Notes under the pieces: generated by a model
Databases searched by the model: none
Seen by the model: only the letters and a program-made list of their open reading frames with translations
What the model was told of the DNA's origin: nothing
Part shown: positions 1 to 62,001 of the stretch, piece after piece
Numbering within the stretch: the stretch's first letter is position 1
How the letters are laid out: every line of letters starts with the position of its first letter
Position numbers and translations under genes: made by a program
Assembly (NCBI GenBank): GCA_022821145.1
Contig: JAJEEE010000048.1
Span: 1-62,001 of the forward strand
Length of the DNA: 62,001 nucleotides
Direction of reading: 5' to 3'
Source of the DNA: Acidobacteriota bacterium
GTDB lineage: Bacteria > Acidobacteriota > Terriglobia > 20CM-2-55-15

Positions 1-426
1 GAGTGCAGTCTGTACCAGCCGGCCCGTCACCGCGACGTGCGCGCCTCCGGTGAGATGGAGCATGAAGAAACCTTCTGATAGGTTGAGGGAATGGTTCGCC
101 TCCTTGACGGAGGAGTCCAGATACGAGGCGTCAGCCCAAGACAAGGAATCCGATACGATCGGGCGTTCGACGCTTCTCGGGGACCGTCGAGTGCGCCCCC
201 CCGAGCATTCGGGCTGTTCGGACGAATGGATTCGATTGGACTGACGCCTCGCCCCGCCACGTCCATGGCTACCCCATGGACGCGTTGTCCAGCCGTGGCG
301 CGGACGCCGCGGCCAGCATGAGAAGCCGGTCGTGAGACGGCATTGATGGCCCGGCGGGCGCGTGTGCCAACACGCGCCATAATGAGAATCGCCGCGGTTG
401 GCGCGAGGTGAAGTCGGAGACGACGC
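1..426. other. Intergenic region, no supported gene
   Basis: I find no reading frame here with recognisable protein character. Frames are open on both strands, but their composition is the arginine- and proline-rich kind expected from GC-rich noncoding DNA. The one clear structure is a hairpin at 261-281, annotated separately. The last 15 bases contain a GGAG that serves as ribosome binding site for lspA. The first bases could be the tail of a gene that starts outside the window. Confidence 0.5.
261..281. repeat. Perfect hairpin, REP-like
   Basis: GTCCATGG and CCATGGAC form an 8-bp perfect stem around the 5-base loop CTACC. It lies in noncoding DNA, like the hairpins at 7194-7218 and 13238-13258, so it may belong to the same class of dispersed element. 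Its stem and loop sequences differ from the other two, so the family link is only an inference. Confidence 0.4.
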
Positions 427-933
427 ATGCTTTCGGTTGGACGGACGCTGACGGATCGATGGCCGTACGTGACGGCCGCCGGCCTCGTTCTCGGCCTGGA
501 CCGGTGGTCGAAGAGCGTCGTTCAGGCCGCTCTCGAACCGGGCGTCGAACGCGTGGTCGTCGCGGGATTCTTCGATCTGGTTCATTTTCAGAACACGGGC
601 GTGGCCTTCGGCCTGTTCTCCGGCGGACAATCGATGGGCAGGGTCGTGGTCCTGTCCGGCTTGGCGGTCGCGGCGTCCGTGGTGGTCGTCGTCTACAGCA
701 TGCGGAGCCCGGCCGCTGACCGTCTCCTGCAGTATGCTCTGGCGCTGATCCTGGGCGGGGCGCTGGGAAACCTCTACGACCGGGTCCGTCTCGGCCACGT
801 GGTCGACTTCCTGTACTTTCACGCCGGGGCGTATTACTGGCCGGCGTTCAACGCCGCCGACGCGTCCATCTCCATCGGCGCCGCCCTCCTCCTGGCCGTC
901 GTCGTTCGCGATGAGATTCGAGCCCGGTCCTGA
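427..933 (+). CDS. lspA: Lipoprotein signal peptidase (signal peptidase II)
   Basis: This is an inner-membrane aspartyl protease that removes the signal peptide from prolipoproteins after lipid is attached to the conserved cysteine. The 168 residues match the usual family length and contain four hydrophobic segments. Family motifs are visible: DRWSK (from D25), HFQNTGVAFG with N56, GNLYDR carrying catalytic D118, and FNAAD carrying catalytic D145. The start ATG has GGAG about 9 bases upstream. The 3' end overlaps the start of the pseudouridine synthase gene by 23 bases, so the two genes are probably cotranscribed and translationally coupled. Several proteins in this window carry lipobox-like cysteines and are plausible substrates. 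Confidence 0.97.
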   Translation: MLSVGRTLTDRWPYVTAAGLVLGLDRWSKSVVQAALEPGVERVVVAGFFDLVHFQNTGVAFGLFSGGQSMGRVVVLSGLAVAASVVVVVYSMRSPAADRLLQYALALILGGALGNLYDRVRLGHVVDFLYFHAGAYYWPAFNAADASISIGAALLLAVVVRDEIRARS

Positions 934-1852
934 CGACGACGGGGCGCGCCTCGACGTTTTCCTGTCCCGCGAACTGTCGGGCTGGACGCGTTCCCAGTTG
1001 CAGCGGCTGAACGCGCGCGGCGGCGTTCGGATCGACGGTGTCCGCGTCAAGGACGGCTACCGCGTCCGCGCGGGGCAGTCGATCGTCGTCGATGATCCGG
1101 CGCCGGGGCGCGCCGGTCCGGGGGCCGGCGCGCCCGCCCTCGAGCCGGTCGAGCTGAACGTCGTGTTCGAGGACGCGCACATCGCCGTGGTCGAGAAACC
1201 GGCCGGTCTGGCCGTGCATCCCGGCGCCGGCGATCGCCGGGTGACTCTGGCCGACGCGCTGCGTGTCCGTTTCCCCCGCTTGTCCGACGTCGGCGGCGCC
1301 CAACGTCCGGGAATCGTCCACCGGCTCGATCGCTGGACCTCGGGTCTGGTCGTGGTGGCGAAGTCCAACCGCGCCCACGGACGGTTGTCGGCGAGCTTCC
1401 GGGAGCGGACGGTGCGGAAGTCCTACATTGCCGCGGTCCACGGGTCTGTGTCCCGCGAATCCGGCGAAATCGACCTGCCGATCCGCCGTCATCCCGTACG
1501 CCGGACCCGGATGGCGGCGAACGACCGGAGCGGCCGGCCCGCGCAGACGGCCTACCTGACGCGCGACCGTGTTCCCGGCTTCTCGCTCCTGGACGTGACG
1601 ATCCGCACGGGACGGACCCACCAGGTTCGCGTGCATCTCGCCGCGGTGGGTCATCCCGTCCTGGGCGACGCCGTGTACGGCGCCCGGCCGCACCGCGCGT
1701 TCGAGCGGCGGTACGGACCGCTTCCGCGGTACTTCCTGCACGCGGCCTTTCTTGCGTTTTCGCATCCCGAAACGTTGCGCGCCGTCGAGTTCCGCTCCGA
1801 GCTTCCGGGAGAACTGGCCGCGCTCTGGTCGCGACTCGGAGAACGGGCGTGA
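911..1852 (+). CDS. rluD: RluA/RluD-family 23S rRNA pseudouridine synthase
   Basis: This enzyme converts uridine to pseudouridine in RNA; members with an S4 domain usually act on 23S rRNA. Of the 313 residues, about 10-60 form the S4 RNA-binding domain. The catalytic domain carries the family signature HRLDRWTSG with catalytic D140, followed by the RTHQVRVHLA region near the C-terminus. The start codon lies inside lspA, and the lspA-rluD order is common in bacteria. Assignment to RluD rather than another RluA paralogue rests on the S4 domain and this context, so the exact target uridines are not certain. Confidence 0.9.
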   Translation: MRFEPGPDDDGARLDVFLSRELSGWTRSQLQRLNARGGVRIDGVRVKDGYRVRAGQSIVVDDPAPGRAGPGAGAPALEPVELNVVFEDAHIAVVEKPAGLAVHPGAGDRRVTLADALRVRFPRLSDVGGAQRPGIVHRLDRWTSGLVVVAKSNRAHGRLSASFRERTVRKSYIAAVHGSVSRESGEIDLPIRRHPVRRTRMAANDRSGRPAQTAYLTRDRVPGFSLLDVTIRTGRTHQVRVHLAAVGHPVLGDAVYGARPHRAFERRYGPLPRYFLHAAFLAFSHPETLRAVEFRSELPGELAALWSRLGERA

Positions 1853-1885
1853 GTCGTTTCCCCCGCGGCGGCGCGCACGCGGCGC

Positions 1886-1891
1886 TATAGT
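1886..1891 (+). promoter_or_regulatory. -10 box of the RNase P RNA gene
   Basis: TATAGT ends 8 bases before the first paired base of helix P1 of the RNase P RNA, which is the right place for a sigma70 -10 element. No convincing -35 hexamer is seen 16-18 bases upstream, where the sequence is very GC-rich. Confidence 0.5.
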
Positions 1892-1899
1892 AGAGGGGT

Positions 1900-2338
1900 C
1901 TGCCGGCAGGCGGGCGGGCAATCGCTTTCGGCCATGGGAACGCTGTTTCCGGCCGGGAGAGGAAAGTCCGAACTCCACAGGGCGGCGCGCCTCGTAACCC
2001 GAGGGCCCGCGAGGGACGGAAAGTGCCACAGAAAACATACCGCCGGATCCCGGGCCCGCGCGGCCCGCTTCGGTAAGGGTGAAAAGGTGCGGTAAGAGCG
2101 CACCAGCGGCCCGGCGACGGGCCGGCTCGGTAAACCCCGCGCGGAGCAAGGCCAAATAGGGAAGCGCACGGCGCGCTCCGGCGCGTCTGGAGGACGGCCC
2201 GTCCGAGCTTCCGGGTAGGCTGCTAGAGCCCCGGTGAGAGCCGGGGCCCAGACGAATGATTGCCGCTTCGATCCCCGCGCCGACGGCGCGGCCGGCGTCG
2301 GAGTACAGAATTCGGCTTACAGCCCGCCTGCCGGCAGG
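1900..2338 (+). ncRNA. rnpB: RNase P RNA, bacterial type A
   Basis: This is the catalytic RNA that trims the 5' leader from pre-tRNA. The ends pair as helix P1: CTGCCGGCAG at the 5' end and again at 2329-2338. Conserved core sequences occur in the expected order: GAGGAAAGTCCGAACTCC near 1960, an ACAGAAA segment near 2028, a GGTAAGAG stretch near 2090, GAGCAAGGCCAAATAGGG near 2143, and AGACGAATGATTGCC with TTCGGCTTACAG at the 3' side. The length of about 439 nt is normal for type A. End coordinates are set from P1 pairing and could be off by a few bases. Confidence 0.96.
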
Positions 2339-2379
2339 CGCTCTCTCCGGCCGTGTCGGCCGGGGGCGACGCCTTCGGG

Positions 2380-2385
2380 TAGAAT
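2380..2385 (+). promoter_or_regulatory. -10 box just upstream of the M1-like gene
   Basis: TAGAAT ends 9 bases before the ATG at 2395. No Shine-Dalgarno sequence fits in that gap. Transcription from it would start within about 3 bases of the start codon. No good -35 element is seen. Confidence 0.45.
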
Positions 2386-2394
2386 TCTCACATT

Positions 2395-4878
2395 ATGCGC
2401 GTGCTTCCGCAGTTGGCCGCAGCGATCGGTCTGTCCGCCGCGATGGGACCATGGGCCGGGTCCGGGCCCTTGGCCGCGCCGGCTCAGGGACAAGCCGAGG
2501 ACATCATGACCCGGCTGTCCGAGCTGCGTCTCGACCCGGACCGGATTCACCGCATTCGTGACGTCACGATTCGGCGGGACGTGATCTCGATCGCGTTCGA
2601 ACGGGGCGTGATCGCGTTTCTCGAGCCGGTCGCCGGACGCGTGACGGGCGCGGTCTTCGCCGGCTCCGGGGACGTGCTGCTCGTTCCGCCCGACGACATC
2701 GAGCGCCGGCAGGTGTACAGGTTCACGGGGTCGCCCATCCTGACGGAATCCTTCGACGCCGCGATCATCCGGTTCACCGACGACAGCCACGAGGAGATCC
2801 TCGGCGAGATTGCCGCGCGCGCCGCCGAGGACGTGCGCGCCGAAGATCTGGAGGCTTTGCTGCCGTGGGAGGAGAACATCGGCCGGCTGTCGGTCCTTCA
2901 GAACCCGAGAATCATGAAGGACCTGGTCGAGGGCGGGGACGCCCCGTTCTTCTTCGGCATGTTGCGCGGCGACCGCCACGGCTGGTTCGACGTTCTCTAT
3001 GACGAGACCCTGGACGAAGAGGTCCGGGTGTCGGCTAGCGCCGGCGGCGCCGGGGCGCCCGACGTGTGGGCCAGCTTCGACCGCCGGAGCGAGGCGCGCG
3101 ATCCCGAACGCGCCGCCGAGGCGGCCGGACCCTCCATCGACGTGCTGGCCTACGAGCTGGATACGACGATCGAGGCGGACGCGTCGTTGACCGTCCGGGC
3201 CGAGGTGCGGTTCCGCGCGTCGGCCGCCGGAGAGCGCGCGGTGGCGTTCCGGCTGTCTCCCACGCTGCGTGTCCGGAGCGTCCGGTCCGGGCGCGAGCTC
3301 TTGCCGGTCTTCCAGCACGATCCGGATGCCGGGGCCGCGTCGCCGGGCGGCCGGAACGACCTGTGGGTCGTGGCGCCGGCGGCCATGGCGCCGGGCGAGG
3401 AGCGCACGCTCGTGTTCGAGTACGACGGACGCGTCCTGGGACGGCGAGGCCGGTTCACCTACCACGTCAACGAAGGGAACCCGTGGTATCCGGCCCCGGT
3501 GGATCCCGACGCGGCGACGTTCGATCTGCGGTTCCACTATCCGGCCGCCGGGCGAGTGGTCGCGACGGGCCGGCTGGAGGAGGAGGCGGCGACGCCCGGT
3601 GTGTCGCACGCGCGCTGGACGACTGACGGCGACGTCTTCCGCGCGGGTTTCGTTTTCGGGAGGTTCGCCGTCCAGACCGGCCAGGTCGGGACGGTCCCGG
3701 CGTTCCTGCATCTCAACGACGACGTCGCCGCCGTGTACCAGGAGCTGAGCCCGGCCATCGCCGACGGGGACGATACGGCGTTGCGGGAGTTCCTGACGGC
3801 GCCGCCGGGCGACGGCCCGGCCCGGAGCGCGTACCCGCCCGAGTTCGAGCTGCTCCGAGCGCCGTCGTTGGGGGCGAACATCCTGGACGAACTGGACCGC
3901 GCCGTCGGGTTCCTGACCGGGCTGTTCGGGCCCTTCCCGTTCGACCGGCTCTCGGTCGCGCAGTTTCCCGTCGATTTCCTGGAGGGGTGGCCATCCATGC
4001 TCAACGTGGCCACGCTGTCGTTTCTCGGCCCCGGCCAGCGGCAGCGCATGGGGTTCGGCGATTCTCCCGATCCGCTGGAGTCGGAGTTCGAGCGAACCCG
4101 CGATCTCGCCCACCAGTGGGTCGGGGGCCGACTGGCGTGGCGGAGCTATCGGGACGAGTGGATCCGCGAAGGGCTCGCCGGCTATGCCGGCCTCCTGTAC
4201 CTGGACGCCAAATATCCGGACGCGCCCATCGCCCGGACGCGTCTGGAACGTCTGAGGGGGCGATTGCTGACGACGCGCGGCGTGGACGCGGCCGGCGGCG
4301 GCGCGACGAACGACGACACCGGTCCGATCGCGCTGGGCTATCGGCTTTCCAGCTCCGCCCAGCCGGGCGGCTATGTCGAAACGGTGCGCACGAAAGCCCC
4401 CTGGGTGTTCCACATGCTGCGCCATCTCATGAGCGACCCGTCCGCGCCCGGCGCCGAGGGCGCGGCGTTCGCCCGAATGGTCCAGGCGCTCGTCGGCGAG
4501 TTCGAAGGGCGGGCGGTTTCCACCCGGGAGTTCCAATCCCTGGCCGAGCGGTACATGACGGAGCGGATGGATCTGGCCGGGGACGGCACGCTCGACTGGT
4601 TCTTCGGCCCATGGGTAGGCGGCACGGGCGTCCCCGAATACGCGCTCGACTACACGGTGTCGGACTCGGGGGGCGGGTTCCGGGTCGCCGGCGCCGTCAC
4701 CGACGCCGGCGCCGGCTTCTCGATGCCCGTTCCCGTGTACGCGCGGACGCCGTCGGACGCCGCCGTCTATCTCGGGGACGTCGTCGTCCGGAGCGGACGC
4801 GGAACGTTCTCGTTCCTCGCGCCGGAGCGTCCGTCCGAGATCCTGATCGATCCGTTCGACACGATCCTGAAGCGGTAA
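2395..4878 (+). CDS. Secreted M1-family peptidase-like protein, zinc site degenerate
   Basis: An 827-residue protein with an N-terminal signal peptide (about residues 1-33) and the architecture of M1 aminopeptidases: a beta-rich N-terminal half, a gluzincin-like domain and a C-terminal region. M1 enzymes bind zinc with HExxH plus a glutamate about 18 residues further on. Here the motif reads RDLAHQW: the first histidine is arginine and the catalytic glutamate is aspartate. The second histidine and the downstream glutamate (in REGLAGY) remain. As written, the protein should not be an active zinc aminopeptidase; a binding or scaffold role is more likely. The start has a -10 box 9 bases upstream and no ribosome binding site, so the mRNA may be leaderless. 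Confidence 0.75.
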   Translation: MRVLPQLAAAIGLSAAMGPWAGSGPLAAPAQGQAEDIMTRLSELRLDPDRIHRIRDVTIRRDVISIAFERGVIAFLEPVAGRVTGAVFAGSGDVLLVPPDDIERRQVYRFTGSPILTESFDAAIIRFTDDSHEEILGEIAARAAEDVRAEDLEALLPWEENIGRLSVLQNPRIMKDLVEGGDAPFFFGMLRGDRHGWFDVLYDETLDEEVRVSASAGGAGAPDVWASFDRRSEARDPERAAEAAGPSIDVLAYELDTTIEADASLTVRAEVRFRASAAGERAVAFRLSPTLRVRSVRSGRELLPVFQHDPDAGAASPGGRNDLWVVAPAAMAPGEERTLVFEYDGRVLGRRGRFTYHVNEGNPWYPAPVDPDAATFDLRFHYPAAGRVVATGRLEEEAATPGVSHARWTTDGDVFRAGFVFGRFAVQTGQVGTVPAFLHLNDDVAAVYQELSPAIADGDDTALREFLTAPPGDGPARSAYPPEFELLRAPSLGANILDELDRAVGFLTGLFGPFPFDRLSVAQFPVDFLEGWPSMLNVATLSFLGPGQRQRMGFGDSPDPLESEFERTRDLAHQWVGGRLAWRSYRDEWIREGLAGYAGLLYLDAKYPDAPIARTRLERLRGRLLTTRGVDAAGGGATNDDTGPIALGYRLSSSAQPGGYVETVRTKAPWVFHMLRHLMSDPSAPGAEGAAFARMVQALVGEFEGRAVSTREFQSLAERYMTERMDLAGDGTLDWFFGPWVGGTGVPEYALDYTVSDSGGGFRVAGAVTDAGAGFSMPVPVYARTPSDAAVYLGDVVVRSGRGTFSFLAPERPSEILIDPFDTILKR

Positions 4879-4879
4879 G

Positions 4880-5710
4880 TCACCGCCGGCGGGCGGCGAT
4901 CACGCGCGGGATGCCCGCCAGATCGGCGCGCGTCGGCAGCAGGCGCCATTCGGCGCCGAAGAGACCGCGGACCTGGGTCTCCATCGAGAAACCGATCTCC
5001 AGGACCAGGAGCCCCCCTTCGACCAATCGATCCCGCGATTCGCGGATGAGCCGTTCATAGAACCGCCCCGGTCCACCGGCCGGGACCAGCGCGATCCGGG
5101 GCTCGTGCTCCCTCACTTCGCGTTGCAGTCCGGCATGCTCGTCTTCGCGGACGTACGGCGGGTTGGCGACGACGCACCGGACCCGGCCGCGGCAGGCGCT
5201 CAAACCGTCCATGCACGCCACCGTGACGCGCGCCCCGAGGCGCCGGGCGTTGTTTTTCGCGACGCGGAGGGCGTCGCGCGAGACGTCGGTGAGCACGACG
5301 CGGCTGCCTCCGATCTCGAGCGCCAGCGTCACGCCGATGCAGCCCGAACCGGTTCCGACGTCGACGACCGGCCCCGCGTCCGGGCCGGCGAGCTCCAGGA
5401 CGGCCTCGACCACGTGCTCTGTCTCCGGTCGCGGAATCAGGACCGACCGGTCGACACGGAACGGCCGGCCATAGAATTCCTGGACTCCCGTGATGTATTG
5501 GAGCGGCTCGCCGGCGGAGCGGCGTTCGATCTGGGCCCGGTACGCGGCCGCGCTGCGAACCGGCAACTGTTGCGGCTGTCGCGTGTGGAGTCGCGCGCGG
5601 TCCAGGTCCAGGCCGTGGGAGAGGAGGACCTCGGCGGTCAGGCGCGGGGAGGCGATGCGCGCCGCCTCCAGCCGCCGCGTCGCGTCCGCCAGCGCTTCGC
5701 CGATCGTCAC
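4880..5710 (-). CDS. prmC: Peptide chain release factor N5-glutamine methyltransferase
   Basis: PrmC (HemK) methylates the glutamine of the GGQ motif in release factors, using S-adenosylmethionine. The 276-residue protein has the small N-terminal helical domain, the SAM-binding [13 protein letters not shown] loop near residue 118, and the substrate-binding motif NPPY at 183-186. The start is a GTG that overlaps the prfA stop codon. A much longer in-frame reading exists upstream but runs through prfA and is a shadow. The gene follows its own substrate gene prfA, the usual arrangement. Its stop lies 2 bases from the convergent M1-like gene. Confidence 0.95.
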
Positions 5711-6795
5711 GCGACTTCTTTCTTGAGCCGCTCCGTCTGGAAATGCGTCGTCAGGGCCTCGATCGTCCCGGCCAGATCGCCGTCCATGATCGCGTCGAGC
5801 CGATGGACGGTCAATCCGATCCTGTGATCGCTGACCCGGTTCTGCGGAAAGTTGTACGTGCGGATCTTCTGACTGCGGTCGCCGGTGCCGACCATCGCCT
5901 TGCGTTCGTCGGCGACCGCCTTCTGGTGTTCTTCGATTTTCATCTCGTACAGACGCGAACGCAGGACTCGCATCGCCTTGGCCCTGTTCTTGATCTGGGA
6001 CTTCTCGTCCTGGCACGAGACGACGAGGTTCGTGGGCCGGTGCGTGATCCGGACGGCCGAGTAGGTCGTGTTGACGCTCTGCCCGCCCGGCCCGGACGAG
6101 CAGAACGTCTCGATGCGCAGGTCTTTCTCCTGGATGTCGACTTCCACCGCGTCGGCCTCGGGAAGCACGGCGACCGTGACCGCGGAGGTGTGCAGCCGGC
6201 CGCTGGCTTCCGTCGACGGGACGCGCTGGACGCGATGGACGCCGCTTTCGTACTTGAGCCGGCTGTACGCCCCGCGGCCTTCCACGAGCAGGACGACTTC
6301 CTTGAAACCGCCGACGCCGGTCGGGCTCGAGGACATGATCTCGACCTTCCAACCCTGCCGTTCCGCGAACCGCGCGTACATGCGCAACACGTCGGAGGCG
6401 AACAGCGTGGCCTCGTCCCCTCCGGTTCCGGCGCGGATCTCGATCATCACGTTGCGGTCGTCGTTCGGGTCCTTCGGCAGCAGCAGGAGCCTGAGATCAC
6501 GGCGGCAACCGTCGAGTCCGGCCTCCAGCGCCGCCAGCTCGTCCTCGGCCAGCGCCTTCATCTCGGGATCGTCGCCGCTGTCGGCCAGCAGCGACCGCGT
6601 CTCGCGCGCCGACGATTCGAGCTTCTTGTAGTCTTCGAAACGCGCCAGGACCTCGCCGAGCTCGCGGTACGCACGGGCGGTCTTCCGATACTTCCGTGCG
6701 TCGGCGATGAGGTCCGGGTCGCCGAGCTCGCGCGTCAGTTGCTGGTAGCGTTGTTCCAGCGCGGTCAGCTTCTCGAACAGGAGTTCGTCGTTCAT
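5707..6795 (-). CDS. prfA: Peptide chain release factor 1
   Basis: RF1 ends translation at UAA and UAG. The 362 residues include the GGQ motif at 237-239, inside [11 protein letters not shown], which triggers peptidyl-tRNA hydrolysis. At the stop-codon recognition tripeptide (PxT, usually PAT or PVT in RF1) the sequence reads PST at 193-195, in [10 protein letters not shown]. The ATG at 6795 gives the usual N-terminus; a longer in-frame upstream extension has shadow-type composition. The end overlaps prmC by 4 bases. rpmE lies just upstream on the same strand. Confidence 0.96.
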
Positions 6796-6829
6796 CGGGT
6801 GGGAAACTGTCCCTGGCCGGCGCGGTCGG

Positions 6830-7045
6830 CTATTTGCGGTCGGGTGTCCGGCCGGCGTACTTCCGCTGGAACCGTTCGACGCGTCCGGCCGTGTCGACGA
6901 GCTTCTGTTTGCCCGTGAAGAAGGGGTGGCATTTCGAGCAGATTTCCAGATGGATCTCGGGCTTGGTCGAACGCGTCGTGAACGACTCGCCGCAGGCGCA
7001 CCGCACGACGGCGTCGACATACTTGGGATGGATGCCTTCTTTCAT
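6830..7045 (-). CDS. rpmE: 50S ribosomal protein L31
   Basis: A 71-residue L31 that begins MKEGIHPKY and carries zinc-binding cysteines in CACG and CSKC, so it is the zinc-containing form. It is placed directly upstream of prfA-prmC, a common bacterial order. A TATAAT -10 box ends 6 bases before the ATG with TTGTCG 18 bases further upstream. The transcript therefore probably begins at the start codon itself, with no room for a ribosome binding site. Confidence 0.97.
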
Positions 7046-7051
7046 GCGCCC

Positions 7052-7081
7052 ATTATAGGTTTCCCCCGCGGGTCTCGACAA
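7052..7081 (-). promoter_or_regulatory. Sigma70-type promoter of rpmE, predicted leaderless
   Basis: Reading on the minus strand, TTGTCG (7081-7076) is followed by an 18-base spacer and TATAAT (7057-7052). The ATG comes 6 bases later. A start site 6-7 bases after the -10 box would place the 5' end of the mRNA on the ATG. Confidence 0.65.
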
Positions 7082-7420
7082 GCGGCGGGGCCGGGAGGGC
7101 CGGGCGGTCCGCCGCGGGTCCTGTGGGGCTGACGGCCGCGTTTCGCGTGTCCTCCGCGTGTTCCGCAGCGAACTTTCGGGTCTTTCCCGTTGTAGTCGCG
7201 GGGTTCCTCCCCGCGACTGGACAACGAGGCGGTAGCCGAGGCGTCGGCCCAAGAAAATGATCTCTTCGATTCCCTCCGGACGAACGCCGCCGCAGCGGCC
7301 GGCCGCGTTCCGATAAACCTATGGCTATCAGGCATGTGAGCGCCTCGTGGCAGTTGCAATGACCGCCGAAATCCGGTACCGTAGCCAATTCGGAATGACC
7401 CGAGGAGGATGACGAGCCCC
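7082..7420. other. Intergenic region between rpmE and rpsA
   Basis: This gap between divergent genes holds the rpmE promoter at one side, a hairpin repeat at 7194-7218 and the rpsA ribosome binding site (GAGGAGG at 7402-7408). Nothing resembling a protein or a structured RNA was recognised. The rpsA promoter must lie here but no clear box stands out. Confidence 0.5.
7194..7218. repeat. Hairpin repeat with TTCCT loop
   Basis: AGTCGCGGGG and CCCCGCGACT form a 10-bp perfect stem around the loop TTCCT. The hairpin at 13238-13258 has the same loop on a different stem that also ends in GC pairs. Both are in noncoding DNA, as expected of REP-like dispersed palindromes. Confidence 0.55.
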
Positions 7421-9169
7421 ATGGTTAACGACTCCGAACAATCGACCGGCGCCCCGTCCGTTCCGGGACAAGGCGCGGGTCCGCCGGCCGTGTCCCGGGA
7501 AGGAGGCACCGAGGACAGCTACGAGGCGTTGCTCGACCGCTACGGCGGCATTCGCAAGTTCGTCGAAGGCGAGGTCTTGACGGGCACGGTCTTGAAGATC
7601 ACCGGGACCGACGTGGTCGTCGACATCGGTTACAAGTCCGAGGGCCTGATCCCGGTCAACCAGTTCCAGGATGCTTCCGGCAAGCTCCACGTCGCGGTCG
7701 GCGACCGGATCGACGTATTCATCGAGAATACCGAGGACTACCACGGCCACATCGTCCTTTCCAAGGAGAAGGCCGAGAAAGTCAAGGTATGGGAGGACGT
7801 CGAGAAGGCGTACAACGATGGGACCGTCGTCACGGGCCGGGTGATCGAGCGCATCAAGGGCGGCCTGTCGGTGGACATCGGCGTTCGCGCTTTCCTGCCG
7901 GGCTCCCAGGTGGACGTCCGTCCCCTCAAGAACCTGGATTCGTTGCGCGGCCAGGAAATCCAGTGTCTCGTCATCAAGCTCAACCGCAAGCGCGGGAACA
8001 TCGTCCTGTCCCGCAAGCTGGTTCTGGAAGAGCAGTTGAGCCAGCAGAAGGCCGCCACGCTGGCGAGCCTCGAGGAAGGGACCGTGGTCCAGGGCGTGGT
8101 CAAGAACATCACCGACTACGGGGTGTTCGTCGACCTGGGCGGGATCGACGGGCTGCTTCACGTGACGGACATCTCCTGGGGACGCGTGAATCATCCCTCG
8201 GAAATGTTCAGCGTGGGCGACGAGATGACCGTCAAGGTGCTCAAGTTCGATCGCGCGAAGGAGCGCGTGTCGCTCGGATACAAGCAGCTCACGCCGGACC
8301 CGTGGACGCTGGTCCACGAGCGCTACCCGATCGAAGCCAAGGTCCGGGGCAAGGTCGTCAACCTCACCGATTACGGGGCGTTCGTGGAGCTGGAGATCGG
8401 CGTCGAGGGCCTGATCCACGTATCGGAGATGTCCTGGAGCAAACGGGTCAAGCATCCGTCCAAGGTCCTGCAGGTCGGCCAGGAGGTCGAGGCCGTGGTG
8501 CTGGACCTGGACGGCGAAAACCGAAGGATTTCGTTGGGCCTGAAGCAGGTCGAACCCGATCCGTGGTCGACGCTGGCCGAACGCTACGCCGTGGACTCGA
8601 CCATCACCGGGCGGGTGCGGAACCTGACCGACTTCGGCGCGTTCATCGAGGTCGAGGAGGGGATCGACGGACTGGTCCACGTGTCGGACATCTCGCACCG
8701 GCGGATCAAGCATCCTTCCGAGGCGTTGAAGAAAGGCGACGAGGTCGAGGCCGTCATCCTCAACATCGACGTGGAGAACCACCGGTTGTCGCTGGGGATG
8801 CGCCAACTCGAGCCGGACGCCTGGGAAAAGTTCTTCGAAACGCACCGGCCCGGCGACGTCGTCCGAGGGCGCGTCGTGCGTCACGCGCCGTTCGGCGTCT
8901 TCGTGGAACTGGAGGCCGGCGTGGAGGGCCTGTGCCACGTGTCCGAGCTGGAGGACGAGGCCCGGGACGATCCGGAAGCCCGTTACAAGGTCGGCGACGA
9001 GGTCGAATTCCGGATCATCAGGCTCAACCCGGCGGAAAAGAAGATCGGGCTGAGCTGGAAAGCGCTGGACGCGGATGACGGCGGCGCGCGGATCGACACC
9101 TTCGCCGGCGCCGACGACGGCAGCGCGACGTTGGCCGATCTGTTCCAGACCCGGGACGCCAGCGACTGA
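7421..9169 (+). CDS. rpsA: 30S ribosomal protein S1
   Basis: S1 binds mRNA on the small ribosomal subunit. The 582-residue protein is a chain of six S1 (OB-fold) repeats, beginning at about residues 48, 134, 220, 305, 392 and 479. The middle repeats show the classic pattern DYGVFVDLGGIDGLLHVTDISW. The ATG at 7421 was chosen over the in-frame ATG at 7409 because the GAGGAGG ribosome binding site ends at 7408, directly against the upstream codon. sppA follows after 11 bases. Confidence 0.95.
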   Translation: MVNDSEQSTGAPSVPGQGAGPPAVSREGGTEDSYEALLDRYGGIRKFVEGEVLTGTVLKITGTDVVVDIGYKSEGLIPVNQFQDASGKLHVAVGDRIDVFIENTEDYHGHIVLSKEKAEKVKVWEDVEKAYNDGTVVTGRVIERIKGGLSVDIGVRAFLPGSQVDVRPLKNLDSLRGQEIQCLVIKLNRKRGNIVLSRKLVLEEQLSQQKAATLASLEEGTVVQGVVKNITDYGVFVDLGGIDGLLHVTDISWGRVNHPSEMFSVGDEMTVKVLKFDRAKERVSLGYKQLTPDPWTLVHERYPIEAKVRGKVVNLTDYGAFVELEIGVEGLIHVSEMSWSKRVKHPSKVLQVGQEVEAVVLDLDGENRRISLGLKQVEPDPWSTLAERYAVDSTITGRVRNLTDFGAFIEVEEGIDGLVHVSDISHRRIKHPSEALKKGDEVEAVILNIDVENHRLSLGMRQLEPDAWEKFFETHRPGDVVRGRVVRHAPFGVFVELEAGVEGLCHVSELEDEARDDPEARYKVGDEVEFRIIRLNPAEKKIGLSWKALDADDGGARIDTFAGADDGSATLADLFQTRDASD

Positions 9170-9180
9170 CCCGGTTTCCC

Positions 9181-10074
9181 ATGCGCAACCGCGTGATCAT
9201 TGGGCTGGTGCTCGGAGGCGGGGCCTTCGCCCTGTTGCTGGTGACCGTCGCCGCGCTCGTGGTCGCCCTTGTCGGGGGGGACGACGGCGAATTCGCCCTG
9301 GGCGACCGCATACAGGTGGTCGAGATCGAGGGCGAGCTCGTCGATTCGCGCGACATCATCGAGCAGCTCAAGCGCTACGAGAACTCCGATTCGGTGCCGG
9401 CCGTCCTGCTGAAGATCAACTCTCCCGGGGGGGCGGTCGCGCCGTCCCAGGAAATCTACGCCGAGATCCTCCGGCTCCGGGAGGACAAGGGCAAGGTCGT
9501 CGTGGCCTACATGTCCTCGGTCGGAGCGTCCGGCGCCTATTACATCGCGTGCGCGGCGGATCGAATCATCGCGAGCCCGGGAACCGTCGTCGGCAGCATC
9601 GGCGTGATCGCGGAGTGGCTGAACTACGGCGGGCTGCTGGAGTGGGCGCGGCTGTCGACGGTCACGTTGACGAGCGCCGAGTTCAAGGACACGCCGTCGC
9701 CGGTCCGGGAGATGACCGAGACGGAACGGGCGTATTACCAGGGACTGATCGACGACATCCACGGCCAATTCGTAGAGGCCGTCGCCGAGGGGCGGGACAT
9801 GGGCCTCGACGAGGTTCGGACGTTCGCCGACGGCCGCGTCTTTACCGGACGGGAGGCCGGCGACCTGGGAATGATCGACGGCACCGGCAATTTCCAGGAC
9901 GCCGTGGACCTGACGGCCGAGATGGCCGGCATCTCCGGCCCTCCGCGTCTTCTGGAGCGTCCGCGTCCCAGGGTGTCGCTGCTGGACGCGCTGATCGGCG
10001 GCGTATCGGTCACCCCTCCATGGGAGGCGGCCGGCGCGCAGTCGCGGATTCGGTTCCAGTATCTCTGGAAATAG
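9181..10074 (+). CDS. sppA: Signal peptide peptidase SppA, short form
   Basis: A membrane-anchored serine protease of family S49 that degrades cleaved signal peptides and some membrane proteins. Of 297 residues, about 7-31 form one transmembrane anchor. The nucleophile is S117 in VGASGAYYIA and the likely general base is K169 in AEFKDTPS, the Ser-Lys dyad of this family. The short length matches the Bacillus-type single-domain form, not the tandem form of Escherichia coli. It is closely linked to rpsA and the HU gene, probably in one operon. Confidence 0.93.
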   Translation: MRNRVIIGLVLGGGAFALLLVTVAALVVALVGGDDGEFALGDRIQVVEIEGELVDSRDIIEQLKRYENSDSVPAVLLKINSPGGAVAPSQEIYAEILRLREDKGKVVVAYMSSVGASGAYYIACAADRIIASPGTVVGSIGVIAEWLNYGGLLEWARLSTVTLTSAEFKDTPSPVREMTETERAYYQGLIDDIHGQFVEAVAEGRDMGLDEVRTFADGRVFTGREAGDLGMIDGTGNFQDAVDLTAEMAGISGPPRLLERPRPRVSLLDALIGGVSVTPPWEAAGAQSRIRFQYLWK

Positions 10075-10134
10075 ACCGGGGGTGGCCGCCGGCCGGAGCA
10101 GGCGCCGGAGGCGGAGTCAAGGAGCGAAGGGCCC

Positions 10135-10440
10135 ATGACCAAGGCGGACCTTGTGGAAGAGGTGGCCCGGGTGACCGAGTTGACGCGGAAGGACTCGGAA
10201 GTCATCGTGGACACGCTGTTCGAGGGAGTCATCAGCGCCCTCAAGGACGGGGACAAGCTCGAGGTGCGGGGTTTCGGAAGCTTCCGCGTACGCCAGCGCA
10301 ACGCGCGCGTGGGACGGAACCCGAAGACCGGCGAAAAGGTCGCGGTGCCCGCGAAACGCGTCCCCTACTTCAAGCCCAGCAAGGAACTGAAGGACCTCAT
10401 CAACCGCGGCGGCGCCTCTCCTCCATCACCGGTCCCATAG
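10135..10440 (+). CDS. HU/IHF-family DNA-binding protein
   Basis: A 101-residue nucleoid protein that bends DNA as a dimer. It starts MTKADLVEEVA and has the family signature GFGSFRVRQRNARVGRNPKTG in the DNA-binding arms, ending with the helix YFKPSKELKDLIN. The C-terminal proline- and serine-rich tail is slightly longer than the core. The sequence does not settle whether it forms homodimers (HU-type) or pairs with another subunit (IHF-type). The HIT gene starts 4 bases after the stop. Confidence 0.93.
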   Translation: MTKADLVEEVARVTELTRKDSEVIVDTLFEGVISALKDGDKLEVRGFGSFRVRQRNARVGRNPKTGEKVAVPAKRVPYFKPSKELKDLINRGGASPPSPVP

Positions 10441-10444
10441 TCCC

Positions 10445-10957
10445 ATGGATATTCTGCGGAGTCCGTGGCGGTACGATTACGTCGCGTCCGCCCGGAAACC
10501 GCGCGCCTGTGTCTTCTGCACCGACGCGTCCGTTCCGGCCGGCGGTCCGGCGCGCGGCGACGACCGCGAACGGCTCATCCTGCACCGCGCCGACCTCTGT
10601 TTCGTCATCATGAACCTCTACCCCTACACGTCGGGTCACCTGATGGTCGCGCCCTATCGGCACGTCGGGACCCTGGACGCCGCCGGCGCCGACGAGTTGG
10701 CCGAGATGATGCGGTTGGCGAAGCGGTCGGCCGCGATCCTCGGCGAAGCGTACCGTCCCGACGGGTTCAACATCGGGATGAACGTGGGGGAATGCGCCGG
10801 CGCCGGCGTGCGCGACCACGTCCACCTGCACGTCGTGCCCCGCTGGTCGGGCGACGCCAACTTCATGACGACCACGGGGGAGACGCGCGTGCTGCCCGAG
10901 GACATCCGCGACGGATACCGGAAACTCCGACCATTGTTCGAACGAGAGGCGGGGTGA
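10445..10957 (+). CDS. HIT-family nucleotide hydrolase or phosphorylase
   Basis: HIT proteins cleave nucleotide phosphoanhydrides, such as diadenosine polyphosphates, through a covalent histidine intermediate. The 170-residue protein has the triad HVHLHVVPRW (H125, H127, H129) and a zinc-type CVFC pair at residues 22-25. This resembles the bacterial and archaeal AP4A-hydrolase-like branch. It is tightly linked to the HU gene. The substrate cannot be read from the sequence. Confidence 0.9.
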   Translation: MDILRSPWRYDYVASARKPRACVFCTDASVPAGGPARGDDRERLILHRADLCFVIMNLYPYTSGHLMVAPYRHVGTLDAAGADELAEMMRLAKRSAAILGEAYRPDGFNIGMNVGECAGAGVRDHVHLHVVPRWSGDANFMTTTGETRVLPEDIRDGYRKLRPLFEREAG

Positions 10958-11002
10958 CGGCGGGGACGCCGGCGCTGCGGCCGTTCCGAACCATCGGCCG
11001 GT

Positions 11003-11464
11003 CTACCGGATCGCCTTCTCCATCAGGTAAGCATGGCGCCCGGGCCCATAGTACCCGCGCAGCTTTCGCGTTTTCCGGAAGCCGCGCCGCGTGTAGAACG
11101 CGACGGCGGCGGCGTTGGACGTCTCCACCTGCAGCCGGTAGCGCCGTATGCCGTTCCGGGCCAGGACGGCCTCGGAACGTTCCAGCAGGGCGCTGCCGAC
11201 GCCGCGCCGGCGGGCGTCCTCGATGACGTCGATGGTGACGAGGAGCCCGGCGCGCCGCGCGAGGGGATCCGCGTCGGCGACCAGGAAGCCGACGATCCGC
11301 CGCCCGTCCTCGGCCACGAGCGTGAAGGCCGCCGGCCGGCCGATCGCGTACGCCAACTCGTCGGCGTCGTAGGCGACGCCGTCGTCGAACGACGCGCGAT
11401 CGATCGCCAGCAGCGCGGGGAAGTCCTCGGCGGCGCCGGCGCGTATTCGAAACCCGACGGTCAT
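11003..11464 (-). CDS. GNAT-family N-acetyltransferase, RimI-like
   Basis: A 153-residue protein with the GNAT fold. The acetyl-CoA pyrophosphate-binding motif A reads DARRRGVGSALLE, and the C-terminal LQVETSNAAAVAFYTRRGF segment is typical of the RimI group that acetylates protein N-termini. The ATG at 11464 has AGAGGA about 6 bases upstream and is preferred to the adjoining TTG. It converges on the HIT gene. RimI activity on ribosomal protein S18 is possible but not shown. Confidence 0.85.
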   Translation of the reverse strand: MTVGFRIRAGAAEDFPALLAIDRASFDDGVAYDADELAYAIGRPAAFTLVAEDGRRIVGFLVADADPLARRAGLLVTIDVIEDARRRGVGSALLERSEAVLARNGIRRYRLQVETSNAAAVAFYTRRGFRKTRKLRGYYGPGRHAYLMEKAIR

Positions 11465-11517
11465 CAAGGATCCTCTGGCGCCGCGTTCATCGTAAGCTTA
11501 TGATGAGGATACGACCG

Positions 11518-11766
11518 ATGCAGCGATGTTCCCATCTCTACGGGTCGGGCGTTCAGTGCGGGGAAGAGACCGTTCCCGGCTTGGACTTCTGTCCCGACCA
11601 CGTGGTCGTCGAGGACGGCCGCGAGCCGCTCTCGGACCACCCGTTCCGGAAGTTCCTGATGCGGTTCGCCGCGCTGTTGCTCCTGCTCGCGTTCCTGGTT
11701 CCGTTCTACTACACGATCAAGACGCTCTACCTGAACACGACCGTCGAGGCCCGGGAGGCGGGGTGA
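11518..11766 (+). CDS. Small membrane protein with cysteine-rich N-terminus
   Basis: About 82 residues. The N-terminal third has C4, C14, C26 and H29 (MQRCSH, QCGEE, FCPDH) in an arrangement that could bind zinc. One transmembrane segment of leucine, alanine and phenylalanine follows. I do not recognise the family. The ATG at 11518 has AGGA 8 bases upstream; an in-frame ATG at 11500 is the alternative. The stop overlaps the GTG start of the DUF4159 gene, so the two are likely coupled. Confidence 0.7.
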   Translation: MQRCSHLYGSGVQCGEETVPGLDFCPDHVVVEDGREPLSDHPFRKFLMRFAALLLLLAFLVPFYYTIKTLYLNTTVEAREAG

Positions 11767-12575
11767 GCCGGCGCTCCGGCTTCGGCCTGTGCGCGCTCGG
11801 CGCCGCGTGCGCGTTGGCCGTTTCGGCGTCCGGCCAGATCGAAATCCGTCTGGGTTCGGGATGGTTCCGGCCGGCGGGTCACTACAGCGACATTCACCAC
11901 ATCGACCAGGACACCGAGCCGACGGATCACTTCGTGTTCGCGCGGTTGTTGTACAACGGGCAGATCCCCAACTACATCAAGAACTGGTACACGGACTGGC
12001 CGGAAGGGGACCGGCACCTGATCATGGGCCTGGAGCGGCTGTCGAACCTGCGGCTGGAGCCCCACGCCCGTGTCGTGCCTGTGAACGACCCGAAGCTGTT
12101 CGAATACCCCTTCCTCTACACGAGCGAGCCGGGACAGATGGTGCTCAGCGATGCGGACGCCCTGATGATGCGGGAATACCTGAACCGGGGCGGTTTCTGG
12201 TTTCTGGACGACTTCTGGGGCAGCTTCGAGTGGCGCCACTTCCTCACGCAGATCGAGAAGGTGCTTCCGGGCGCCGAGATCCGGGACATCCCGATGGATC
12301 ACGAGATCTTCCACGCATTCTACGACATCGAGGAAATCGTCCAGGTTCCCAGCCTCAACTACGTCTACACCGGCGTCGTCATCGAGCAGGACGGTTTCGA
12401 AGCCTATTGCAAGGGCATCTGGGACGACGAGGGGCGTCTGATGGTGGTCATCAATCACAACACGGACCTGGGAGACGCCTACGAGCATGCGGACGAGCCG
12501 CTGTATCCGCATCGCTTTTCCGGTTTCGCCTACCGGTTGGCGACCAACTTCATCGTCTACGCCCTGACCCACTGA
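11763..12575 (+). CDS. Secreted DUF4159-domain protein
   Basis: A 270-residue protein with a signal peptide (about residues 1-22) followed by a DUF4159 domain: YSDIHHIDQDTEPTDHF, then the segment RGGFWFLDDFWGS and a C-terminal FSGFAYRLATNFIVYALTH. DUF4159 proteins are frequent in Acidobacteriota and often lie near MoxR-type gene sets, which are absent here. The GTG start overlaps the preceding stop by 3 bases. The biochemical role of the family is unknown to me. Confidence 0.85.
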   Translation: MSRRSGFGLCALGAACALAVSASGQIEIRLGSGWFRPAGHYSDIHHIDQDTEPTDHFVFARLLYNGQIPNYIKNWYTDWPEGDRHLIMGLERLSNLRLEPHARVVPVNDPKLFEYPFLYTSEPGQMVLSDADALMMREYLNRGGFWFLDDFWGSFEWRHFLTQIEKVLPGAEIRDIPMDHEIFHAFYDIEEIVQVPSLNYVYTGVVIEQDGFEAYCKGIWDDEGRLMVVINHNTDLGDAYEHADEPLYPHRFSGFAYRLATNFIVYALTH

Positions 12576-12578
12576 GCG

Positions 12579-13163
12579 GTGATCCCGGCAATCGTGCTCG
12601 CGGCCGGGAAGTCCCATCGCATGGGGCGTCCCAAGGCGCTGCTCCGAAGCGGCGGGGCGACCCTGATGGAAGCCGTGCTGGCGCGCATCCGCGCGGTCCC
12701 GCGCTTGCGCGGCGCGATCGTGGTCCTGGGGCATCACCGCGAAGCGATCCTGGAGGCCGTCCCGTTGGACGACTGGGTCTACAACGCGCGCTACGAGGAC
12801 GGCATGACGACGTCGTTCCAGGCCGGAATCGGGCGCCTTCCCGACGCGGCGGAGGGCGCCATGCTGTTCCTGGTCGACCATCCGGCGCCGGCGGCGGTCA
12901 CCATCGCGGCGCTGCTCGACGCGTTCGTCCCGGGGAGCATCGTGTTGCCGGTGTTCGAAGGTCGGCGCGGGCATCCCGTCCTCTTCGGGCGGGACGCGCT
13001 CGACGAGGTCGCGGCGCTGCCCGTTGGCCGGGGAGCCCACACGGTCGTCCGGGCGCGGCCGGAGCGCGTCGTCGAGGTCACGGTCGACGATCCCGCCGTC
13101 GTGGCCGACATCGACACGCCCGAGGACTGGGAACGCTGGACGCGGAGCCCCGGCGGCGTATGA
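12579..13163 (+). CDS. MobA/MocA-like nucleotidyltransferase
   Basis: A 194-residue NTP-transferase domain protein. The nucleotide-binding N-terminus reads VLAAGKSHRMGRPKALL, and later conserved pieces are LVDHPAP and GRRGHPVLF. Proteins of this kind transfer CMP or GMP to molybdopterin (MocA or MobA). The GHPV motif favours a MocA-type molybdenum cofactor cytidylyltransferase over MobA. No molybdenum enzyme genes are nearby, so the substrate remains a guess. The start is GTG, 4 bases after the DUF4159 stop. Confidence 0.8.
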   Translation: MIPAIVLAAGKSHRMGRPKALLRSGGATLMEAVLARIRAVPRLRGAIVVLGHHREAILEAVPLDDWVYNARYEDGMTTSFQAGIGRLPDAAEGAMLFLVDHPAPAAVTIAALLDAFVPGSIVLPVFEGRRGHPVLFGRDALDEVAALPVGRGAHTVVRARPERVVEVTVDDPAVVADIDTPEDWERWTRSPGGV

Positions 13164-13237
13164 GCGTGCACGCCCGGCCGCTGTCGATGAACCAAGGATC
13201 GGGTCACGCCCGCATGTCGCGGTCGGTCCGGTTGGAC

Positions 13238-13258
13238 CCACGGCGTTCCTCGCCGTGG
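13238..13258. repeat. Hairpin repeat with TTCCT loop
   Basis: CCACGGCG and CGCCGTGG form an 8-bp stem around TTCCT, in the noncoding gap between the nucleotidyltransferase and the small zinc-ribbon gene. The loop is identical to that at 7204-7208. There is no T-run after it, so it is more like a dispersed palindrome than a terminator. Confidence 0.5.
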
Positions 13259-13381
13259 CTACCATAAACAGCCTGTCGAGAGTCGGCGCCCGCCCTGGCC
13301 GGGGCTCGCGATTTCGGTTATCATCGAATTTTCCGGATCGTGGCCGTCGACGGCCGCCGGCGATAGAGGAGGCCGACAACC

Positions 13382-13567
13382 ATGGCGGGTCGCAAGCTCT
13401 CGAAAACAGCCCGGGCGAGTCTCGGCAAGGACAGGGGTTCCGGGTTTGCCAAGCCGTGCCCGAAGTGCGAAACGCCGATGGTCGCCACGAAGGTCATCAA
13501 GTCGGCGCGGATGCCGGGCGGCATGTACTGGGTGTGTCCCGAGGACGACCTGCACCTGAAGACCTGA
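13382..13567 (+). CDS. Small zinc-ribbon-like protein
   Basis: A 61-residue basic protein. PCPKCETPM provides one CxxC pair and WVCPED a further cysteine, suggesting half of a zinc ribbon. It is preceded by GAGGAGG about 10 bases before the ATG, good support for translation. It converges on pilT. I do not recognise a specific family; short zinc-ribbon proteins of this type are often nucleic-acid-associated, which is only an inference here. Confidence 0.65.
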   Translation: MAGRKLSKTARASLGKDRGSGFAKPCPKCETPMVATKVIKSARMPGGMYWVCPEDDLHLKT

Positions 13568-13576
13568 CGGCGCCGC

Positions 13577-14652
13577 CTACATCCACTCCTCGGGCGCGCT
13601 CCGGACCAGGGGCCGGAACTTGCTCCTGTCGTCGGCCTTCTCGTACGCGTCCTCGGCGCGGATCAACTTCCTGCGAACCAGGTCCATGATCGCGTCGTCC
13701 AGCGTCTGCATGCCGTATTTCTTCCCGACCTGCATCATGCCCGGAATCTGAAACGTCTTGCCCTCGCGGATCAGGTTGGCGATGGCCGGCGTCGCCACCA
13801 GGATCTCCAGCGCCGCCACGCGCCCCTTTCCGTCCATGCGCTTGAACAGGTTCTGCGCGATGACGCCCCGGAGCGCGTCCGACAGCGTGTTCCGTATCTG
13901 GTTCTGCTGCTCGGACGGGAACACGTCGATCACCCGGTTGATCGTCTTCGCCGCGCTGGGGGTGTGCAGCGTGCCCAGGACCAGGTGGCCGGTGGCCGCC
14001 GCCTCCAGCGCCAGGCGGATCGTCTCGAGATCGCGCATCTCGCCCACGAGGATGACGTCGGGATCTTCCCTCAGCGCGCCGCGCAGCGCGGCCGCGAACG
14101 ATCGGGTGTGGACGCCGACCTCGCGGTGGTTGACCTGGGAGTTCCGGCTCTCGTGGACGAACTCGATGGGGTCCTCGATGGTCAGGATGTGGTCCCGCCG
14201 CATCGTGTTGGCGTGGTCCACGATGGCCGCCAGCGTCGTCGACTTGCCGCTCCCGGTCGGTCCGGTCACCAGGACGAGGCCCTTGGGCAGCATGGCGAAC
14301 TTGGTGAGAATCGGCGGCAGGCCCAGCTCCCGGGCCGAGAGCACGCGGGCCGGAATCCGGCGGAAGACCGCGCCGACGCCGTGTTTCTGGTTGAAGAAGT
14401 TGGCGCGGTAGCGGCCCTGGCCCGGGATCTCGTAACCGAAGTCCACGTCCCGGTCTCCTCGAACGCCGCGACCTTGTACTCCGGGGCGATCTCGTACAGC
14501 ATGGAACGCAGTTCGTCGCCGTCCATGGGATCGTGGTCGAGACGTTCCAGTGCGCCGTCGACGCGGAGCCTCGGCGGCGCGCCCGCCACCAGGTGAAGGT
14601 CCGACGCGCCCTCCTCGTCCATCATCGTGAAAAAGGCGTCGATCCGTGCCAT
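13577..14652 (-). pseudogene. pilT: Twitching motility ATPase PilT, frameshifted
   Basis: PilT is the hexameric ATPase that retracts type IV pili. The N-terminus (MARIDAFF, then SDLHLVAGAPPRLRVDG) and the rest of the protein (Walker A GPTGSGKSTT, Walker B ILVGEMRD, and LGTLHTPSA) lie in two different frames. The frames meet at a GGG run at 14451-14449: one extra G there would restore the family sequence ETGDVDFGYEIPGQGRYR. Apart from this single missing base the 358-codon gene looks intact and well conserved. A sequencing or assembly error in a short homopolymer is therefore as likely as a real mutation. A TATAAT box lies 10 bases before the start. Confidence 0.9.
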
Positions 14653-14662
14653 GGCGCATCGT

Positions 14663-14692
14663 ATTATATTCTCCGGGCGCGGACGCTGTCCG
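14663..14692 (-). promoter_or_regulatory. Promoter of pilT, short leader
   Basis: On the minus strand, CGGACA (14692-14687) and TATAAT (14668-14663) are 18 bases apart, and the pilT ATG begins 10 bases after the -10 box. The transcript would have a leader of only about 4 bases. Confidence 0.5.
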
Positions 14693-14715
14693 GCCCACGC
14701 GAGTTTCCTCGAACG

Positions 14716-15210
14716 ATGGACCATCTCCCCGAAGGCGCCTGGGCTCCCGATTTCGAGCTGTCCACGGCGGACGGGGCGCGGTTTCGATTGTCCGACCACG
14801 TGGCCGATCGTCCCGTCCTCCTGGCCTTCTACAAGAGCGCGTGCCCAACGTGCCAACTGACGTTTCCCTTCATCGGGCGGCTGTTCGCCGGCTTCGGCCC
14901 GGACGCGCGCCCGGCGATCTGGGGGATTTCGCAGGACGAGGCGGATGCCACGCGCGATTTCGCCGAACGGTTCGGGCTCGGCTTTCCCGTCCTGATCGAT
15001 GAGCACCCGTATCCGGTGTCGGTCGATTTCGAGATCCGCTACGTGCCGACCATGTATCTGATCGATTCCGGCGGACTCATCCGCATGGCCGATTTCGGAT
15101 TCAGCAAGCCCGCGCTCAGAACCGCGGCCGATGCGTTCTCGAAGAGCCTGGACCGGCCGTCCCCGGACCTGTTCGCCGGTGACGGCCTCCCCGAACGGAG
15201 ACCCGGCTGA
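14716..15210 (+). CDS. Redoxin-family thiol protein (AhpC/TlpA-like)
   Basis: A 164-residue thioredoxin-fold protein with a CPTC redox pair in FYKSACPTCQLTFPF. It continues with the central WGISQDEADATRDFAERFG and the cis-proline region YVPTMYLID. No signal peptide is seen, so it should act in the cytoplasm. The two-cysteine CxxC motif suits a thiol-disulfide oxidoreductase more than a one-cysteine peroxiredoxin. It is divergent from pilT across a 63-base gap. The partner is unknown. Confidence 0.85.
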   Translation: MDHLPEGAWAPDFELSTADGARFRLSDHVADRPVLLAFYKSACPTCQLTFPFIGRLFAGFGPDARPAIWGISQDEADATRDFAERFGLGFPVLIDEHPYPVSVDFEIRYVPTMYLIDSGGLIRMADFGFSKPALRTAADAFSKSLDRPSPDLFAGDGLPERRPG

Positions 15211-15302
15211 GTGTCCAAGAGCTGACGCCGGCGGCGTCGATCCCCACGGGCCGCGGTCCGGAATCCCCGCGCGCCGTTCACCGACGATTTCAAGGAGCGA
15301 CC

Positions 15303-15740
15303 ATGCCAGAAGCGACACACGAGGACGCGAACCTGATACTGCGGCTCTACGAGTTGCGCCGCGAAGAGAAGATGCGGGAGGCGCGGCAGTGGCTCACCGG
15401 CCAGTTCGCGGCCGACTCGCTGGAGGAGTTTACCCGGAAGTGCCCGCCCGGCAGCCGCGAGAACGCCTACTTCCGGATGGTGACGTCGTACTGGGACATG
15501 GCCGGACTCTTCGTCGTCTCCGGCGTGCTCGACCAGGAGATGTTCATCCGTTCGAGCGGGGAGTCCATCGTCGTGTGGGAACGCGTACGCCCGTTCATCG
15601 GAGAGCTGCGGGAAACGTTCAAGAACCCGATGTTCCTGAAGAACCTGGAGACGGTGGCCGAGGCCGGAATCGCCTGGATGCGGGAGAACACGCCGGGCGC
15701 CTACGAGACGTTTCTGGGCCGGGTCATCCGCAGGCCGTAG
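15303..15740 (+). CDS. Conserved hypothetical protein
   Basis: A 145-residue, mainly helical, probably soluble protein preceded by a good ribosome binding site (AAGGAG, 7 bases before ATG). It has a charged N-terminal helix (LRLYELRREEKMREARQWL) and aromatic segments around YFRMVTSYWDMAG and ESIVVWERVRPF. I recognise no catalytic motif and no family. It lies between the redoxin and the DksA/TraR gene without close coupling to either. Confidence 0.7.
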   Translation: MPEATHEDANLILRLYELRREEKMREARQWLTGQFAADSLEEFTRKCPPGSRENAYFRMVTSYWDMAGLFVVSGVLDQEMFIRSSGESIVVWERVRPFIGELRETFKNPMFLKNLETVAEAGIAWMRENTPGAYETFLGRVIRRP

Positions 15741-15762
15741 CCCGCCATGCGCGTCGGCGGCG

Positions 15763-16098
15763 TCAGCCGCCCTGGCTCTGCTTGCAGTCGATGCAGACGC
15801 GCGTCCACGGCACGGCGTCCAGGCGCGCGTCGGCGATGGGTTCCTCGCAGTCCATGCAGATGCCGTAGGTCCCGTTGTCGACCCTCTGGAGCGCCTCCTC
15901 GATGGCGCGCAGCAGCTTCGTGTCGGTCTGCTTCAAGGCCAGGTTGACGTGCAGGTCGTTCTCCTGGCTGGAATGGTCCACCCAGTCCCCGGTCCGCATC
16001 GCTTCGTCGACCTCGGTCGAACGGTCCGGCAGCGCGAGGATCTCGTTTCGCTTGGACTCGAGCACGTTCCTGTATTTCTTCAAGACTGCGGCGCGCAT
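15763..16098 (-). CDS. DksA/TraR-type zinc-finger protein
   Basis: A 111-residue protein with an N-terminal coiled-coil region and a C-terminal four-cysteine zinc finger (CMDCEEPI and CIDCKQ). This is the pattern of the DksA/TraR family, which enters the RNA polymerase secondary channel and tunes initiation, often with ppGpp. It is shorter than DksA proper. Start at the ATG at 16098; an upstream ATG at 16140 would add 14 residues of no family character. Acidic tip residues in the coiled coil cannot be placed with confidence. Confidence 0.85.
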   Translation of the reverse strand: MRAAVLKKYRNVLESKRNEILALPDRSTEVDEAMRTGDWVDHSSQENDLHVNLALKQTDTKLLRAIEEALQRVDNGTYGICMDCEEPIADARLDAVPWTRVCIDCKQSQGG

Positions 16099-16199
16099 GG
16101 AGTTGACCCTTCCGGTATCCTGAACCGGCCAGTCTAGCAAGCCGGGGTCCGGGGCTGCAAGTGGCGGCCCGCGCCCGCGAAGGAGGGATCACGTTCCTT

Positions 16200-17735
16200 A
16201 TGACGGCCCGACCCCAACAACACTCCGAGGCCCGCGCCGGCGTACCCACGGTTCCCATGTGGGTGAACGGCAGGACCGTGACCGCGTCGGGCGATGGCCG
16301 GGGCGATGTCCACAACCCCGCCACCGGCGCCGTCATCCGGCGTGTCGGCTTCGCTTCCAGCGACGACGTCGATCGGGCCGTCGCGGCCGCGAGCGCCGCG
16401 TTCCCGTCGTGGCGGGCGACGACGCCCCTGAACCGCGCGCGCGTCATCGAACGCTTCCGGCAACTCCTGGTGGAGAACCGCGAGGTCCTGGCCCGCGTCA
16501 TCTCCGAGGAGCACGGCAAGACCGTGGCCGACGCCGTCGGCTCGGTCCAGAGAGGGCTCGAGGTGGCCGAGTTCGCCGCCGGCGCGCCGCACCTGCTCCA
16601 GGGAGACCTGTCCGAGGCCGTCGGCGCCGACGTGGACTGCCACTCGATCCTCCAGCCGCTGGGCGTCTGCGTGGGGGTCACGCCGTTCAATTTCCCCGCC
16701 ATGGTGCCGCTCTGGATGTTTCCGGTGTCGATCGTGTGCGGCAACACGTTCGTCCTGAAACCCTCCGAGAAGGTGCCCAGCGCCGCCGTGCGGATGGCGG
16801 AGCTGCTGGCCGAGGCCGGCCTGCCCGACGGCGTCTTCAATGTCGTGCACGGGGATGGGGAGACCGTCGACGCGCTGATCGCGCACCGGGAGACGCGCGC
16901 CGTGTCGTTCGTGGGCTCGACGCCCGTCGCCCGGCGCATCTACGCGACGGCGGCGGCGCACGGAAAGCGCGTCCAGGCGCTGGGGGGCGCCAAGAACCAC
17001 GCCGTGGTCCTGCCCGACGCCGACCTGGACGCGGCGGCCGACGCGTTGACCGGCGCGGCGTTCGGGTCCGCGGGGCAGCGGTGCATGGCCGTCTCGGCCG
17101 TCGTCGCCGTCGGCCCGAACGGCGACCGGGTCGTGGAGAAGCTGCGGGAGCGGGCCGCCGCGTTGAAGGTCGGGCCGGGCGACGGCGCGGAAGTGGACAT
17201 GGGGCCGGTGATCACGGCCGGGCAGCGCGACCGGCTGCGGGCCTACATCGACGCCGGCGAGGCCGAGGGCGCGCGGCTGGCGCTCGACGGGCGGGGACTC
17301 GACGTTCGAGGCCACCGCGGCGGTTTCTTCGTCGGCCCCACGATCTTCGACCACGTCCGCCCCGACATGACGATCTACCGGGACGAGATGTTCGGCCCGG
17401 TCCTGGTCGTCCTGCGCGCGGAATCGCTGGAGGAAGCCATCGCGATCGTCAACGACAATCCCTACGGGAACGGGACCGCCCTCTTCACGCGGTCCGGAGG
17501 GGCCGCCCGGCGTTTCGAGAACGCGGTCGAGGTCGGCATGGTCGGCATCAACGTTCCCATTCCGGTTCCGATGGCGTTCTTCTCGTTCGGCGGATGGAAG
17601 TCCTCGCTCTTCGGCGATCTCGCCGTTCACGGGAGGGAAGGGATCTACTTCTACACGCGGCGCAAGGTCGTCACGTCGCGGTGGATGGAGACCGACGCCG
17701 TCCCGGGCCCGGGCCTGGACATGCCGACGATGTGA
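16200..17735 (+). CDS. mmsA: Methylmalonate-semialdehyde dehydrogenase (CoA-acylating)
   Basis: An NAD-dependent enzyme that converts methylmalonate semialdehyde to propionyl-CoA in valine catabolism (or malonate semialdehyde to acetyl-CoA). The 511 residues contain catalytic C295 in GSAGQRCMA and the TPFNFP segment. At the position of the general-base glutamate of other aldehyde dehydrogenases there is LGGAKNH. That absence is characteristic of the CoA-dependent MMSDH group. The ATG at 16200 is 12 bases from GAAGGAGGG. It is separate from the acyl-CoA operon at 55-59 kb but would serve the same catabolic theme. Confidence 0.93.
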   Translation: MTARPQQHSEARAGVPTVPMWVNGRTVTASGDGRGDVHNPATGAVIRRVGFASSDDVDRAVAAASAAFPSWRATTPLNRARVIERFRQLLVENREVLARVISEEHGKTVADAVGSVQRGLEVAEFAAGAPHLLQGDLSEAVGADVDCHSILQPLGVCVGVTPFNFPAMVPLWMFPVSIVCGNTFVLKPSEKVPSAAVRMAELLAEAGLPDGVFNVVHGDGETVDALIAHRETRAVSFVGSTPVARRIYATAAAHGKRVQALGGAKNHAVVLPDADLDAAADALTGAAFGSAGQRCMAVSAVVAVGPNGDRVVEKLRERAAALKVGPGDGAEVDMGPVITAGQRDRLRAYIDAGEAEGARLALDGRGLDVRGHRGGFFVGPTIFDHVRPDMTIYRDEMFGPVLVVLRAESLEEAIAIVNDNPYGNGTALFTRSGGAARRFENAVEVGMVGINVPIPVPMAFFSFGGWKSSLFGDLAVHGREGIYFYTRRKVVTSRWMETDAVPGPGLDMPTM

Positions 17736-17749
17736 GGCGCGCCGCCATC

Positions 17750-18517
17750 CTACCGGAAGTCGGCCACGACCGGCGCGTGGTCGGACGGTTTCTTGCCCTT
17801 GCGCTCGTCGCGGTCGATCCATGCGCCGGCCGCCTCCGCCGCGATGCTCTCCGTTCCCAGGATGTGATCGATCCGCAGCCCGTTGCCCTTGGGGAATCCC
17901 AGCATCCGGTAGTCCCACCACGAGTAGGCTCGCCGGTCCGGGTTCCGTTGACGGAAGATGTCGACCAGGCCCCAGGACTGGAGGTCGCTGAGCGCATCGC
18001 GGGCGCCGGCGTGACACAGGACGCTCGCGTCCCACTCATCGGGGCGCGCCACGTCCAGCTCGCCGGGCGCGACGTTGTAGTCCCCGCAGACCAGGATCTT
18101 CTCCGAGGGGCGGTGGTGTGTTTCCAGGTATCGGCGCAGGCGATGGAGCCATTCGATCTTGTACCCGTACGCCGGGTGTTCGGTGGTGCGTCCGTTCGGG
18201 ACGTAGACCGAGATCACGTGCAGGTCCCCGAACCGCGCGGCGACGAAGCGGGCCTCCGGGTCGTCGACCCCGTCGTCCATCCCGCGGCGGACGTCGTCGG
18301 CGGACATGCGGGAAACGATCGCGACGCCGTTGTACGTCTTCTGGCCGAAGACGCTGGCCGCGTACCCGGCGGCCTTCACGTCGTCCCAGGGGAAGAGCGG
18401 ATCGGCGAGCTTCAACTCCTGCAGGCAGAGGTGGTCCGGTTCGTGGCGTTCGAGCCACGCGAAGAAGCGCTCGTTCCGCGAGCGCAGCGAGTTGACGTTC
18501 CAGGTGGCGACGCGCAT
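17750..18517 (-). CDS. xthA: Exodeoxyribonuclease III
   Basis: A DNA-repair AP endonuclease and 3'-exonuclease that needs a divalent metal. The 255-residue protein starts MRVATWNVNSLRSR and has the family metal-binding and catalytic stations LQELKL, CGDYNVAP and the C-terminal SDHAPVVADF. The start was placed at ATG 18517 because the sequence upstream in this frame is a shadow of the quinoprotein. It lies 17 bases downstream of the PQQ sugar dehydrogenase gene and is probably read through from it. Confidence 0.93.
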   Translation of the reverse strand: MRVATWNVNSLRSRNERFFAWLERHEPDHLCLQELKLADPLFPWDDVKAAGYAASVFGQKTYNGVAIVSRMSADDVRRGMDDGVDDPEARFVAARFGDLHVISVYVPNGRTTEHPAYGYKIEWLHRLRRYLETHHRPSEKILVCGDYNVAPGELDVARPDEWDASVLCHAGARDALSDLQSWGLVDIFRQRNPDRRAYSWWDYRMLGFPKGNGLRIDHILGTESIAAEAAGAWIDRDERKGKKPSDHAPVVADFR

Positions 18518-18534
18518 GGACCGGTCGCCGTCCC

Positions 18535-19731
18535 TCAGTCGGCGGGCTCGATTCGCAACACCCGGCCCGTCGGATCGTTGCCGCCGAAGGAGGCCTCGGT
18601 CGCGACGTAGATGTTGCCGTCGGGCCCCTGCTGGACGTCGCGGACGCGTTCGCCGAGCTCGCCGAGCAGCGTCTCGCGCCGTTCGGCCTGCGACGGCTGG
18701 CCGAACGAGACGCGCTGGAGCTGCCGCGTGGTGAGCGCGCCGACGAAAAGGCTGCCCCGCCAGTCCGGGAACGGGTCGCCGGTATAGAAGAGAATGCTCG
18801 ACGGGCTGATCGACGGGACCCAGAAGATCCGCGCGTTGACCATGCCCTCGCGCTCCCACGGCCGGTCCGAAACCAGCGTCCCCGTGTAGTTGCGTCCGGT
18901 CGACACCAGGGGCCAGCCGTAGTTGCCGCCGGGCTCGAGCACGTTGACCTCGTCGCCGCCCATCGGGCCGATCTCGGCCTGCCAGATGTCGCCGGTCTCG
19001 GGATGGACGGCGAAACCGTACGTGTTGCGGTGGCCGTAGGTGAAGATCTCCGGAAGCGCGTACGGCCGGTCGACGAACGGGTTGTCCGCGGGCGCCGAGC
19101 CGTCGTCGCGTATCCGCAGGACCTTGCCGATATGGTTGTCCAGGTACTGCGCCCGGATGCGCGCGCTGGGATCGTCCCGGCCCATGCAGCACAACCGGTC
19201 GCGGTCGCCCACGGCGACGTAGAGCATCGCGTCGGGCCCGAAGAATATCCGCCCTCCCATGTTGCCGCCCGTGTCCCATGCCGCGGCCACGAAGACGTCG
19301 CCCACCTCGGTGAGCGCGCCCGAGTCGAGACGGCCTCGGGCGACGGCCAGCGTGGAGCGCCCGTCGCCGTCCCGCTTGGGATAACTGAAATAGACGAAAC
19401 GGTTCTCCTCGAACCGGGGATGAACGGCGACGGCCTTCAAACGTTCGCCGCCAGCGGTTTCCGGGCTCGTCCACACGGGCTCCGGATCCAGCCCGCCTTC
19501 CCGAATGACGCGCAGCCGCCCCGGGGTCTCGGCGACGAGCATGTCGCCGCCGGGCAGGAACGCGAGACTCCAGGGATGGACCAGGCCGTCAGCCACGGTG
19601 ACGACGCGAATCTGCCCGCCTTGAACTTCGAGCACGACGTCGCCGCCGGCGTCTTGGGGGGCGCCGGCGGCCGCGGCGGTCAGCGCCGCCATGGCCGCGC
19701 CCAGCATGGCCGGAGTGTGTCGATAGCGCAT
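18535..19731 (-). CDS. Secreted PQQ-dependent sugar dehydrogenase (GSDH family)
   Basis: A 398-residue six-bladed beta-propeller protein with a signal peptide (about residues 1-24). The family blocks are present: GLVHPWSLAFLPGGDMLVAE, then LKAVAVHPRFEENRFVYFSY, LRIRDDGSAPADNPF, YGHRNTYGFAVHPETGDIW and GGNYGWP. These are typical of soluble aldose dehydrogenases such as Asd/YliI, which oxidise sugars in the periplasm with PQQ. Start ATG at 19731. The adjoining upstream gene encodes an iron alcohol dehydrogenase, 14 bases away, so the two may be cotranscribed. Confidence 0.92.
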   Translation of the reverse strand: MRYRHTPAMLGAAMAALTAAAAGAPQDAGGDVVLEVQGGQIRVVTVADGLVHPWSLAFLPGGDMLVAETPGRLRVIREGGLDPEPVWTSPETAGGERLKAVAVHPRFEENRFVYFSYPKRDGDGRSTLAVARGRLDSGALTEVGDVFVAAAWDTGGNMGGRIFFGPDAMLYVAVGDRDRLCCMGRDDPSARIRAQYLDNHIGKVLRIRDDGSAPADNPFVDRPYALPEIFTYGHRNTYGFAVHPETGDIWQAEIGPMGGDEVNVLEPGGNYGWPLVSTGRNYTGTLVSDRPWEREGMVNARIFWVPSISPSSILFYTGDPFPDWRGSLFVGALTTRQLQRVSFGQPSQAERRETLLGELGERVRDVQQGPDGNIYVATEASFGGNDPTGRVLRIEPAD

Positions 19732-19745
19732 TGCGACCTCCCTGA

Positions 19746-20906
19746 TTACCACGCCGAGTCGTACAGTTCCATGATCTCGTCGGCGGCCGGGACCGTGGGG
19801 TTGTTCTGCGGGCTCCCGGAATCGAGGGCGTCGGCCGCCATCTTCTCCAGCGTCGACCGGAACCGCTCCCGATCGCCGCCGCAACAGTCGCGCAAGCGGG
19901 GAACCTCCAGCTCTTCGTTCAGCGCGTCGAGACGATCGACGAGCGCCTCGGACGCGTAGGCGTCCCCGTTCCCCGGCGATGCCAGACCCATGGCGCGGGC
20001 CACGCCGGCGTAACGCGCAACGGCGCCCTCGCGAGAGAAGCGTGTCACGGCCGGCAGGAGCACGGCGTTGGACAAGCCGTGGGGCAGGCCGAAAGCCAGC
20101 CCCAGCGGCCGGCTCATGCCGTGGACCAGGCACACGCTGGAGTTGGTGAACGCCAGCCCGCCTTCCAGCGCCGCCAGCGCCATCCCCTCGCGCGCTTCCC
20201 GGTCCTCGGGATCCGCCCATGCCCGCCGGAGATACCGCTGCACCCGATCGATCGACGCCAGCGCGATCGGATCCGTCAATGGGTTGGCCCTCCGCGACAC
20301 GAAGGCCTCGATGCCGTGCGTGAGCGTATCCACGCCGACGTGCGCCGTCAGCGGCGGCGGCATGCTCAGGGTCAACTCGTAATCGACGATTGCGGCCGCG
20401 GGCATGAGCCCGGGATCCAGGATCATCATCTTGACCCGGCGTTCCGTGTCGGTGATCACGGCCACCTTGGTGGCCTCGCTCCCGGTCCCGGCCGTCGTCG
20501 GGACCACCACGACGGACGGTCCCCGATTCGGAACCCGGTGATATCCCTGGAATTCGCGCAAGGGGCCGGGGTTGGCGACGGAAACACCGACCATCTTGGC
20601 GACGTCGATGCCGCTGCCGCCGCCGAGAGCCAGGATCGAGTCCGCCTGGAATTCGCGGAAGCACGCCGCGCCGGCCCGAACGTTCTCCTCGGTCGGATCG
20701 GGTTGAAAGCCGCTGTAGACTTCGTGCTGGATCCCCGCGCCGTCGAGGGCGGCGGCGATCTCACGCGTGAACGGGCCGGAGGCGAAGAACGGGTCGGCGA
20801 CGAGGAGCGTCCGCCGCGCCTTCATGGCGGCCAGCAGGCTTCCGGCCTCGCGCCGGCATCCGGCGCCGGTCAGGATCACCGTCGGCGAATCGAAGCGGTG
20901 GGTCAT
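19746..20906 (-). CDS. Iron-containing alcohol dehydrogenase
   Basis: A 386-residue group III (iron-type) NAD(P)-dependent alcohol dehydrogenase. The nucleotide loop is GGGSGIDVAKM, and the metal-binding signature carries histidines in DTLTHGIEAF, VCLVHGMSRPLG and GLPHGLSNAVLLP. There is no signal peptide, so it acts in the cytoplasm, unlike the quinoprotein next to it. The actual alcohol or aldehyde cannot be deduced. A TATACT -10-like box lies 12 bases before the start, with no good -35. Confidence 0.93.
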   Translation of the reverse strand: MTHRFDSPTVILTGAGCRREAGSLLAAMKARRTLLVADPFFASGPFTREIAAALDGAGIQHEVYSGFQPDPTEENVRAGAACFREFQADSILALGGGSGIDVAKMVGVSVANPGPLREFQGYHRVPNRGPSVVVVPTTAGTGSEATKVAVITDTERRVKMMILDPGLMPAAAIVDYELTLSMPPPLTAHVGVDTLTHGIEAFVSRRANPLTDPIALASIDRVQRYLRRAWADPEDREAREGMALAALEGGLAFTNSSVCLVHGMSRPLGLAFGLPHGLSNAVLLPAVTRFSREGAVARYAGVARAMGLASPGNGDAYASEALVDRLDALNEELEVPRLRDCCGGDRERFRSTLEKMAADALDSGSPQNNPTVPAADEIMELYDSAW

Positions 20907-21016
20907 CGGGCGCCGACGAGTATAGTCCTTTCTTGACGCCGCTCCCAACATTGCGGATCATCGTGGCTTCCGGCGCCTGGTCGCGCTCGAGTGACGTCAG
21001 ATCCAAGGAGCAACCC

Positions 21017-22408
21017 ATGACCGTGATGCACCTGTCGAAGACCGGAATACTCGCGGCCGCGGCGGCGGCATGTTTGGCGTTCGCGCCCGCGGCCGAGGCC
21101 CAGCGGGGCGGCCGCGGCGGGTTCGGCGCGCCCGATCCAAACCTTCCCGACAGCCCGACGGCCGTCACCCCGGCCGAGGTCGACGGTCCGGTCCAGGGCC
21201 CGGGAACCATGTACGAATCGGTCCAATCGCTCGCGCCGAACCGGGGCCTGGACCGTTACGACTACGAGGCCGTCGAGTACTTCGTCAGCGGAATCGCGGC
21301 CGGCGCGCCGTACCAGACCCGGATCGTGGTGCGAAAACCGCGCAACGACGCCGACTTCAGCGGGCTGGTCCTGACCGAGGCGATGCATCCCAGCGGCAGC
21401 GCCCACCTGTTCGAGTTCACGTCGATGTACTCGATGGACGCCGGCCACGCCGTCGTGGAGATCGTGACCGGCGGCCTCGGCCTGCTCAGTGAGCACAACG
21501 CGGCCCGGTACGCCGATATCGCCGTGGCCGGCAACCAGGTCACCGAGATCCTGGCGCAGTTCGGGGCCATGCTCAGGGAAAGCGAGTCGAGCCCGCTGGC
21601 GAACCTGGAAATCCGGAAGATGGTGCTGGCGGGCACGTCCGCGACCGCCGGTGTTCTGATCCGTTATCTCCCGGGACACCGGGTCTACAGGACGCCGGGC
21701 ATGGAGCACATATTCGATGGTTTCATGCCGCATTCGAACGGTTCGGCGATTCCGGAGGTGGACGTCCCGGTGATCCACGTCCCGACGATGACCGAGACCC
21801 ACCGGGGCGCGGCGCCGACGCGCCAGGACAGCGACGAGCCGGGCCGCCAGTACCGCCTGTACGAGTTCGCCGGCATGGCGCACGTCGATTCCCGCGACAA
21901 CGTGCGGCTCATTCCCGACCCGTGCGTGAACCCGGTGACCACGTTCCCGTTGCAGGCCTACCTGTCCGTGGCGCTCCATCACCTCTTCAGGTGGGTGGAC
22001 GAAGGCGTGGCCCCGCCGCGCGCGCCCCGTGTCCTGATGGACCGCAACGACGGCGACGGCTCGATCATGGCGCTGGACGTCCACGGCAACCCGGTCGGAG
22101 GCGTCCGGAACCCGTACCTGGATGTGCCCTCCGCGCGCCACGGCGTCCCCAACCAGGGGGCGTCGCCGGTGATTCCGAACCCCAGCGACTACGTCCGCCA
22201 GGGAGGGCAGGCGGCCGCCAACCAGATGTGCGGCCTGGCCGGCTATCAGATCGCGTTCTCGCCGGACAAGCTGCGCGAGTTGTACGGCAGCCGGGAGAAC
22301 TACCTGCGCCAGTTCCAGGCGAAGCTCGACGAGATGGAAGCCGCCGGATGGTCGCTGCGGGTCTACCGCGAGATGATCCTGTCCGACGCGGCCCGAATCG
22401 ATTTTTGA
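21017..22408 (+). CDS. Secreted alpha/beta-hydrolase-domain protein (PF20091-type)
   Basis: A 463-residue secreted protein with a signal peptide (to about residue 27) and an RGGRGG stretch just after it. Blocks resembling the alpha/beta hydrolase domain family PF20091 are YEAVEYFVSGIAAG, FTSMYSMDAGHAVVEI, VVAG-type strands and YRLYEFAGMAHVD. In that family the nucleophile is a serine; here the segment VLAGTSATAGV (around residue 208) offers a G-T-S-A-T. The ATG at 21017 has AAGGAG 8 bases before it. It is the first of three closely spaced genes for exported proteins. Confidence 0.8.
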   Translation: MTVMHLSKTGILAAAAAACLAFAPAAEAQRGGRGGFGAPDPNLPDSPTAVTPAEVDGPVQGPGTMYESVQSLAPNRGLDRYDYEAVEYFVSGIAAGAPYQTRIVVRKPRNDADFSGLVLTEAMHPSGSAHLFEFTSMYSMDAGHAVVEIVTGGLGLLSEHNAARYADIAVAGNQVTEILAQFGAMLRESESSPLANLEIRKMVLAGTSATAGVLIRYLPGHRVYRTPGMEHIFDGFMPHSNGSAIPEVDVPVIHVPTMTETHRGAAPTRQDSDEPGRQYRLYEFAGMAHVDSRDNVRLIPDPCVNPVTTFPLQAYLSVALHHLFRWVDEGVAPPRAPRVLMDRNDGDGSIMALDVHGNPVGGVRNPYLDVPSARHGVPNQGASPVIPNPSDYVRQGGQAAANQMCGLAGYQIAFSPDKLRELYGSRENYLRQFQAKLDEMEAAGWSLRVYREMILSDAARIDF

Positions 22409-22418
22409 GGGAAAGGTG

Positions 22419-22820
22419 ATGAAAACGCCGCTCGCCGCCACCGCGGTCGCCATGGCTTTGGCCGCGCCGCCGGCTTCGGGACACCACTCGTTCGCGGCCG
22501 AGTACGACGGCAACCGCCCGGTCAGCGTCGAGGGGACCGTCGCGCGCGTCGAATGGACCAACCCGCACATCTGGATCTACGTGGACGTCCCGGGCGACGA
22601 TGGTTCCGTCGTCCGCTGGGGGTTCTCGGCCGCGCCGCCCGGCGTGCTGATGCGGCGCGGCATTGTGAAAAGCGTGATTCCCATCGGCGCGGTCATCCGC
22701 GTCGAGGGGTTCCGGGCGCGCGACGGGTCGAACAACGCGTCGGGCGGCTCGATCACGTTTCCGGACGGTCGCCGCGTGCTGACGGCTTCGGCCGAGGACC
22801 CGGCGCCCGAGGAGGACTGA
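22419..22820 (+). CDS. Secreted DUF6152-type small protein
   Basis: A 133-residue exported protein. After a short signal peptide comes HHSFAAEYDGNRPV, the DUF6152 hallmark, then an OB-like beta domain (GTVARVEWTNPHIWIYVDV, with WGFSAAPPGVLMRRG). The conserved histidines may bind a metal, which is an inference. Start at the ATG at 22419 (GAGGG 8 bases upstream) in place of the GTG just before it. It lies between the PF20091 protein and another secreted protein with gaps of 10 and 2 bases, so it is very likely in the same operon. Confidence 0.85.
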   Translation: MKTPLAATAVAMALAAPPASGHHSFAAEYDGNRPVSVEGTVARVEWTNPHIWIYVDVPGDDGSVVRWGFSAAPPGVLMRRGIVKSVIPIGAVIRVEGFRARDGSNNASGGSITFPDGRRVLTASAEDPAPEED

Positions 22821-22822
22821 TC

Positions 22823-23569
22823 ATGCGTGGCTGGACGGTTTCGATGGCCCTCGTCGCCGCGTTCGCGGCGGCCCCGGCGGCGTCCGCGCAGGACGCCACA
22901 CCCCGGACCCCGAACGGACGGCCGGACTTCTCCGGGTTCTGGTCCAACCCGATGCGGCCCGGGGGGCCGGCCGTCACGGTGTTCGACGCGGAGGCGATGG
23001 CCCCGTTCGCGCCCGGCGGGGAAGCGCTGTTCTTCGAGCCGCGCACGGGCGACCCGCGCCACGACGAGCCCCGCGCCTTCTGCATGCCGTCGGGCTTCCC
23101 GTCGGGTTTCTTCGGTCCGTACCCGATCCAGATGGTCCAGACCGACGACTGGCTCGTCATGGTGACCGAGTTCCAGCGCATCACCCGCCTGATCCCGCTC
23201 GACGGGCGGCCGCACCGGGAAGGCATCGAGCCGACCTACTACGGCGACCCGGTGGCAAGCTGGGACGGCGACACGCTCGTCATCGACAGCCGCAACTTCA
23301 AGCGCTGGTCGCTGGACGACTACTACTACCAGGACCCCACGCAGTACCGGATGCACACCGAGGACTTCCGCACGATCGAGCGCATTCGATACGTGGACGC
23401 GGGGACGCTCTCCTACCACTTCACCGTGGAGGACCCGCGGATCTTCGTCGAGCCCTGGTCCGAGGAGTTCCAGATGACGCTGCATCCCGAGTGGGAGGCC
23501 GTCGGGCTCTACGAATTCGTCTGCGAGGAGAACAACCGGTGCGCCGGCGGCGAGTGCGAAGACCCCTGA
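22823..23569 (+). CDS. Conserved secreted protein
   Basis: A 248-residue protein with signal peptide (to about residue 22). The mature start is TPRTPNGRPDFSGFWSNP, a motif often seen in paralogous exported proteins of Acidobacteriota whose role is not known. Other features are IQMVQTDDWLVMVTEF, a DGDTLVIDSRNF segment and four cysteines, three of them near the C-terminus (FVCEENNRCAGGEC). These could form disulfides. DUF6152 proteins and this type commonly occur side by side, which supports a joint function at the cell surface or periplasm. Confidence 0.75.
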   Translation: MRGWTVSMALVAAFAAAPAASAQDATPRTPNGRPDFSGFWSNPMRPGGPAVTVFDAEAMAPFAPGGEALFFEPRTGDPRHDEPRAFCMPSGFPSGFFGPYPIQMVQTDDWLVMVTEFQRITRLIPLDGRPHREGIEPTYYGDPVASWDGDTLVIDSRNFKRWSLDDYYYQDPTQYRMHTEDFRTIERIRYVDAGTLSYHFTVEDPRIFVEPWSEEFQMTLHPEWEAVGLYEFVCEENNRCAGGECEDP

Positions 23570-23943
23570 TCCCGTTCCAACGGCGACCGGGTTCTGGACT
23601 CGCAATCGGCGCCGAACGGATCGATGGACCGGTAACCGAGCGGATAACGTAGTCACCCGAAGTGGCACAGACGCCGCTGAATTCCGAGATGTCTCGGAGC
23701 TTTGCGGAAACGTGAATGAGATTTGTGCGGTTCTGTGGGGCCTCACGTTTGCGCCGCGTTTCTTCCTGTCATGAGCCAATCGATCTAATTCCTGCCGCTG
23801 GCATGAGCCGGCGGATCGGCTCTGTCGATCGGCCCTTGGAGTGAAAAGGAGAATCTGGATCATGAACCTGGCTTGCGACCGCCATGGCAACCGGTCGTGT
23901 CGGCGGAAAGAAGCAGGTCCGCGCCGCTTCCCAGGACCTTCCC
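23570..23943. other. Intergenic region upstream of fic
   Basis: This gap holds no recognised conserved gene. It contains AAAAGGAG at 23844-23851 followed by an ATG at 23862 that opens a 42-codon frame ending at 23990 (annotated separately). Base composition is less GC-rich than that of the neighbouring genes, which fits a recently acquired or regulatory stretch. Confidence 0.4.
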
Positions 23944-23990
23944 TGAGACGATTCGTCCCAATAATCGTCTCAAAATCAGGCCTATTCTGA
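23862..23990 (+). CDS. Possible 42-residue small protein upstream of fic
   Basis: An ATG preceded by AAGGAG at a 10-base spacing opens a short frame (MNLACDRHGNRSCRRKEAG at the N-terminus, arginine-rich) whose stop codon TGA is the first three bases of the second operator palindrome. It has no hydrophobic segment and no known motif. The ribosome binding site is the only support. It could equally be a leader peptide or chance. Confidence 0.25.
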   Translation: MNLACDRHGNRSCRRKEAGPRRFPGPSLRRFVPIIVSKSGLF

Positions 23991-24016
23991 GACGATTAGC
24001 CTGTAGAATCGTCTCA
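23944..24016. promoter_or_regulatory. Two tandem palindromic operators upstream of fic
   Basis: Two copies of the perfect inverted repeat TGAGACGATT - 9 bases - AATCGTCTCA lie at 23944-23972 and 23988-24016. Their centres are 44 bases apart, about four helical turns. The spacers differ (CGTCCCAAT and AGCCTGTAG), so only the four half-sites are conserved. The second copy covers a possible -10 box (TAGAAT, 24004-24009) and ends 1 base before the GTG start of fic. Binding there would block transcription, as expected for autoregulation by a DNA-binding protein. Confidence 0.85.
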
Positions 24017-24017
24017 G

Positions 24018-25166
24018 GTGTGGATCTGGCAACATACCAACTGGCCGAATTTCGTCTTCGATGCTACCGAGTTCTCGGAGCAGGTCGCGGCGTTTCACCG
24101 AATCGCCGAACGGCTTTCCGGGCAAGTCGAGGCCCTCTCCGACGCCTACCAGACCGACACGGTGATCGAACTGATGTTGTCGGAGATAATCGCCACCAGC
24201 GCGATCGAGGGCGAAAACCTGGACCGCGTTTCGGTGCGTTCGTCCTTGCTCAAGCATTTCGGTCGAAGCGTCGATTCCCGGGCCCCGGATGCCCGGGCGG
24301 CCGGCGCCACCGACCTGATCGTCGACGTTCGTCGGAACTGGCGTCGCCCGCTATCCCACGAGACGTTGGGCCGCTGGCAATCTCGAGTTATCGTCGAGCA
24401 TCCCATGAGCACCGTCATGCGCGGCGCCTACCGCAATCGTCCGGAGCCGATGCAGATCATCAGCGGGCGATACGCAGTCGGTCGGCCGCCGACCGTTCAC
24501 TACGAGGCGCCGCCGGCCGCCGACGTGCCTGCCGAGATGGAGCGGTTCCTGGACTGGTACAACGGCAGCGGCGGGAATCTCCCCGGCCCGGTTCGCGCGG
24601 CCGTCGCGCACGTCTGGTTCGAGACGATCCACCCGTTCGACGATGGCAACGGTCGCGTTGGCCGGGCCGTCTCGGATCATGCGCTGTCGCAGTCTCTCGA
24701 CCGGCCGACACTCGCCTGTCTGGCAACCGCCATCGAGGCGGACAGGGACCGTTACTACGACGCGCTCGAAACGGTCGGCAGAGGCGGTCTCGACCTGACC
24801 GAGTTCATCGGATATTTCACCGGCGCCATCAACCGGGCCCAGGAGATCGCTCTCGCCGAGGTCGCTTTCGTGCTAGATAAGACCCGCTTCTACGACCTCT
24901 ATGACGCGCGGCTGAACGCGCGTCAGAGGAAGGTCATCGCCCGCATCTTCAGGGAAGGCAGACGCGGATTCGCCGGCGGACTGTCCAGGAAGAACTACGC
25001 CACCATAGCCGGGTGTTCGGCGGCGACCGCCGCCCGAGATCTGGTCGAGATGCTGAACATGGGTGCGTTGGTTTCCCATGGACAAGGCCGGAGCACGCGC
25101 TACGAAATCTCCTGCCCTGAGCCGTCCGCGGTCGCTCGGAACGTGGGACGAGGGCTCGAACGCTGA
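24018..25166 (+). CDS. Fic-family protein with N-terminal DUF4172-like and C-terminal winged-helix domain
   Basis: Fic proteins transfer AMP (or related groups) from a nucleotide to hydroxyl side chains of target proteins. The 382-residue protein begins MWIWQHTNWPNFVFD, as in DUF4172-Fic proteins. It has an intact active-site motif HPFDDGNGRVGR at 205-216. A self-inhibitory helix motif TSAIEG (T60 to G65) of the [S/T]xxxE[G/N] type makes this a class II Fic. The C-terminal part (SRKNYATIAGCSAATAARDLVEM) is a winged helix-turn-helix. The start is a GTG with no ribosome binding site, right behind a palindrome. That suggests a leaderless, self-repressed gene. Confidence 0.92.
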   Translation: MWIWQHTNWPNFVFDATEFSEQVAAFHRIAERLSGQVEALSDAYQTDTVIELMLSEIIATSAIEGENLDRVSVRSSLLKHFGRSVDSRAPDARAAGATDLIVDVRRNWRRPLSHETLGRWQSRVIVEHPMSTVMRGAYRNRPEPMQIISGRYAVGRPPTVHYEAPPAADVPAEMERFLDWYNGSGGNLPGPVRAAVAHVWFETIHPFDDGNGRVGRAVSDHALSQSLDRPTLACLATAIEADRDRYYDALETVGRGGLDLTEFIGYFTGAINRAQEIALAEVAFVLDKTRFYDLYDARLNARQRKVIARIFREGRRGFAGGLSRKNYATIAGCSAATAARDLVEMLNMGALVSHGQGRSTRYEISCPEPSAVARNVGRGLER

Positions 25167-25514
25167 CAGGGGGCCTAGCCGCAACCCGGGGATCCGCACC
25201 GGCGGACCGTGTCACGGTCGAGGCGCGCTCTTGTCCGCTTTATCCTCCGGGTGCGCAAGGGTGTCACCGCGTTCGTGAACGGAGCTTATTTATCGACAGC
25301 GTGGACGAGCGGATCGACGTCCGGAAGGATCAACGCTCTCCGCCTGCAAGGTCGCTTCTTCCAGGTGACCGATCAAGGCGTTCGGGCACATCGGATCGAC
25401 TTCCGGCTTCAGTCCCGGCTTTCTCGTGGGATTACGGCCCTGCTCGGCTTGGAGGTTGACAAGTGCGCCGGTAGCGCTGCACGATGGTGCCATCATGTTG
25501 TAGGATGTGTAATC
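25167..25514. other. Intergenic region between fic and vapB
   Basis: I see no gene here. A TTGACA hexamer at 25456-25461 and a TAGGAT hexamer at 25501-25506 are present but too far apart to form one promoter. A short palindrome GATGGTGCCATC at 25483-25494 lies between them, where a VapBC repressor could bind. Both strands carry open frames without protein character. Confidence 0.4.
25483..25506 (+). promoter_or_regulatory. Possible vapBC control region
   Basis: The palindrome GATGG-TG-CCATC (25483-25494) is followed by TAGGAT (25501-25506), whose last base is 8 bases before the vapB ATG. Toxin-antitoxin operons are usually repressed by antitoxin binding at such palindromes. No good -35 box accompanies the TAGGAT. 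Confidence 0.35.
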
Positions 25515-25772
25515 ATGCCATCGTTCATCAGAACTCAGATCCAACTGACGGAAGAACAAGCCAGGGCGCTCAAAGCCCGCGCGCGCGATGAAGAACGTTC
25601 GGTGGCGGATCTCGTGCGTGAAAGCGTCACGGAGTACCTGGCGCGCCGGCCCGCCCGAGATCGTCGCGCCCTGCTGCGTCGCGCCCGCGCCGTGACCGGG
25701 CGTTTTCACTCGGGATACACCGACGTAGCGGAGAATCATGACCGGTACCTCGATGAGGCGTACGATTCGTGA
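25515..25772 (+). CDS. vapB: VapB-type antitoxin, ribbon-helix-helix
   Basis: An 85-residue protein. The N-terminus (MPSFIRTQIQLTEEQARALKARARDEERSVADLVRESVTEYL) has the beta-strand plus two-helix pattern of ribbon-helix-helix DNA-binding proteins, and the C-terminal tail is likely the toxin-binding part. The toxin start codon overlaps the stop by 4 bases (GTGA), the standard coupling of vapBC pairs. It would neutralise the PIN ribonuclease and repress the operon. Confidence 0.85.
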   Translation: MPSFIRTQIQLTEEQARALKARARDEERSVADLVRESVTEYLARRPARDRRALLRRARAVTGRFHSGYTDVAENHDRYLDEAYDS

Positions 25773-26179
25773 GCCTGTTCATCGATACATCGGCTCTGTA
25801 CGCTCTCCTTGACGGGGACGCACCCCGGCACGCGGACGTGGTTGCGGCCTGGCGGATCGTCGCCGACAACGAGCGGACCCTGTTTACCTCGAACTACGTC
25901 CTGGTCGAAGCGTTCGCCCTCGTTCAGCGCAGGCTTGGCCTTGAGGCCGTTCATGGTCTTGCGGATGTTCTTGTGCCGCTGCTCGAACCCGTGTGGGTCG
26001 ACGAGGAACTCCATGCCGCGGCGGTTGCGTCGCTCTTCACCGCGGCGCGGCGACGCCTGTCGCTGGTGGATTGCACCAGTTTCGAGCTGATGCGCCGCCT
26101 TGGATTAACCGATGTTCTGGCGCTGGACGCGGACTTCGCCCATCAAGGCTTCAACCTGCTCCCTGCCGGCCAGGCATGA
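25769..26179 (+). CDS. vapC: VapC-type PIN-domain ribonuclease toxin
   Basis: A 136-residue PIN-domain protein. The four acidic active-site positions are visible: D6 in FIDTSAL, E47 in LVEAF, D101 in LVDCTSFE, and D120 or D122 in ALDADF. PIN toxins cut tRNA or rRNA using magnesium or manganese. The start is GTG inside the vapB stop. It follows the Fic gene, so two growth-inhibition systems lie in tandem within about 2.2 kb. Confidence 0.9.
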   Translation: MSLFIDTSALYALLDGDAPRHADVVAAWRIVADNERTLFTSNYVLVEAFALVQRRLGLEAVHGLADVLVPLLEPVWVDEELHAAAVASLFTAARRRLSLVDCTSFELMRRLGLTDVLALDADFAHQGFNLLPAGQA

Positions 26180-26393
26180 ATCGATCGCCGCAGCCTCAAG
26201 GCGCGGCGCCTGTTTTTCGCGTTTTCGGAACTGCGCCGGCGTCGGTCCGCCATCAATCGACGCTCCTCACCCGCGAGATCGCCTGTCTCCCGGTCATGGA
26301 GCACGCGCTGTCCGTGGGTCACGATCCGATCCCCGGAGTGTGGGCTCCGTCCGCGCCATCCCGCCGTGGAGGTCCGAGGACCCCTGTCGCGTA

Positions 26394-28325
26394 TCAGGGA
26401 AGCGCGTACGCGACGAGGTTGGCGGGGGTTCGGGTTTCGGACGTTCCCGCCGCGGCGAACACGATGTACTGCCGGCCTTCGTGCATATAGGTGATCGGCA
26501 ATCCCGTCTGCTCGCCGCCTCCGGGGATGTCCGTTTCCCAGAGAATCTCGCCCGTCGCCTTGTCCAGGGCCCGGAAGACGGGCAGGCCCTCGTAACCCTC
26601 GCCGGCGAACAGCAGCGTGCGGGTAACGAGCAGGCCCGCTCGCGACTCGCTGCCCGTCCGCGGCAGGTCCACCCCGGCGAGTAGCGGGTTCTCGGCGATG
26701 TGCGGGGGCGTGTCTCCGTTGGCGATCTGCCAGACCAGCTCGCCGCGGTTCATGTCCAGCGCCGTGATCCGGCCCCAGGGTGGCTTCACGACCGGGAGGC
26801 GGCCTTCCAGGCGCGGGGCGAAACCGCCCACGCCTACCAGCCGCATGTCCGACTCGCCCGGCTCGGGTTCCCGCAGGCCGTACGCCGCGGTGCTGGTCCG
26901 CGTGGCCGATCCCACGTACAGGTAGCCGGTCTCCGGGTCGATGGCCCCGCCTTCCCAGTTGGCGCCCCCGGAGCCGGGAAACGTGAAGGTCCCCCGCATC
27001 CCTCGGTCCGGATCGATCAGCGACGGCGGCGTGTACAGTGGGCCGATCCGCAGCCCCTCGATCGACTGCAACGCGAGTTCCCGGAGCTGGGGCGTGTAGT
27101 CGAGCAGGTCGTCGACGGACAGGCCCTGCCGGTCGAAGGCCGGGGGGCGCGTCGGGAACGGCTGGGTCGGGGACGTCCGCTCGCCCGGCGCGTCGCTCTG
27201 GGGCACGGGGCGTTCCTCGATCTCGAACACGGGCTCGCCCGTGCGCCGGTCGAACGTGAACGCGAACGCCATCTTGGAGAGTTGAACGACGGCTTCCACC
27301 GCCCGCCCGTCGACCTCCAGGTCCATCAGGATCGGGGCCGAGGGCGGGTCCCAGTCCCAGACGTCGTGGTGGACGATCTGCTGGTGCCAGATGCGCTCGC
27401 CGGTCCGGATATCGAGGCAGACGATCGAGCCGGCGAACAGGTTGTCTCCGTGGCGGTGGCCGCCGTACTCGTCGCCCGTGGCGCCTTCGACCGGGATGTA
27501 TATGTAACCCAGCGCCTCGTCGACGGTGAACGGCGTCCACGCGCCGGCGTGCCCGGTGTAGACGTTGGAGTCGTCCGCCCAGGTGTCGGCGCCGAACTCC
27601 CCGGGGCGGGGGATCGTGTGGAACGTCCAGATCTTCTCGCCGGTCCGCGCGTCGAACGCCATGATATCGCCTTTGGGATACCGCATCGACGGGGGCACGC
27701 GCGCATTGGCCAGGGAGGTGGGGACGACGATGACGTCGTGGGCGACGGCCGGCGGGGACGTGTTCATCAACCTGCCGACGGCCGGGTCGTAGTTCGCGTC
27801 GGGCTCCAGTTGGGTGAACAGGTCGACGATGCCGCCGTCGCCGAAGCCCGGCACGAGTTGTCCGGTGCGGGCGTCGAGCGCGACGAGCTGGTATTCGGGT
27901 GTGACCGTGACGATGCGCGCCTCGGTCCCGTCGGTCCAGTAGGATACGCCGCGGCTGTTCCGGCGCACGGCGTCGAGGCTGTCGTGGTCGGTCCGCCAGA
28001 CCCAGAGCGTTTCGCCCGTGCCGGCGTCGGCGGCGACGACGGCCCGCCGGTTGCCCGACGTGAAGTACAGGATCCCGTCGACCATCAGCGGCGTCGTCTC
28101 GTTCTTCATCTCCAGCGTCGTGCCGAAGTTGTCCGAGCGCCAGATCCACGCCACCTCGAGCCGGTCGACGTTCGTGCGGTCGACCTGGTCGAGCGGGGCG
28201 TACCGCGTGCTGCCCGGATCGCCGCCCCACGCGCGCCATTCGCCGTTCTCGGCGCCGTGCTGGGCTCCGAGCGCCGCGGCGCCCATCCACGCCGACGCCA
28301 CAGCCGTCAAGACCGAACGAAGCAT
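26394..28325 (-). CDS. Secreted PQQ-dependent quinoprotein dehydrogenase (GCD-like propeller)
   Basis: A 643-residue protein with signal peptide (about residues 1-21). Tryptophan-docking repeats of an eight-bladed beta-propeller run throughout (for example AVVAADAGTGETLWVW, IMAFDARTGEKIWTF, IVCLDIRTGERIWHQ, TALDMNRGELVWQI, RALDKATGEILWET). This is the fold of quinoprotein glucose and alcohol dehydrogenases. It lacks the N-terminal membrane anchor of Gcd and is a free periplasmic form. There is no cytochrome domain, so electrons must pass to a separate acceptor. The SD AGGAG precedes ATG. The substrate is unknown. Confidence 0.9.
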   Translation of the reverse strand: MLRSVLTAVASAWMGAAALGAQHGAENGEWRAWGGDPGSTRYAPLDQVDRTNVDRLEVAWIWRSDNFGTTLEMKNETTPLMVDGILYFTSGNRRAVVAADAGTGETLWVWRTDHDSLDAVRRNSRGVSYWTDGTEARIVTVTPEYQLVALDARTGQLVPGFGDGGIVDLFTQLEPDANYDPAVGRLMNTSPPAVAHDVIVVPTSLANARVPPSMRYPKGDIMAFDARTGEKIWTFHTIPRPGEFGADTWADDSNVYTGHAGAWTPFTVDEALGYIYIPVEGATGDEYGGHRHGDNLFAGSIVCLDIRTGERIWHQQIVHHDVWDWDPPSAPILMDLEVDGRAVEAVVQLSKMAFAFTFDRRTGEPVFEIEERPVPQSDAPGERTSPTQPFPTRPPAFDRQGLSVDDLLDYTPQLRELALQSIEGLRIGPLYTPPSLIDPDRGMRGTFTFPGSGGANWEGGAIDPETGYLYVGSATRTSTAAYGLREPEPGESDMRLVGVGGFAPRLEGRLPVVKPPWGRITALDMNRGELVWQIANGDTPPHIAENPLLAGVDLPRTGSESRAGLLVTRTLLFAGEGYEGLPVFRALDKATGEILWETDIPGGGEQTGLPITYMHEGRQYIVFAAAGTSETRTPANLVAYALP

Positions 28326-28391
28326 GCAGACTCCTGGAATTCCGACTCGCGACGAAGTTATCCGCGCGCGAGGTTTCCAGTCAATCGATAT

Positions 28392-28420
28392 CGGACACGA
28401 GCCGCCGTCAGTGCTATCGT
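28392..28420 (+). promoter_or_regulatory. Promoter of the small membrane protein gene, predicted leaderless
   Basis: CGGACA (28392-28397), a 17-base spacer, TATCGT (28415-28420) and then the ATG after 6 bases. The expected transcription start falls on the start codon and there is no ribosome binding site. Confidence 0.5.
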
Positions 28421-28426
28421 GCGCCC

Positions 28427-28801
28427 ATGGCCGTTTTCAGGATGTCGTTTTCGGTGCTCGCCGTGATTCACGCCGTCTTCGCGGGGTTCACGGCCATGGT
28501 TGGAGCGTTCGCCAACGGTGGAGACGTCTGGCAACGGCTGCTGCTGGTGGTTCTGCACCCTCTGGGAGCCGCGGTCGTGCTGCTGCTCGCGTTCCGGTCC
28601 CGCCTCTCTTCCACGACGATCGCGGCGATGGCGGTCCTCCTGGCGGTGAACGTGACAGCGGACCTCGTTCTCGCGCGCATGATGGCCTCGGGCCGCGTCC
28701 TGGGAGACTGGGGGCTCGCCGTCGCATTCGCCGTGGTCCCGGCCATCGGTCTCGTTTACGCTTTGACGCGCCTGCGGTTCCAGGCGCGCAGCGCCAGGTA
28801 G
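28427..28801 (+). CDS. Small integral membrane protein
   Basis: A 124-residue protein with four predicted transmembrane helices (roughly residues 5-27, 36-56, 64-84, 92-114) and short loops. No motif links it to a known family. Its last 46 bases overlap the 3' end of the convergent permease gene, which is unusual in this window. The ATG has a -10-like box 6 bases upstream and no ribosome binding site. Confidence 0.6.
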   Translation: MAVFRMSFSVLAVIHAVFAGFTAMVGAFANGGDVWQRLLLVVLHPLGAAVVLLLAFRSRLSSTTIAAMAVLLAVNVTADLVLARMMASGRVLGDWGLAVAFAVVPAIGLVYALTRLRFQARSAR

Positions 28802-30174
28802 ACGGGGACCCCCATACCGATGACCAGCAGCCCGGCGCCGGACGTGCCGGGGCTCTCTCTGAGCGCGTTGACGACGATCACCAGGCTCGCCGCCGCGAAG
28901 AACAGCGGCGCGACGGGATAGCCCCAGGCGCGGAACGGACGCGTTTCGGTCGGGTGCTTCCACCGGAGCACGAACACGGCGAACACGGCGACGCCCGAGA
29001 ACAGCACGACGGAGAAGCCGGTGTATTCGACGAGTTGCTCGAAGGTCCCGGTCAGCACGAGGATGCTGCTCCAGACCGCCTGCGCGGCGATGGCCGTGAT
29101 CGGCGTGCGAAAGCGGGCATGCACGCGCGCGGCGCCGGCGAAGAACAGGCCGTCGCGCGCCATGGCGTAGTAGATCCGGGGGCCGGCCAACACCATGGCG
29201 CTGACGCTGGAGGCGATCATCACGACCGAAGCGGCGGCCCATGCGCCGCCCGCGCCGGGACCGAACAGGCGTTCGACGGCCGCGTCGCCGACGCGGACCG
29301 CCTGGTCGGGGAACTCGCTGACCGGCATGGCGTACACGTAGACCATGTTCAGGAACACGTAGACGCCGATGACGACGACGGTGCCCACCAGGAGCGCCCG
29401 GGGGACGTTCCGTCCGGGGTTGCGGACCTCCTCGCTGACATAGGCCGCGGCGTTCCATCCCGAGTAACTGAACAACACCGGTATCAGGGCGAACGCCCAG
29501 CTCCCGATGGCGACGGATCCACCGCCGCCGAAATTGGCCGTCGTGCCTTGGCCGATTGCGAAACCAAGTACGATGACGGCGGCCAGCACGGCGACCTTGG
29601 CCCCGGCCAGCACGTTGTGGACCACGCGGCCCGGACCGAGGCCCATGCTGTGAATGACGGACAACGCCGCGATCGTCGCGAGCGCGAACGCCGCTTGCGG
29701 CGACAACGTCAACGTGACGACGGACAGGTCCACGGCGAAGATCGGCGTGGTGTCGCCGGCGGCCGGTATGAAGCGGCCCAGGATGCCGGCCATCCCGACC
29801 GTGGCGGCGGCGACGGCGCCGGAGAACCCGGCGACGAACGACGTCCAGCCGGTGAGGAACCCGGCCAGGGGGCCGTACGCTTCCCGGAGGTAGACGTACT
29901 CGCCGCCCGCGCGCGGGCGCAACGCGGCCAGCTCCGCGTAGGCCAGCGCCCCGGCCAGGGCCAAAGCGCCCCCGAGAATCCAGACGCCGAGCATGGCCCA
30001 CGGGTCGGGCGCCAGCGCGGCCACGATGGCGGGTACGAAGAAGATGCCGCCTCCGATCACGTTGGAGACGACGATGGCGGCGCCGTCGGCGGCGCCGAGC
30101 TTGCGTTCCAGCGTCGGCCGCGGCGCGGCGGCGTCCGGCGCGGCGGTGGAGCGGGATGGCGCGGCCTCGGGCAT
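28756..30174 (-). CDS. Amino acid/polyamine permease (APC superfamily)
   Basis: A 472-residue transporter with about 12 transmembrane helices. The first helix has the unwound substrate site SNVIGGGIFFVP, and FSYSGWNAAAYVSEEVRNPGRNVPRAL is the conserved loop of the amino acid-polyamine-organocation family, close to the LAT/PotE-like branch. It should import or exchange an amino acid at the inner membrane. The start at ATG 30174 is supported by a promoter whose -10 box ends 5 bases before it. It may supply branched-chain amino acids to the catabolic genes elsewhere, which is speculation. Confidence 0.88.
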   Translation of the reverse strand: MPEAAPSRSTAAPDAAAPRPTLERKLGAADGAAIVVSNVIGGGIFFVPAIVAALAPDPWAMLGVWILGGALALAGALAYAELAALRPRAGGEYVYLREAYGPLAGFLTGWTSFVAGFSGAVAAATVGMAGILGRFIPAAGDTTPIFAVDLSVVTLTLSPQAAFALATIAALSVIHSMGLGPGRVVHNVLAGAKVAVLAAVIVLGFAIGQGTTANFGGGGSVAIGSWAFALIPVLFSYSGWNAAAYVSEEVRNPGRNVPRALLVGTVVVIGVYVFLNMVYVYAMPVSEFPDQAVRVGDAAVERLFGPGAGGAWAAASVVMIASSVSAMVLAGPRIYYAMARDGLFFAGAARVHARFRTPITAIAAQAVWSSILVLTGTFEQLVEYTGFSVVLFSGVAVFAVFVLRWKHPTETRPFRAWGYPVAPLFFAAASLVIVVNALRESPGTSGAGLLVIGMGVPVYLALRAWNRRRVKA

Positions 30175-30179
30175 GCGGC

Positions 30180-30217
30180 ATGCTAGGGTTCCGCTTCGAA
30201 GCCTGTCAACTTGACAG
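30180..30217. promoter_or_regulatory. Divergent promoter region with back-to-back -35 boxes
   Basis: On the minus strand, TTGACA (30209-30204), an 18-base spacer and TAGCAT (30185-30180) lead to the permease ATG 5 bases later. On the plus strand a second TTGACA lies at 30211-30216. The two hexamers form one palindrome, CTGTCAA-C-TTGACAG (30203-30217). This could serve as an operator controlling both the permease and the methyltransferase gene. The plus-strand -10 is unclear; TACGGT at 30235-30240 is 18 bases away. Confidence 0.6.
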
Positions 30218-30280
30218 TCGTTGACGGGGGAGGATACGGTGGCCGGGACCGTGAAGTGCAACGTGGAGGTAACGAACGGC

Positions 30281-30934
30281 ATGCGGCATGAAAGGATTTG
30301 CGCGGCGGTTCTCGCGGCCTTCGTCTGCGCGTTCGGCGCGTCGACGGCGGCCGGGCAACTGGGGGCTCGATCGGCCCAGGAGTGGGTCGACCTGCTGGAC
30401 CGGCCCGAACGGGTCGAAGGCCTTCGAATCGACGAGGTCATCGCCCGGCTCGGTCTCGAGCCCGGCGACGTGGTGGCCGACATCGGCGCGGGGGCGGGAA
30501 CGTTCAGCCTGCCGTTCGCGCGCGCCGTGTCCCCGGACGGCACGGTCTACGCCGTGGAGGTCGACGCCGAGCTCGTCGACTACATCGACGAGACGGCCGA
30601 CGCGCGGGGATTCGGAAACGTCGAAGGCGTCCTCGGAGAGTTCACCGATCCGGCGCTGCCGAGCCAGGATATCGACGTGGCCTTCTTTCACGATGTCCTG
30701 CATCACGTCGAGGACCGAGCGGGCTATCTGCGGAACCTCGGGCGCTATATGGGGCCCAACGGCCGGATCGCGATCATCGAGGGCGCCGGACACAACGCGC
30801 GGCCCGACCAGAGTGAAATGCACATGACCCTGGAGCAGGTGCACGGCTGGATGGCCGACGCCGGATTCGAGCCTTCCGAGGAGCACGACCTCTACGGCGG
30901 CGACAAGTGGTTCGTCGTCTACTCGCGGCCTTGA
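30281..30934 (+). CDS. Class I SAM-dependent methyltransferase with N-terminal signal peptide
   Basis: A 217-residue protein. The N-terminus MRHERICAAVLAAFVCAFGA followed by STAAG looks like a Sec signal peptide. The rest is a class I methyltransferase: SAM-binding motif I is VVADIGAGAGTFSLPFA, an acidic residue after the next strand is VEVD, and FFHDVLHHVEDRAGYL is motif III. GGAGGT lies 10 bases before the ATG at 30281; upstream in-frame GTGs are less well placed. Methyl donor SAM is not known in the periplasm, so an exported enzyme of this kind is odd. The substrate is unknown. Confidence 0.8.
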   Translation: MRHERICAAVLAAFVCAFGASTAAGQLGARSAQEWVDLLDRPERVEGLRIDEVIARLGLEPGDVVADIGAGAGTFSLPFARAVSPDGTVYAVEVDAELVDYIDETADARGFGNVEGVLGEFTDPALPSQDIDVAFFHDVLHHVEDRAGYLRNLGRYMGPNGRIAIIEGAGHNARPDQSEMHMTLEQVHGWMADAGFEPSEEHDLYGGDKWFVVYSRP

Positions 30935-30982
30935 GGGTCGTCTCCCGTTAACCGCGCCGCGCGCGCCGAAAGGGTTGGACTC

Positions 30983-31315
30983 ATGGAATGGCACGACCTG
31001 GAGAAGTTGACCGTCGTCAAGCTCCGCGAGGCGGCTCACGAGAAGGGCGTCGAGGGCGTCCACGGGAAGAACAAGGCGGAGCTTCTCGACGCCTTGGCCG
31101 GCATCCTGGGAATCGAGAGGCCGCACGAGGAGCTGAGCGAGACGGGCGTTCATGACAAGGCGGACCTGAAGCTCCAGATCCGCGCGCTCAAGCTGGAGCG
31201 CGCCCGGTTTCTCGAAGCTCACGACCACAAGGGCCTGAAGGAAGTCCGCCGGAAGATTCGCGGGCTCAAGCGGCGGATCCGGAAGATCCACGCTCTGGCG
31301 CCCGTCGTCGGGTGA
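30983..31315 (+). CDS. Small SAP/Rho-N-like domain protein
   Basis: A 110-residue basic protein. Residues 5-43 (LEKLTVVKLREAAHEKG, then KNKAELLDALAGILG) match the helix-extended-helix pattern of SAP/Rho N-terminal nucleic-acid-binding domains. The C-terminal half is a lysine- and arginine-rich coiled coil that ends in GLKRRIRKIHALAP. AAGGG lies about 8 bases before ATG. It may bind DNA or RNA; no function is known. It converges on the aldolase gene. Confidence 0.7.
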   Translation: MEWHDLEKLTVVKLREAAHEKGVEGVHGKNKAELLDALAGILGIERPHEELSETGVHDKADLKLQIRALKLERARFLEAHDHKGLKEVRRKIRGLKRRIRKIHALAPVVG

Positions 31316-31324
31316 GCCGGCCGC

Positions 31325-32131
31325 CTAGGGTCCCATCGCTTCGCGCTTCCACATCTCCCACGGGCGCTCGTAACCGCGGTTCTCGCCGCGGCCGAGAACG
31401 GCCTGGGACTCCCCCGGGCTGATGTAGTTCACCGGGGCGCCCAGGGCCATCGCCTGGGCCTGGATCCGCGCGTTCATCTCGAGGTAGATGCTTCGGCCCA
31501 CCGAGTAGGGCAGGTTCGGCCCGACGACCGCCACGCCGTGCCCGCGGATCAGTACGGCCGGCGCGTCGCCGAGGACCTCGGCCAGCGCCCGTCCGCGGTC
31601 GGCGTCGCTGACCAGCATGTCGGTGTCGCCGAAGCGCTCGCGCAGGTCGAAAACCGGGATCCCGTCGCCGATGAAGGCGGCCATGTGGTAGACCGGCCGC
31701 AGCGGCTCGCCGCTCACCCCGAACGGCACGACGTTGGGCGAATGGTTGTGGACCACCGACACCACGTCCGGGCGCGCCTTGTAGATCTCCGCGTGGATGA
31801 ACCGCTCGGAGTATTGGGACCGGCCGTCGAGATCGATGGGGTTGGCCTCGAGGTCGTACTCGATCAGGTCGTCGGCCGTCACCAGGTCCGGCGCCAGGGA
31901 ACGCGCCATCAGGAACCGGTTCGGATCGCGGTCGTGCCGGACCGTCACGTGTCCGAAGCCGTCGACGATGCCTTCGCGGTAGAGGATCCGGTTCGCCGCG
32001 ACCAGGTCCTCGATCAGCGCGGGGTCGGCGGGGCCGGCCGAGGCCGGGACGCCGGTCTGCGCGGCATTCGCCGCCGTCCAGACCAGGACCGCGGCGAGCC
32101 CGGTGGCGGTGAGCGCCGCGAGTGTCTTCAT
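31325..32131 (-). CDS. Class II aldolase/adducin-family protein with signal peptide
   Basis: A 268-residue protein of the class II aldolase/adducin fold. A zinc site is formed by the HNHSP histidines and by H in IRGHGVAVVG. The substrate-side segment SRFIHAE-like SERFIHAEIYKARPDV is also present. The usual family is cytoplasmic, but here residues 1-23 (MKTLAALTATGLAAVLVWTA) form a signal peptide, so the protein is probably exported. The substrate is unknown. A GGAGG is 7 bases before the ATG. It lies 31 bases downstream of the copper-type oxidoreductase gene, same strand. Confidence 0.85.
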   Translation of the reverse strand: MKTLAALTATGLAAVLVWTAANAAQTGVPASAGPADPALIEDLVAANRILYREGIVDGFGHVTVRHDRDPNRFLMARSLAPDLVTADDLIEYDLEANPIDLDGRSQYSERFIHAEIYKARPDVVSVVHNHSPNVVPFGVSGEPLRPVYHMAAFIGDGIPVFDLRERFGDTDMLVSDADRGRALAEVLGDAPAVLIRGHGVAVVGPNLPYSVGRSIYLEMNARIQAQAMALGAPVNYISPGESQAVLGRGENRGYERPWEMWKREAMGP

Positions 32132-32162
32132 CCGTCGGCCTCCGCCGGCACGGGAACGGCGG

Positions 32163-33518
32163 CTATTCCTCGAGCGAGGCCAGCGTCGGCCCCGACACGC
32201 CGCGGGGCAGCAGGCTCGGCCCGGACGGCTCGAAAATCGACGTCGGATCGATGTCGGGATCGATCAGTACGCCGATGAAGCAGTTCTGCATCTCGTGCCA
32301 GTTCTGCGGCCCCCACACGACCAACTCCGCCGGATCCGGGTTGTAGGGGTTGTTGGCCGAGTTGTCGTAGTGAGCGATGACGACCATCCGCGTGCCCACC
32401 GGGATGTCGATGGGCTTCTCGAGGTCGTAACCGAGCTGCCAGTCGAAGTTCCAGACCCCCTTGAAGATCGTTTCCGACGTGCCGTCCGGGTAGTGCAACT
32501 GGTACTCCATGTCCTTGCCCCGGAGGTGCATGTGGGGCTGCAGGTAGAGCAACTCCATCGGCTGGGTCGTCGTCAACTCGGAGACCACCTGCGCGTTGCG
32601 GTCGCCGGGCGGGATGGCCAGGTTGAAGGCCGTCGGCCCCTCGTCCACGTAGTAGCGCTTCTTCGGAGGTTCCGTGGCGAACACCAGCCCCACCTTCGAC
32701 CGGTCGGTCGTCGCGTTCCCCGAGGCCGTGTAGTGCAGGTTGAACACGATATCCGAGCCGGCCGGAACGAGCTTGGCCGATTCGAAAGCGGCGAAGTCCT
32801 GGGGTCCCAGTCCGGGGTTGTACTTGCCCAGCAGGTCGACCCGCGGGTCGCGGGGCCCCAGCCGCGGATCGCCGTTCTCGTACGCCACGCCGTACTCGGC
32901 GTCCTTCATGAACTCGGAGTCGGGCGGGATGACGTTGGCGCGCATGTGGTGGACGACTTCCGGGTTGCCCGCTCGCATCTCGGCCGCGACCACCCAGACG
33001 TCCTCGGGGAAGTCGACCTTCACCTTGACGTTCTGGTAGTTGATCGTACCCTCGGCCGGAACCGGGAAGTCGATCGGCATTTCCACGATCATGTCGGGTT
33101 GGAGGTTCCAGCCGTCCACCCATTCGCGCGGCTCCGGGGCGTCGGCCGGATCGCCGGCCGGGGCGCCGTTCTCGACCCAACGGACCAGGGTCCGCAACTC
33201 GCCATCGTCCAGCGTCCGGTCGTTGAGGAACGGGCGATGTCCGGCCTCGGCGAACCAGGGCGGCATCTCGCGGTTGATCACGGCCTCGCGGATCGACCGC
33301 GCCCACGGCCGGGTCTCCTCGTAGGTCGCGAACGACATCGGCGCCATCTCGCCGGGACGGTGACAGGCCAGGCAGTTGTCCTCGAGGATGCCCACCACGT
33401 CCTTGTAGAAGGTGACTTCGGTCGCGGCGCCTTGGGCGCCCGCGGCGGTTCGGGGAACCAGGCTCGTCAGGACGACGGCGGCCGCGACGGCGGCGGCGTG
33501 CAGAAGTCGGCTCGTCAT
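32163..33518 (-). CDS. Secreted c-type cytochrome fused to a copper type II monooxygenase-like domain
   Basis: A 451-residue exported protein. The N-terminus after the signal peptide has one haem c site, NCLACHRPGEMAPM. The C-terminal two-thirds resemble copper type II ascorbate-dependent monooxygenases (peptidylglycine hydroxylase and dopamine hydroxylase fold), with histidine-rich pieces VVHHMRANV, FNLHYTASGN and LQPHMHLRGK that could hold two copper ions. Such fused proteins are frequent in Acidobacteriota and are thought to act as periplasmic oxidoreductases. No substrate can be named. Confidence 0.8.
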   Translation of the reverse strand: MTSRLLHAAAVAAAVVLTSLVPRTAAGAQGAATEVTFYKDVVGILEDNCLACHRPGEMAPMSFATYEETRPWARSIREAVINREMPPWFAEAGHRPFLNDRTLDDGELRTLVRWVENGAPAGDPADAPEPREWVDGWNLQPDMIVEMPIDFPVPAEGTINYQNVKVKVDFPEDVWVVAAEMRAGNPEVVHHMRANVIPPDSEFMKDAEYGVAYENGDPRLGPRDPRVDLLGKYNPGLGPQDFAAFESAKLVPAGSDIVFNLHYTASGNATTDRSKVGLVFATEPPKKRYYVDEGPTAFNLAIPPGDRNAQVVSELTTTQPMELLYLQPHMHLRGKDMEYQLHYPDGTSETIFKGVWNFDWQLGYDLEKPIDIPVGTRMVVIAHYDNSANNPYNPDPAELVVWGPQNWHEMQNCFIGVLIDPDIDPTSIFEPSGPSLLPRGVSGPTLASLEE

Positions 33519-33561
33519 TCGATCAACCCCCGGGCGGAATTTTCGCAAGCATACCACTGGT

Positions 33562-34392
33562 TCAGCCGGACGCATACAATCGCGTGCTCTCGTCCCAGAG
33601 CGCCCGGGCGGAGGCGTCGTTGGCGGCCTCGGCCGTGATCCGGGCCGGGCGGCGCCGTGCGAAGTACTGGCCGGTGACGCCGGCGACGGCGGCCGAAGCC
33701 GCCAGGTAGACGAGCGTTTCCGCCCCCTTCCGGGACGAGATCATGAACGGCTTGATCAGCCTGAGAAAGAACCCGAGCGCGCCGGGCTTGCCGTCGAAGA
33801 ACCGGCTGGCGACGACGCCGGGATGGAAACAGTTGACCGTGATCCCCGTCCCGTCGAAGCTGCGGGCCGCCTCGCGCGTGAACAGGATGTTCGCCAGCTT
33901 GGAGCGGCTGTAGACGTCGAAGCCGCGGTAGCGTTCCGACTGCAGGTTCTCCATGCTGAAGCGCGCGCCCCGGTGCGCCGCCGAGGCCGTGTTGACGATC
34001 CGCGCGCCCGCGGCCAGCCGGTGGCGCAGCCCTTGGGTCATTCCGAAATACGACATGTGGTTCAGCGCGAAGGTGCGCTCGAGACCCTCCTCGGTCACGG
34101 CGCGCCGGACGAAGAGCGCCCCGGCGTTGTTGGCGAGGACGTCGATCGGAGGCTCGCGGTCCGCGATCTCCGCGGCCGCGCGCCGCGTCTCGGCCATCAG
34201 GGAGAGGTCGGCGTGGTAGACGGCGTGGCCGGCGCCCGGGTTCGCGCGTTCCAGGCGTTCCAGCGTCGCCCGGCCGCGCTCCGGGTTCCGGGCGACGAGC
34301 ACGAGCCGCGCGCCCATTTCGGCCAGGGCCACGGCGGCGGCCTCCCCGATACCCGACGTCGCCCCGGTCATCACGATCACCTTCCCGTGCAC
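33562..34392 (-). CDS. Short-chain dehydrogenase/reductase
   Basis: A 276-residue NAD(P)-dependent oxidoreductase. The Rossmann motif is TGATSGIGEAAA near residue 8, NNAG is present, and the catalytic YSRSK pair (Tyr and Lys) follows a SAAHRG stretch with the catalytic serine. The pattern and the longer C-terminal tail resemble retinol-dehydrogenase-like SDRs. The start is a GTG (34392) with GAGGAGG about 7 bases upstream. It lies 16 bases after the TauE-type exporter gene on the same strand, so cotranscription is likely. Confidence 0.9.
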   Translation of the reverse strand: MHGKVIVMTGATSGIGEAAAVALAEMGARLVLVARNPERGRATLERLERANPGAGHAVYHADLSLMAETRRAAAEIADREPPIDVLANNAGALFVRRAVTEEGLERTFALNHMSYFGMTQGLRHRLAAGARIVNTASAAHRGARFSMENLQSERYRGFDVYSRSKLANILFTREAARSFDGTGITVNCFHPGVVASRFFDGKPGALGFFLRLIKPFMISSRKGAETLVYLAASAAVAGVTGQYFARRRPARITAEAANDASARALWDESTRLYASG

Positions 34393-34408
34393 GGCGTCCC
34401 TCCTCGGT

Positions 34409-35131
34409 TCACAAGAACAGGGCGATGGCGGCAAGCGCCGTCAGGGCGATCACCAACCGCTCGAACCCGCGTTGCGGGATGCGCGGAACGATGCGGACAC
34501 CCGCCACGTTGCCGCCGATGACGACCGGGGCCATCATCGCGGCGAACGCGAGCGACTCCCGGCTGTAGAGGCCGTGACCGGTGTAGATGGGAACCTTCGC
34601 CAGGTTGACGACGAGGTAGAACCAGGCGCCCGTGGCGATGAAGTTCCGCTTCTCCAGCCGGCTGGCCAGCAGGTACAGGCTCATGGCCGGCGCCGCGGCG
34701 TTGGCCACGGTCGTGGCGAATCCGGCCGCGACGCCGTAGACGGGCGGACGGCCGCCCGGCGCCAGCTTCGAGGCGCGCCGCAGGATCGAGACCGCGATCA
34801 TCGACAGGATGATCGCGCCCACCATCCGGCGCAATACGCTTTCGGGCAGCGCCAGGGCGACGCCGCCGGCCGCCATGCCGGCGGCGACCCACGGCGCCAG
34901 CGCGAGCAGCTTCCCCACGTCGGCGTGCCGGCGCCAATAGGCGACGGCGAACACGTCGCCCGTCGTCAGCATCGGGAGCGTCCAGGCCGCGGCGAGGCGC
35001 GCGTCGCCGACGGTCAACACCATCAGCGGCACCACGAACGCGCCGGCGCCCGGAACGCCGGTCTTCGCGACGCCGATCATCAACGCGCAGAACGTTCCGG
35101 CGATCCACTGCCAGGTTTCGAGTTCGGGCAT
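34409..35131 (-). CDS. Sulfite exporter TauE/SafE-family permease
   Basis: A 240-residue membrane protein with about eight transmembrane helices. The repeated motif KTGVPGAGAFVVPLMV at the first helix and the second-half counterpart GVAAGFATTVANAAAPAMSLYLL are those of TauE/SafE transporters. Members export sulfite, sulfoacetate or related anions. No sulfur metabolism gene is in the window, so the substrate is open. It is divergent from the amidohydrolase gene across 74 bases. Confidence 0.9.
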   Translation of the reverse strand: MPELETWQWIAGTFCALMIGVAKTGVPGAGAFVVPLMVLTVGDARLAAAWTLPMLTTGDVFAVAYWRRHADVGKLLALAPWVAAGMAAGGVALALPESVLRRMVGAIILSMIAVSILRRASKLAPGGRPPVYGVAAGFATTVANAAAPAMSLYLLASRLEKRNFIATGAWFYLVVNLAKVPIYTGHGLYSRESLAFAAMMAPVVIGGNVAGVRIVPRIPQRGFERLVIALTALAAIALFL

Positions 35132-35205
35132 GAGCGTCGGGCCTTCGCCGAAATGCTGGTTTCTCCCCGGCGGGCTGTTGCAGTATAGGTGGACACGGGG
35201 GCAAT

Positions 35206-36288
35206 ATGAAGACCGAGCACCGAGCGATTGCGGAACGGGCGTCCCGCCGCGAATTCCTGCGGGGCATGGCGGCGTTGGGGGCGCTGGCCGCGGGTTGCGG
35301 CGGCGGCGAGACGCAACCGGAAGGCGAGTCTCCGGCCGCTCCCGTCCGCCGGATCGACGTCCACCAGCACTTCGTTTCGCCCGATTACCACGCGTTCCTC
35401 ACCACGATGAGCGAGGCCGGTCCCGTGCCGGGCCTGGGGGCCTGGAACGGGTTCACGCCGGCGCGCAGCATCGAGAACATGGACGCGGCGGGAATCGAGA
35501 CCGCGATGCTGTCGCTGACGGCGCCGGGCGTGCACTTCGGCGACGACGCCCAAGCCCGGGGCGTCGCTCGGGAGCTCAACGAGTACGCCGCCCAACGCAT
35601 GGTGGGGGACTATGCGGGGCGTTTCGGGCTGTTCGCCGTCCTGCCGATTCCCGACGTCGACGGCAGCCTGGCCGAGATCGAATACGCCTTCGACACGCTG
35701 GGCGCCGACGGCGTGGGGCTGTTCACCAGCTACGGCGACACGTGGCTGGGCGATGAGGCGCTCGATCCGATCTTCGACGAGCTGAACCGCCGTGGGGCCG
35801 TCGTCTACACGCACCCGATCGAGGCGGCCTGTTGTCTGAACCCGATCGCCGGCGTCGCGCCGCAGACGCTGGAATATCCGACCGACACGACGCGGGCGAT
35901 CATGCGGCTGATCACCAGCGACACCGCCACGCGGTGTCCCGACATCCGGTTCATCTTCTCGCACGCCGGCGGGACGCTGGTGTCGATCGCCGGCCGTTTC
36001 CTCCAGGCCCAGGTGCGGGCCGAGAACATCGACGCGGCGCCCGAGCCGGATTCCCGTCTGCATCACGTCCGGCGCTTCTTCTACGACACGGCGGGATCGG
36101 CCAACCCGGTGCAGTTGCAGTCGCTGCGGCTCCTGGTCCCGGAATCGCAGATCGTCTTCGGGACCGACTTCCCGTTCGTCGGGACCGTGCCGACCGTCGA
36201 GGGCGTCGACGCCAGCGGTTTCGACGCCGCCCAGTTGCAGGCGATCTACCGCGGCAACGCGCTCCGCATGCTGCCCCGCCTGGCCTGA
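35206..36288 (+). CDS. Tat-exported lipoprotein amidohydrolase (ACMSD-like)
   Basis: A 360-residue amidohydrolase of the PF04909 group, whose members decarboxylate or hydrolyse aromatic acids with one metal ion. The metal ligands are seen in RIDVHQHF, THPIEAACC, FSHAGG and FGTDFPF. The N-terminus has the twin-arginine motif SRREFL and then a lipobox LAAGC31. The protein should be exported folded and anchored by lipid. This differs from the cytoplasmic ACMSD/6-methylsalicylate decarboxylase enzymes. The best-fitting relatives act on aromatic carboxylates, so that is only a hint of substrate. Confidence 0.88.
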   Translation: MKTEHRAIAERASRREFLRGMAALGALAAGCGGGETQPEGESPAAPVRRIDVHQHFVSPDYHAFLTTMSEAGPVPGLGAWNGFTPARSIENMDAAGIETAMLSLTAPGVHFGDDAQARGVARELNEYAAQRMVGDYAGRFGLFAVLPIPDVDGSLAEIEYAFDTLGADGVGLFTSYGDTWLGDEALDPIFDELNRRGAVVYTHPIEAACCLNPIAGVAPQTLEYPTDTTRAIMRLITSDTATRCPDIRFIFSHAGGTLVSIAGRFLQAQVRAENIDAAPEPDSRLHHVRRFFYDTAGSANPVQLQSLRLLVPESQIVFGTDFPFVGTVPTVEGVDASGFDAAQLQAIYRGNALRMLPRLA

Positions 36289-36305
36289 GCGGCGCCGCCG
36301 GCCAC

Positions 36306-36360
36306 GAGCCTTCGGTGAAACACCGGCGGAGCGGGGCGCCCGTCTTTTCGTCAGGCTCCT
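36306..36360. mobile_element. Degenerate partial copy of the adjacent miniature element
   Basis: GAGCCTTCGGTGAAACACCG at the left and GGGGCGCCCGTCTT with CAGGCTCC at the right match the ends of the 36362-36521 element with a few mismatches and a deleted middle. It directly abuts that element, giving the palindrome AGGCTCCTAGGAGCCT at the junction (36353-36368). It is best read as an older, shortened copy. Confidence 0.5.
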
Positions 36361-36361
36361 A

Positions 36362-36521
36362 GGAGCCTGTGGTGAAACCCCGCGTCGCACCGAGACCGGT
36401 GAGGCGCCCGTCTGGCAAGGCGTGAGGAGGGAGCATATTCCCGATATGTGACCGACGAGCAACGCAGTCCAGACGGGATGCGTCGCCGGTCGAATGCAGC
36501 AGGGGTTTCACCACAGGCTCC
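36362..36521. mobile_element. Miniature inverted-repeat element (160 bp, no transposase)
   Basis: Perfect 20-bp terminal inverted repeats (starting GGAGCCTGTGGTGAAAC; right copy 36502-36521) enclose about 120 bp without coding capacity. An inner inverted repeat CCCGTCTGG (36407-36415) and CCAGACGGG (36469-36477) would let the element fold. The dinucleotide TA flanks both ends and is a likely target duplication. The parent transposase is not in the window, and its family cannot be named safely. The right end borders the stop codon of the cytochrome gene. Confidence 0.75.
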
Positions 36522-36868
36522 TACGGAGCGGGCAGGATGCTGTCCGCGTCGGGGGGGTCCGGGATCGACTCCAGGAACGCGTACATGTCGGCGAGTGCGT
36601 CCGGGCCGAGAACCGCGGCCGTGTACGGCGGCATGTTGCCCGTGGGCTGGCGGATGTACGCCGAGAACGCCGGAAAGGGGATGGGGTCGGGCGCCAGGCG
36701 CGACCCGGTGTTTCCCGCGCCCTGGCCCTGGAGTCCATGACAGGCCGAGCAGCCGGACTCGACGTAGGCGAGCCGCCCCGCCTCCCTGTCGCCGACGGCG
36801 GTTTCCTGAACGGGGGAACCCGCACCCAGGACGAGAGTGGCCATCGGGAGCGCGATCAGGCCCTTCAC
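36521..36868 (-). CDS. Small secreted c-type cytochrome
   Basis: A 115-residue monohaem cytochrome with signal peptide (about residues 1-21), haem-binding CSACH at 40-44 (C40, C43, H44) and a likely methionine ligand in TGNMPPY. It lies 4 bases after the Tat-exported ThDP enzyme on the same strand and could carry its electrons. The stop TAG uses TA of the insertion site and G of the miniature element, so the original C-terminus may have been longer. Confidence 0.85.
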   Translation of the reverse strand: MKGLIALPMATLVLGAGSPVQETAVGDREAGRLAYVESGCSACHGLQGQGAGNTGSRLAPDPIPFPAFSAYIRQPTGNMPPYTAAVLGPDALADMYAFLESIPDPPDADSILPAP

Positions 36869-36872
36869 GGCG

Positions 36873-38807
36873 TCACCTCGGCTGCGTGACCACGTCCAGC
36901 AGCGCGGGCTCTCCGTTCCGCACCACGTCGATCGCGCGACGGAGGGCGGGCGCGACGTCGGCGGGACGCTCGATGGGGCCTTCCGAGTAGACGCCCATGC
37001 CCTCGGCCACCTTCGCGAAGTCGATGTCGGGGTCGCGGAGCGTGTTCCCGAAACCGGCGTTCTCGATGCCGCGCTCGAAACGGTTGGCCATCCGCTGGAT
37101 ATGCATGACCTCCTGGTGGTAGGCGCGGTTGTTGTGCATGACCGTCAGAAGCGGGATCCGATAACGGGCCGCGGTCCACAGCACGCCGGGTCCGTACATC
37201 AGGTCGCCGTCGTTCTGGATGTTGACCGACAGCCGGCCGTGCCTGCGGTTCGCCAGCGCAGCGCCGACGGCGGCCGGCGCGCCGTATCCGACGCCGTAGC
37301 CGCCGGACTCCCCGATCCGCTGGTAGTGCCGGTCGAACCTCCACAGGCGTTGCGGCCACTGGCTGAGGCTGTTGCCGCTGCCCACGACCATCGACCAGTC
37401 GTGCTCCCGAACCTGGTTCCAGATCTCGGCCGACAGCCGCGCCGTGGACACCGGGCTGGCGTTCCATGCGTAGGCCGCGTCGCGGCGGACACGCTCGTGG
37501 ATGTCGCGGTGCGCGCCCGCAAGGGCGTCGCGGCGTTCGTCGAGCACCCGCTGCCGGTCGCCGTCGAGCCGGCGGCGGACGGCTTCGGTCAGAGCCGGGA
37601 GCGTCGCCTCGGCGTCGGCGGCCATGGCCAGGTCCACTTCCGTGTAGCGCTGGAAGACCTGGTAGTTGGACGGCGTGGCGAGGTCGCCGGAGTTGATGCT
37701 GATCAGCCGGGCGTCGTCGCGGATGATCGATCGCCATGTGCGGTGGATCTGGTCGCGGAACGCGTGCGTCCGCCCCCAGAAATCCGTCATCTCCAACCCG
37801 AGGATGACGTCGGCTTCGGCCAGGGCCGCCCGGGCTCTTGCCGTCTGGTTCAGGGGATGCCGCGATGGGAAGTTCATGCGGCCGCCCTGGTCGATCACGG
37901 CCGCTTCCAGCGTCTCGGCCAGTTCGACGAGCCCCTCCATGCCCGCCGCGGTCCGCGCGGCCCGGTCGGCGACGATCACCGGGAATTCGGCCGTCACCAG
38001 GAGCCGCGCCGCCTCTTCGACGGCCGCCGAATCGCCCTGCGGCGGCGTCGTCCGCGTGAGGCGCGGAACGGTGAGGTGGTCCCGGCTTTCGAGAGGGCGT
38101 TCCTGGAGCTCGCTGTCGGCGACGAGGACCACCGGGCCCATCGGCGGCGTCATGGCGACCATGTAGGCGCGCATGGCCGACTCGGCGAAATGCTCCAGCG
38201 ACACCGGCGTGTCGTCCCACTTGATGTAGTCGCGTACCATCTGGGCCGCGTCCTGGACGCTGTGAACCCACTCCACCCCGGGCCGCCGCACGGACGCGTC
38301 GAGCGTGTTGCCGAGGATCAGGTAGACGGGGACGCGGTCGCAATAGGCGTTGTAGACCGCCATGGCCGCATGCTGCAGTCCGACGGTTCCATGAGCCATG
38401 ACCGCCATGGGCTTGCCCTCGATCTTGGCGTAACCGTGCGCCATGGCGACCGAGGACTCCTCGTGGGTGCAGGTGATGAATTCCGGTCCGGGCCCGCCGG
38501 CGTAGTTCGCGAGCGCTTCGTGGATTCCCCGGAAGCTGGAACCCGGGTTGGAACAGACGTACTCCAGGTCCAGCGCGCGGAGAACGTCGACCATGAAGTC
38601 CGAGCCGCTGGTTTCGGCCGTCAGGACCTCCAGCTCCTGAGGAGCGGCGGACTCGGCTTCCGGCGACATCGGCGGGGGCGCGACCGCCGGGGCCGGCGCC
38701 GCCCGGGCGCCGGATTCCGCGGCCCCGGCCAGCGTGGCCGCTCCCGCCGCGGCGGCGCCCTTGAGAAAGCCCCGGCGGTTGACGGGTTTCTTCCTTTCCT
38801 CGGTCAT
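36873..38807 (-). CDS. Tat-exported thiamine-diphosphate-dependent enzyme (acetolactate synthase-like fold)
   Basis: A 644-residue protein with the three-domain fold of ThDP enzymes such as acetolactate synthase and benzoylformate decarboxylase. The catalytic glutamate lies in ITCTHEESSVAMAHGYAKIEG, and the ThDP/magnesium site is NDGDLMYGPG leading to HNN. The N-terminus MTEERKKPVNRRGFLKG, with a long alanine-rich stretch, is a twin-arginine signal. Export of a ThDP enzyme is exceptional, because the cofactor must be loaded before Tat export. A ribosome site GAGGA precedes the ATG. The downstream cytochrome c suggests an oxidative 2-oxoacid or similar reaction in the periplasm; this is inference. 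Confidence 0.85.
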   Translation of the reverse strand: MTEERKKPVNRRGFLKGAAAAGAATLAGAAESGARAAPAPAVAPPPMSPEAESAAPQELEVLTAETSGSDFMVDVLRALDLEYVCSNPGSSFRGIHEALANYAGGPGPEFITCTHEESSVAMAHGYAKIEGKPMAVMAHGTVGLQHAAMAVYNAYCDRVPVYLILGNTLDASVRRPGVEWVHSVQDAAQMVRDYIKWDDTPVSLEHFAESAMRAYMVAMTPPMGPVVLVADSELQERPLESRDHLTVPRLTRTTPPQGDSAAVEEAARLLVTAEFPVIVADRAARTAAGMEGLVELAETLEAAVIDQGGRMNFPSRHPLNQTARARAALAEADVILGLEMTDFWGRTHAFRDQIHRTWRSIIRDDARLISINSGDLATPSNYQVFQRYTEVDLAMAADAEATLPALTEAVRRRLDGDRQRVLDERRDALAGAHRDIHERVRRDAAYAWNASPVSTARLSAEIWNQVREHDWSMVVGSGNSLSQWPQRLWRFDRHYQRIGESGGYGVGYGAPAAVGAALANRRHGRLSVNIQNDGDLMYGPGVLWTAARYRIPLLTVMHNNRAYHQEVMHIQRMANRFERGIENAGFGNTLRDPDIDFAKVAEGMGVYSEGPIERPADVAPALRRAIDVVRNGEPALLDVVTQPR

Positions 38808-38991
38808 GGCGTTCGTCCTCGATCGCGGCGAAGGATCGCCGCCCGCATTAGATGACAGATCCGGGTCCGTGTCCAGCACGCGGGCCGTCGCCGAACTTTT
38901 CGTTCCCGCAACGGGGCGCGGGGGCGGTATGATCGTTGCTCGGCGGCCGCGCCGCCGCAGTTGTCGTTCATCGATTCAAGGGAACCCGCAT

Positions 38992-39462
38992 ATGCGTAAA
39001 CTCCTGCTTGTCCCGACCGTGACCGCCGTGCTCGCGGCGGCCGCCTCCTGCGCGCCGGAACCGGTCGAGGAGGCGTCGCCGATCGAACTGGTAACCTCCG
39101 ACCTGGAGCTCATGTACGGGATCATCAGCCCCAACGCCGAGGTGGTCTGGGACTCGGTGGGCACGATCGTCGACGATACCGGGCAAAACGACTTCGCGCC
39201 CGAGACCGACGAGGAGTGGGAAGAGGTCGCCGATCGGGCGCTCGGCCTGGCCGAATCGGCCAACCTGCTGCTGTTGCCCGAACGGGCCCAGGGCCGGCAG
39301 GTGTGGATCGATACGGCGGTGATGATGCGCGACCGCGCCATCCGGGCCTCGGAGACCGCCTTGTTGCGGGACGCGGAGGCGCTGCTGGACGCCGGCGGGG
39401 TGCTCTACGAGGCGTGCGTGGCGTGTCACGAGGAGTACCTCGTCGAACAGACGGTCTTCTAG
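38992..39462 (+). CDS. Cytochrome c'-like lipoprotein
   Basis: A 156-residue exported protein. The N-terminus (MRKLLLVPTVTAVLAAAASC) has a lipobox-like AASC at residue 20. The C-terminus has one haem site CVACHEEY, about 14 residues from the end. This placement and the helical body (an aspartate-rich helix, then ERAQGRQVWIDTAVMMRDRA) are those of cytochrome c'-type four-helix bundles. The ribosome site AAGGGAA precedes ATG. Its position next to quinoproteins suggests electron transfer. Confidence 0.8.
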   Translation: MRKLLLVPTVTAVLAAAASCAPEPVEEASPIELVTSDLELMYGIISPNAEVVWDSVGTIVDDTGQNDFAPETDEEWEEVADRALGLAESANLLLLPERAQGRQVWIDTAVMMRDRAIRASETALLRDAEALLDAGGVLYEACVACHEEYLVEQTVF

Positions 39463-39474
39463 CTCGATCGGGGT

Positions 39475-40131
39475 CTACAGGATCGATTCCAGAAACGCGC
39501 GAGCCTCGATGAGTGACGGGCAGACGCGCTCGGCGCGCGCGGCGGCTTCGCTCGAAGGCGCGACGAGGTCGGGCACCATGATCACGCGCATGCCCGCCGC
39601 GGCCGCGGCGGCCACGCCCGGCTCGGAGTCTTCCAGAACGACGCACGCGGCCGGCCGCGCTTCCAGTCTTCGGGCCGTCGCCAGGAAGATGTCGGGCGCC
39701 GGCTTGCCGCAATCGACCTCGTCGCCCGCCGTGATGACCGGGAAGTAATCCAGCAGATCCGCGTCCCGGAGTTGCGCCACGGCATAGCGGCGGGCGTTGG
39801 ACGTGGCCACGGCCGTCGGAACGCCCCGCCGGGAGAGCATTTCCAGCAACGCGTCGGCGCCGGATTTCTTGGGGATCCCGTCCACGGCGACGCGCGCCTC
39901 AAAGGTCCGGTCCCAGGCGGCGCTGATCGCCTCGGCCGCGTCGGCGCCCAGCGCCTCCCGCATCTGGACCTGGTTCGTGCGCCAGGTCCGCCCGATCAAC
40001 GACTCGTAGAGCCCCGCCGGTACGGCGATTCCCAGGCCGTCGGCGGCCTCGGAGAAGGTTTCCAGCGCCACCCGCTCGGTGTCCATGAGGAGGCCGTCCA
40101 TGTCGAAGATCACGGCGGACGGTCGATGCAT
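39475..40131 (-). CDS. HAD-superfamily phosphatase, beta-phosphoglucomutase-like
   Basis: A 218-residue HAD hydrolase (subfamily IA). The nucleophile motif is VIFDMDGLLMDTE, with the two catalytic aspartates at residues 10 and 12. Motif II is the threonine or serine in VATSNA, motif III is the lysine in CGKPAPDIF, and motif IV is VLEDSEPG. The helical cap between motifs I and II is as in beta-phosphoglucomutase and YniC/YcjU proteins. Its substrate among sugar phosphates is unknown. The start at ATG 40131 was chosen by family N-terminus. Confidence 0.9.
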   Translation of the reverse strand: MHRPSAVIFDMDGLLMDTERVALETFSEAADGLGIAVPAGLYESLIGRTWRTNQVQMREALGADAAEAISAAWDRTFEARVAVDGIPKKSGADALLEMLSRRGVPTAVATSNARRYAVAQLRDADLLDYFPVITAGDEVDCGKPAPDIFLATARRLEARPAACVVLEDSEPGVAAAAAAGMRVIMVPDLVAPSSEAAARAERVCPSLIEARAFLESIL

Positions 40132-40218
40132 CGAGACGGTCGGAGGCCTCCGCCATCCATCGTAGCAAACTTCCCGATGGCGCTCCGGATTGGATAGACT
40201 GTCGGCGGAGGGATACCG

Positions 40219-42174
40219 ATGCGTATTCGATTCGGAACGAGTCTTGCAGTGGCGCTGGCGGCGGCCGCGGGCGTGGCCGCGAACGCCGCTCAGGACGCGG
40301 CGCGCGGCCCCGGCGCCGACTGGCCCATGTACCACCGCGATCTGGCCGGGACCCGCTATTCGCCGCTCACCCAGATCGATCGGGACAACGTGGCCGGACT
40401 CGAGCCCGTCTGGACGTACCGGTTCAACCGGGACGACCGGCCGCCGATCAGCGGCCCCAGCTCGTTCGAGCTGTACCAGCAGGTGACCCCGATCGTGGTC
40501 GACGGCGTCCTCTACATGCCGTCGGGAGACCGTGTCGTGGCCTTGCGTCCCGAGACAGGCGAGGAGATCTGGGTCCACGAGCTGGACGAGGGGCTGGCGT
40601 CGTTTCGCGGCGTGAGCTACTGGCCGGGGGAGGGCGACATCCCGGCGCGCATCTTCTTCACGTCCCTCCGCAAGATCGTCGCGTTGAACGCGTTCAGCGG
40701 CGAGCGCGCCGCCGCCTTCGGAAACGACGGCGAGATCGCGCTCGAAGTGCCGTACGCGGGCGTGCCCGCGATCTACGGCGACCGGATCATCATCGGCGCC
40801 AACTTTTTCGGTCCGGGCGAGCCGCACATCGCGCCGCAACTGAGCGAGCCGCGCGGACAGAACGGCAACTCCCGCGGTTACGACGCCGTGACCGGGGAGC
40901 AGGTCTGGGAGTACAACACGATCCCGCAACCCGGCGAGCCGGGCCACGAGACCTGGGGCTTGGAAAGCTGGCGCGACCGCACCGGAAACAACGTCTGGAC
41001 CTTCTCGGTAACCGTCGATGAGGACGCCGGCATCGTCTACATGCCGGTGAGCACGCCCGGCTCGAACTACTATGGCGGCGACCGGCCGGGCAACAACGAG
41101 CCCAGCAACTCCGTCGTCGCGCTGGACGCGCTGACCGGCGAGCTGCTCTGGTACTTCCAGACCATCCACCACGAGCTGTGGGACTACAACCTGCCGCCGG
41201 CGGCCGGGCTGATCGACCTGGAGATCGACGGCGAGACGATACCGGCGCTGGTGCAGACGGGGAAGCAGGGCTGGATGTACATCCTGAACCGCCTGACCGG
41301 CGAGCCCGTGTTCGGCGTCGAGGAGGTCCCGGTGCCCGCCGGCGACGTCCCGGGCGAGTGGTACTCGCCGACGCAGCCGATACCCGTCAAGCCGCCGGCG
41401 ATTTCACGCGTGAGCTTCGACCCCGAGACCGACATGGTGACGGCGGAGGACACCAACGCGTTCCACGCCCGGGCGTGCCGCGAGCTGTGGGATGAGGTGG
41501 GCTTCTACAATGCCGGCCCGTACACGCCGTTCAACCTGCAGGCCGAAGGCACGCCGCCGACGCTGCTGTTCCCCACGCTGACGGGCGGCGTCAACTGGGG
41601 CGGCGTGGCGATCGACCCGGAGACGAACACCATCTTCGTCAACTCCAAGGACCAGGCCTCGACCGGCTGGACGGTTCCCAACGAGCGCTACAGCGAGGAG
41701 ACCGCCTACGAGCAGGTGCCCTACACCCGGGGCGGCGGCCCGGCGTTCAGCGCGCCGCGCGGGGAAGACGACGACGGGACGTGGCCCTGCCACAAGCCGC
41801 CGTGGGCCAGCCTGCTGGCCGTCAACGGAAACACGGGCGACATCGTCTGGTCGGTGCCGCTGGGGGTCAACGAGACGATGCCCGACGGGAAGCAGAACGT
41901 GGGCTCGCCCGGCTACGGCGGGCCCATCGTCACCGCGGGCGGGCTGGTCTTCATCGGCGCGACCAGCGACGGGCGCTTCCGCGCGTTCGATTCACGGACG
42001 GGCGAGGAGCTGTGGTCCGAGCCGGTGCCCTACAACATCACGGCCGTTCCCATCACCTACGAGGGGAACGACGGCCGCCAGTACGTGGCCGTGGTGGCCG
42101 CCCGTTCGTCGGGGTTCGGCGCCATCGAGGGCCCGCGCAACGAAGGCCTCTACGTGTACGCGGTTCCGGAATAG
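40219..42174 (+). CDS. Secreted PQQ-dependent quinoprotein dehydrogenase
   Basis: A 651-residue eight-bladed beta-propeller quinoprotein with a signal peptide (about residues 1-23). Repeats such as RVVALRPETGEEIWVHEL, SVVALDALTGELLWYFQ and FRAFDSRTGEELWSEP are typical. The block PMYHRDLAGTRYSPLTQI is the canonical N-terminal start of PQQ dehydrogenases. It is a paralogue of the protein at 26394-28325. No pqqABCDE biosynthesis genes are in this window, unless the TenA-fold gene at 50.6 kb plays a part. The substrate is unknown. Confidence 0.9.
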   Translation: MRIRFGTSLAVALAAAAGVAANAAQDAARGPGADWPMYHRDLAGTRYSPLTQIDRDNVAGLEPVWTYRFNRDDRPPISGPSSFELYQQVTPIVVDGVLYMPSGDRVVALRPETGEEIWVHELDEGLASFRGVSYWPGEGDIPARIFFTSLRKIVALNAFSGERAAAFGNDGEIALEVPYAGVPAIYGDRIIIGANFFGPGEPHIAPQLSEPRGQNGNSRGYDAVTGEQVWEYNTIPQPGEPGHETWGLESWRDRTGNNVWTFSVTVDEDAGIVYMPVSTPGSNYYGGDRPGNNEPSNSVVALDALTGELLWYFQTIHHELWDYNLPPAAGLIDLEIDGETIPALVQTGKQGWMYILNRLTGEPVFGVEEVPVPAGDVPGEWYSPTQPIPVKPPAISRVSFDPETDMVTAEDTNAFHARACRELWDEVGFYNAGPYTPFNLQAEGTPPTLLFPTLTGGVNWGGVAIDPETNTIFVNSKDQASTGWTVPNERYSEETAYEQVPYTRGGGPAFSAPRGEDDDGTWPCHKPPWASLLAVNGNTGDIVWSVPLGVNETMPDGKQNVGSPGYGGPIVTAGGLVFIGATSDGRFRAFDSRTGEELWSEPVPYNITAVPITYEGNDGRQYVAVVAARSSGFGAIEGPRNEGLYVYAVPE

Positions 42175-42185
42175 GCGGTTCGCGT

Positions 42186-42809
42186 CTACTCGTCGAAGAT
42201 CGTCGTCTCGGACCGGTCGAACGGGCCGGCGAGCCGGTACGGTATCTCGTCGAATCTCTCGATCAGGACCAGAGGGATGTCCGGCGCGTCGGGCTCTCTC
42301 TTGACATGGGTGAGGGTGATTTCGTCGCCCCACAGGCCGAACACGCCCGTCTGCTCGATCTCGACGTGAGTCCGGCGAACGCCCGCCGTGTCGATCGGCT
42401 CCTCGTCGACGCCCGTCACGTGAAACCGCCCTCCCGTCAGCCATTCCTTCTCGCCCGGATGCTGGCTGAGGGCCGCTATGTGCAACGCCCTCATGTTCCC
42501 GCGCATGGTGAATACCATCCGCTCGCGCGGGCGGCCGAGGCTGGACAATCGTCCGGCGACCTTCCGGTCGCTGCTGAAGCTGGAAAACGGAAGATCCACG
42601 GTCCGGCCGACGCGGTCCTTCCAGTAGGCCACGGCCTCCCGCGCCTTCGGCCCGCCCGCCCCGCGACTCAGGCGCACGCCCCGGTACAGGGCCTCCGGCG
42701 CTCCCGTCCCGTGCTTGATCATCCGGGCGAACATCCGCGCGCTCGTGTCGTCGGATCCCGCGGGCAGCACCACGTTTTTCAGTACTTCGACGGAGCTTTC
42801 GGGACTCAC
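42186..42809 (-). CDS. ADP-ribosyltransferase-like protein with R-S-ExE motif
   Basis: A 207-residue cytoplasmic-looking protein with no signal peptide. Three sequential pieces match the arginine-specific ADP-ribosyltransferase (ART) fold: R43 in LYRGV, the S-rich strand PFSSFSS (76-80), and E120-K-E122 in HPGEKEWLTGGRFHV. The E-x-E is the catalytic and NAD-orienting pair. Length and order agree with single-domain mono-ADP-ribosyltransferases (PF03496/PF01129 type). The start is a GTG with GGGAGG about 7 bases upstream. No immunity gene, secretion signal or toxin partner is adjacent. Function is inferred from motifs only. Confidence 0.6.
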   Translation of the reverse strand: MSPESSVEVLKNVVLPAGSDDTSARMFARMIKHGTGAPEALYRGVRLSRGAGGPKAREAVAYWKDRVGRTVDLPFSSFSSDRKVAGRLSSLGRPRERMVFTMRGNMRALHIAALSQHPGEKEWLTGGRFHVTGVDEEPIDTAGVRRTHVEIEQTGVFGLWGDEITLTHVKREPDAPDIPLVLIERFDEIPYRLAGPFDRSETTIFDE

Positions 42810-43008
42810 CTCGTTGCCTCCCGATCGTGATCCATGCGGCGGACGGGGCGCTCCGGGCGGTCATCGTCCGCACCCATGGCCCACGATAACACGGCCGCGG
42901 TCCGGGCTTCAGCCCCGAGTGCGGGCGGTCCGGTCGAGGGCGTGCCGTTGACGACTCGGGCGGCCGTATCCATAATGACCCCGACCTTGGAGGGCGGGGC
43001 ATGCGGTC

Positions 43009-44148
43009 ATGATGGAGCGGTTCGGCATCGGCCACCTCGTCGAACTCTCCCGGACGGAGGCGATCGCGGGGTTCTTCACGCCGCTGGCGATCTTCGCCGC
43101 ATTCTTCCTGGCGCAGCTCGTACTGCCGGCGCGGCGCGTTCCGGGCTACGTCGTCGATCGGGAGACCGGCGAACCGCGCCGGTATCGACTGAACGGCCTC
43201 CTGGTGTTCACGATCGCGCTGATCGTGTGGGCTTTCGAGCTCACCGGGATGCCGCGCGACTGGTTCTACCGGTCCTCGATCTACGCGGTCGCGGGCGGCA
43301 CGCTCGTCACCACCATCCTTTCGATCCTGGCCGTGTTCGTCCGCGTGCGGGGCAGGATCCGGCGTCCGTTCCTGGCTTTGTGGGAGGGGCGCGTTCAGGA
43401 GCTGTCGCTGTTCAACGACCGTTTCGACGTCAAGATGTATTTCTATGTCGTCGGCGGCACCATGTTGTCGCTCAACGCCCTGTCCGGGGCCGTGTACCAC
43501 TACGAGCTCTTCGGCGAGGACTCCAACCCGGGCGTGTTCCTGTTCGCGGCGTTCTTCACTTTCTACATCGCGGACTACTTCGTCTTCGAGCGCGTCCAGT
43601 TGTATACCTACGACCTGATTCACGAGAAGGTCGGCTTCAAGTTGTTCTGGGGCGGCCTGGTGGTCTACGGATGGCTGTTCATCCTTCCGTTGTGGGGCAT
43701 GGCCGTCTATCCGGATCCGGGATTCCCGCAGGCGTGGACACGCGTCTGGCTCGTCGGAACGGCGCTCCTGTTCCTCGTCGGATGGGGCGTTTCGCGCGGC
43801 GCCAACCTGCAGAAATACACGTTCAAGCGATGGCCCGACCGGAAGTTCCTCGGTCTGATCGAGCCGCGCTGCATCGAGGCGGGCGAGGGCAGGATACTGT
43901 GCAGCGGCCTCTGGGGCGCCGCCCGCCACTTCAACTACCTGGGCGAGTGCGTACTCGCCCTGGCGATCGCCCTGGTATTCGGGTATTTCGCGAATCCGTG
44001 GGCCTGGACCTACTTCGTATTCATCGTCACCTTCTTCGTCTTCCGTCAACGCTTCGACGACGCGTACTGCGCCGAGAAATACGGCGCCGACACGTGGGCG
44101 GAGTACCGGTCGCGGGTGAAGTACCGGATCGTTCCCGGCGTCTATTGA
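43009..44148 (+). CDS. Sterol reductase-like membrane protein (ERG4/ERG24 family)
   Basis: A 379-residue protein with 8-10 transmembrane helices. The C-terminal signature LCSGLWGAARHFNYLGE, followed by RFDDAYCAEKYGADTWAEY and VKYRIVPGVY, is that of the ERG4/ERG24 family (C14/C24 sterol reductases). The core is shared with isoprenylcysteine methyltransferases. A mid-protein motif LYTYDLIHEKVGFKLFWG is also typical. Some bacteria carry such genes, and the substrate need not be a sterol. The ATG at 43009 (or 43012) follows GGAGGGCGGGG. Bacterial NADPH binding cannot be verified by eye. Confidence 0.82.
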   Translation: MMERFGIGHLVELSRTEAIAGFFTPLAIFAAFFLAQLVLPARRVPGYVVDRETGEPRRYRLNGLLVFTIALIVWAFELTGMPRDWFYRSSIYAVAGGTLVTTILSILAVFVRVRGRIRRPFLALWEGRVQELSLFNDRFDVKMYFYVVGGTMLSLNALSGAVYHYELFGEDSNPGVFLFAAFFTFYIADYFVFERVQLYTYDLIHEKVGFKLFWGGLVVYGWLFILPLWGMAVYPDPGFPQAWTRVWLVGTALLFLVGWGVSRGANLQKYTFKRWPDRKFLGLIEPRCIEAGEGRILCSGLWGAARHFNYLGECVLALAIALVFGYFANPWAWTYFVFIVTFFVFRQRFDDAYCAEKYGADTWAEYRSRVKYRIVPGVY

Positions 44149-44168
44149 GCGGGTACCGGGCGGATTCC

Positions 44169-44873
44169 ATGCGGCGCGCCACTGACGGGTTGACCGAAAC
44201 CGTCCGGATTCCGCCGGGCTGGTTCCGGATGGGGTCGGACGACCACTTCAAGCAGGAACGGCCGCGTCGTCGGGTATGGGTCGACGCCTTCCGGATCGCG
44301 CCGACGACCGTCCGGCGGCGTGAGTACGCGCCGTTCCTGGAGGCGACGGGTCACGAACATCCGCGCGGTTGGACCGATGCGGCGTTCGCGGATCCCGAAC
44401 AGCCCGTCGTCGGCGTGAGCTGGTTCGACGCCGTCGCGTACTGCGAGTGGACGTCCGTGGCGACGGGTCGGGACGTTCGCTTGCCGACCGAGGCGGAGTG
44501 GGAGAAGGCGTGCAAGGGCGGCGACGATCAGGCGGTCTACGCGTGGGGCGATGGCGCGCCGGACACGATCGACTACTACCGCGGCGAATGGAAGGCGCCC
44601 CGCCGTGTCGGTGAGCGGCCTCCGAACGGCTACGGACTGTACAACATGGGAGACAACGTCCACGAATGGTGCGCGGACTGGTACGCCGCGGACTACTATG
44701 CCGTCGCGCCGCGCAGGAATCCGGGCGGCCCGCTCGATGGCCGGCGGCGCGTTTCGCGCGGCGGGTCGTGGCGCCATGCCGTCCGGGCGTCGCGCGCCGC
44801 TCAGCGGAGCAGCCTGCCTCCCGGGTACCGGTATACCGACTACGGATTCCGAATCGCCTGCGGCGCCGGCTGA
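44169..44873 (+). CDS. SUMF1/FGE-sulfatase-modifying-domain protein, no catalytic cysteines
   Basis: A 234-residue protein with the formylglycine-generating-enzyme (C-type-lectin-like) fold: IPPGWFRMGSDD, GVSWFDAVAYCEWTS, RLPTEAEWEKACKG, NVHEWCADWY and the final RGGSW...DYGFRIA. Genuine FGE has two active cysteines in the last block; here that block (RGGSWRHAVRASRAAQRSS) has none. The protein is therefore not an authentic sulfatase activator. Such SUMF domains serve many roles, including in EgtB. It starts 20 bases after the sterol reductase homologue. The chosen ATG has no clear ribosome site. Confidence 0.85.
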   Translation: MRRATDGLTETVRIPPGWFRMGSDDHFKQERPRRRVWVDAFRIAPTTVRRREYAPFLEATGHEHPRGWTDAAFADPEQPVVGVSWFDAVAYCEWTSVATGRDVRLPTEAEWEKACKGGDDQAVYAWGDGAPDTIDYYRGEWKAPRRVGERPPNGYGLYNMGDNVHEWCADWYAADYYAVAPRRNPGGPLDGRRRVSRGGSWRHAVRASRAAQRSSLPPGYRYTDYGFRIACGAG

Positions 44874-45136
44874 TCCCGGAGCACTCGCGCATGCGACGAG
44901 GTCTGCCGGTTGCGTCGTTTTCGGTCTCCGCAGCCTTGCCGCGCATGGGTCCGTGTGGCATAGTCGGATGGCCGTGTCGGCCTTTCAGGAGTCACGAGAT
45001 CGTCGTCCGGATGGCCGATCCCCCCGGCCGTTCCGCGATGCGATCGTGACTTGCGGCCCCCCGTCGAATCACGCGGGTTCCCATGGCGGAGATCCGGACG
45101 CGGGATGGCGATGATGGAAGACGGGCCCGAGAACCC

Positions 45137-46684
45137 ATGAACATACTCCTGTACAGCCCCGACAACGGCGTGACGCGCAACTTCATGCCCCACCTGTGGA
45201 TGTTCCTGCTTCGAACACTCACGCCGCCCGGACACGAGGTTTTCCTCCTGGACGGCAACGCCCGCCCGATGACCGACGACGAGTTGGGGGACTTCGTGCG
45301 CGACAACCGGATCGCGCTCGTGGGCATCGGCGCGATGACGCGAATGGCCGCGCGCGCGTATCGGGCGGCGGACGCGATGCGGCAGGCGGGCGCCCAGGTG
45401 GTGTTCGGCGGTCCCCATGTCACCGAGGTCCCCGACGAGCCCCTGGGGCGGGCCGGCGAGCCGCGTCATGCCGACGCGGTGGCGCTGGGAGAGGCCGACG
45501 CCACGTGGCCGAGAATCGTCGCCGACGCGGCGCGCGGGGAACTCGAGGAGCGCTACGAGCCCGTCGACGCGTCCGGCAGGGAAGTCAAGCCCAGCCTCGC
45601 CGACTATCCCGTCATCCCGTGGGAAGACATCGACCTGGAACAATTCAACCTGATCCGCTGCATTCCGGCGCCTGCGCGCTATGTCCTGACCAAGCTAGGA
45701 ATGACCTGGAAGAGCCTGCACGTGGTTCCGATCGAGTCCGGACGGGGCTGTCCCTACGGCTGCGACTTCTGCACCGTGACCGGCTTCTTCGGGGATTCCA
45801 TTCGTTTTCGGACCGACGACAGCGTCGTGGACGAGATGCTCCGTCTCAAGGCGCGCGCGGAACGCGATCAGGGGCGGATCGCCGTGTTCTTCATCGATGA
45901 CAATTTCGCGATCAACGTCAAGCGGACGAAGTCGCTGCTGCGGCGGATCATCGCCCGCGGGGCCGTCCTGCCCTGGGTGGCCCAGATCAGCGCCAACCTG
46001 CTCCGGGACGAGGAACTCGTGGATCTGATCCAGGCCAGCGGCGGACGCTGGATATTCATCGGCATGGAGTCGATCGACACCGGCAAGCTGGCGGGCGTGA
46101 ACAAGAGCTTCAACAAGCCGGCCGAGTACAAGACCGTCATCGACCGGTTGGCGAGCCGTGGGATCTATGCCATCACCTCGTTCATCTTCGGGATGGACGG
46201 CGACCGTCCGGGCGTCGCCGACAAGACGGTCGACGAGATCGAGACCTGGGCGCCGGGATTGCCCGTCTACGGTTTGCTGACCCCGTATCCGGCCACGCCG
46301 CTCTATGACCGCCTGGAGGCGGAGGGCCGCCTGACGCGTCCGCTGCATTGGCTCGACTTCCGGCCGTTCCGGATGGCGTTCACCCCGGACGGGATTTCGA
46401 TCGGCCAAGCCGAAACCGAGGTTCGCCGCGCGTGGCGCCGTTCCTATTCGCCGCGAGCGATCGCGTCGTCGCTTCACAAGATCGAAGGGCGGCCGTTTCA
46501 CGAACGCGCGATCATGTTCGCGGCCAAGCTCGCGTTCCGGGGAATCTATTTCCCCCAGATGAGAGCGTTCGAATGGGCCGCGCTCTTTGTCCGGAACGGC
46601 TGGACCGCGGTGCGATTGCTTTCGGAAGGTCTCCGGTTGCGGTTCCGGCCGCCGGCGCGCGCCGCCGCGAGCGGCGACGGCTGA
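45137..46684 (+). CDS. B12-binding-domain radical SAM enzyme
   Basis: A 515-residue protein. About residues 1-140 form a cobalamin-binding (Rossmann-type) domain. The radical SAM cluster motif is C205-P-Y-G-C209-D-F-C212 in GRGCPYGCDFCT. The TIM-barrel segments FFIDDNFAINVKR, ISANLLRDEELV and FIGMESIDTGKL follow. Members methylate unactivated carbons or rearrange lipids, as with hopanoid methylases HpnP/HpnR, tetrapyrrole and antibiotic enzymes. The order with a sterol reductase homologue upstream hints at lipid tailoring. ATG at 45137 is preferred over 45083 because the domain begins there. Confidence 0.85.
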   Translation: MNILLYSPDNGVTRNFMPHLWMFLLRTLTPPGHEVFLLDGNARPMTDDELGDFVRDNRIALVGIGAMTRMAARAYRAADAMRQAGAQVVFGGPHVTEVPDEPLGRAGEPRHADAVALGEADATWPRIVADAARGELEERYEPVDASGREVKPSLADYPVIPWEDIDLEQFNLIRCIPAPARYVLTKLGMTWKSLHVVPIESGRGCPYGCDFCTVTGFFGDSIRFRTDDSVVDEMLRLKARAERDQGRIAVFFIDDNFAINVKRTKSLLRRIIARGAVLPWVAQISANLLRDEELVDLIQASGGRWIFIGMESIDTGKLAGVNKSFNKPAEYKTVIDRLASRGIYAITSFIFGMDGDRPGVADKTVDEIETWAPGLPVYGLLTPYPATPLYDRLEAEGRLTRPLHWLDFRPFRMAFTPDGISIGQAETEVRRAWRRSYSPRAIASSLHKIEGRPFHERAIMFAAKLAFRGIYFPQMRAFEWAALFVRNGWTAVRLLSEGLRLRFRPPARAAASGDG

Positions 46685-46700
46685 CGCGGCCCTCGGACGC

Positions 46701-48443
46701 TCAGGCCGCGGGATGCCCGTCGTCCCGGAGCGCCTGCAGGCGCGCCAGCATCCGCCGTTCCATTCGCTCCGGCAGGCGGAACAGCCGTTTCACGCCCCAG
46801 TAACCGAACAGCGCGGCGTAGACCGCGAAACCCACGCACGCGGCGGCTGCGGCGAAGTCGACGACACCGGCGAACCGGCCGTCGGAGGCGCCGAACGCGT
46901 TCTCCAGAAACGCCAGGTCGATCAGCCCGAGATCGTAGCCCGGAATCAGCGCGACGATGACGGCCATGACGCGGTCACGCAGCCACTCTTGAGCGGACGC
47001 TTCGATGACAGGCAGCGGCGCCGCAAGCAGACCGTACGCTAACGCCCATCCCAGAGCCGCGAACGCGCCGGCCACGGGCCCCAGGGGCCATGGAAACCTG
47101 CGGACGTCTCTGAAGAACAACGAGCGGCCGGCGTTCAGGAACGTCTCCATGACCTTGCGCGACCGCCGGGCGCACTCCGGTCCGCTCCGGGAAGGATCGA
47201 CCAGCGCGACCGAAGGCGGGGGCCATTCTCCCCCGCCGCCGGCGGTGTCTCCCGCGGCGCCGTCGATCAGCTCGGAGCAGTAGCTGCGCACGCGGTTCCT
47301 CATCAACGTGTATCCGTGAAAGATCAGCGCATCGCGTTCGATGGGGCTGAACGTGTCCAGGTCCGTCCGGATCTGCGCGGTGGGCGCGATCAACTCGGAG
47401 GGAAGCCGCTGCCCGGGGCCGTCGTCGCACGCGCTCCCCTTGACGTTCATGGCCAGATGCGAGAACGCGAACGCGGCGATCGTCTCGTCGCGATGCGCGT
47501 CGAGCAGCAACTTCAGCGTCTTTCGCCGGATTTCGGCCTGGAGGACCGCGATCGAGCGGACGGCGCCGCCCCACCGCGTAGCGCGCCCGGCGTTTCCGAC
47601 GGCGAGTTGTCCGGCGGCGTCGCTGACGATGAGAACGATGGGGCGGCCGGAGTCCTTGTCGGACGCGTGTTGACGGCTTCGCGGGGGGAGCCGGTTCATC
47701 GGTTCGTCGGAAAACTCGAAGTAGTCGAACAGCGAATCGACGCCCTGGTTGTCGACCACGCCGCCGTCGGCGAGAAGGTCGTTGCCGATGCGCAGGGGGC
47801 GGAACAGTCCCGGGACGGCCGCCGAGGCGCCCACGACGCGGGCCAGCGGCAGTCCGTTGGCGTCGGACTTCTCGATCTGCGACGCCAACCCCGTGTCGCT
47901 CTCGCGGCTGAAGACGACGCGCTTTCCGCTGATCGTGGAGGTCGTGTTGATCAGGAGCCGGGGCGCCCGGCACGACTGCGAGCGGACGGGGAGGGCGCCC
48001 AGCGGCAGCCGCGGCGAGAAGAAGCGCCGCTCGAACGCCTTGGCCATCGCATCGGCGCGGTGCCGCAATCGGAACAGCTCCAGGAACGTCAGGACGGGAT
48101 GGAAGAAGGGGCGAAAGACGAGCGCCCGCATGCGGAGGTTCCCGCCCACTTCCGCGAAGAATGCCTGAATGATCTCGTCGCAGGCGGCCAGCCGGTCCAG
48201 GTCCGGCCGCGCGCGGCGGCGGCGCTCCATCTCCACGAGGTAGTACGCGCCGATGATGGATCCGCCCGAGACGGTCGAGACGGCCTCGACCCTCTCCATG
48301 ACGCCGGCCTCTTCGAGGTAACGAATCGTCCCGAGGTGGAAGAACGAGGCCCGAAACCCGCCGCCGGACAGGCACAGGCCGATCCGGGGCTCGCCGCTGC
48401 CGGACGCGGGTTCGGCGGGGTCGATCGCTGGCTGATCGGACAT
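46701..48443 (-). CDS. Patatin-like phospholipase with C-terminal membrane helices
   Basis: A 580-residue protein of the patatin family, which hydrolyses phospholipid acyl chains with a Ser-Asp dyad. The oxyanion motif is SGGGFR (G27-R31), the nucleophile S59 sits in VSTVSGGSIIGAYY, and the aspartate D225 in LLADGGVVDNQG. The last third (about 455-555) has two or three hydrophobic segments that would anchor the enzyme in the membrane. A TATAAT box at 48631-48626 (minus strand) and ACGACA upstream probably drive it. Confidence 0.88.
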   Translation of the reverse strand: MSDQPAIDPAEPASGSGEPRIGLCLSGGGFRASFFHLGTIRYLEEAGVMERVEAVSTVSGGSIIGAYYLVEMERRRRARPDLDRLAACDEIIQAFFAEVGGNLRMRALVFRPFFHPVLTFLELFRLRHRADAMAKAFERRFFSPRLPLGALPVRSQSCRAPRLLINTTSTISGKRVVFSRESDTGLASQIEKSDANGLPLARVVGASAAVPGLFRPLRIGNDLLADGGVVDNQGVDSLFDYFEFSDEPMNRLPPRSRQHASDKDSGRPIVLIVSDAAGQLAVGNAGRATRWGGAVRSIAVLQAEIRRKTLKLLLDAHRDETIAAFAFSHLAMNVKGSACDDGPGQRLPSELIAPTAQIRTDLDTFSPIERDALIFHGYTLMRNRVRSYCSELIDGAAGDTAGGGGEWPPPSVALVDPSRSGPECARRSRKVMETFLNAGRSLFFRDVRRFPWPLGPVAGAFAALGWALAYGLLAAPLPVIEASAQEWLRDRVMAVIVALIPGYDLGLIDLAFLENAFGASDGRFAGVVDFAAAAACVGFAVYAALFGYWGVKRLFRLPERMERRMLARLQALRDDGHPAA

Positions 48444-48625
48444 GGTCGCGACTCCGCGGTCTCGCCCCGTTCCGGAAACGCGGGGCAGTCTTCCGACGAC
48501 CGGGCTCGGACACCGGGCCGGTCGGCGAAACACCCGCACACGCTCGGGCGAGCCGCTACGCCTTTCCCGTCAGCAGACGGGTATCGTGTTTCGCAGTCTT
48601 GCCGGCGCTTGGGTTGTGCGGTCGG

Positions 48626-48654
48626 ATTATACCGGCGCGGAGCGATATTGTCGT
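48626..48654 (-). promoter_or_regulatory. Candidate promoter of the patatin gene
   Basis: On the minus strand, ACGACA (48654-48649), 17-base spacer and TATAAT (48631-48626). The start codon is about 180 bases downstream, so the transcript would carry a long leader. No riboswitch was recognised in it. Confidence 0.4.
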
Positions 48655-48706
48655 GATCGGGAGTCTTTATGTCATGACAAATGCGCGATACCCATCCGGG
48701 ACCGCT

Positions 48707-50461
48707 TCACGTCCGGCGGCCGGCGGTCGGATCGGGCGCCTCCACGCGGACGGTCACGACGTCCAGACCGTGGTATTGCTGGTGGCGGACCGAAGCCGCG
48801 AGGTGGCGGAGGACGCGCAGCGACAATTCCTCCTCGACCGGGGCATCGCCGGTGCGCTCGCCGAGGAGCGCGACTCGATCCTCCACGTTGCTGCCCTCGT
48901 CCGCCCCGGACAGGATCTCGAGAACCGCTCCCCCGCCGTCCTTCTTCGCGAGCAACACCAGGCGCCGTCCGCTTCGCGCCCGTTCCGCGTCCGGCGGGAG
49001 CAGCATGAGCAGAATCTCCTCGAAGACGGCGTCCAGGCGATCGGCCATCGCCTCGGTCCAGCCGTTGACGGCGACGAATTCGCCGAGGAACGTTCGGAGC
49101 CTCGGAAGGGAGGCGACATCCAGCGCCGCTTCGATTCTCGCGGCGCGTTTTTCGGTGACCTCCAGGAAGACGGTCATCAGGATGGCGGCGAATCCGCCGG
49201 TGGTCATCCCGTTGTTCAGAAGGCCCCCCGCGAATCCCGAGACGAACTCCGGGTATACCGCGCCGCTTTGGAAGGCGACGCCGAGCCAGAACGCGACGCC
49301 GACGATCAGGCTTTTTCGAAAGTCGATCCCGTCTTGCAGGATCATCTGTACGCCGACCATGAAGAGCATCGCTATCATGATGAGGAGAAACGTCGCGAAG
49401 ACCGGGCCCGGAACGGCCAGTATTACGGCGAGCGCCTTGGGAAGAAACGCCAGCGCGAGGAACATCGCGCCCGCGGCGATACCGACGCGGCGGGCCGCGA
49501 CCCCCGTGAGTTGAGCCATGGAAGCGCCGGTCGAATAGGACGTGTTCGGCGCCGTTCCCGCTAGACCCGACAGCACGTTGCTCACGGCGTCGGCGGCCAC
49601 GGCGCCCTGCACGTCCCGGAAATCGACCGCCCGGGGCCCCCGCCAGGAAACGCGTTGAATGGCGACGGCGCTGCTGATCGTGCGAATCCCGCCGATCATG
49701 GCCGCAAGCAGAAATCCGGGGAGAAGCGACCAGAAAACCGCCCCGAAACGGAGATCGAAGCCCGGCCACTGGAACCGGGGCAGACCGATCCACGGGGCTT
49801 CCGCGACGCGCGCCGTGTCGTACAGGCCGAAGACGGCGGCGATGAGAGAACCCGCGAGGACGCCGATGAGGGGCGCCCAGAGGCGAAGCGCGCCCGTCCC
49901 CTTGAGCGTCAGTCCGCCGATGACGAGCAGGGTTGCCAGCGCGCTCAGCGGGGCGCCGGTCGCCGGACTGCCCTCCGGAACGTCCGCCATCAGATCCAGG
50001 ACCGCCGACAACACCGAAACCGGTATCAGCATGAGCACGGTTCCGGAGACGGCCGGGGTCAGGACGCGCCGAAACAGCGCGAGCCGGTCGGATACGGCGA
50101 GCTGGAACAGCGCCGAGGCCACCACCAGCGTGGCCAGGGTCGCGGGGCCGCCCCGATCGAGCGCCTCGATCGAGACCGCGATGAACGCGGCGGAGCTCCC
50201 CATCATGAGCACGTGCCCCATGCCGATGCGCGCGAAGCGGAACGCCTGGAGCATCGTGGCGGCGCCGCCGATCGCGACGGCGGCGAACACGGCCCACGCG
50301 AGATAGGCTTCGCTCTGGCCGGCGGCGCGCATGATGAGCGTCGTGATCAGTATCGTGGCGGATACGCTGAGCGCGGCGAGTTGCAGTCCGAGACCCACGG
50401 CGACGGCGACCGGCGGCGTCTCATCGGCCTGATAGCGGAGATTCGAATCGCTGGAACTCAT
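48707..50461 (-). CDS. NCS2-family nucleobase permease fused to an RsbW-like ATPase-fold domain
   Basis: A 584-residue fusion. Residues 1 to about 445 are a permease of the xanthine/uracil (NCS2) family, about 12-14 helices, with a signature loop AGTAPNTSYSTGASMAQLTGVAARRVGIAAG. The remainder, starting near LRTFLGEFVAVNGWTEAMADRLDAVFEEILLML and ending VLRHLAASVRHQQY, has the helix-strand order of an RsbW/SpoIIAB-type GHKL ATPase. The N-box asparagine is replaced by leucine, so ATP or magnesium binding may be lost. The combination suggests transport coupled to regulation. The exact base is unknown. Confidence 0.8.
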   Translation of the reverse strand: MSSSDSNLRYQADETPPVAVAVGLGLQLAALSVSATILITTLIMRAAGQSEAYLAWAVFAAVAIGGAATMLQAFRFARIGMGHVLMMGSSAAFIAVSIEALDRGGPATLATLVVASALFQLAVSDRLALFRRVLTPAVSGTVLMLIPVSVLSAVLDLMADVPEGSPATGAPLSALATLLVIGGLTLKGTGALRLWAPLIGVLAGSLIAAVFGLYDTARVAEAPWIGLPRFQWPGFDLRFGAVFWSLLPGFLLAAMIGGIRTISSAVAIQRVSWRGPRAVDFRDVQGAVAADAVSNVLSGLAGTAPNTSYSTGASMAQLTGVAARRVGIAAGAMFLALAFLPKALAVILAVPGPVFATFLLIMIAMLFMVGVQMILQDGIDFRKSLIVGVAFWLGVAFQSGAVYPEFVSGFAGGLLNNGMTTGGFAAILMTVFLEVTEKRAARIEAALDVASLPRLRTFLGEFVAVNGWTEAMADRLDAVFEEILLMLLPPDAERARSGRRLVLLAKKDGGGAVLEILSGADEGSNVEDRVALLGERTGDAPVEEELSLRVLRHLAASVRHQQYHGLDVVTVRVEAPDPTAGRRT

Positions 50462-50558
50462 GGTGCGTCCGACCTGGCGTCATCCGTGATACCACGGATT
50501 CGGCCGGATTCGTTGATGGAGTGGCGCGAGAGAGGTGGGGTCCGGACCGGCGCCGACG

Positions 50559-51377
50559 TCAGGCCACCCGCGAACGTTCGGCGCGCCGGTCCTCGTCGAG
50601 GCCGTCCCAGAACACCTTGACGGCGTCGAGCATGGCCGCGCCCGCGCGGAGGAACGGTCCCTCGCGAAACTTGGGCGATCCGTGGCACCGCCGCAGCTCG
50701 TCCCACAGGTGCGCCCGGTGCTGCCCCTCGATCCGGTCGTGCCACGTGAAGAACGCCAGGGGCAACGCCGGCAGGCGGGTCGCCTTCACCGTCTCGAGAC
50801 CGGCGACCAGCTCCTTCCAGAACCCGGCCGCGGCCCAGTTTTCAACGGCGAAGGCGGCGCCCATGGCCTGGTTGTAGTCGGCGCTGCCGTAGAGCCGGAA
50901 CAGCTCGTCGCAGAAGTGGAGAGTCCCCGGCAGGCCGTGGCGGCGCCGGCCGAGGTCGCCGAATCCCAGGCCGAGCGGTTCGGCGAAGCGCAGGAGCCAC
51001 TCGTAGTGGGCGGCCCGGAAACGGAAGACGCCGCCCTCGATCGAGCCCTCCGTCGACGCAAGCGCCGCGTCCCCGGCGGCGGCCGGCCGCCGGGCGCGGT
51101 CCCGCCCGCTCGCGTACACGACACCCAGCTCGTTGAGCAGGATCTCTTTCGCCTCGCGCGCGGCCTCGAGCGAATCGGCGTTGACCACCCGGTTGAGCGC
51201 CGCCAGCAGGAACTGGTTCGAGAAGACCGAGAACTGGACCGTGAATCGCCGCAACTGGTCCAGCGACATCTCGCCACGGGCGAACCAAGCCGTATAGGCG
51301 TTGCGGGTGATCGCGGGGTGTGGCATGAGCTTGCGCTCGATCGCGGATCTGAACGCATCGAAGTCAACGGTATTCAT
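50559..51377 (-). CDS. Haem-oxygenase-fold protein (PqqC/TenA/CADD-like)
   Basis: A 272-residue all-helical protein. Segments IERKLMPHPAITRNAYTAWF, FFTWHDRIEGQHRAHLWDEL and LAALNRVVNADSLEAAREAKEIL resemble iron-containing redox enzymes of the PqqC/TenA fold, including CADD and HDO proteins. Histidine and glutamate in DRIEGQHRAHLWDE are candidate metal ligands. It is divergent from an Lrp gene, which may regulate it. It is tempting to call it PqqC because of the quinoproteins, but the CADD/HDO branch fits equally well, so no symbol is given. Confidence 0.7.
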   Translation of the reverse strand: MNTVDFDAFRSAIERKLMPHPAITRNAYTAWFARGEMSLDQLRRFTVQFSVFSNQFLLAALNRVVNADSLEAAREAKEILLNELGVVYASGRDRARRPAAAGDAALASTEGSIEGGVFRFRAAHYEWLLRFAEPLGLGFGDLGRRRHGLPGTLHFCDELFRLYGSADYNQAMGAAFAVENWAAAGFWKELVAGLETVKATRLPALPLAFFTWHDRIEGQHRAHLWDELRRCHGSPKFREGPFLRAGAAMLDAVKVFWDGLDEDRRAERSRVA

Positions 51378-51539
51378 GCGGCCTCCGTTCTCGGCTTGCG
51401 GGCGAGATTCCACCGTAGAATAAGTACAATCTAACTCAAAATCGGTTAAATTCCTAATAATCGGAAACCAGAAACAGCATTCAAGTTTGTTTTTAGAACA
51501 CGCGATCGCTCCCGCGCGAACGGGATCCAGGAGGCCGCC
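51378..51539. promoter_or_regulatory. AT-rich divergent promoter region (TenA-fold gene and Lrp gene)
   Basis: This is the most AT-rich stretch of the area. It holds a GGTTAAATTCC - ATAATC - GGAAACC-type imperfect palindrome (TTCC and GGAA arms near 51451-51466) and several TA-rich hexamers. Ribosome sites GGAGG (minus) and AGGAGG (plus) lie at its edges. Lrp-type regulators usually bind such regions and control their own gene and a divergent target. Confidence 0.45.
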
Positions 51540-52067
51540 ATGCCCCGAAAGCACCCATCGACCCCCACCCGAGCCCGGCCCGACAAGCGCGACCGGACGG
51601 GCCTGGACGATCTGGACCGCCGACTCCTCTCGGCCCTGCAGGACGGCGGACGCACGACCAGCGCCGAGCTCGCGCGCCGCCTTCACGTGACGGGACCCGG
51701 AATTCAGAAGCGCCTCAGGCGTCTCGAGCGGGAAGGCGCGATCCGGCGCTACACGGCGCTCATCGACCGCGAGGCCGTCGGGCTGGACCTGTTGTGCTTC
51801 GTCGAGGTGATGCTGGCGCACCATCGCCCGGCCAGCGTCCGGCAGTTCCCCAAGCGCGTCGAAGCCCTCCCGGAGGTCCTGGAGTGCTACTACCTGACCG
51901 GCGAGGTCGACTATCTGCTGAAGGTCGTCGTGGCCAACCACGACCATCTCGAGCGGCTGCTCTTCGACAAGCTGATGAAGGCGCCCGGCGTGGACCGCGT
52001 TCGCACCCGCATCGTCCTCAAGGAGGTCAAGGCCACGACGTCGCTGCCGATGTCCTTGCCGGAGTGA
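51540..52067 (+). CDS. Lrp/AsnC-family transcriptional regulator
   Basis: A 175-residue regulator. Residues about 22-70 form the winged helix (LDDLDRRLLSALQDGGRTTSAELARRLHVTGPGIQKRLRRLEREGAIRRYTA). The C-terminal RAM/ligand domain includes CFVEVML, LEVLECYYLTGEVDYLLKVV and RTRIVLKEVK. These proteins bind amino acids and form octamers. Its ATG follows AGGAGG at 5 bases. It is divergent from the TenA-fold gene and presumably controls it and itself. Confidence 0.93.
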   Translation: MPRKHPSTPTRARPDKRDRTGLDDLDRRLLSALQDGGRTTSAELARRLHVTGPGIQKRLRRLEREGAIRRYTALIDREAVGLDLLCFVEVMLAHHRPASVRQFPKRVEALPEVLECYYLTGEVDYLLKVVVANHDHLERLLFDKLMKAPGVDRVRTRIVLKEVKATTSLPMSLPE

Positions 52068-52110
52068 CGGTGACGGCGCGCGAGGCCGGGGCCGGGGACG
52101 CCGGACGGGG

Positions 52111-52497
52111 TCACCAGAGGCGGCGAACCCCGAACCGGTCGAAGAGCGTCTCGATCGATACGAGAACGAGGCCGTGGGCCAGCGCCTGTGCGACGATCAC
52201 CCGATCGAACGGATCGCGATGGGGGTCCGGGAGCGATCCCGCGCGCGAGGCGTCCTCGACGCTGATCGGCAACTCCTGGAAGCCCTCGCCCGCTATGGCG
52301 CCGGCCATGTCGTCCACGATCGCTCGAACTCCAGGCAGCTTCCCGAGGCGGTGCTTGGTCGTTAATTCCCAGGCCGAGGCCGCGCTGACGAGCTTGACGT
52401 TGGATTCGTCCGCGATGGCGCGGCGGGCGTTCCGGGGAAGACGATCACTTCCGGCCAGCCACCAGATAAACGCGTGGGTGTCGAGAAGGAGCCGCAA
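52111..52497 (-). CDS. VapC-type PIN-domain toxin
   Basis: A 128-residue PIN ribonuclease. The acidic residues are D6 in LLLDTHAFIWW, E44 in SAWELTTKH, D95 in DPFDRVIVAQA and D-rich C-terminus SIETLFDRFG. This is the branch that pairs with Phd-type antitoxins. It starts with TTG, 3 bases after the antitoxin stop, so translation is coupled. It is not closely similar to the VapC at 25.8 kb. Confidence 0.9.
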   Translation of the reverse strand: MRLLLDTHAFIWWLAGSDRLPRNARRAIADESNVKLVSAASAWELTTKHRLGKLPGVRAIVDDMAGAIAGEGFQELPISVEDASRAGSLPDPHRDPFDRVIVAQALAHGLVLVSIETLFDRFGVRRLW

Positions 52498-52500
52498 GGC

Positions 52501-52734
52501 TCAGCGTTCCCAGGCGGACAGTTCCGCTTCGGGAAGCGGCTCGAAGAAGCTGTCGTCGAGTACGACGCGACCCTTCCACGATCCGAATCGAGGCTTCCCC
52601 CCGGGATGGAAACGCACGAGGCGGGCGACAGGCGTTCCGTTGCGCGCCACGACGATCTCCTCGCCGTTTTCGACCTGAACGAGCAGTCGCGACAATTGTG
52701 TCTTCGCTTGATGGACGTTCACGAACGGCACCAT
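52501..52734 (-). CDS. Phd/YefM-family antitoxin
   Basis: A 77-residue antitoxin. The N-terminus VPFVNVHQAKTQLSRLLVQVENGEEIVVARNGTPVARLV is the Phd fold, with the strand-helix order of YefM; the acidic tail would wrap the PIN toxin. The promoter is near consensus (TTGACA-17-TAAATT). The ATG and its AGGAG ribosome site lie inside a 16-base palindrome (52731-52746), where the antitoxin could bind to repress or the mRNA could fold. Confidence 0.9.
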   Translation of the reverse strand: MVPFVNVHQAKTQLSRLLVQVENGEEIVVARNGTPVARLVRFHPGGKPRFGSWKGRVVLDDSFFEPLPEAELSAWER

Positions 52735-52746
52735 AGGCTCCTATGG
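52731..52746. promoter_or_regulatory. Palindrome covering the phd ribosome site and start codon
   Basis: CCATAGG-AG-CCTATGG: two 7-base arms around two bases. On the minus strand it contains AGGAG and the start codon ATG. As DNA it could be an operator for the Phd repressor. As RNA the two-base centre is too tight for the full stem, but a shorter stem could mask the ribosome site. Confidence 0.55.
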
Positions 52747-52759
52747 AAAGGGTTAGCTA

Positions 52760-52788
52760 AATTTATGACTAATCCCAGCGGGTGTCAA
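52760..52788 (-). promoter_or_regulatory. Near-consensus promoter of the phd-vapC operon
   Basis: On the minus strand TTGACA (52788-52783), a 17-base spacer and TAAATT (52765-52760) make the best promoter of the window. The start codon follows about 26 bases after the -10 box. TTAGCTAA at 52753-52760 is a further palindrome next to it, probably part of the operator. Confidence 0.75.
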
Positions 52789-52797
52789 GCGTTTTGG

Positions 52798-53146
52798 AAC
52801 GGTTCGGCATGAGTCGCGTGATTCGGGTTGTGGCGCGTCGCGCGTCCGAGGCCGTCATGCCGCGCCAAGTCGTGGGTCAACCCCGTGTGCACGGGGAAGC
52901 CGCTCCGATTGCGGACCGCGGCGTCTTCGACTCGCCTCGGCGTCCCGCGTTGTCGGGAGCTGGTTGCGGACTCCACGACAGCGACGTTCTTGGACACGCC
53001 CGCAGTACGTGCGATCTGCTAATCTCTCAACGGACCTTGTCGAGACCGCTTCGACCCGTGCGCTCTACAGTGCCGGCCGCGGCGACTCTCGAAGCTGCGT
53101 CTCGAATCGATTCGATGGCTTTCGCTGCCGACCGCGGCCAACCCGC
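52798..53146. other. Noncoding, degenerate region
   Basis: This stretch has no convincing gene on either strand. It includes one sequence that resembles a type I-E CRISPR repeat (52873-52899). There is a self-complementary TCGAATCGATTCGA near 53103-53116. Its composition and the remnants next to it suggest an eroded mobile or accessory segment. Confidence 0.4.
52873..52899. repeat. Solitary sequence resembling a type I-E CRISPR repeat
   Basis: On the minus strand the core TTCCCCGTGTGCACGGGG is followed by TTGA, as in many type I-E repeats (typical form ends GGGGATGAACC). No second good copy lies 61 bases to either side; at +62 there is only a weak CCCG...CGGG echo. There are no cas genes. 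It is not annotated as an array. Confidence 0.3.
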
Positions 53147-53467
53147 ATGACCATGACACGCGATCGTGAATTCGAGCACGACGGACACGACGAGCCCTTG
53201 AGCGTGCCGGTGCGATCCGTTCCGGCGCGCGCCGCGCGGGAGACCGAGGCCGAGTCGGTCGCCTACGTCGTTGCCAATCGTCACGAGGTGGAGTCCAAGT
53301 CCGAGGCGTACCTGTCGAGTTTCGTGAATTCGAACAGTTCGGTGGAGCGCGTCGACGTTCACCAAGTCATGCGGGCGGCGGGCCAGGTCGAAGCGATGCC
53401 GGGCCTGGAGACGCGGAGCGAATTCGGGACGCCCGCGCCGCGGCGGGCGAGACGGCGGGGCCGGTGA
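53147..53467 (+). pseudogene. Remnant of an antirestriction/ImmA-IrrE-type protein
   Basis: A 106-codon frame. The C-terminal half (RETEAESVAYVVANRHEV, then EAYLSSFV and VDVHQVMRAAGQVEAM) matches the conserved end of ArdC/ImmA-IrrE-type proteins of mobile elements. In that family the EAES segment supplies the metal-binding glutamate. The upstream domains, including HExxH, are missing and the N-terminal 30 codons are unrelated. It appears to be a decayed fragment. The family match is from memory of the motif and could not be verified. Confidence 0.5.
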
Positions 53468-53648
53468 GTCGGACGGATGAGGACGGTGCTCGAACCATCG
53501 CGGAGGGCCGCTCCGCCGCCGTCGAGGTTCGACACGGCCGCTCGTTCGAAGGTCGTTCGAGGCGCGAGGCACGGGAGTACGGCGTCCGGTCGCGTCCCCC
53601 ATCATCGCTTCGAACATGGCTGAGCCGGGACTCTCGAAGGCGGACGAC

Positions 53649-54002
53649 ATGACCGCGGGTCGAATCGTACGAGACAGCGTCTCCCGCGCCGATCTGGCGC
53701 GCATGGCCGGGGATCAGTTCGGGGACTGGGTCAAGGCCGTCGTCGACGTGTCGCGCGGGATCATGGCCGTGGGCGGGGATCTGCACGCGGACGACGAGGC
53801 GGCGCTCCTTGCCGACGGGTCGCGCCAGAGCGATCTCTGGGGGATCAATCTCCATCCCGGCGAGAGCGGGTCCGATTGGATCGAGTTCGATTCGATGATC
53901 AACATCCGGCCGGGGCAGGGAAACCGCTCGCGTGGCGTCGACGACGAGCGGCTCCGCGCCCGCATCCGCGAGGTGGTCCGGACACTGGCGCCGCCGGAAT
54001 GA
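53649..54002 (+). CDS. DUF5674-family protein
   Basis: A 117-residue protein. The block FGDWVKAVVDVSRGIMAVGG, followed by LHADDEAALLADGSRQSDLWGIN and SDWIEFDSMINIRPGQGNRSRG, matches DUF5674. I know no biochemical function for the family, which occurs in many environmental bacteria. The ATG at 53649 gives the family N-terminus (IVRDSVSRADLARMAGDQF). The next gene starts 7 bases after the stop and is likely cotranscribed. Confidence 0.85.
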   Translation: MTAGRIVRDSVSRADLARMAGDQFGDWVKAVVDVSRGIMAVGGDLHADDEAALLADGSRQSDLWGINLHPGESGSDWIEFDSMINIRPGQGNRSRGVDDERLRARIREVVRTLAPPE

Positions 54003-54009
54003 CCCGCCC

Positions 54010-54369
54010 GTGACGCGCATCCTGCACAGGAACGCCGCGGCGGGCGGATGGGCGCGGCTCGAGCTGGTCGAGCAACTCGGGAACGTGGGGAGCGAGGTGG
54101 AGCGCGCCATCCGGGCGCACGACGCCGGACGGACGGACCGGTTCGAGAGCGCCCTTGCGCGGGCCCTGGAGCTGTTCGACCTGACCGCCGGCGACCCCCG
54201 CTGGCGGGGCCACCGCTGCCGGGAGATCCTGCGCGCCCGCGAGGAGTTCTGCCGCCTGTTCTTCGATCCCGACGTGGAGCCCGATTCGGCCGCCGGCCTC
54301 AGGCGGTACTTTTTCGGCTTCGCGTGGCGCGCCCGCAAGCTTCACGAGCAGCGGCAGTCCGGGGCGTAA
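54010..54369 (+). CDS. Conserved hypothetical protein linked to DUF5674
   Basis: A 119-residue helical protein. It has segments LVEQLGNVGSEVERAIRAHD, ERALELFDLTAGDPRWRGHRCREILRAREEFCRLF, and an aromatic tail RRYFFGFAWRARKLHEQ. A GTG at 54010 is used because it lies 7 bases from the DUF5674 stop and gives a compact domain. No motif for catalysis is seen. The pairing with DUF5674 suggests a shared function, not identified here. Confidence 0.65.
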   Translation: MTRILHRNAAAGGWARLELVEQLGNVGSEVERAIRAHDAGRTDRFESALARALELFDLTAGDPRWRGHRCREILRAREEFCRLFFDPDVEPDSAAGLRRYFFGFAWRARKLHEQRQSGA

Positions 54370-54429
54370 CCCCCGCCGAACGCACGATCCCGGCGTCGGC
54401 CAGCGCGTCCGCGCAGCGGGTCGATGTAA

Positions 54430-54687
54430 TTCGCCCGGGTTCCAGTCGGAAAAGACCTGCTGCGGGCGCAATGGCGATGGCCGGTGGGCATGCCGCTGTG
54501 CCGCCCCATAGGAGATGGCCGTTGGGAAATACGGACGGATCTCCCGACGAAACGGACGGCGCGTCCGGTTCTTTGCCCGTATCGCAACCACTTGGTCGTG
54601 CTGCATGGGTTCATCAAGAAAACGCGGGCAACGCCGGATTCGGATTCGGCAACCGCACGAAAGCGTCAGAAGGAGTTGGAACGATGA
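54430..54687 (+). pseudogene. N-terminally truncated HigB/Gp49-like toxin
   Basis: From 54484 the frame reads GMPLCRPIGDGRWEIRTDLP and ends LHGFIKKTRATPD...RKRQKELER. This is the C-terminal two-thirds of a RelE-superfamily (DUF891/Gp49-like) toxin. Upstream the family's N-terminal 35-45 residues are not there, and a TAA at 54427-54429 closes the frame. The end overlaps the antitoxin start by 4 bases (ATGA), as in intact higBA pairs. The toxin is therefore likely dead. Confidence 0.75.
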
Positions 54688-54962
54688 GCGAGAAGCGGAT
54701 GGGCTCGAGCATAGACGCGTTCCTCAAGGAGGAAGGCGTCTTCGAGGAGGCGCAGGCGCAGGCAATCAAGGAAGTCGTCGCGTGGCAACTGGCGGAGGCC
54801 ATGAAGAAGGAGAAAATCTCCAAGAACCGGATGGCGATGCTGCTGAAGACGAGCCGTACTCAGGTCGACCGGCTGCTGGATCCGAAAAACGACATCACGC
54901 TCGGCAGCCTGCAGCGGGCCGCCGCAATGGTCGGGCGCCGCGTGCACATCGAGTTGGTGTAA
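54684..54962 (+). CDS. higA: HigA-type antitoxin, HTH domain
   Basis: A 92-residue antitoxin with a helix-turn-helix domain: LAEAMKKEKISKNRMAMLLKTSRTQVDRLLDP and TLGSLQRAAAMVGRRVHIEL, the pattern of small XRE-type antitoxins paired with HigB/Gp49-like toxins. It retains a complete fold while its toxin is truncated. It may persist as a solitary repressor or an anti-addiction gene. Start ATG 54684 with AAGGAG 8 bases before it. Confidence 0.85.
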   Translation: MSEKRMGSSIDAFLKEEGVFEEAQAQAIKEVVAWQLAEAMKKEKISKNRMAMLLKTSRTQVDRLLDPKNDITLGSLQRAAAMVGRRVHIELV

Positions 54963-55010
54963 CGATCCATCGAACGGCGTCGTCGCCCGGGTTCACCGAA
55001 ATCCGCTCTC

Positions 55011-55919
55011 CTATTGTCTTTCCGTTCCGGCCGTTGTCGCCAGAACGCGCGACGGCAACGTGCGTCCCAGCCGGCCCGCGATGAACTCCGACGCGCGGCG
55101 GACGCCGCCGAGGCGCACTCCGGTTTCCACCCCCAGCCGGTCGAACAGGTAGAGCAGGTCCTCGGTCGCGACGTTGCCCATCGCGCCGGGCGCGTAAGGG
55201 CAACCGCCCAGGCCGCCGGCCGAGCTGTCGAAGGCGGCGATCCCCATGCGCAGGGACTGGTACGCGTTGGCGACGGCCAGGCCGTAGGTGTCGTGGAAAT
55301 GCACCGCGAGATTCTCGGCGGGGCAGCGTTCCAGCAGCGCGGCCAGCGTGACTTCCACACGGTCGGGCGTGGCCGCGCCGGTCGTGTCTCCGATGGAGAC
55401 TTCGTCACAGCCGATGGCGAGAAGCTCGTCGGCCAGACCCGCGACGACCGCGGCGTCGACAGGTCCTTCGTACGGGCACACCCAGGCCGTCGAGATGTAC
55501 GCCCGCGCCGAGACGCCGTGTTCTCCGGCGCGGGAGACGATGGAACGGATCGCGTCGACGGAGGCGCGGACGCCCATGTTGATGTTCCTGCGGTTGAAGG
55601 TCTCCGAGGCGGCCGTCAGGACCGCGATCCTCGACACGCCGCACGCGAGGGCGCGTTCCAGCCCGCGCATGTTGGGGACCACGGCCGAAACGCGCATACG
55701 AGGGCGAGGCTCGATGCCATCGAGCAGCGCCTCGGCGTCGGCAAGCTGCGGAACCCGCTCCGGATGGACGAAGGACGTGGCCTCGATGTCGGCGAGACCC
55801 GCGTCGGCGAGGAGCCGGACGAACTCGGCCTTGTCGGGCGTGGGTAGCGTCGTCGGCTGGTTCTGCAGGCCGTCGCGCGGCCCGACCTCCACGATTCTCA
55901 CGTTGGCGGGAAACGTCAT
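55011..55919 (-). CDS. Hydroxymethylglutaryl-CoA lyase
   Basis: A 302-residue TIM-barrel enzyme that splits HMG-CoA into acetoacetate and acetyl-CoA at the end of leucine catabolism. The N-terminal EVGPRDGLQNQ carries the catalytic arginine (15) and aspartate (16). Histidine metal ligands are in VHFHDTYGLAVANAYQS, and the cysteine is in GGLGGCPYAPGAMGNVATED. It is last in the operon and overlaps the hydratase gene by 4 bases. The family is LiuE/MvaB-type. Confidence 0.93.
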   Translation of the reverse strand: MTFPANVRIVEVGPRDGLQNQPTTLPTPDKAEFVRLLADAGLADIEATSFVHPERVPQLADAEALLDGIEPRPRMRVSAVVPNMRGLERALACGVSRIAVLTAASETFNRRNINMGVRASVDAIRSIVSRAGEHGVSARAYISTAWVCPYEGPVDAAVVAGLADELLAIGCDEVSIGDTTGAATPDRVEVTLAALLERCPAENLAVHFHDTYGLAVANAYQSLRMGIAAFDSSAGGLGGCPYAPGAMGNVATEDLLYLFDRLGVETGVRLGGVRRASEFIAGRLGRTLPSRVLATTAGTERQ

Positions 55920-56692
55920 GGCGCGAGCCACGGAGGCCGACTGCCGTCGAGAAACGCCGCCATTCCGGCCTGGCCTTCCTCCGTCGTCCGGGCCTGGGCC
56001 AGGGCGCGCGCGGCATACTCGACGGCCTCGTCGATGGGTCGTCCCGCGACGGCCTCGATCAGCGTCTTGGTCCGGGCGACGGCGCCGGGCGCCGCGGCGA
56101 GGATGGATTCGATCTTCTCGTGGATCCTCCTGTCCAGGGCCGGGAGGTCCGCCTCCACGCCGTGAACCAGGCCGATCTCGAGGGCGGCACGGGCGGAGAA
56201 GCGTTCGCCCGTGAGCATGTGCTCGCGCGCGCGGCCGGCGCCGATCCTGGCGACGACCCACGGGGAAATGACGCCGGCAACGATGCCCAGGCGGACCTCG
56301 GTGAACCCGAACACGGCCGATTCCACGGTGAGCGCGATATCGGCGGCCGCGACCAGGCCCGACCCGCCGCCGAGCGCGGCGCCGTGAACGCGGGCGATGA
56401 CCGGCTTCGGACACCGCGCGACGGCCGAGAACATGCCGGCGAGGCGCCGGGCGTCTGCGAGGTTCTCCTCGTACGTGAAGTCGATCGTCCGGCGCATCCA
56501 GTTCAGGTCGCCGCCCGCCGAAAACGATTTGCCCGCGCCTTCGAGGACGACGACCCGCACGGCGTCGCGGGCCCCGACGTCTTCGAACGCCTCGCGGATG
56601 CGCTCCACCATCTCGCGGTCGAACGCGTTGTGGACGCGCGGGCGGTCCAGCGCGACGTGGGCGACGGGGCCTTCGATGCGGGTTTCGATCAT
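55916..56692 (-). CDS. Enoyl-CoA hydratase family protein (methylglutaconyl-CoA hydratase-like)
   Basis: A 258-residue crotonase-fold protein. Oxyanion-hole pieces are SAGGDLNWMRRT and VHGAALGGGSGLVAAADIAL. Glutamate-rich SAVFGFTEVRLGIV supplies catalytic residues. In the leucine pathway the corresponding enzyme (LiuC) hydrates 3-methylglutaconyl-CoA to HMG-CoA, which is what the adjacent lyase then cleaves. Position between the carboxylase subunit and the lyase supports that role. Overlaps the lyase by 4 bases; 64 bases separate it from the carboxylase gene. Confidence 0.88.
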   Translation of the reverse strand: MIETRIEGPVAHVALDRPRVHNAFDREMVERIREAFEDVGARDAVRVVVLEGAGKSFSAGGDLNWMRRTIDFTYEENLADARRLAGMFSAVARCPKPVIARVHGAALGGGSGLVAAADIALTVESAVFGFTEVRLGIVAGVISPWVVARIGAGRAREHMLTGERFSARAALEIGLVHGVEADLPALDRRIHEKIESILAAAPGAVARTKTLIEAVAGRPIDEAVEYAARALAQARTTEEGQAGMAAFLDGSRPPWLAP

Positions 56693-56756
56693 GGCGAACC
56701 ACCGGAATGGTCCACGCGCCAGGCCTCGATCCGGGAGGCGCGGGAATCGGCCCCTG

Positions 56757-58340
56757 TCACATGCGAAAGACGCCGAATCGCGTCTCTTCGGGCGCCCGGT
56801 TCATGGCGGCGGACAGCCCGATGGCCAGGACTTTCCGCGTGTCGACGGGATCGATCACCCCGTCGTCCCAGAGGCGCGCCGTGCTGTAGTAGGCGTCGCC
56901 CTCCCGTTCGTACCGCTCGACGGTCGGGCGCACGAACGCCTGTTGCTCCTGCTCGGTCATGTCGCGCCCCTCGCGCCGCATCCCGTCCAGCTTGACGCGC
57001 AGCAGCACCTGGGCCGCCTGCTCCGCGCCCATGACCGAGATCTTCGCGTTGGGCCACATCCAGAGCTGGCGCGGCCGGTAGGCGCGGCCGCACATGGCGT
57101 AGTTGCCGGCGCCGTAGGAACCGCCGACGATCACCGTGAACTTGGGCACGGCCGCGTTGGCCACGGCGTGCACCAGCTTCGCGCCGTCCTTGGTGATGCC
57201 GCGATGCTCGAACTGTTTCCCGACCATGAAACCCGGCACGTTCTGCAGGAAGACGATCGCAACGCCCCGTTGGCAGCACAACTGGACGAAGTGCGTGCCC
57301 TTGAGAGCGCTCTCGGAGAAGAGCACGCCGTTGTTGGCCACGATTCCGACCCGGTGGCCGTCGATCCGGGCAAAGCCGCAGACGAGCGTCCTTCCGTAGA
57401 GCGCCTTGAACTCCTGGAATTCGCTGGCGTCGACGATGCGCCGGATGACTCCGCGCACGTCGAAGCCGCGGCGCGCGTCGACGGGGATGATCCCATAGAG
57501 CCCGGACGGGTCTTCGCGCGGCGCCTCGGCGTCGGCGTCCCGGCTCTCGCGCCGCCGCGGGGGCGGGAGGGATCGCACGATGTCGCGCACGATCCCGACC
57601 GCGTCGGCGTCGTCCTGGGCGTAGTGATCGGCGACTCCGGAAATCCGGCAGTGGACGTCGGCGCCTCCCAGCTCCTCCGCCGTCACGTCCTCGCCCGTGG
57701 CCGCCTTCACGAGCGGCGGTCCGCCCAGGAAGATCGTGCCCTGATTCCGGACGATGACGGCCTCGTCGCTCATCGCGGGTACGTACGCGCCGCCGGCCGT
57801 GCAGGGTCCCAGGACTGCCGCCACCTGGTAGACGCCCGCCCCGGACATGCGGGCCTGGTTGTAGAAGATCGCGCCGAAGTGATCCCGGTCCGGGAACACC
57901 TCCGCCTGAAGCGGAAGGAACGCGCCGCCCGAATCCACCAGGTACACGCACGGAAGTCGGTTCTCGATGGCCACCTCCTGCGCCCGCAGGTGCTTCTTCA
58001 CGGTCATCGGGAAATACGTTCCGCCCTTGACCGTGGCGTCGTTGGCCACGACGACGACCTCGCGCCCGTGGACGCGTCCGATGCCGGTGACGATCCCGGC
58101 CGACGGTGCGCTGCCGTCGTACATCCCGTCCGCGGCCAGCGCGCCCAGTTCCAGGAACTCCGCCCCGGGATCCAGAAGACGCTCGATTCGTTCGCGGACG
58201 AACATCCGCCCGCTCTTCCGGTGGCGCTCGATGCGCTCGGCGCCGCCCCCCTGCCGCACGCGCTCGATCTTGGCCTGGAACTCGGCCACGAGCGATTCCA
58301 TGGCCCGCCGGTTGGTTTCCGTTCGGGATTCCGTTTTCAT
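56757..58340 (-). CDS. 3-Methylcrotonyl-CoA carboxylase, carboxyltransferase (beta) subunit
   Basis: A 527-residue carboxyltransferase subunit. Two crotonase-type domains contain the acyl-CoA block [28 protein letters not shown] and the DSGGAFLP and [18 protein letters not shown] segments. The string [32 protein letters not shown] is characteristic of MCC-beta (LiuB) rather than propionyl-CoA carboxylase. The alpha subunit (biotin carboxylase plus biotin carrier, LiuD) is absent from the window, so the enzyme must be completed by a gene elsewhere. It overlaps the upstream dehydrogenase gene by 4 bases. Confidence 0.93.
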
Positions 58341-59482
58341 GGCTGGCGCAGGATCTCCCGCGCGATGACGATCCGCTGGATTTCGCTGGTTCCCTCGCCG
58401 ATCGTGCACAGCTTGACGTCCCGGTAGAATTTTTCGGCCGGGTAGTCCTTGACGTAACCGTACCCGCCGAATATCTGGACGCACTCGTTCGCGGCGCGCA
58501 CGGCGACCTCGCTGGCGAAGAGCTTCGCCATCGACGACTCCTTGGTGGTCGGCTCGCCGCGGTCCCGCATCCACGCGGCGCGGAACGTCAGCAGCCGGGC
58601 GGCGTCGATCTCGGTCGCCATGTCGGCGAGCTTGAAGCGGGTGGCCTGGAACTCGGCGATCGGCTTACCGAACTGGCGCCGCTCCCGGGCGTAGTCGCGC
58701 GCGGCCTCGAAAGCGCCCGTGGCCATGCCCAACGCGAGGGCGGCGATGCCGATCCGTCCCCCGTCGAGGACTCCCATGGAGTCGCGGAACCCGGCGCCTT
58801 CCTCGCCGAGGAGGTTCTCTCCCGGTATCGTGCAGTCGCTGAACGTGACGGTCGCCGTGTCGCTGGCGCGGAGTCCGAGCTTGTTTTCCTTGCGTCCCGG
58901 CTCGAAGCCCGGCGTGCCCTTTTCCACGATGAACGCCGAAATGCCGTCGGGGCCCGCTTCGGCGTCGGTTCGGGCCATCGCCACGCACACGTCGCAGGAT
59001 GTCGCGTGCGTCGTGAACGTCTTCTCGCCGTTCAACACCCACCGGTCCCCGTCCCGGCGGGCCGTGGTCCGCATGCCCGCGACGTCGCTCCCGGCGCCGG
59101 GCTCGGTCAGGCTCCACGCCCCGAGCTTCGTCCCCTCGGCCAGAGGCGCGGCGAACTGCCGCCGTTGCGCCTCGGTCCCCGCCGCGAAGATGTGCGCCGT
59201 GGCCAGCGAGTTGTGGGCGGCCACGGACAGCCCCACGGCCCCGTCCACCCGGGCCAGCTCCTCGATGACGGCGACGTACGCCGGGTAGCCCAGCCCCGCT
59301 CCGCCGTAGTCGACGGGAATCAGCACGCCCATCAGCCCCAGTCCGGCCAGCTTGTCGAGAAGAGATCGCGGAAAGCCCTGGGCTTCGTCCCAATCCATGA
59401 CGTGGGGACGCATCTCGTTCTCGGCGAAAGCCCGGACCGTGCGCCGGATTTCCTCGAGGTCGTCTGAGCGGGGGACTTCCAT
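58337..59482 (-). CDS. Acyl-CoA dehydrogenase, short-chain type (first gene of the leucine-like operon)
   Basis: A 381-residue FAD enzyme. The position in the operon is that of isovaleryl-CoA dehydrogenase (LiuA), but the catalytic site reads [10 protein letters not shown] glutamate occupies the short/medium-chain catalytic position, and the [19 protein letters not shown] stretch resembles butyryl-CoA dehydrogenase. Isovaleryl-CoA enzymes place their base elsewhere (LERLVLAAG region) and have alanine or glycine here. The enzyme could be broad, acting on isovaleryl-, isobutyryl- or butyryl-CoA. TATAAT lies 8 bases before the ATG at 59482. Confidence 0.88.
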
Positions 59483-59490
59483 CAAGGGCC

Positions 59491-59496
59491 ATTATA
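59491..59496 (-). promoter_or_regulatory. -10 box of the acyl-CoA operon, short leader
   Basis: On the minus strand TATAAT (59496-59491) ends 8 bases before the dehydrogenase start codon, with no Shine-Dalgarno between. No -35 hexamer is seen at the usual distance. The mRNA would start within 2-3 bases of the ATG. Confidence 0.45.
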
Positions 59497-59641
59497 GCCG
59501 GGAGGGCACGGCGCTCGGGCGGGATGGGAGACGCGGGAAGGCCCAACTCGACGCGTTCCGATCGGGGTCTGAGCGAGGCCGCCCGGAATTCGCGAAGTCG
59601 GAAAGGAGGTCCGACCCCCATCGCCGCGGAACCGGCGGGCC

Positions 59642-59670
59642 TTGCGGGGATGGTTTCGATCGGGTATCAT
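59642..59670 (+). promoter_or_regulatory. Promoter of the DUF6922-rtcB pair, predicted leaderless
   Basis: TTGCGG (59642-59647), a 17-base spacer, TATCAT (59665-59670) and then ATG after 6 bases. This spacing predicts that transcription begins at the start codon. There is no ribosome binding site. Confidence 0.6.
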
Positions 59671-59676
59671 AAACCC

Positions 59677-60000
59677 ATGATCTCAAAACACTTATACACT
59701 CTGTTTTGGGACACCAATCCTGAAACGTTCGATCCGGGAGCCCATTCTGCCTACACGATCAACCGCGTGCTCGAACACGGGGACGAGGCGGCGGTGTCCT
59801 GGCTTCTCGGCGAATTCACGATCGAACGCATCCGCGACGCCCTTCGCACCGACGCGTCACTCTCGCCGCGCTCGGCCGATTTCTGGGCTCTGGTCTTCGA
59901 CGTGCCCGGCAGCGAGGTGGCCGCGCTCGACAACGCCGCTGACGCGCTCGCGGCCGGCAGACGCGCGGCCGACGTTCCGCGACGGATGCGATTACTGTAG
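59677..60000 (+). CDS. DUF6922-family protein
   Basis: A 107-residue protein. The opening MISKHLYTLFWDTNPETFD and later RLSPRSADFWALVFDVPGSEV-type block (LSPRSADFWALVFDVPGSE) match DUF6922. In other genomes related small proteins lie beside AbiEii-type nucleotidyltransferases or other accessory genes. Here the partner is rtcB, 3 bases after the stop. The expected start of transcription is at the ATG. Function is unknown to me. Confidence 0.8.
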   Translation: MISKHLYTLFWDTNPETFDPGAHSAYTINRVLEHGDEAAVSWLLGEFTIERIRDALRTDASLSPRSADFWALVFDVPGSEVAALDNAADALAAGRRAADVPRRMRLL

Positions 60001-60003
60001 ATC

Positions 60004-61230
60004 ATGAAGCGATATCGGGTATACGACGCCGGCCGCGGCGCCGCCCCGGTCAAGGCCTGGGTGGAGGGCGTGCCGGTGGACGCGGCGGCGATCGACCAGT
60101 TGAAGAACACCGCGCGCATGCCGTTCATTTTTCGGCATGTGGCCGCCATGCCCGACGTGCACCCGGGGATCGGCGCGAGCGTGGGTTCGGTGATCCCGAC
60201 GAAGGGTGCGATCATCCCGGCCGCCGTCGGGGTCGACATCGGGTGCGGGATGATGGCCGTCCGACTCGAGGGCGTGACGGATGCGGATCTCCCGGACTCG
60301 CTTCGGGAGATCCGCGGCGCGATCGAAGACGCGGTGCCGGCCGGATTCGGCCGGCACCGGAATCCCGACCCGCTTCCCACCGGTCTGAATGCGCCTTGGT
60401 TGCTCAAGTTCCTGGACGAGAAGCATCCGAAGGCGGGCGCCCGACGGAAGGACAGCCTGGCCGCCATCACCGTTTCGCAGTTGGGGACCCTGGGCGGCGG
60501 GAACCACTTCATCGAGATCTGCCTCGACGAGAACGGCGGTGTCTGGGTCATGCTCCACTCGGGTTCCCGGGGGATCGGAAACATCCTGGGGCAGTACTTC
60601 ATCGAGCTGGCCCGGAAGGACATGCGCCGGCACCGCGTCAATCTCCCGGACCGGGATCTCGCCTACTTCCCGGAAGGGACCGACCACTTCGAGGATTACG
60701 TGGCCATCGTCCTGTGGGCGCAGAAGTACGCGGCCGCGAATCGCGAAACGATGATGGCCCGCATCGTGCGGACCCTGCGCGCCTACCTGCCGATCGACAT
60801 GAAGAGCGCCGGCGCCGGCCGGGGCACGGCCGTCAACTGTCACCACAACTACGTGGAGCGGGAGCGCCACTTCGGGGAGAACGTCTGGGTGACCCGGAAG
60901 GGCGCGGTGCGCGCGAGAGAGGGCGACCTGGGGATCATCCCCGGATCGATGGGCGCCCGATCCTACCTCGTGCGCGGCTGCGGCAACCCGGAATCGTTCC
61001 ATTCCTGCTCCCACGGCGCCGGCCGGGTGATGTCGCGCAGCCGGGCCCGGAAAGCGATCACGGTCCGAGACCATGCCGCGGCGACGCTGGGGGTGGAATG
61101 CCGCAAGGACGCCGGTGTGCTGGACGAGTCGCCGGCCGCGTACAAACCCATCGACGCGGTGATGGCGGCGCAGGAGGACCTGGTCGAGGTCGTCCATGAA
61201 CTGAGGCAGGTCCTGTGCGTGAAGGGGTAG
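60004..61230 (+). CDS. rtcB: RNA-splicing/repair ligase RtcB
   Basis: A 408-residue GTP- and manganese-dependent RNA ligase that joins 3'-phosphate (or 2',3'-cyclic) to 5'-OH ends. Features: GVDIGCGMMAV with a metal-binding cysteine, QLGTLGGGNHFIEI, HSGSRGIGN, and the guanylated histidine in CSHGAGRVMSR. The length is shorter than the 480-residue archaeal form but common in bacteria. No adjacent rtcA, rtcR or archease gene is seen; a DUF6922 gene precedes it in the same operon. Confidence 0.94.
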   Translation: MKRYRVYDAGRGAAPVKAWVEGVPVDAAAIDQLKNTARMPFIFRHVAAMPDVHPGIGASVGSVIPTKGAIIPAAVGVDIGCGMMAVRLEGVTDADLPDSLREIRGAIEDAVPAGFGRHRNPDPLPTGLNAPWLLKFLDEKHPKAGARRKDSLAAITVSQLGTLGGGNHFIEICLDENGGVWVMLHSGSRGIGNILGQYFIELARKDMRRHRVNLPDRDLAYFPEGTDHFEDYVAIVLWAQKYAAANRETMMARIVRTLRAYLPIDMKSAGAGRGTAVNCHHNYVERERHFGENVWVTRKGAVRAREGDLGIIPGSMGARSYLVRGCGNPESFHSCSHGAGRVMSRSRARKAITVRDHAAATLGVECRKDAGVLDESPAAYKPIDAVMAAQEDLVEVVHELRQVLCVKG

Positions 61231-61256
61231 CGATGAAACGGATCCGCCGCTGGCGC

Positions 61257-61274
61257 TGCGGGTGTTCGCCCGCA
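61257..61274. repeat. Small hairpin downstream of rtcB
   Basis: TGCGGG and CCCGCA form a 6-bp stem around TGTTCG, between the convergent rtcB and transporter genes. There is no T-run, so evidence for a terminator is weak. Confidence 0.3.
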
Positions 61275-61337
61275 CGCGCGGGGGAGAAGGGGAGAAAGGG
61301 AATCGGAACGATGTCGCCCCACTCCCTGAACGTGGCC

Positions 61338-62001
61338 TTACGGCAGGACCGGCGCCACGTAGGCGAGCGTGTAGTTGAAGATCCAGACCAGGAACAGGAC
61401 CAGCGGGACGTGGATGACGAACTGCAGCGTCGTGTACCCGATGATGTCGCGGGCCTTCAGGCCCAGGATGCCCAGCAGCGGGAGCATCCAGAACGGGTGC
61501 ACCAGGTTCGCCAGGGCCTCGCTGGCGTTGTAGGTCTGGACCACCCATCCCAGGTTCACTTCCAGCGTCTGGGCGGCGTCCAGGACGTAGGGGGCCTCGA
61601 TCAGCCACTTGCCGCCCGCCGACGGGATGAACGCGCCCAGGAACGCCGAGTAGATCCCGACCAGCACGGGGAACGTGTCCCGCGTCGAGATGGTGACGAA
61701 CGCGCGCGCCAGCGCCTCGGCCAGGCCCGACTCGGTCATCATTCGGACGATGCCCGCGTAGATCGGGTACTGCACCAGGACGCCGGCCACCGACGGCACG
61801 GCCGCGCTGACGGACCGTACGAACGAGCGCGGCCGCCAGTGCAGCAGGATGCCGGCCATCAGGAACGCGAACACGTAGTGGTTCAGCTCGAGCATGACGC
61901 CCCAGCCGCCCTCGCCCACCGCCATCACGAAGTAGAGCACGCCGAGGGAACCGAGCAGCAGGGTCAGCAGCGGGCTGAACTCCAGCCATTCGCCGGGTTT
62001 T
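61338..62001 (-). CDS. atoE: Short-chain fatty acid transporter (AtoE family), cut by the window end
   Basis: The C-terminal part (over 220 residues) of a polytopic membrane protein; the 5' end is outside the window. The segments AFIPSAGGKWLIEAPYVL, NLGWVVQTYNASEALANLVHPFWMLPLLGILGLKARDIIGYT and FVIHVPLVLFL are conserved in AtoE, which takes up acetoacetate and short-chain fatty acids. It fits with the acetoacetate produced by the nearby HMG-CoA lyase. The frame stays open to the last base. Confidence 0.9.
   Translation of the reverse strand, partial: KPGEWLEFSPLLTLLLGSLGVLYFVMAVGEGGWGVMLELNHYVFAFLMAGILLHWRPRSFVRSVSAAVPSVAGVLVQYPIYAGIVRMMTESGLAEALARAFVTISTRDTFPVLVGIYSAFLGAFIPSAGGKWLIEAPYVLDAAQTLEVNLGWVVQTYNASEALANLVHPFWMLPLLGILGLKARDIIGYTTLQFVIHVPLVLFLVWIFNYTLAYVAPVLP

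What the first reader, a model, noticed from the sequence alone, without database searches (positions are those of the whole stretch)
23944..25166. Fic gene preceded by two identical palindromic operators and a leaderless-type start
The perfect inverted repeat TGAGACGATT-N9-AATCGTCTCA occurs twice, 44 bases apart, and only the half-sites are conserved. The second copy overlaps a TAGAAT box and stops 1 base before a GTG start. The protein itself carries a C-terminal winged helix, so it can plausibly bind these sites. This suggests a toxin-type AMPylator whose own expression is tightly shut by cooperative binding on one helix face. The enzyme also has the class II self-inhibition motif, giving two layers of control in one gene with no separate antitoxin.
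Basis: partly seen in the sequence, partly recalled or inferred. Interest (0 to 1): 0.62.

Follow-up and report, generated by a model that had tools for sequence, protein, structure and literature searches.

The report
Fic enzyme reading its own operator
A bacterial enzyme of the Fic type, which tags proteins with AMP, very probably also switches off its own gene by binding two mirror-image DNA sites in front of it; comparing 154 relatives shows that the DNA site changes in step with a few amino acids in the enzyme's DNA-reading tail, a recognition code that could give related DNA-controlled Fic enzymes their missing specific target sequence.

Summary
Two perfect 29-bp palindromes (TGAGACGATT-N9-AATCGTCTCA) lie 44 bp apart directly before a DUF4172-Fic-wHTH gene and nowhere else in the 4.18-Mb genome. 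They are not peculiar to this genome: 74% of 154 non-redundant DUF4172-Fic genes from three phyla carry a 29-bp palindrome upstream, against 8% in control regions. The arm spacer is typically 9 bp, and neighbouring palindromes mostly start 34, 44 or 55 bp apart, steps of about one helical turn. The half-site differs between genes and covaries with the Fic protein's own winged helix: half-site position 3 follows residue 336, position 4 residue 334, position 6 residue 335, and positions 7, 8 and 10 residue 357 in the wing. Rules written down beforehand predicted 18/18 and 17/17 bases in a plasmid hold-out. No antitoxin gene travels with the gene in its sister loci. Best reading: a one-gene autoregulated AMPylase whose dimer represses its own promoter. 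CccR is a measured precedent for the autorepression, CbFic2 for DNA-driven switching of activity. New here are the family-wide operator geometry and recognition code. Binding, repression, toxicity and leaderless translation are not measured.

The parts
23944..23972 (.). Distal operator: 29-bp palindrome TGAGACGATT-N9-AATCGTCTCA
   Evidence: Exact match, unique in genome with the proximal copy; a weaker TGAT..GATT palindrome sits at the same -44 offset in six sister genes
23973..23987 (.). 15-bp gap between operators; would hold the -35 region if TAGAAT is the -10 box
   Evidence: Gaps of 5, 15-16 and about 26 bp dominate in the family; no good -35 hexamer found
23988..24016 (.). Proximal operator: 29-bp palindrome with identical arms, ending 1 base before the start codon
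   Evidence: conserved at the same place in sister genes as TGAGGCGATT or TGAGGTGATT
24004..24009 (+). -10-like box TAGAAT inside the proximal operator (operator positions 17-22)
   Evidence: Sequence; TANNNT at operator position 17 in 19 of 47 TGCG-type relatives and 4 of 26 TGAG-type ones; not confirmed as a promoter
24018..25166 (+). fic gene, GTG start, 382 aa: DUF4172 - Fic - winged helix
   Evidence: Pfam PF13776 1.9e-24 and PF02661 2.3e-15; fold match to 8CIL, TM 0.82-0.88
24195..24212 (+). Class II inhibitory motif TSAIEG (residues 60-65)
   Evidence: Translation; I63, E64 and G65 invariant in 50 relatives; aligned with TSAIEG of 8CIL
24630..24665 (+). Catalytic Fic motif HPFDDGNGRVGR (residues 205-216)
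   Evidence: Translation; H205, N211, R213 and R216 invariant in 50 relatives
24918..25109 (+). C-terminal winged helix (residues 301-364)
   Evidence: AlphaFold2 helices 301-313, 324-331, 335-348 and strands 351-354, 361-364
25017..25025 (+). Residues 334-336 (S-A-A) at the start of the recognition helix; covary with half-site positions 4, 6 and 3
   Evidence: Partial Mantel r 0.62, 0.29 and 0.90, each the top column; hold-out 18/18 for residue 336
25086..25088 (+). Residue 357 (G) in the wing between the two strands; covaries with half-site positions 7, 8 and 10
   Evidence: Partial Mantel r 0.75, 0.81 and 0.90, each the top column; hold-out 17/17 for position 8

Best explanation
The gene is a self-contained autoregulated Fic AMPylase. 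Its C-terminal winged helix, working as a dimer, recognises TGAGACGATT half-sites and binds the two 29-bp palindromes, probably cooperatively. Bound protein covers the -10-like box and the start site and represses its own transcription; when its level falls or the dimer is disrupted, transcription resumes. Across the DUF4172-Fic family the operator has a fixed geometry, and its half-site is set by residues 334-336 of the recognition helix (outer bases) and 357 of the wing (inner bases). Shown here: the sites, their family-wide conservation, and their covariation with the protein. Inferred: binding itself, repression, cooperativity, and (by homology to CbFic2) a link between the DNA-bound dimer and low AMPylation or deAMPylation.
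For: Sites exact and confined to this promoter. 29-bp palindromes upstream of 114/154 family members against 8.4 expected, 67 perfect against 0.5; 74% against 8% in control regions and 2% inside the gene. Arm spacer typically 9 bp; palindrome starts mostly 34, 44 or 55 bp apart. Two palindromes of one gene share half-sites (86% identity against 53.5% between genes). Half-site bases track residues 334, 335, 336 and 357 after control for distance in the rest of the protein; pairs only 30-40% identical elsewhere but sharing these residues differ at 0.13 of 6 bases, others at 3.5. Rule fixed beforehand, hold-out 18/18 and 17/17. Paralogues in one genome each have an operator matching their own residues. 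These residues lie at the start of the recognition helix and in the wing of the model. Measured precedents: CccR autorepression through inverted repeats; CbFic2 DNA-induced dimerisation.
Against: No binding or expression data. About 26% of family members lack a 29-bp palindrome at the threshold used. The tree-based test of independent changes is underpowered. L206 and L212 in the hold-out do not fit cleanly, and rare residues at 336 (S, T, R) have too few cases for a rule. No full sigma-70 promoter is recognised.
Confidence: 0.9

Rival explanations
1. The palindromes are operators of a different regulator, for example the RHH protein encoded at 25515-25772 or a host repressor, and the Fic protein does not bind them.
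For: An RHH/PIN pair lies directly downstream, and RHH antitoxins commonly bind palindromic operators (general knowledge).
Against: The RHH/PIN pair is absent from the sister loci, which keep the palindromes; no other copy of the site exists in the genome; half-sites follow residues of the Fic protein's own winged helix, also between paralogues within one genome.
Confidence: 0.04
2. The palindromes act as RNA hairpins in a leader transcript (attenuator or riboregulator), so that the arms covary because they pair with each other.
For: Each palindrome could form a 10-bp stem with a 9-nt loop; arm-to-arm covariation alone would fit this too.
Against: With TAGAAT as the -10 box both palindromes lie upstream of or across the start of transcription; half-sites are shared between separate palindromes of a gene, which stems do not need; the bases covary with protein residues; no terminator-like tail was found.
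Confidence: 0.02
3. The repeats are the end or footprint of a mobile element carrying the fic gene.
For: The gene moves without conserved neighbours and is common on plasmids, often near recombinases or transposases.
Against: The repeats lie only on the promoter side, at fixed distances from each other, and they change with the protein's recognition residues.
Confidence: 0.01
4. The gene is autorepressed through these sites, but DNA binding and enzyme activity are independent; operator DNA does not change AMPylation.
For: In CccR a dimer mutant lost repression but kept toxicity and AMPylation, and the authors call the two activities independent.
Against: In CbFic2, the closer relative by sequence and fold, DNA induces dimerisation and deAMPylation.
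Confidence: 0.45

Closest known systems
CbFic2 (CBU_0822, PDB 8CIL; PMC10628234)
   Same: Same DUF4172-Fic-wHTH architecture along the whole length; best sequence match in the PDB (1.6e-63) and best fold match (TM 0.82-0.88); class II motif TSAIEG; binds DNA through the wHTH and dimerises on it.
   Different: Studied with random DNA only, no specific site known and autoregulation not reported; described as acting on host histones, for which nothing here gives evidence.
CccR of Yersinia pseudotuberculosis (PMC9755527)
   Same: Class II Fic protein with C-terminal HTH that represses its own promoter as a dimer through inverted repeats near the -35 and -10 boxes.
   Different: Operator is AGATAATCAT-N26-ATGATAATCT, not pairs of 10-N9-10 palindromes; the solved Fic chain that I take to be CccR (7xux, 380 aa; my assignment) is only a weak match (4.4e-5, TM 0.51); CccR is a secreted T6SS effector, not tested here.
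SoFic (Shewanella SO_4266, PDB 3EQX) and the Sofic defence protein (PMC12249575)
   Same: Fic enzyme with a C-terminal winged-helix-like domain; best PADLOC model for this protein (1.1e-36); anti-phage toxin activity reported for Sofic.
   Different: Reported with a small downstream antitoxin, AS1; DNA binding not demonstrated; fold match weaker (TM 0.57-0.60).

Membership tests
DUF4172-Fic-wHTH proteins (CbFic2-type) | N-terminal DUF4172 domain | tested here: met
   PF13776, 86.2 bits against a cut-off of 25
DUF4172-Fic-wHTH proteins (CbFic2-type) | Fic domain with complete HxFx(D/E)GNGRxxR motif | tested here: met
   PF02661 57.6 bits against a cut-off of 24; HPFDDGNGRVGR
DUF4172-Fic-wHTH proteins (CbFic2-type) | Class II inhibitory motif (S/T)xxxE(G/N) before the Fic motif | tested here: met
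   TSAIEG at 60-65, aligned with 8CIL
DUF4172-Fic-wHTH proteins (CbFic2-type) | C-terminal winged helix | tested here: met
   AlphaFold2 model, pLDDT 93; Foldseek to 8CIL TM 0.82-0.88
Autorepressing Fic protein (as CccR) | Inverted repeats at its own promoter matched to its own HTH | tested here: met
   Palindromes overlap the putative promoter and covary with wHTH residues
Autorepressing Fic protein (as CccR) | Measured binding and repression | not testable with these tools
   Needs gel shift and reporter
CccR itself | Operator geometry 10-N26-10 | tested here: not met
   Here 10-N9-10, twice
Type II toxin-antitoxin module | Conserved adjacent antitoxin gene | tested here: not met
   Neighbouring window genes, including the RHH/PIN pair, not found in sister loci; other kinds of partner gene were not searched for
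SoFic defence system | Match to the SoFic model | tested here: inconclusive
   E 1.1e-36 over residues 12-362, but it is a DUF4172 protein with a weaker fold match to SoFic than to CbFic2
SoFic defence system | Anti-phage activity | not testable with these tools
   PADLOC model match only

The most novel reading that the evidence does not exclude
The operator DNA doubles as the antitoxin. Binding the cognate palindromes both represses the gene and locks the enzyme into the dimeric, deAMPylating state, so a single gene plus its promoter forms a complete self-controlled unit, with specificity set by a few recognition residues.
Probability: 0.25. Interest if true: 0.85.

Novelty: new variant of a known kind. 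Interest (0 to 1): 0.68.

Why it matters
Fic proteins with C-terminal helix-turn-helix domains are widespread, yet in the papers found only CccR has a mapped operator. CbFic2, the structural reference for this architecture, was studied with random DNA because no specific site was known, and its authors name the specific binding sequence as a subject for future work. A family-wide operator with a readable code between protein and DNA lets specific sites be predicted for many such enzymes, allows binding and activity switching to be tested with cognate DNA, and suggests how a one-gene Fic unit without an antitoxin gene can control itself and move between genomes and plasmids. The natural series of matched protein and operator variants is also a good model of how a winged helix changes specificity.

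Tried and rejected
The strict tree test (independent pairs) was underpowered (about 5 changes at position 3; 2.8 pairs the same way, 0.0 the other way). I therefore rely on partial Mantel ranking, the low-identity pair comparison and the hold-out. Simple mutual information also lifted columns outside the winged helix (94, 229, 231), which the distance-controlled test mostly removed; for half-site positions 5 and 9 the top column still lies outside it. RNA-hairpin, RHH-operator and mobile-end readings were considered and set aside (see rivals). Other Fic genes of the same genome were examined and show no TG-type pair of palindromes. The sigma-70 and terminator scan found nothing. CccR's N26 spacing was compared with the gaps between palindromes here (5, 15, about 26); in the TG register its gap is 28, so no identity of geometry is claimed. 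The Coxiella and Yersinia genes themselves were not fetched (effectors; see the rules); published operators and PDB matches were used instead.

Full report
Observation. The two palindromes are exact at 23944-23972 and 23988-24016. They share only their 10-bp arms, start 44 bp apart, and the second ends one base before the GTG at 24018. The genome (4.18 Mb, 89 contigs) holds no other copy even with three mismatches. The bare half-site TGAGACGATT occurs five times, four of them here. The gene encodes a 382-aa protein with DUF4172 and Fic domains, an intact class II motif (T60-SAIE-G65) and Fic motif (H205 to R216). Its AlphaFold2 model (pLDDT 93.1) ends in a helix-turn-helix (helices 324-331 and 335-348) and a two-stranded wing (351-354, 361-364). 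Its closest solved relative by sequence and by fold is CbFic2, 8CIL.

Family-wide operator. I collected DUF4172-Fic genes, chiefly from Acidobacteriota, Pseudomonadota and Bacteroidota genomes: 173 genes, 154 non-redundant with at least 100 bp upstream. A palindrome of total length 29 with at least 7 of 8 outer pairs occurs upstream of 114 of them against 8.4 expected from dinucleotide shuffles; perfect 8/8 in 67 against 0.5. Strong enrichment falls on odd lengths around 29. Controls: 74% upstream of Fic, 8% at 484-600 bp further upstream, 8% upstream of other ORFs, 2% inside the gene. The arm spacer is typically 9 bp. Neighbouring palindromes are mostly separated by gaps of 5, 15-16 or about 26 bp, so left arms repeat at 34, 44 (45) or 55 (54) bp, steps of about one helical turn. 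The window's 44 bp is the commonest distance between the two best palindromes of a gene (16 of 48 genes).

Recognition code. In TG register, 110 of 154 genes give a clean half-site. Examples are TGAGACGATT here, TGAGGCGATT, TGAGCCGAAT, TGAGCGATAG, TGAGTTATAA, TGATTAATAA, TGCGGAGATT, TGCGGTGAAT, TGCGTAGATT, TGCAACGATT and TGGAGCGATT. Controlling for distance over DUF4172 and Fic, the column best associated with half-site position 3 is residue 336 (partial r 0.90), with position 4 residue 334 (0.62), with position 6 residue 335 (0.29), and with positions 7, 8 and 10 residue 357 (0.75, 0.81, 0.90). For positions 5 and 9 the top column is outside the winged helix and weak to moderate. Residues 334-336 sit at the start of the recognition helix and 357 in the wing. 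At position 3, D336 goes with C in 54 of 54 cases and A or P336 with A in 53 of 53. Among pairs only 30-40% identical elsewhere, those sharing 334, 335, 336 and 357 differ at 0.13 of 6 half-site bases and those not sharing them at 3.5; over 30-50% pairs the gap is 3.06 against a control mean of 0.65 and maximum of 2.57 for sets of random variable columns. Positions 1-2 are TG by construction of the register and are not evidence.

Hold-out. The rule was written down first. Twenty-four plasmid copies were then fetched, from Sedimenticola, rhizobia, Deinococcus, Acinetobacter, Vibrio, Moraxella and others. It predicted position 3 in 18 of 18 and position 8 in 17 of 17 evaluable cases (permutation p about 1e-4 and 2e-4). 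Plasmid genes are not fully independent of the training set in descent, so this is support rather than proof. The strict tree test is consistent but underpowered.

Nearest relatives. Six sister genes with about 74% protein identity keep both palindromes at the same 44-bp offset. Their proximal half-site is TGAGGCGATT (or TGAGGTGATT) with residues P335 and T339, where the window has TGAGACGATT with A335 and A339. Their distal palindrome is a weaker TGAT..GATT form, whereas the window has two perfect copies. In genomes with several copies each gene examined has its own operator matching its own residues (for example L174, residues SRA, with TGAGTTATAA and L179, residues SPA, with TGAGCGATAG in one genome). 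Of the window genes tested only Fic is found in sister flanks; the RHH/PIN pair downstream is not. Other Fic genes of this genome lack such a pair.

Mechanism. The proximal operator contains the -10-like TAGAAT at operator positions 17-22, a placement shared by part of the family (19 of 47 TGCG-type genes), and reaches to the start codon, so bound protein should exclude RNA polymerase. A leaderless or near-leaderless transcript is plausible here because the box and start are kept in sisters, but the promoter scan gives no support, and many relatives start further downstream. CccR is the measured precedent: its dimer represses its own promoter through inverted repeats, and loss of dimerisation abolishes repression. 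CbFic2 shows that DNA can dimerise such an enzyme and favour deAMPylation, but only with random DNA; its authors ask for a specific sequence. Combining these, the operator-bound dimer may be both repressor and low-activity enzyme. The repressor half is well supported; the activity half is inference by homology, and CccR argues against it.

Known and new. The architecture (DUF4172-Fic-wHTH) and Fic autorepression are known from single cases. I found no paper describing a family-wide operator or a residue-to-base code (the library is open-access only). The finding is a new variant of a known kind: the same regulatory principle as CccR with a different operator geometry, conserved across phyla and readable from sequence. 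Not shown: toxicity, strength of repression, cooperativity, transcription start.

Noticed in passing
25515-26179 (+): RHH/CopG-type protein (PF01402) overlapping a PIN-domain protein (PF01850): a VapBC-like toxin-antitoxin pair directly downstream of fic, absent from the sister fic loci.
   Followed up: partly
whole genome G000: Ten Fic-domain matches in one 4.18-Mb genome, only one with DUF4172.
   Followed up: partly
plasmid records: DUF4172-Fic genes occur on 427 of 72,556 plasmid records, often next to recombinases, transposases or partition genes, as single genes.
   Followed up: partly
L191 1501-3264, L200 601-1989: Annotated Fic genes longer than the rest (1764 and 1389 bp), so with extra C-terminal sequence after the winged helix; not examined.
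   Followed up: no
L206 (Bradyrhizobium plasmid), upstream of fic: A mixed operator (TGCAGAGAAT and TGATGAGATT arms) with Q335/A336, an apparent partial exception to the position-3 rule.
   Followed up: no
26394-28325 (-): PQQ-dependent dehydrogenase (PF01011, 4.5e-180) facing the fic/RHH/PIN genes.
   Followed up: no
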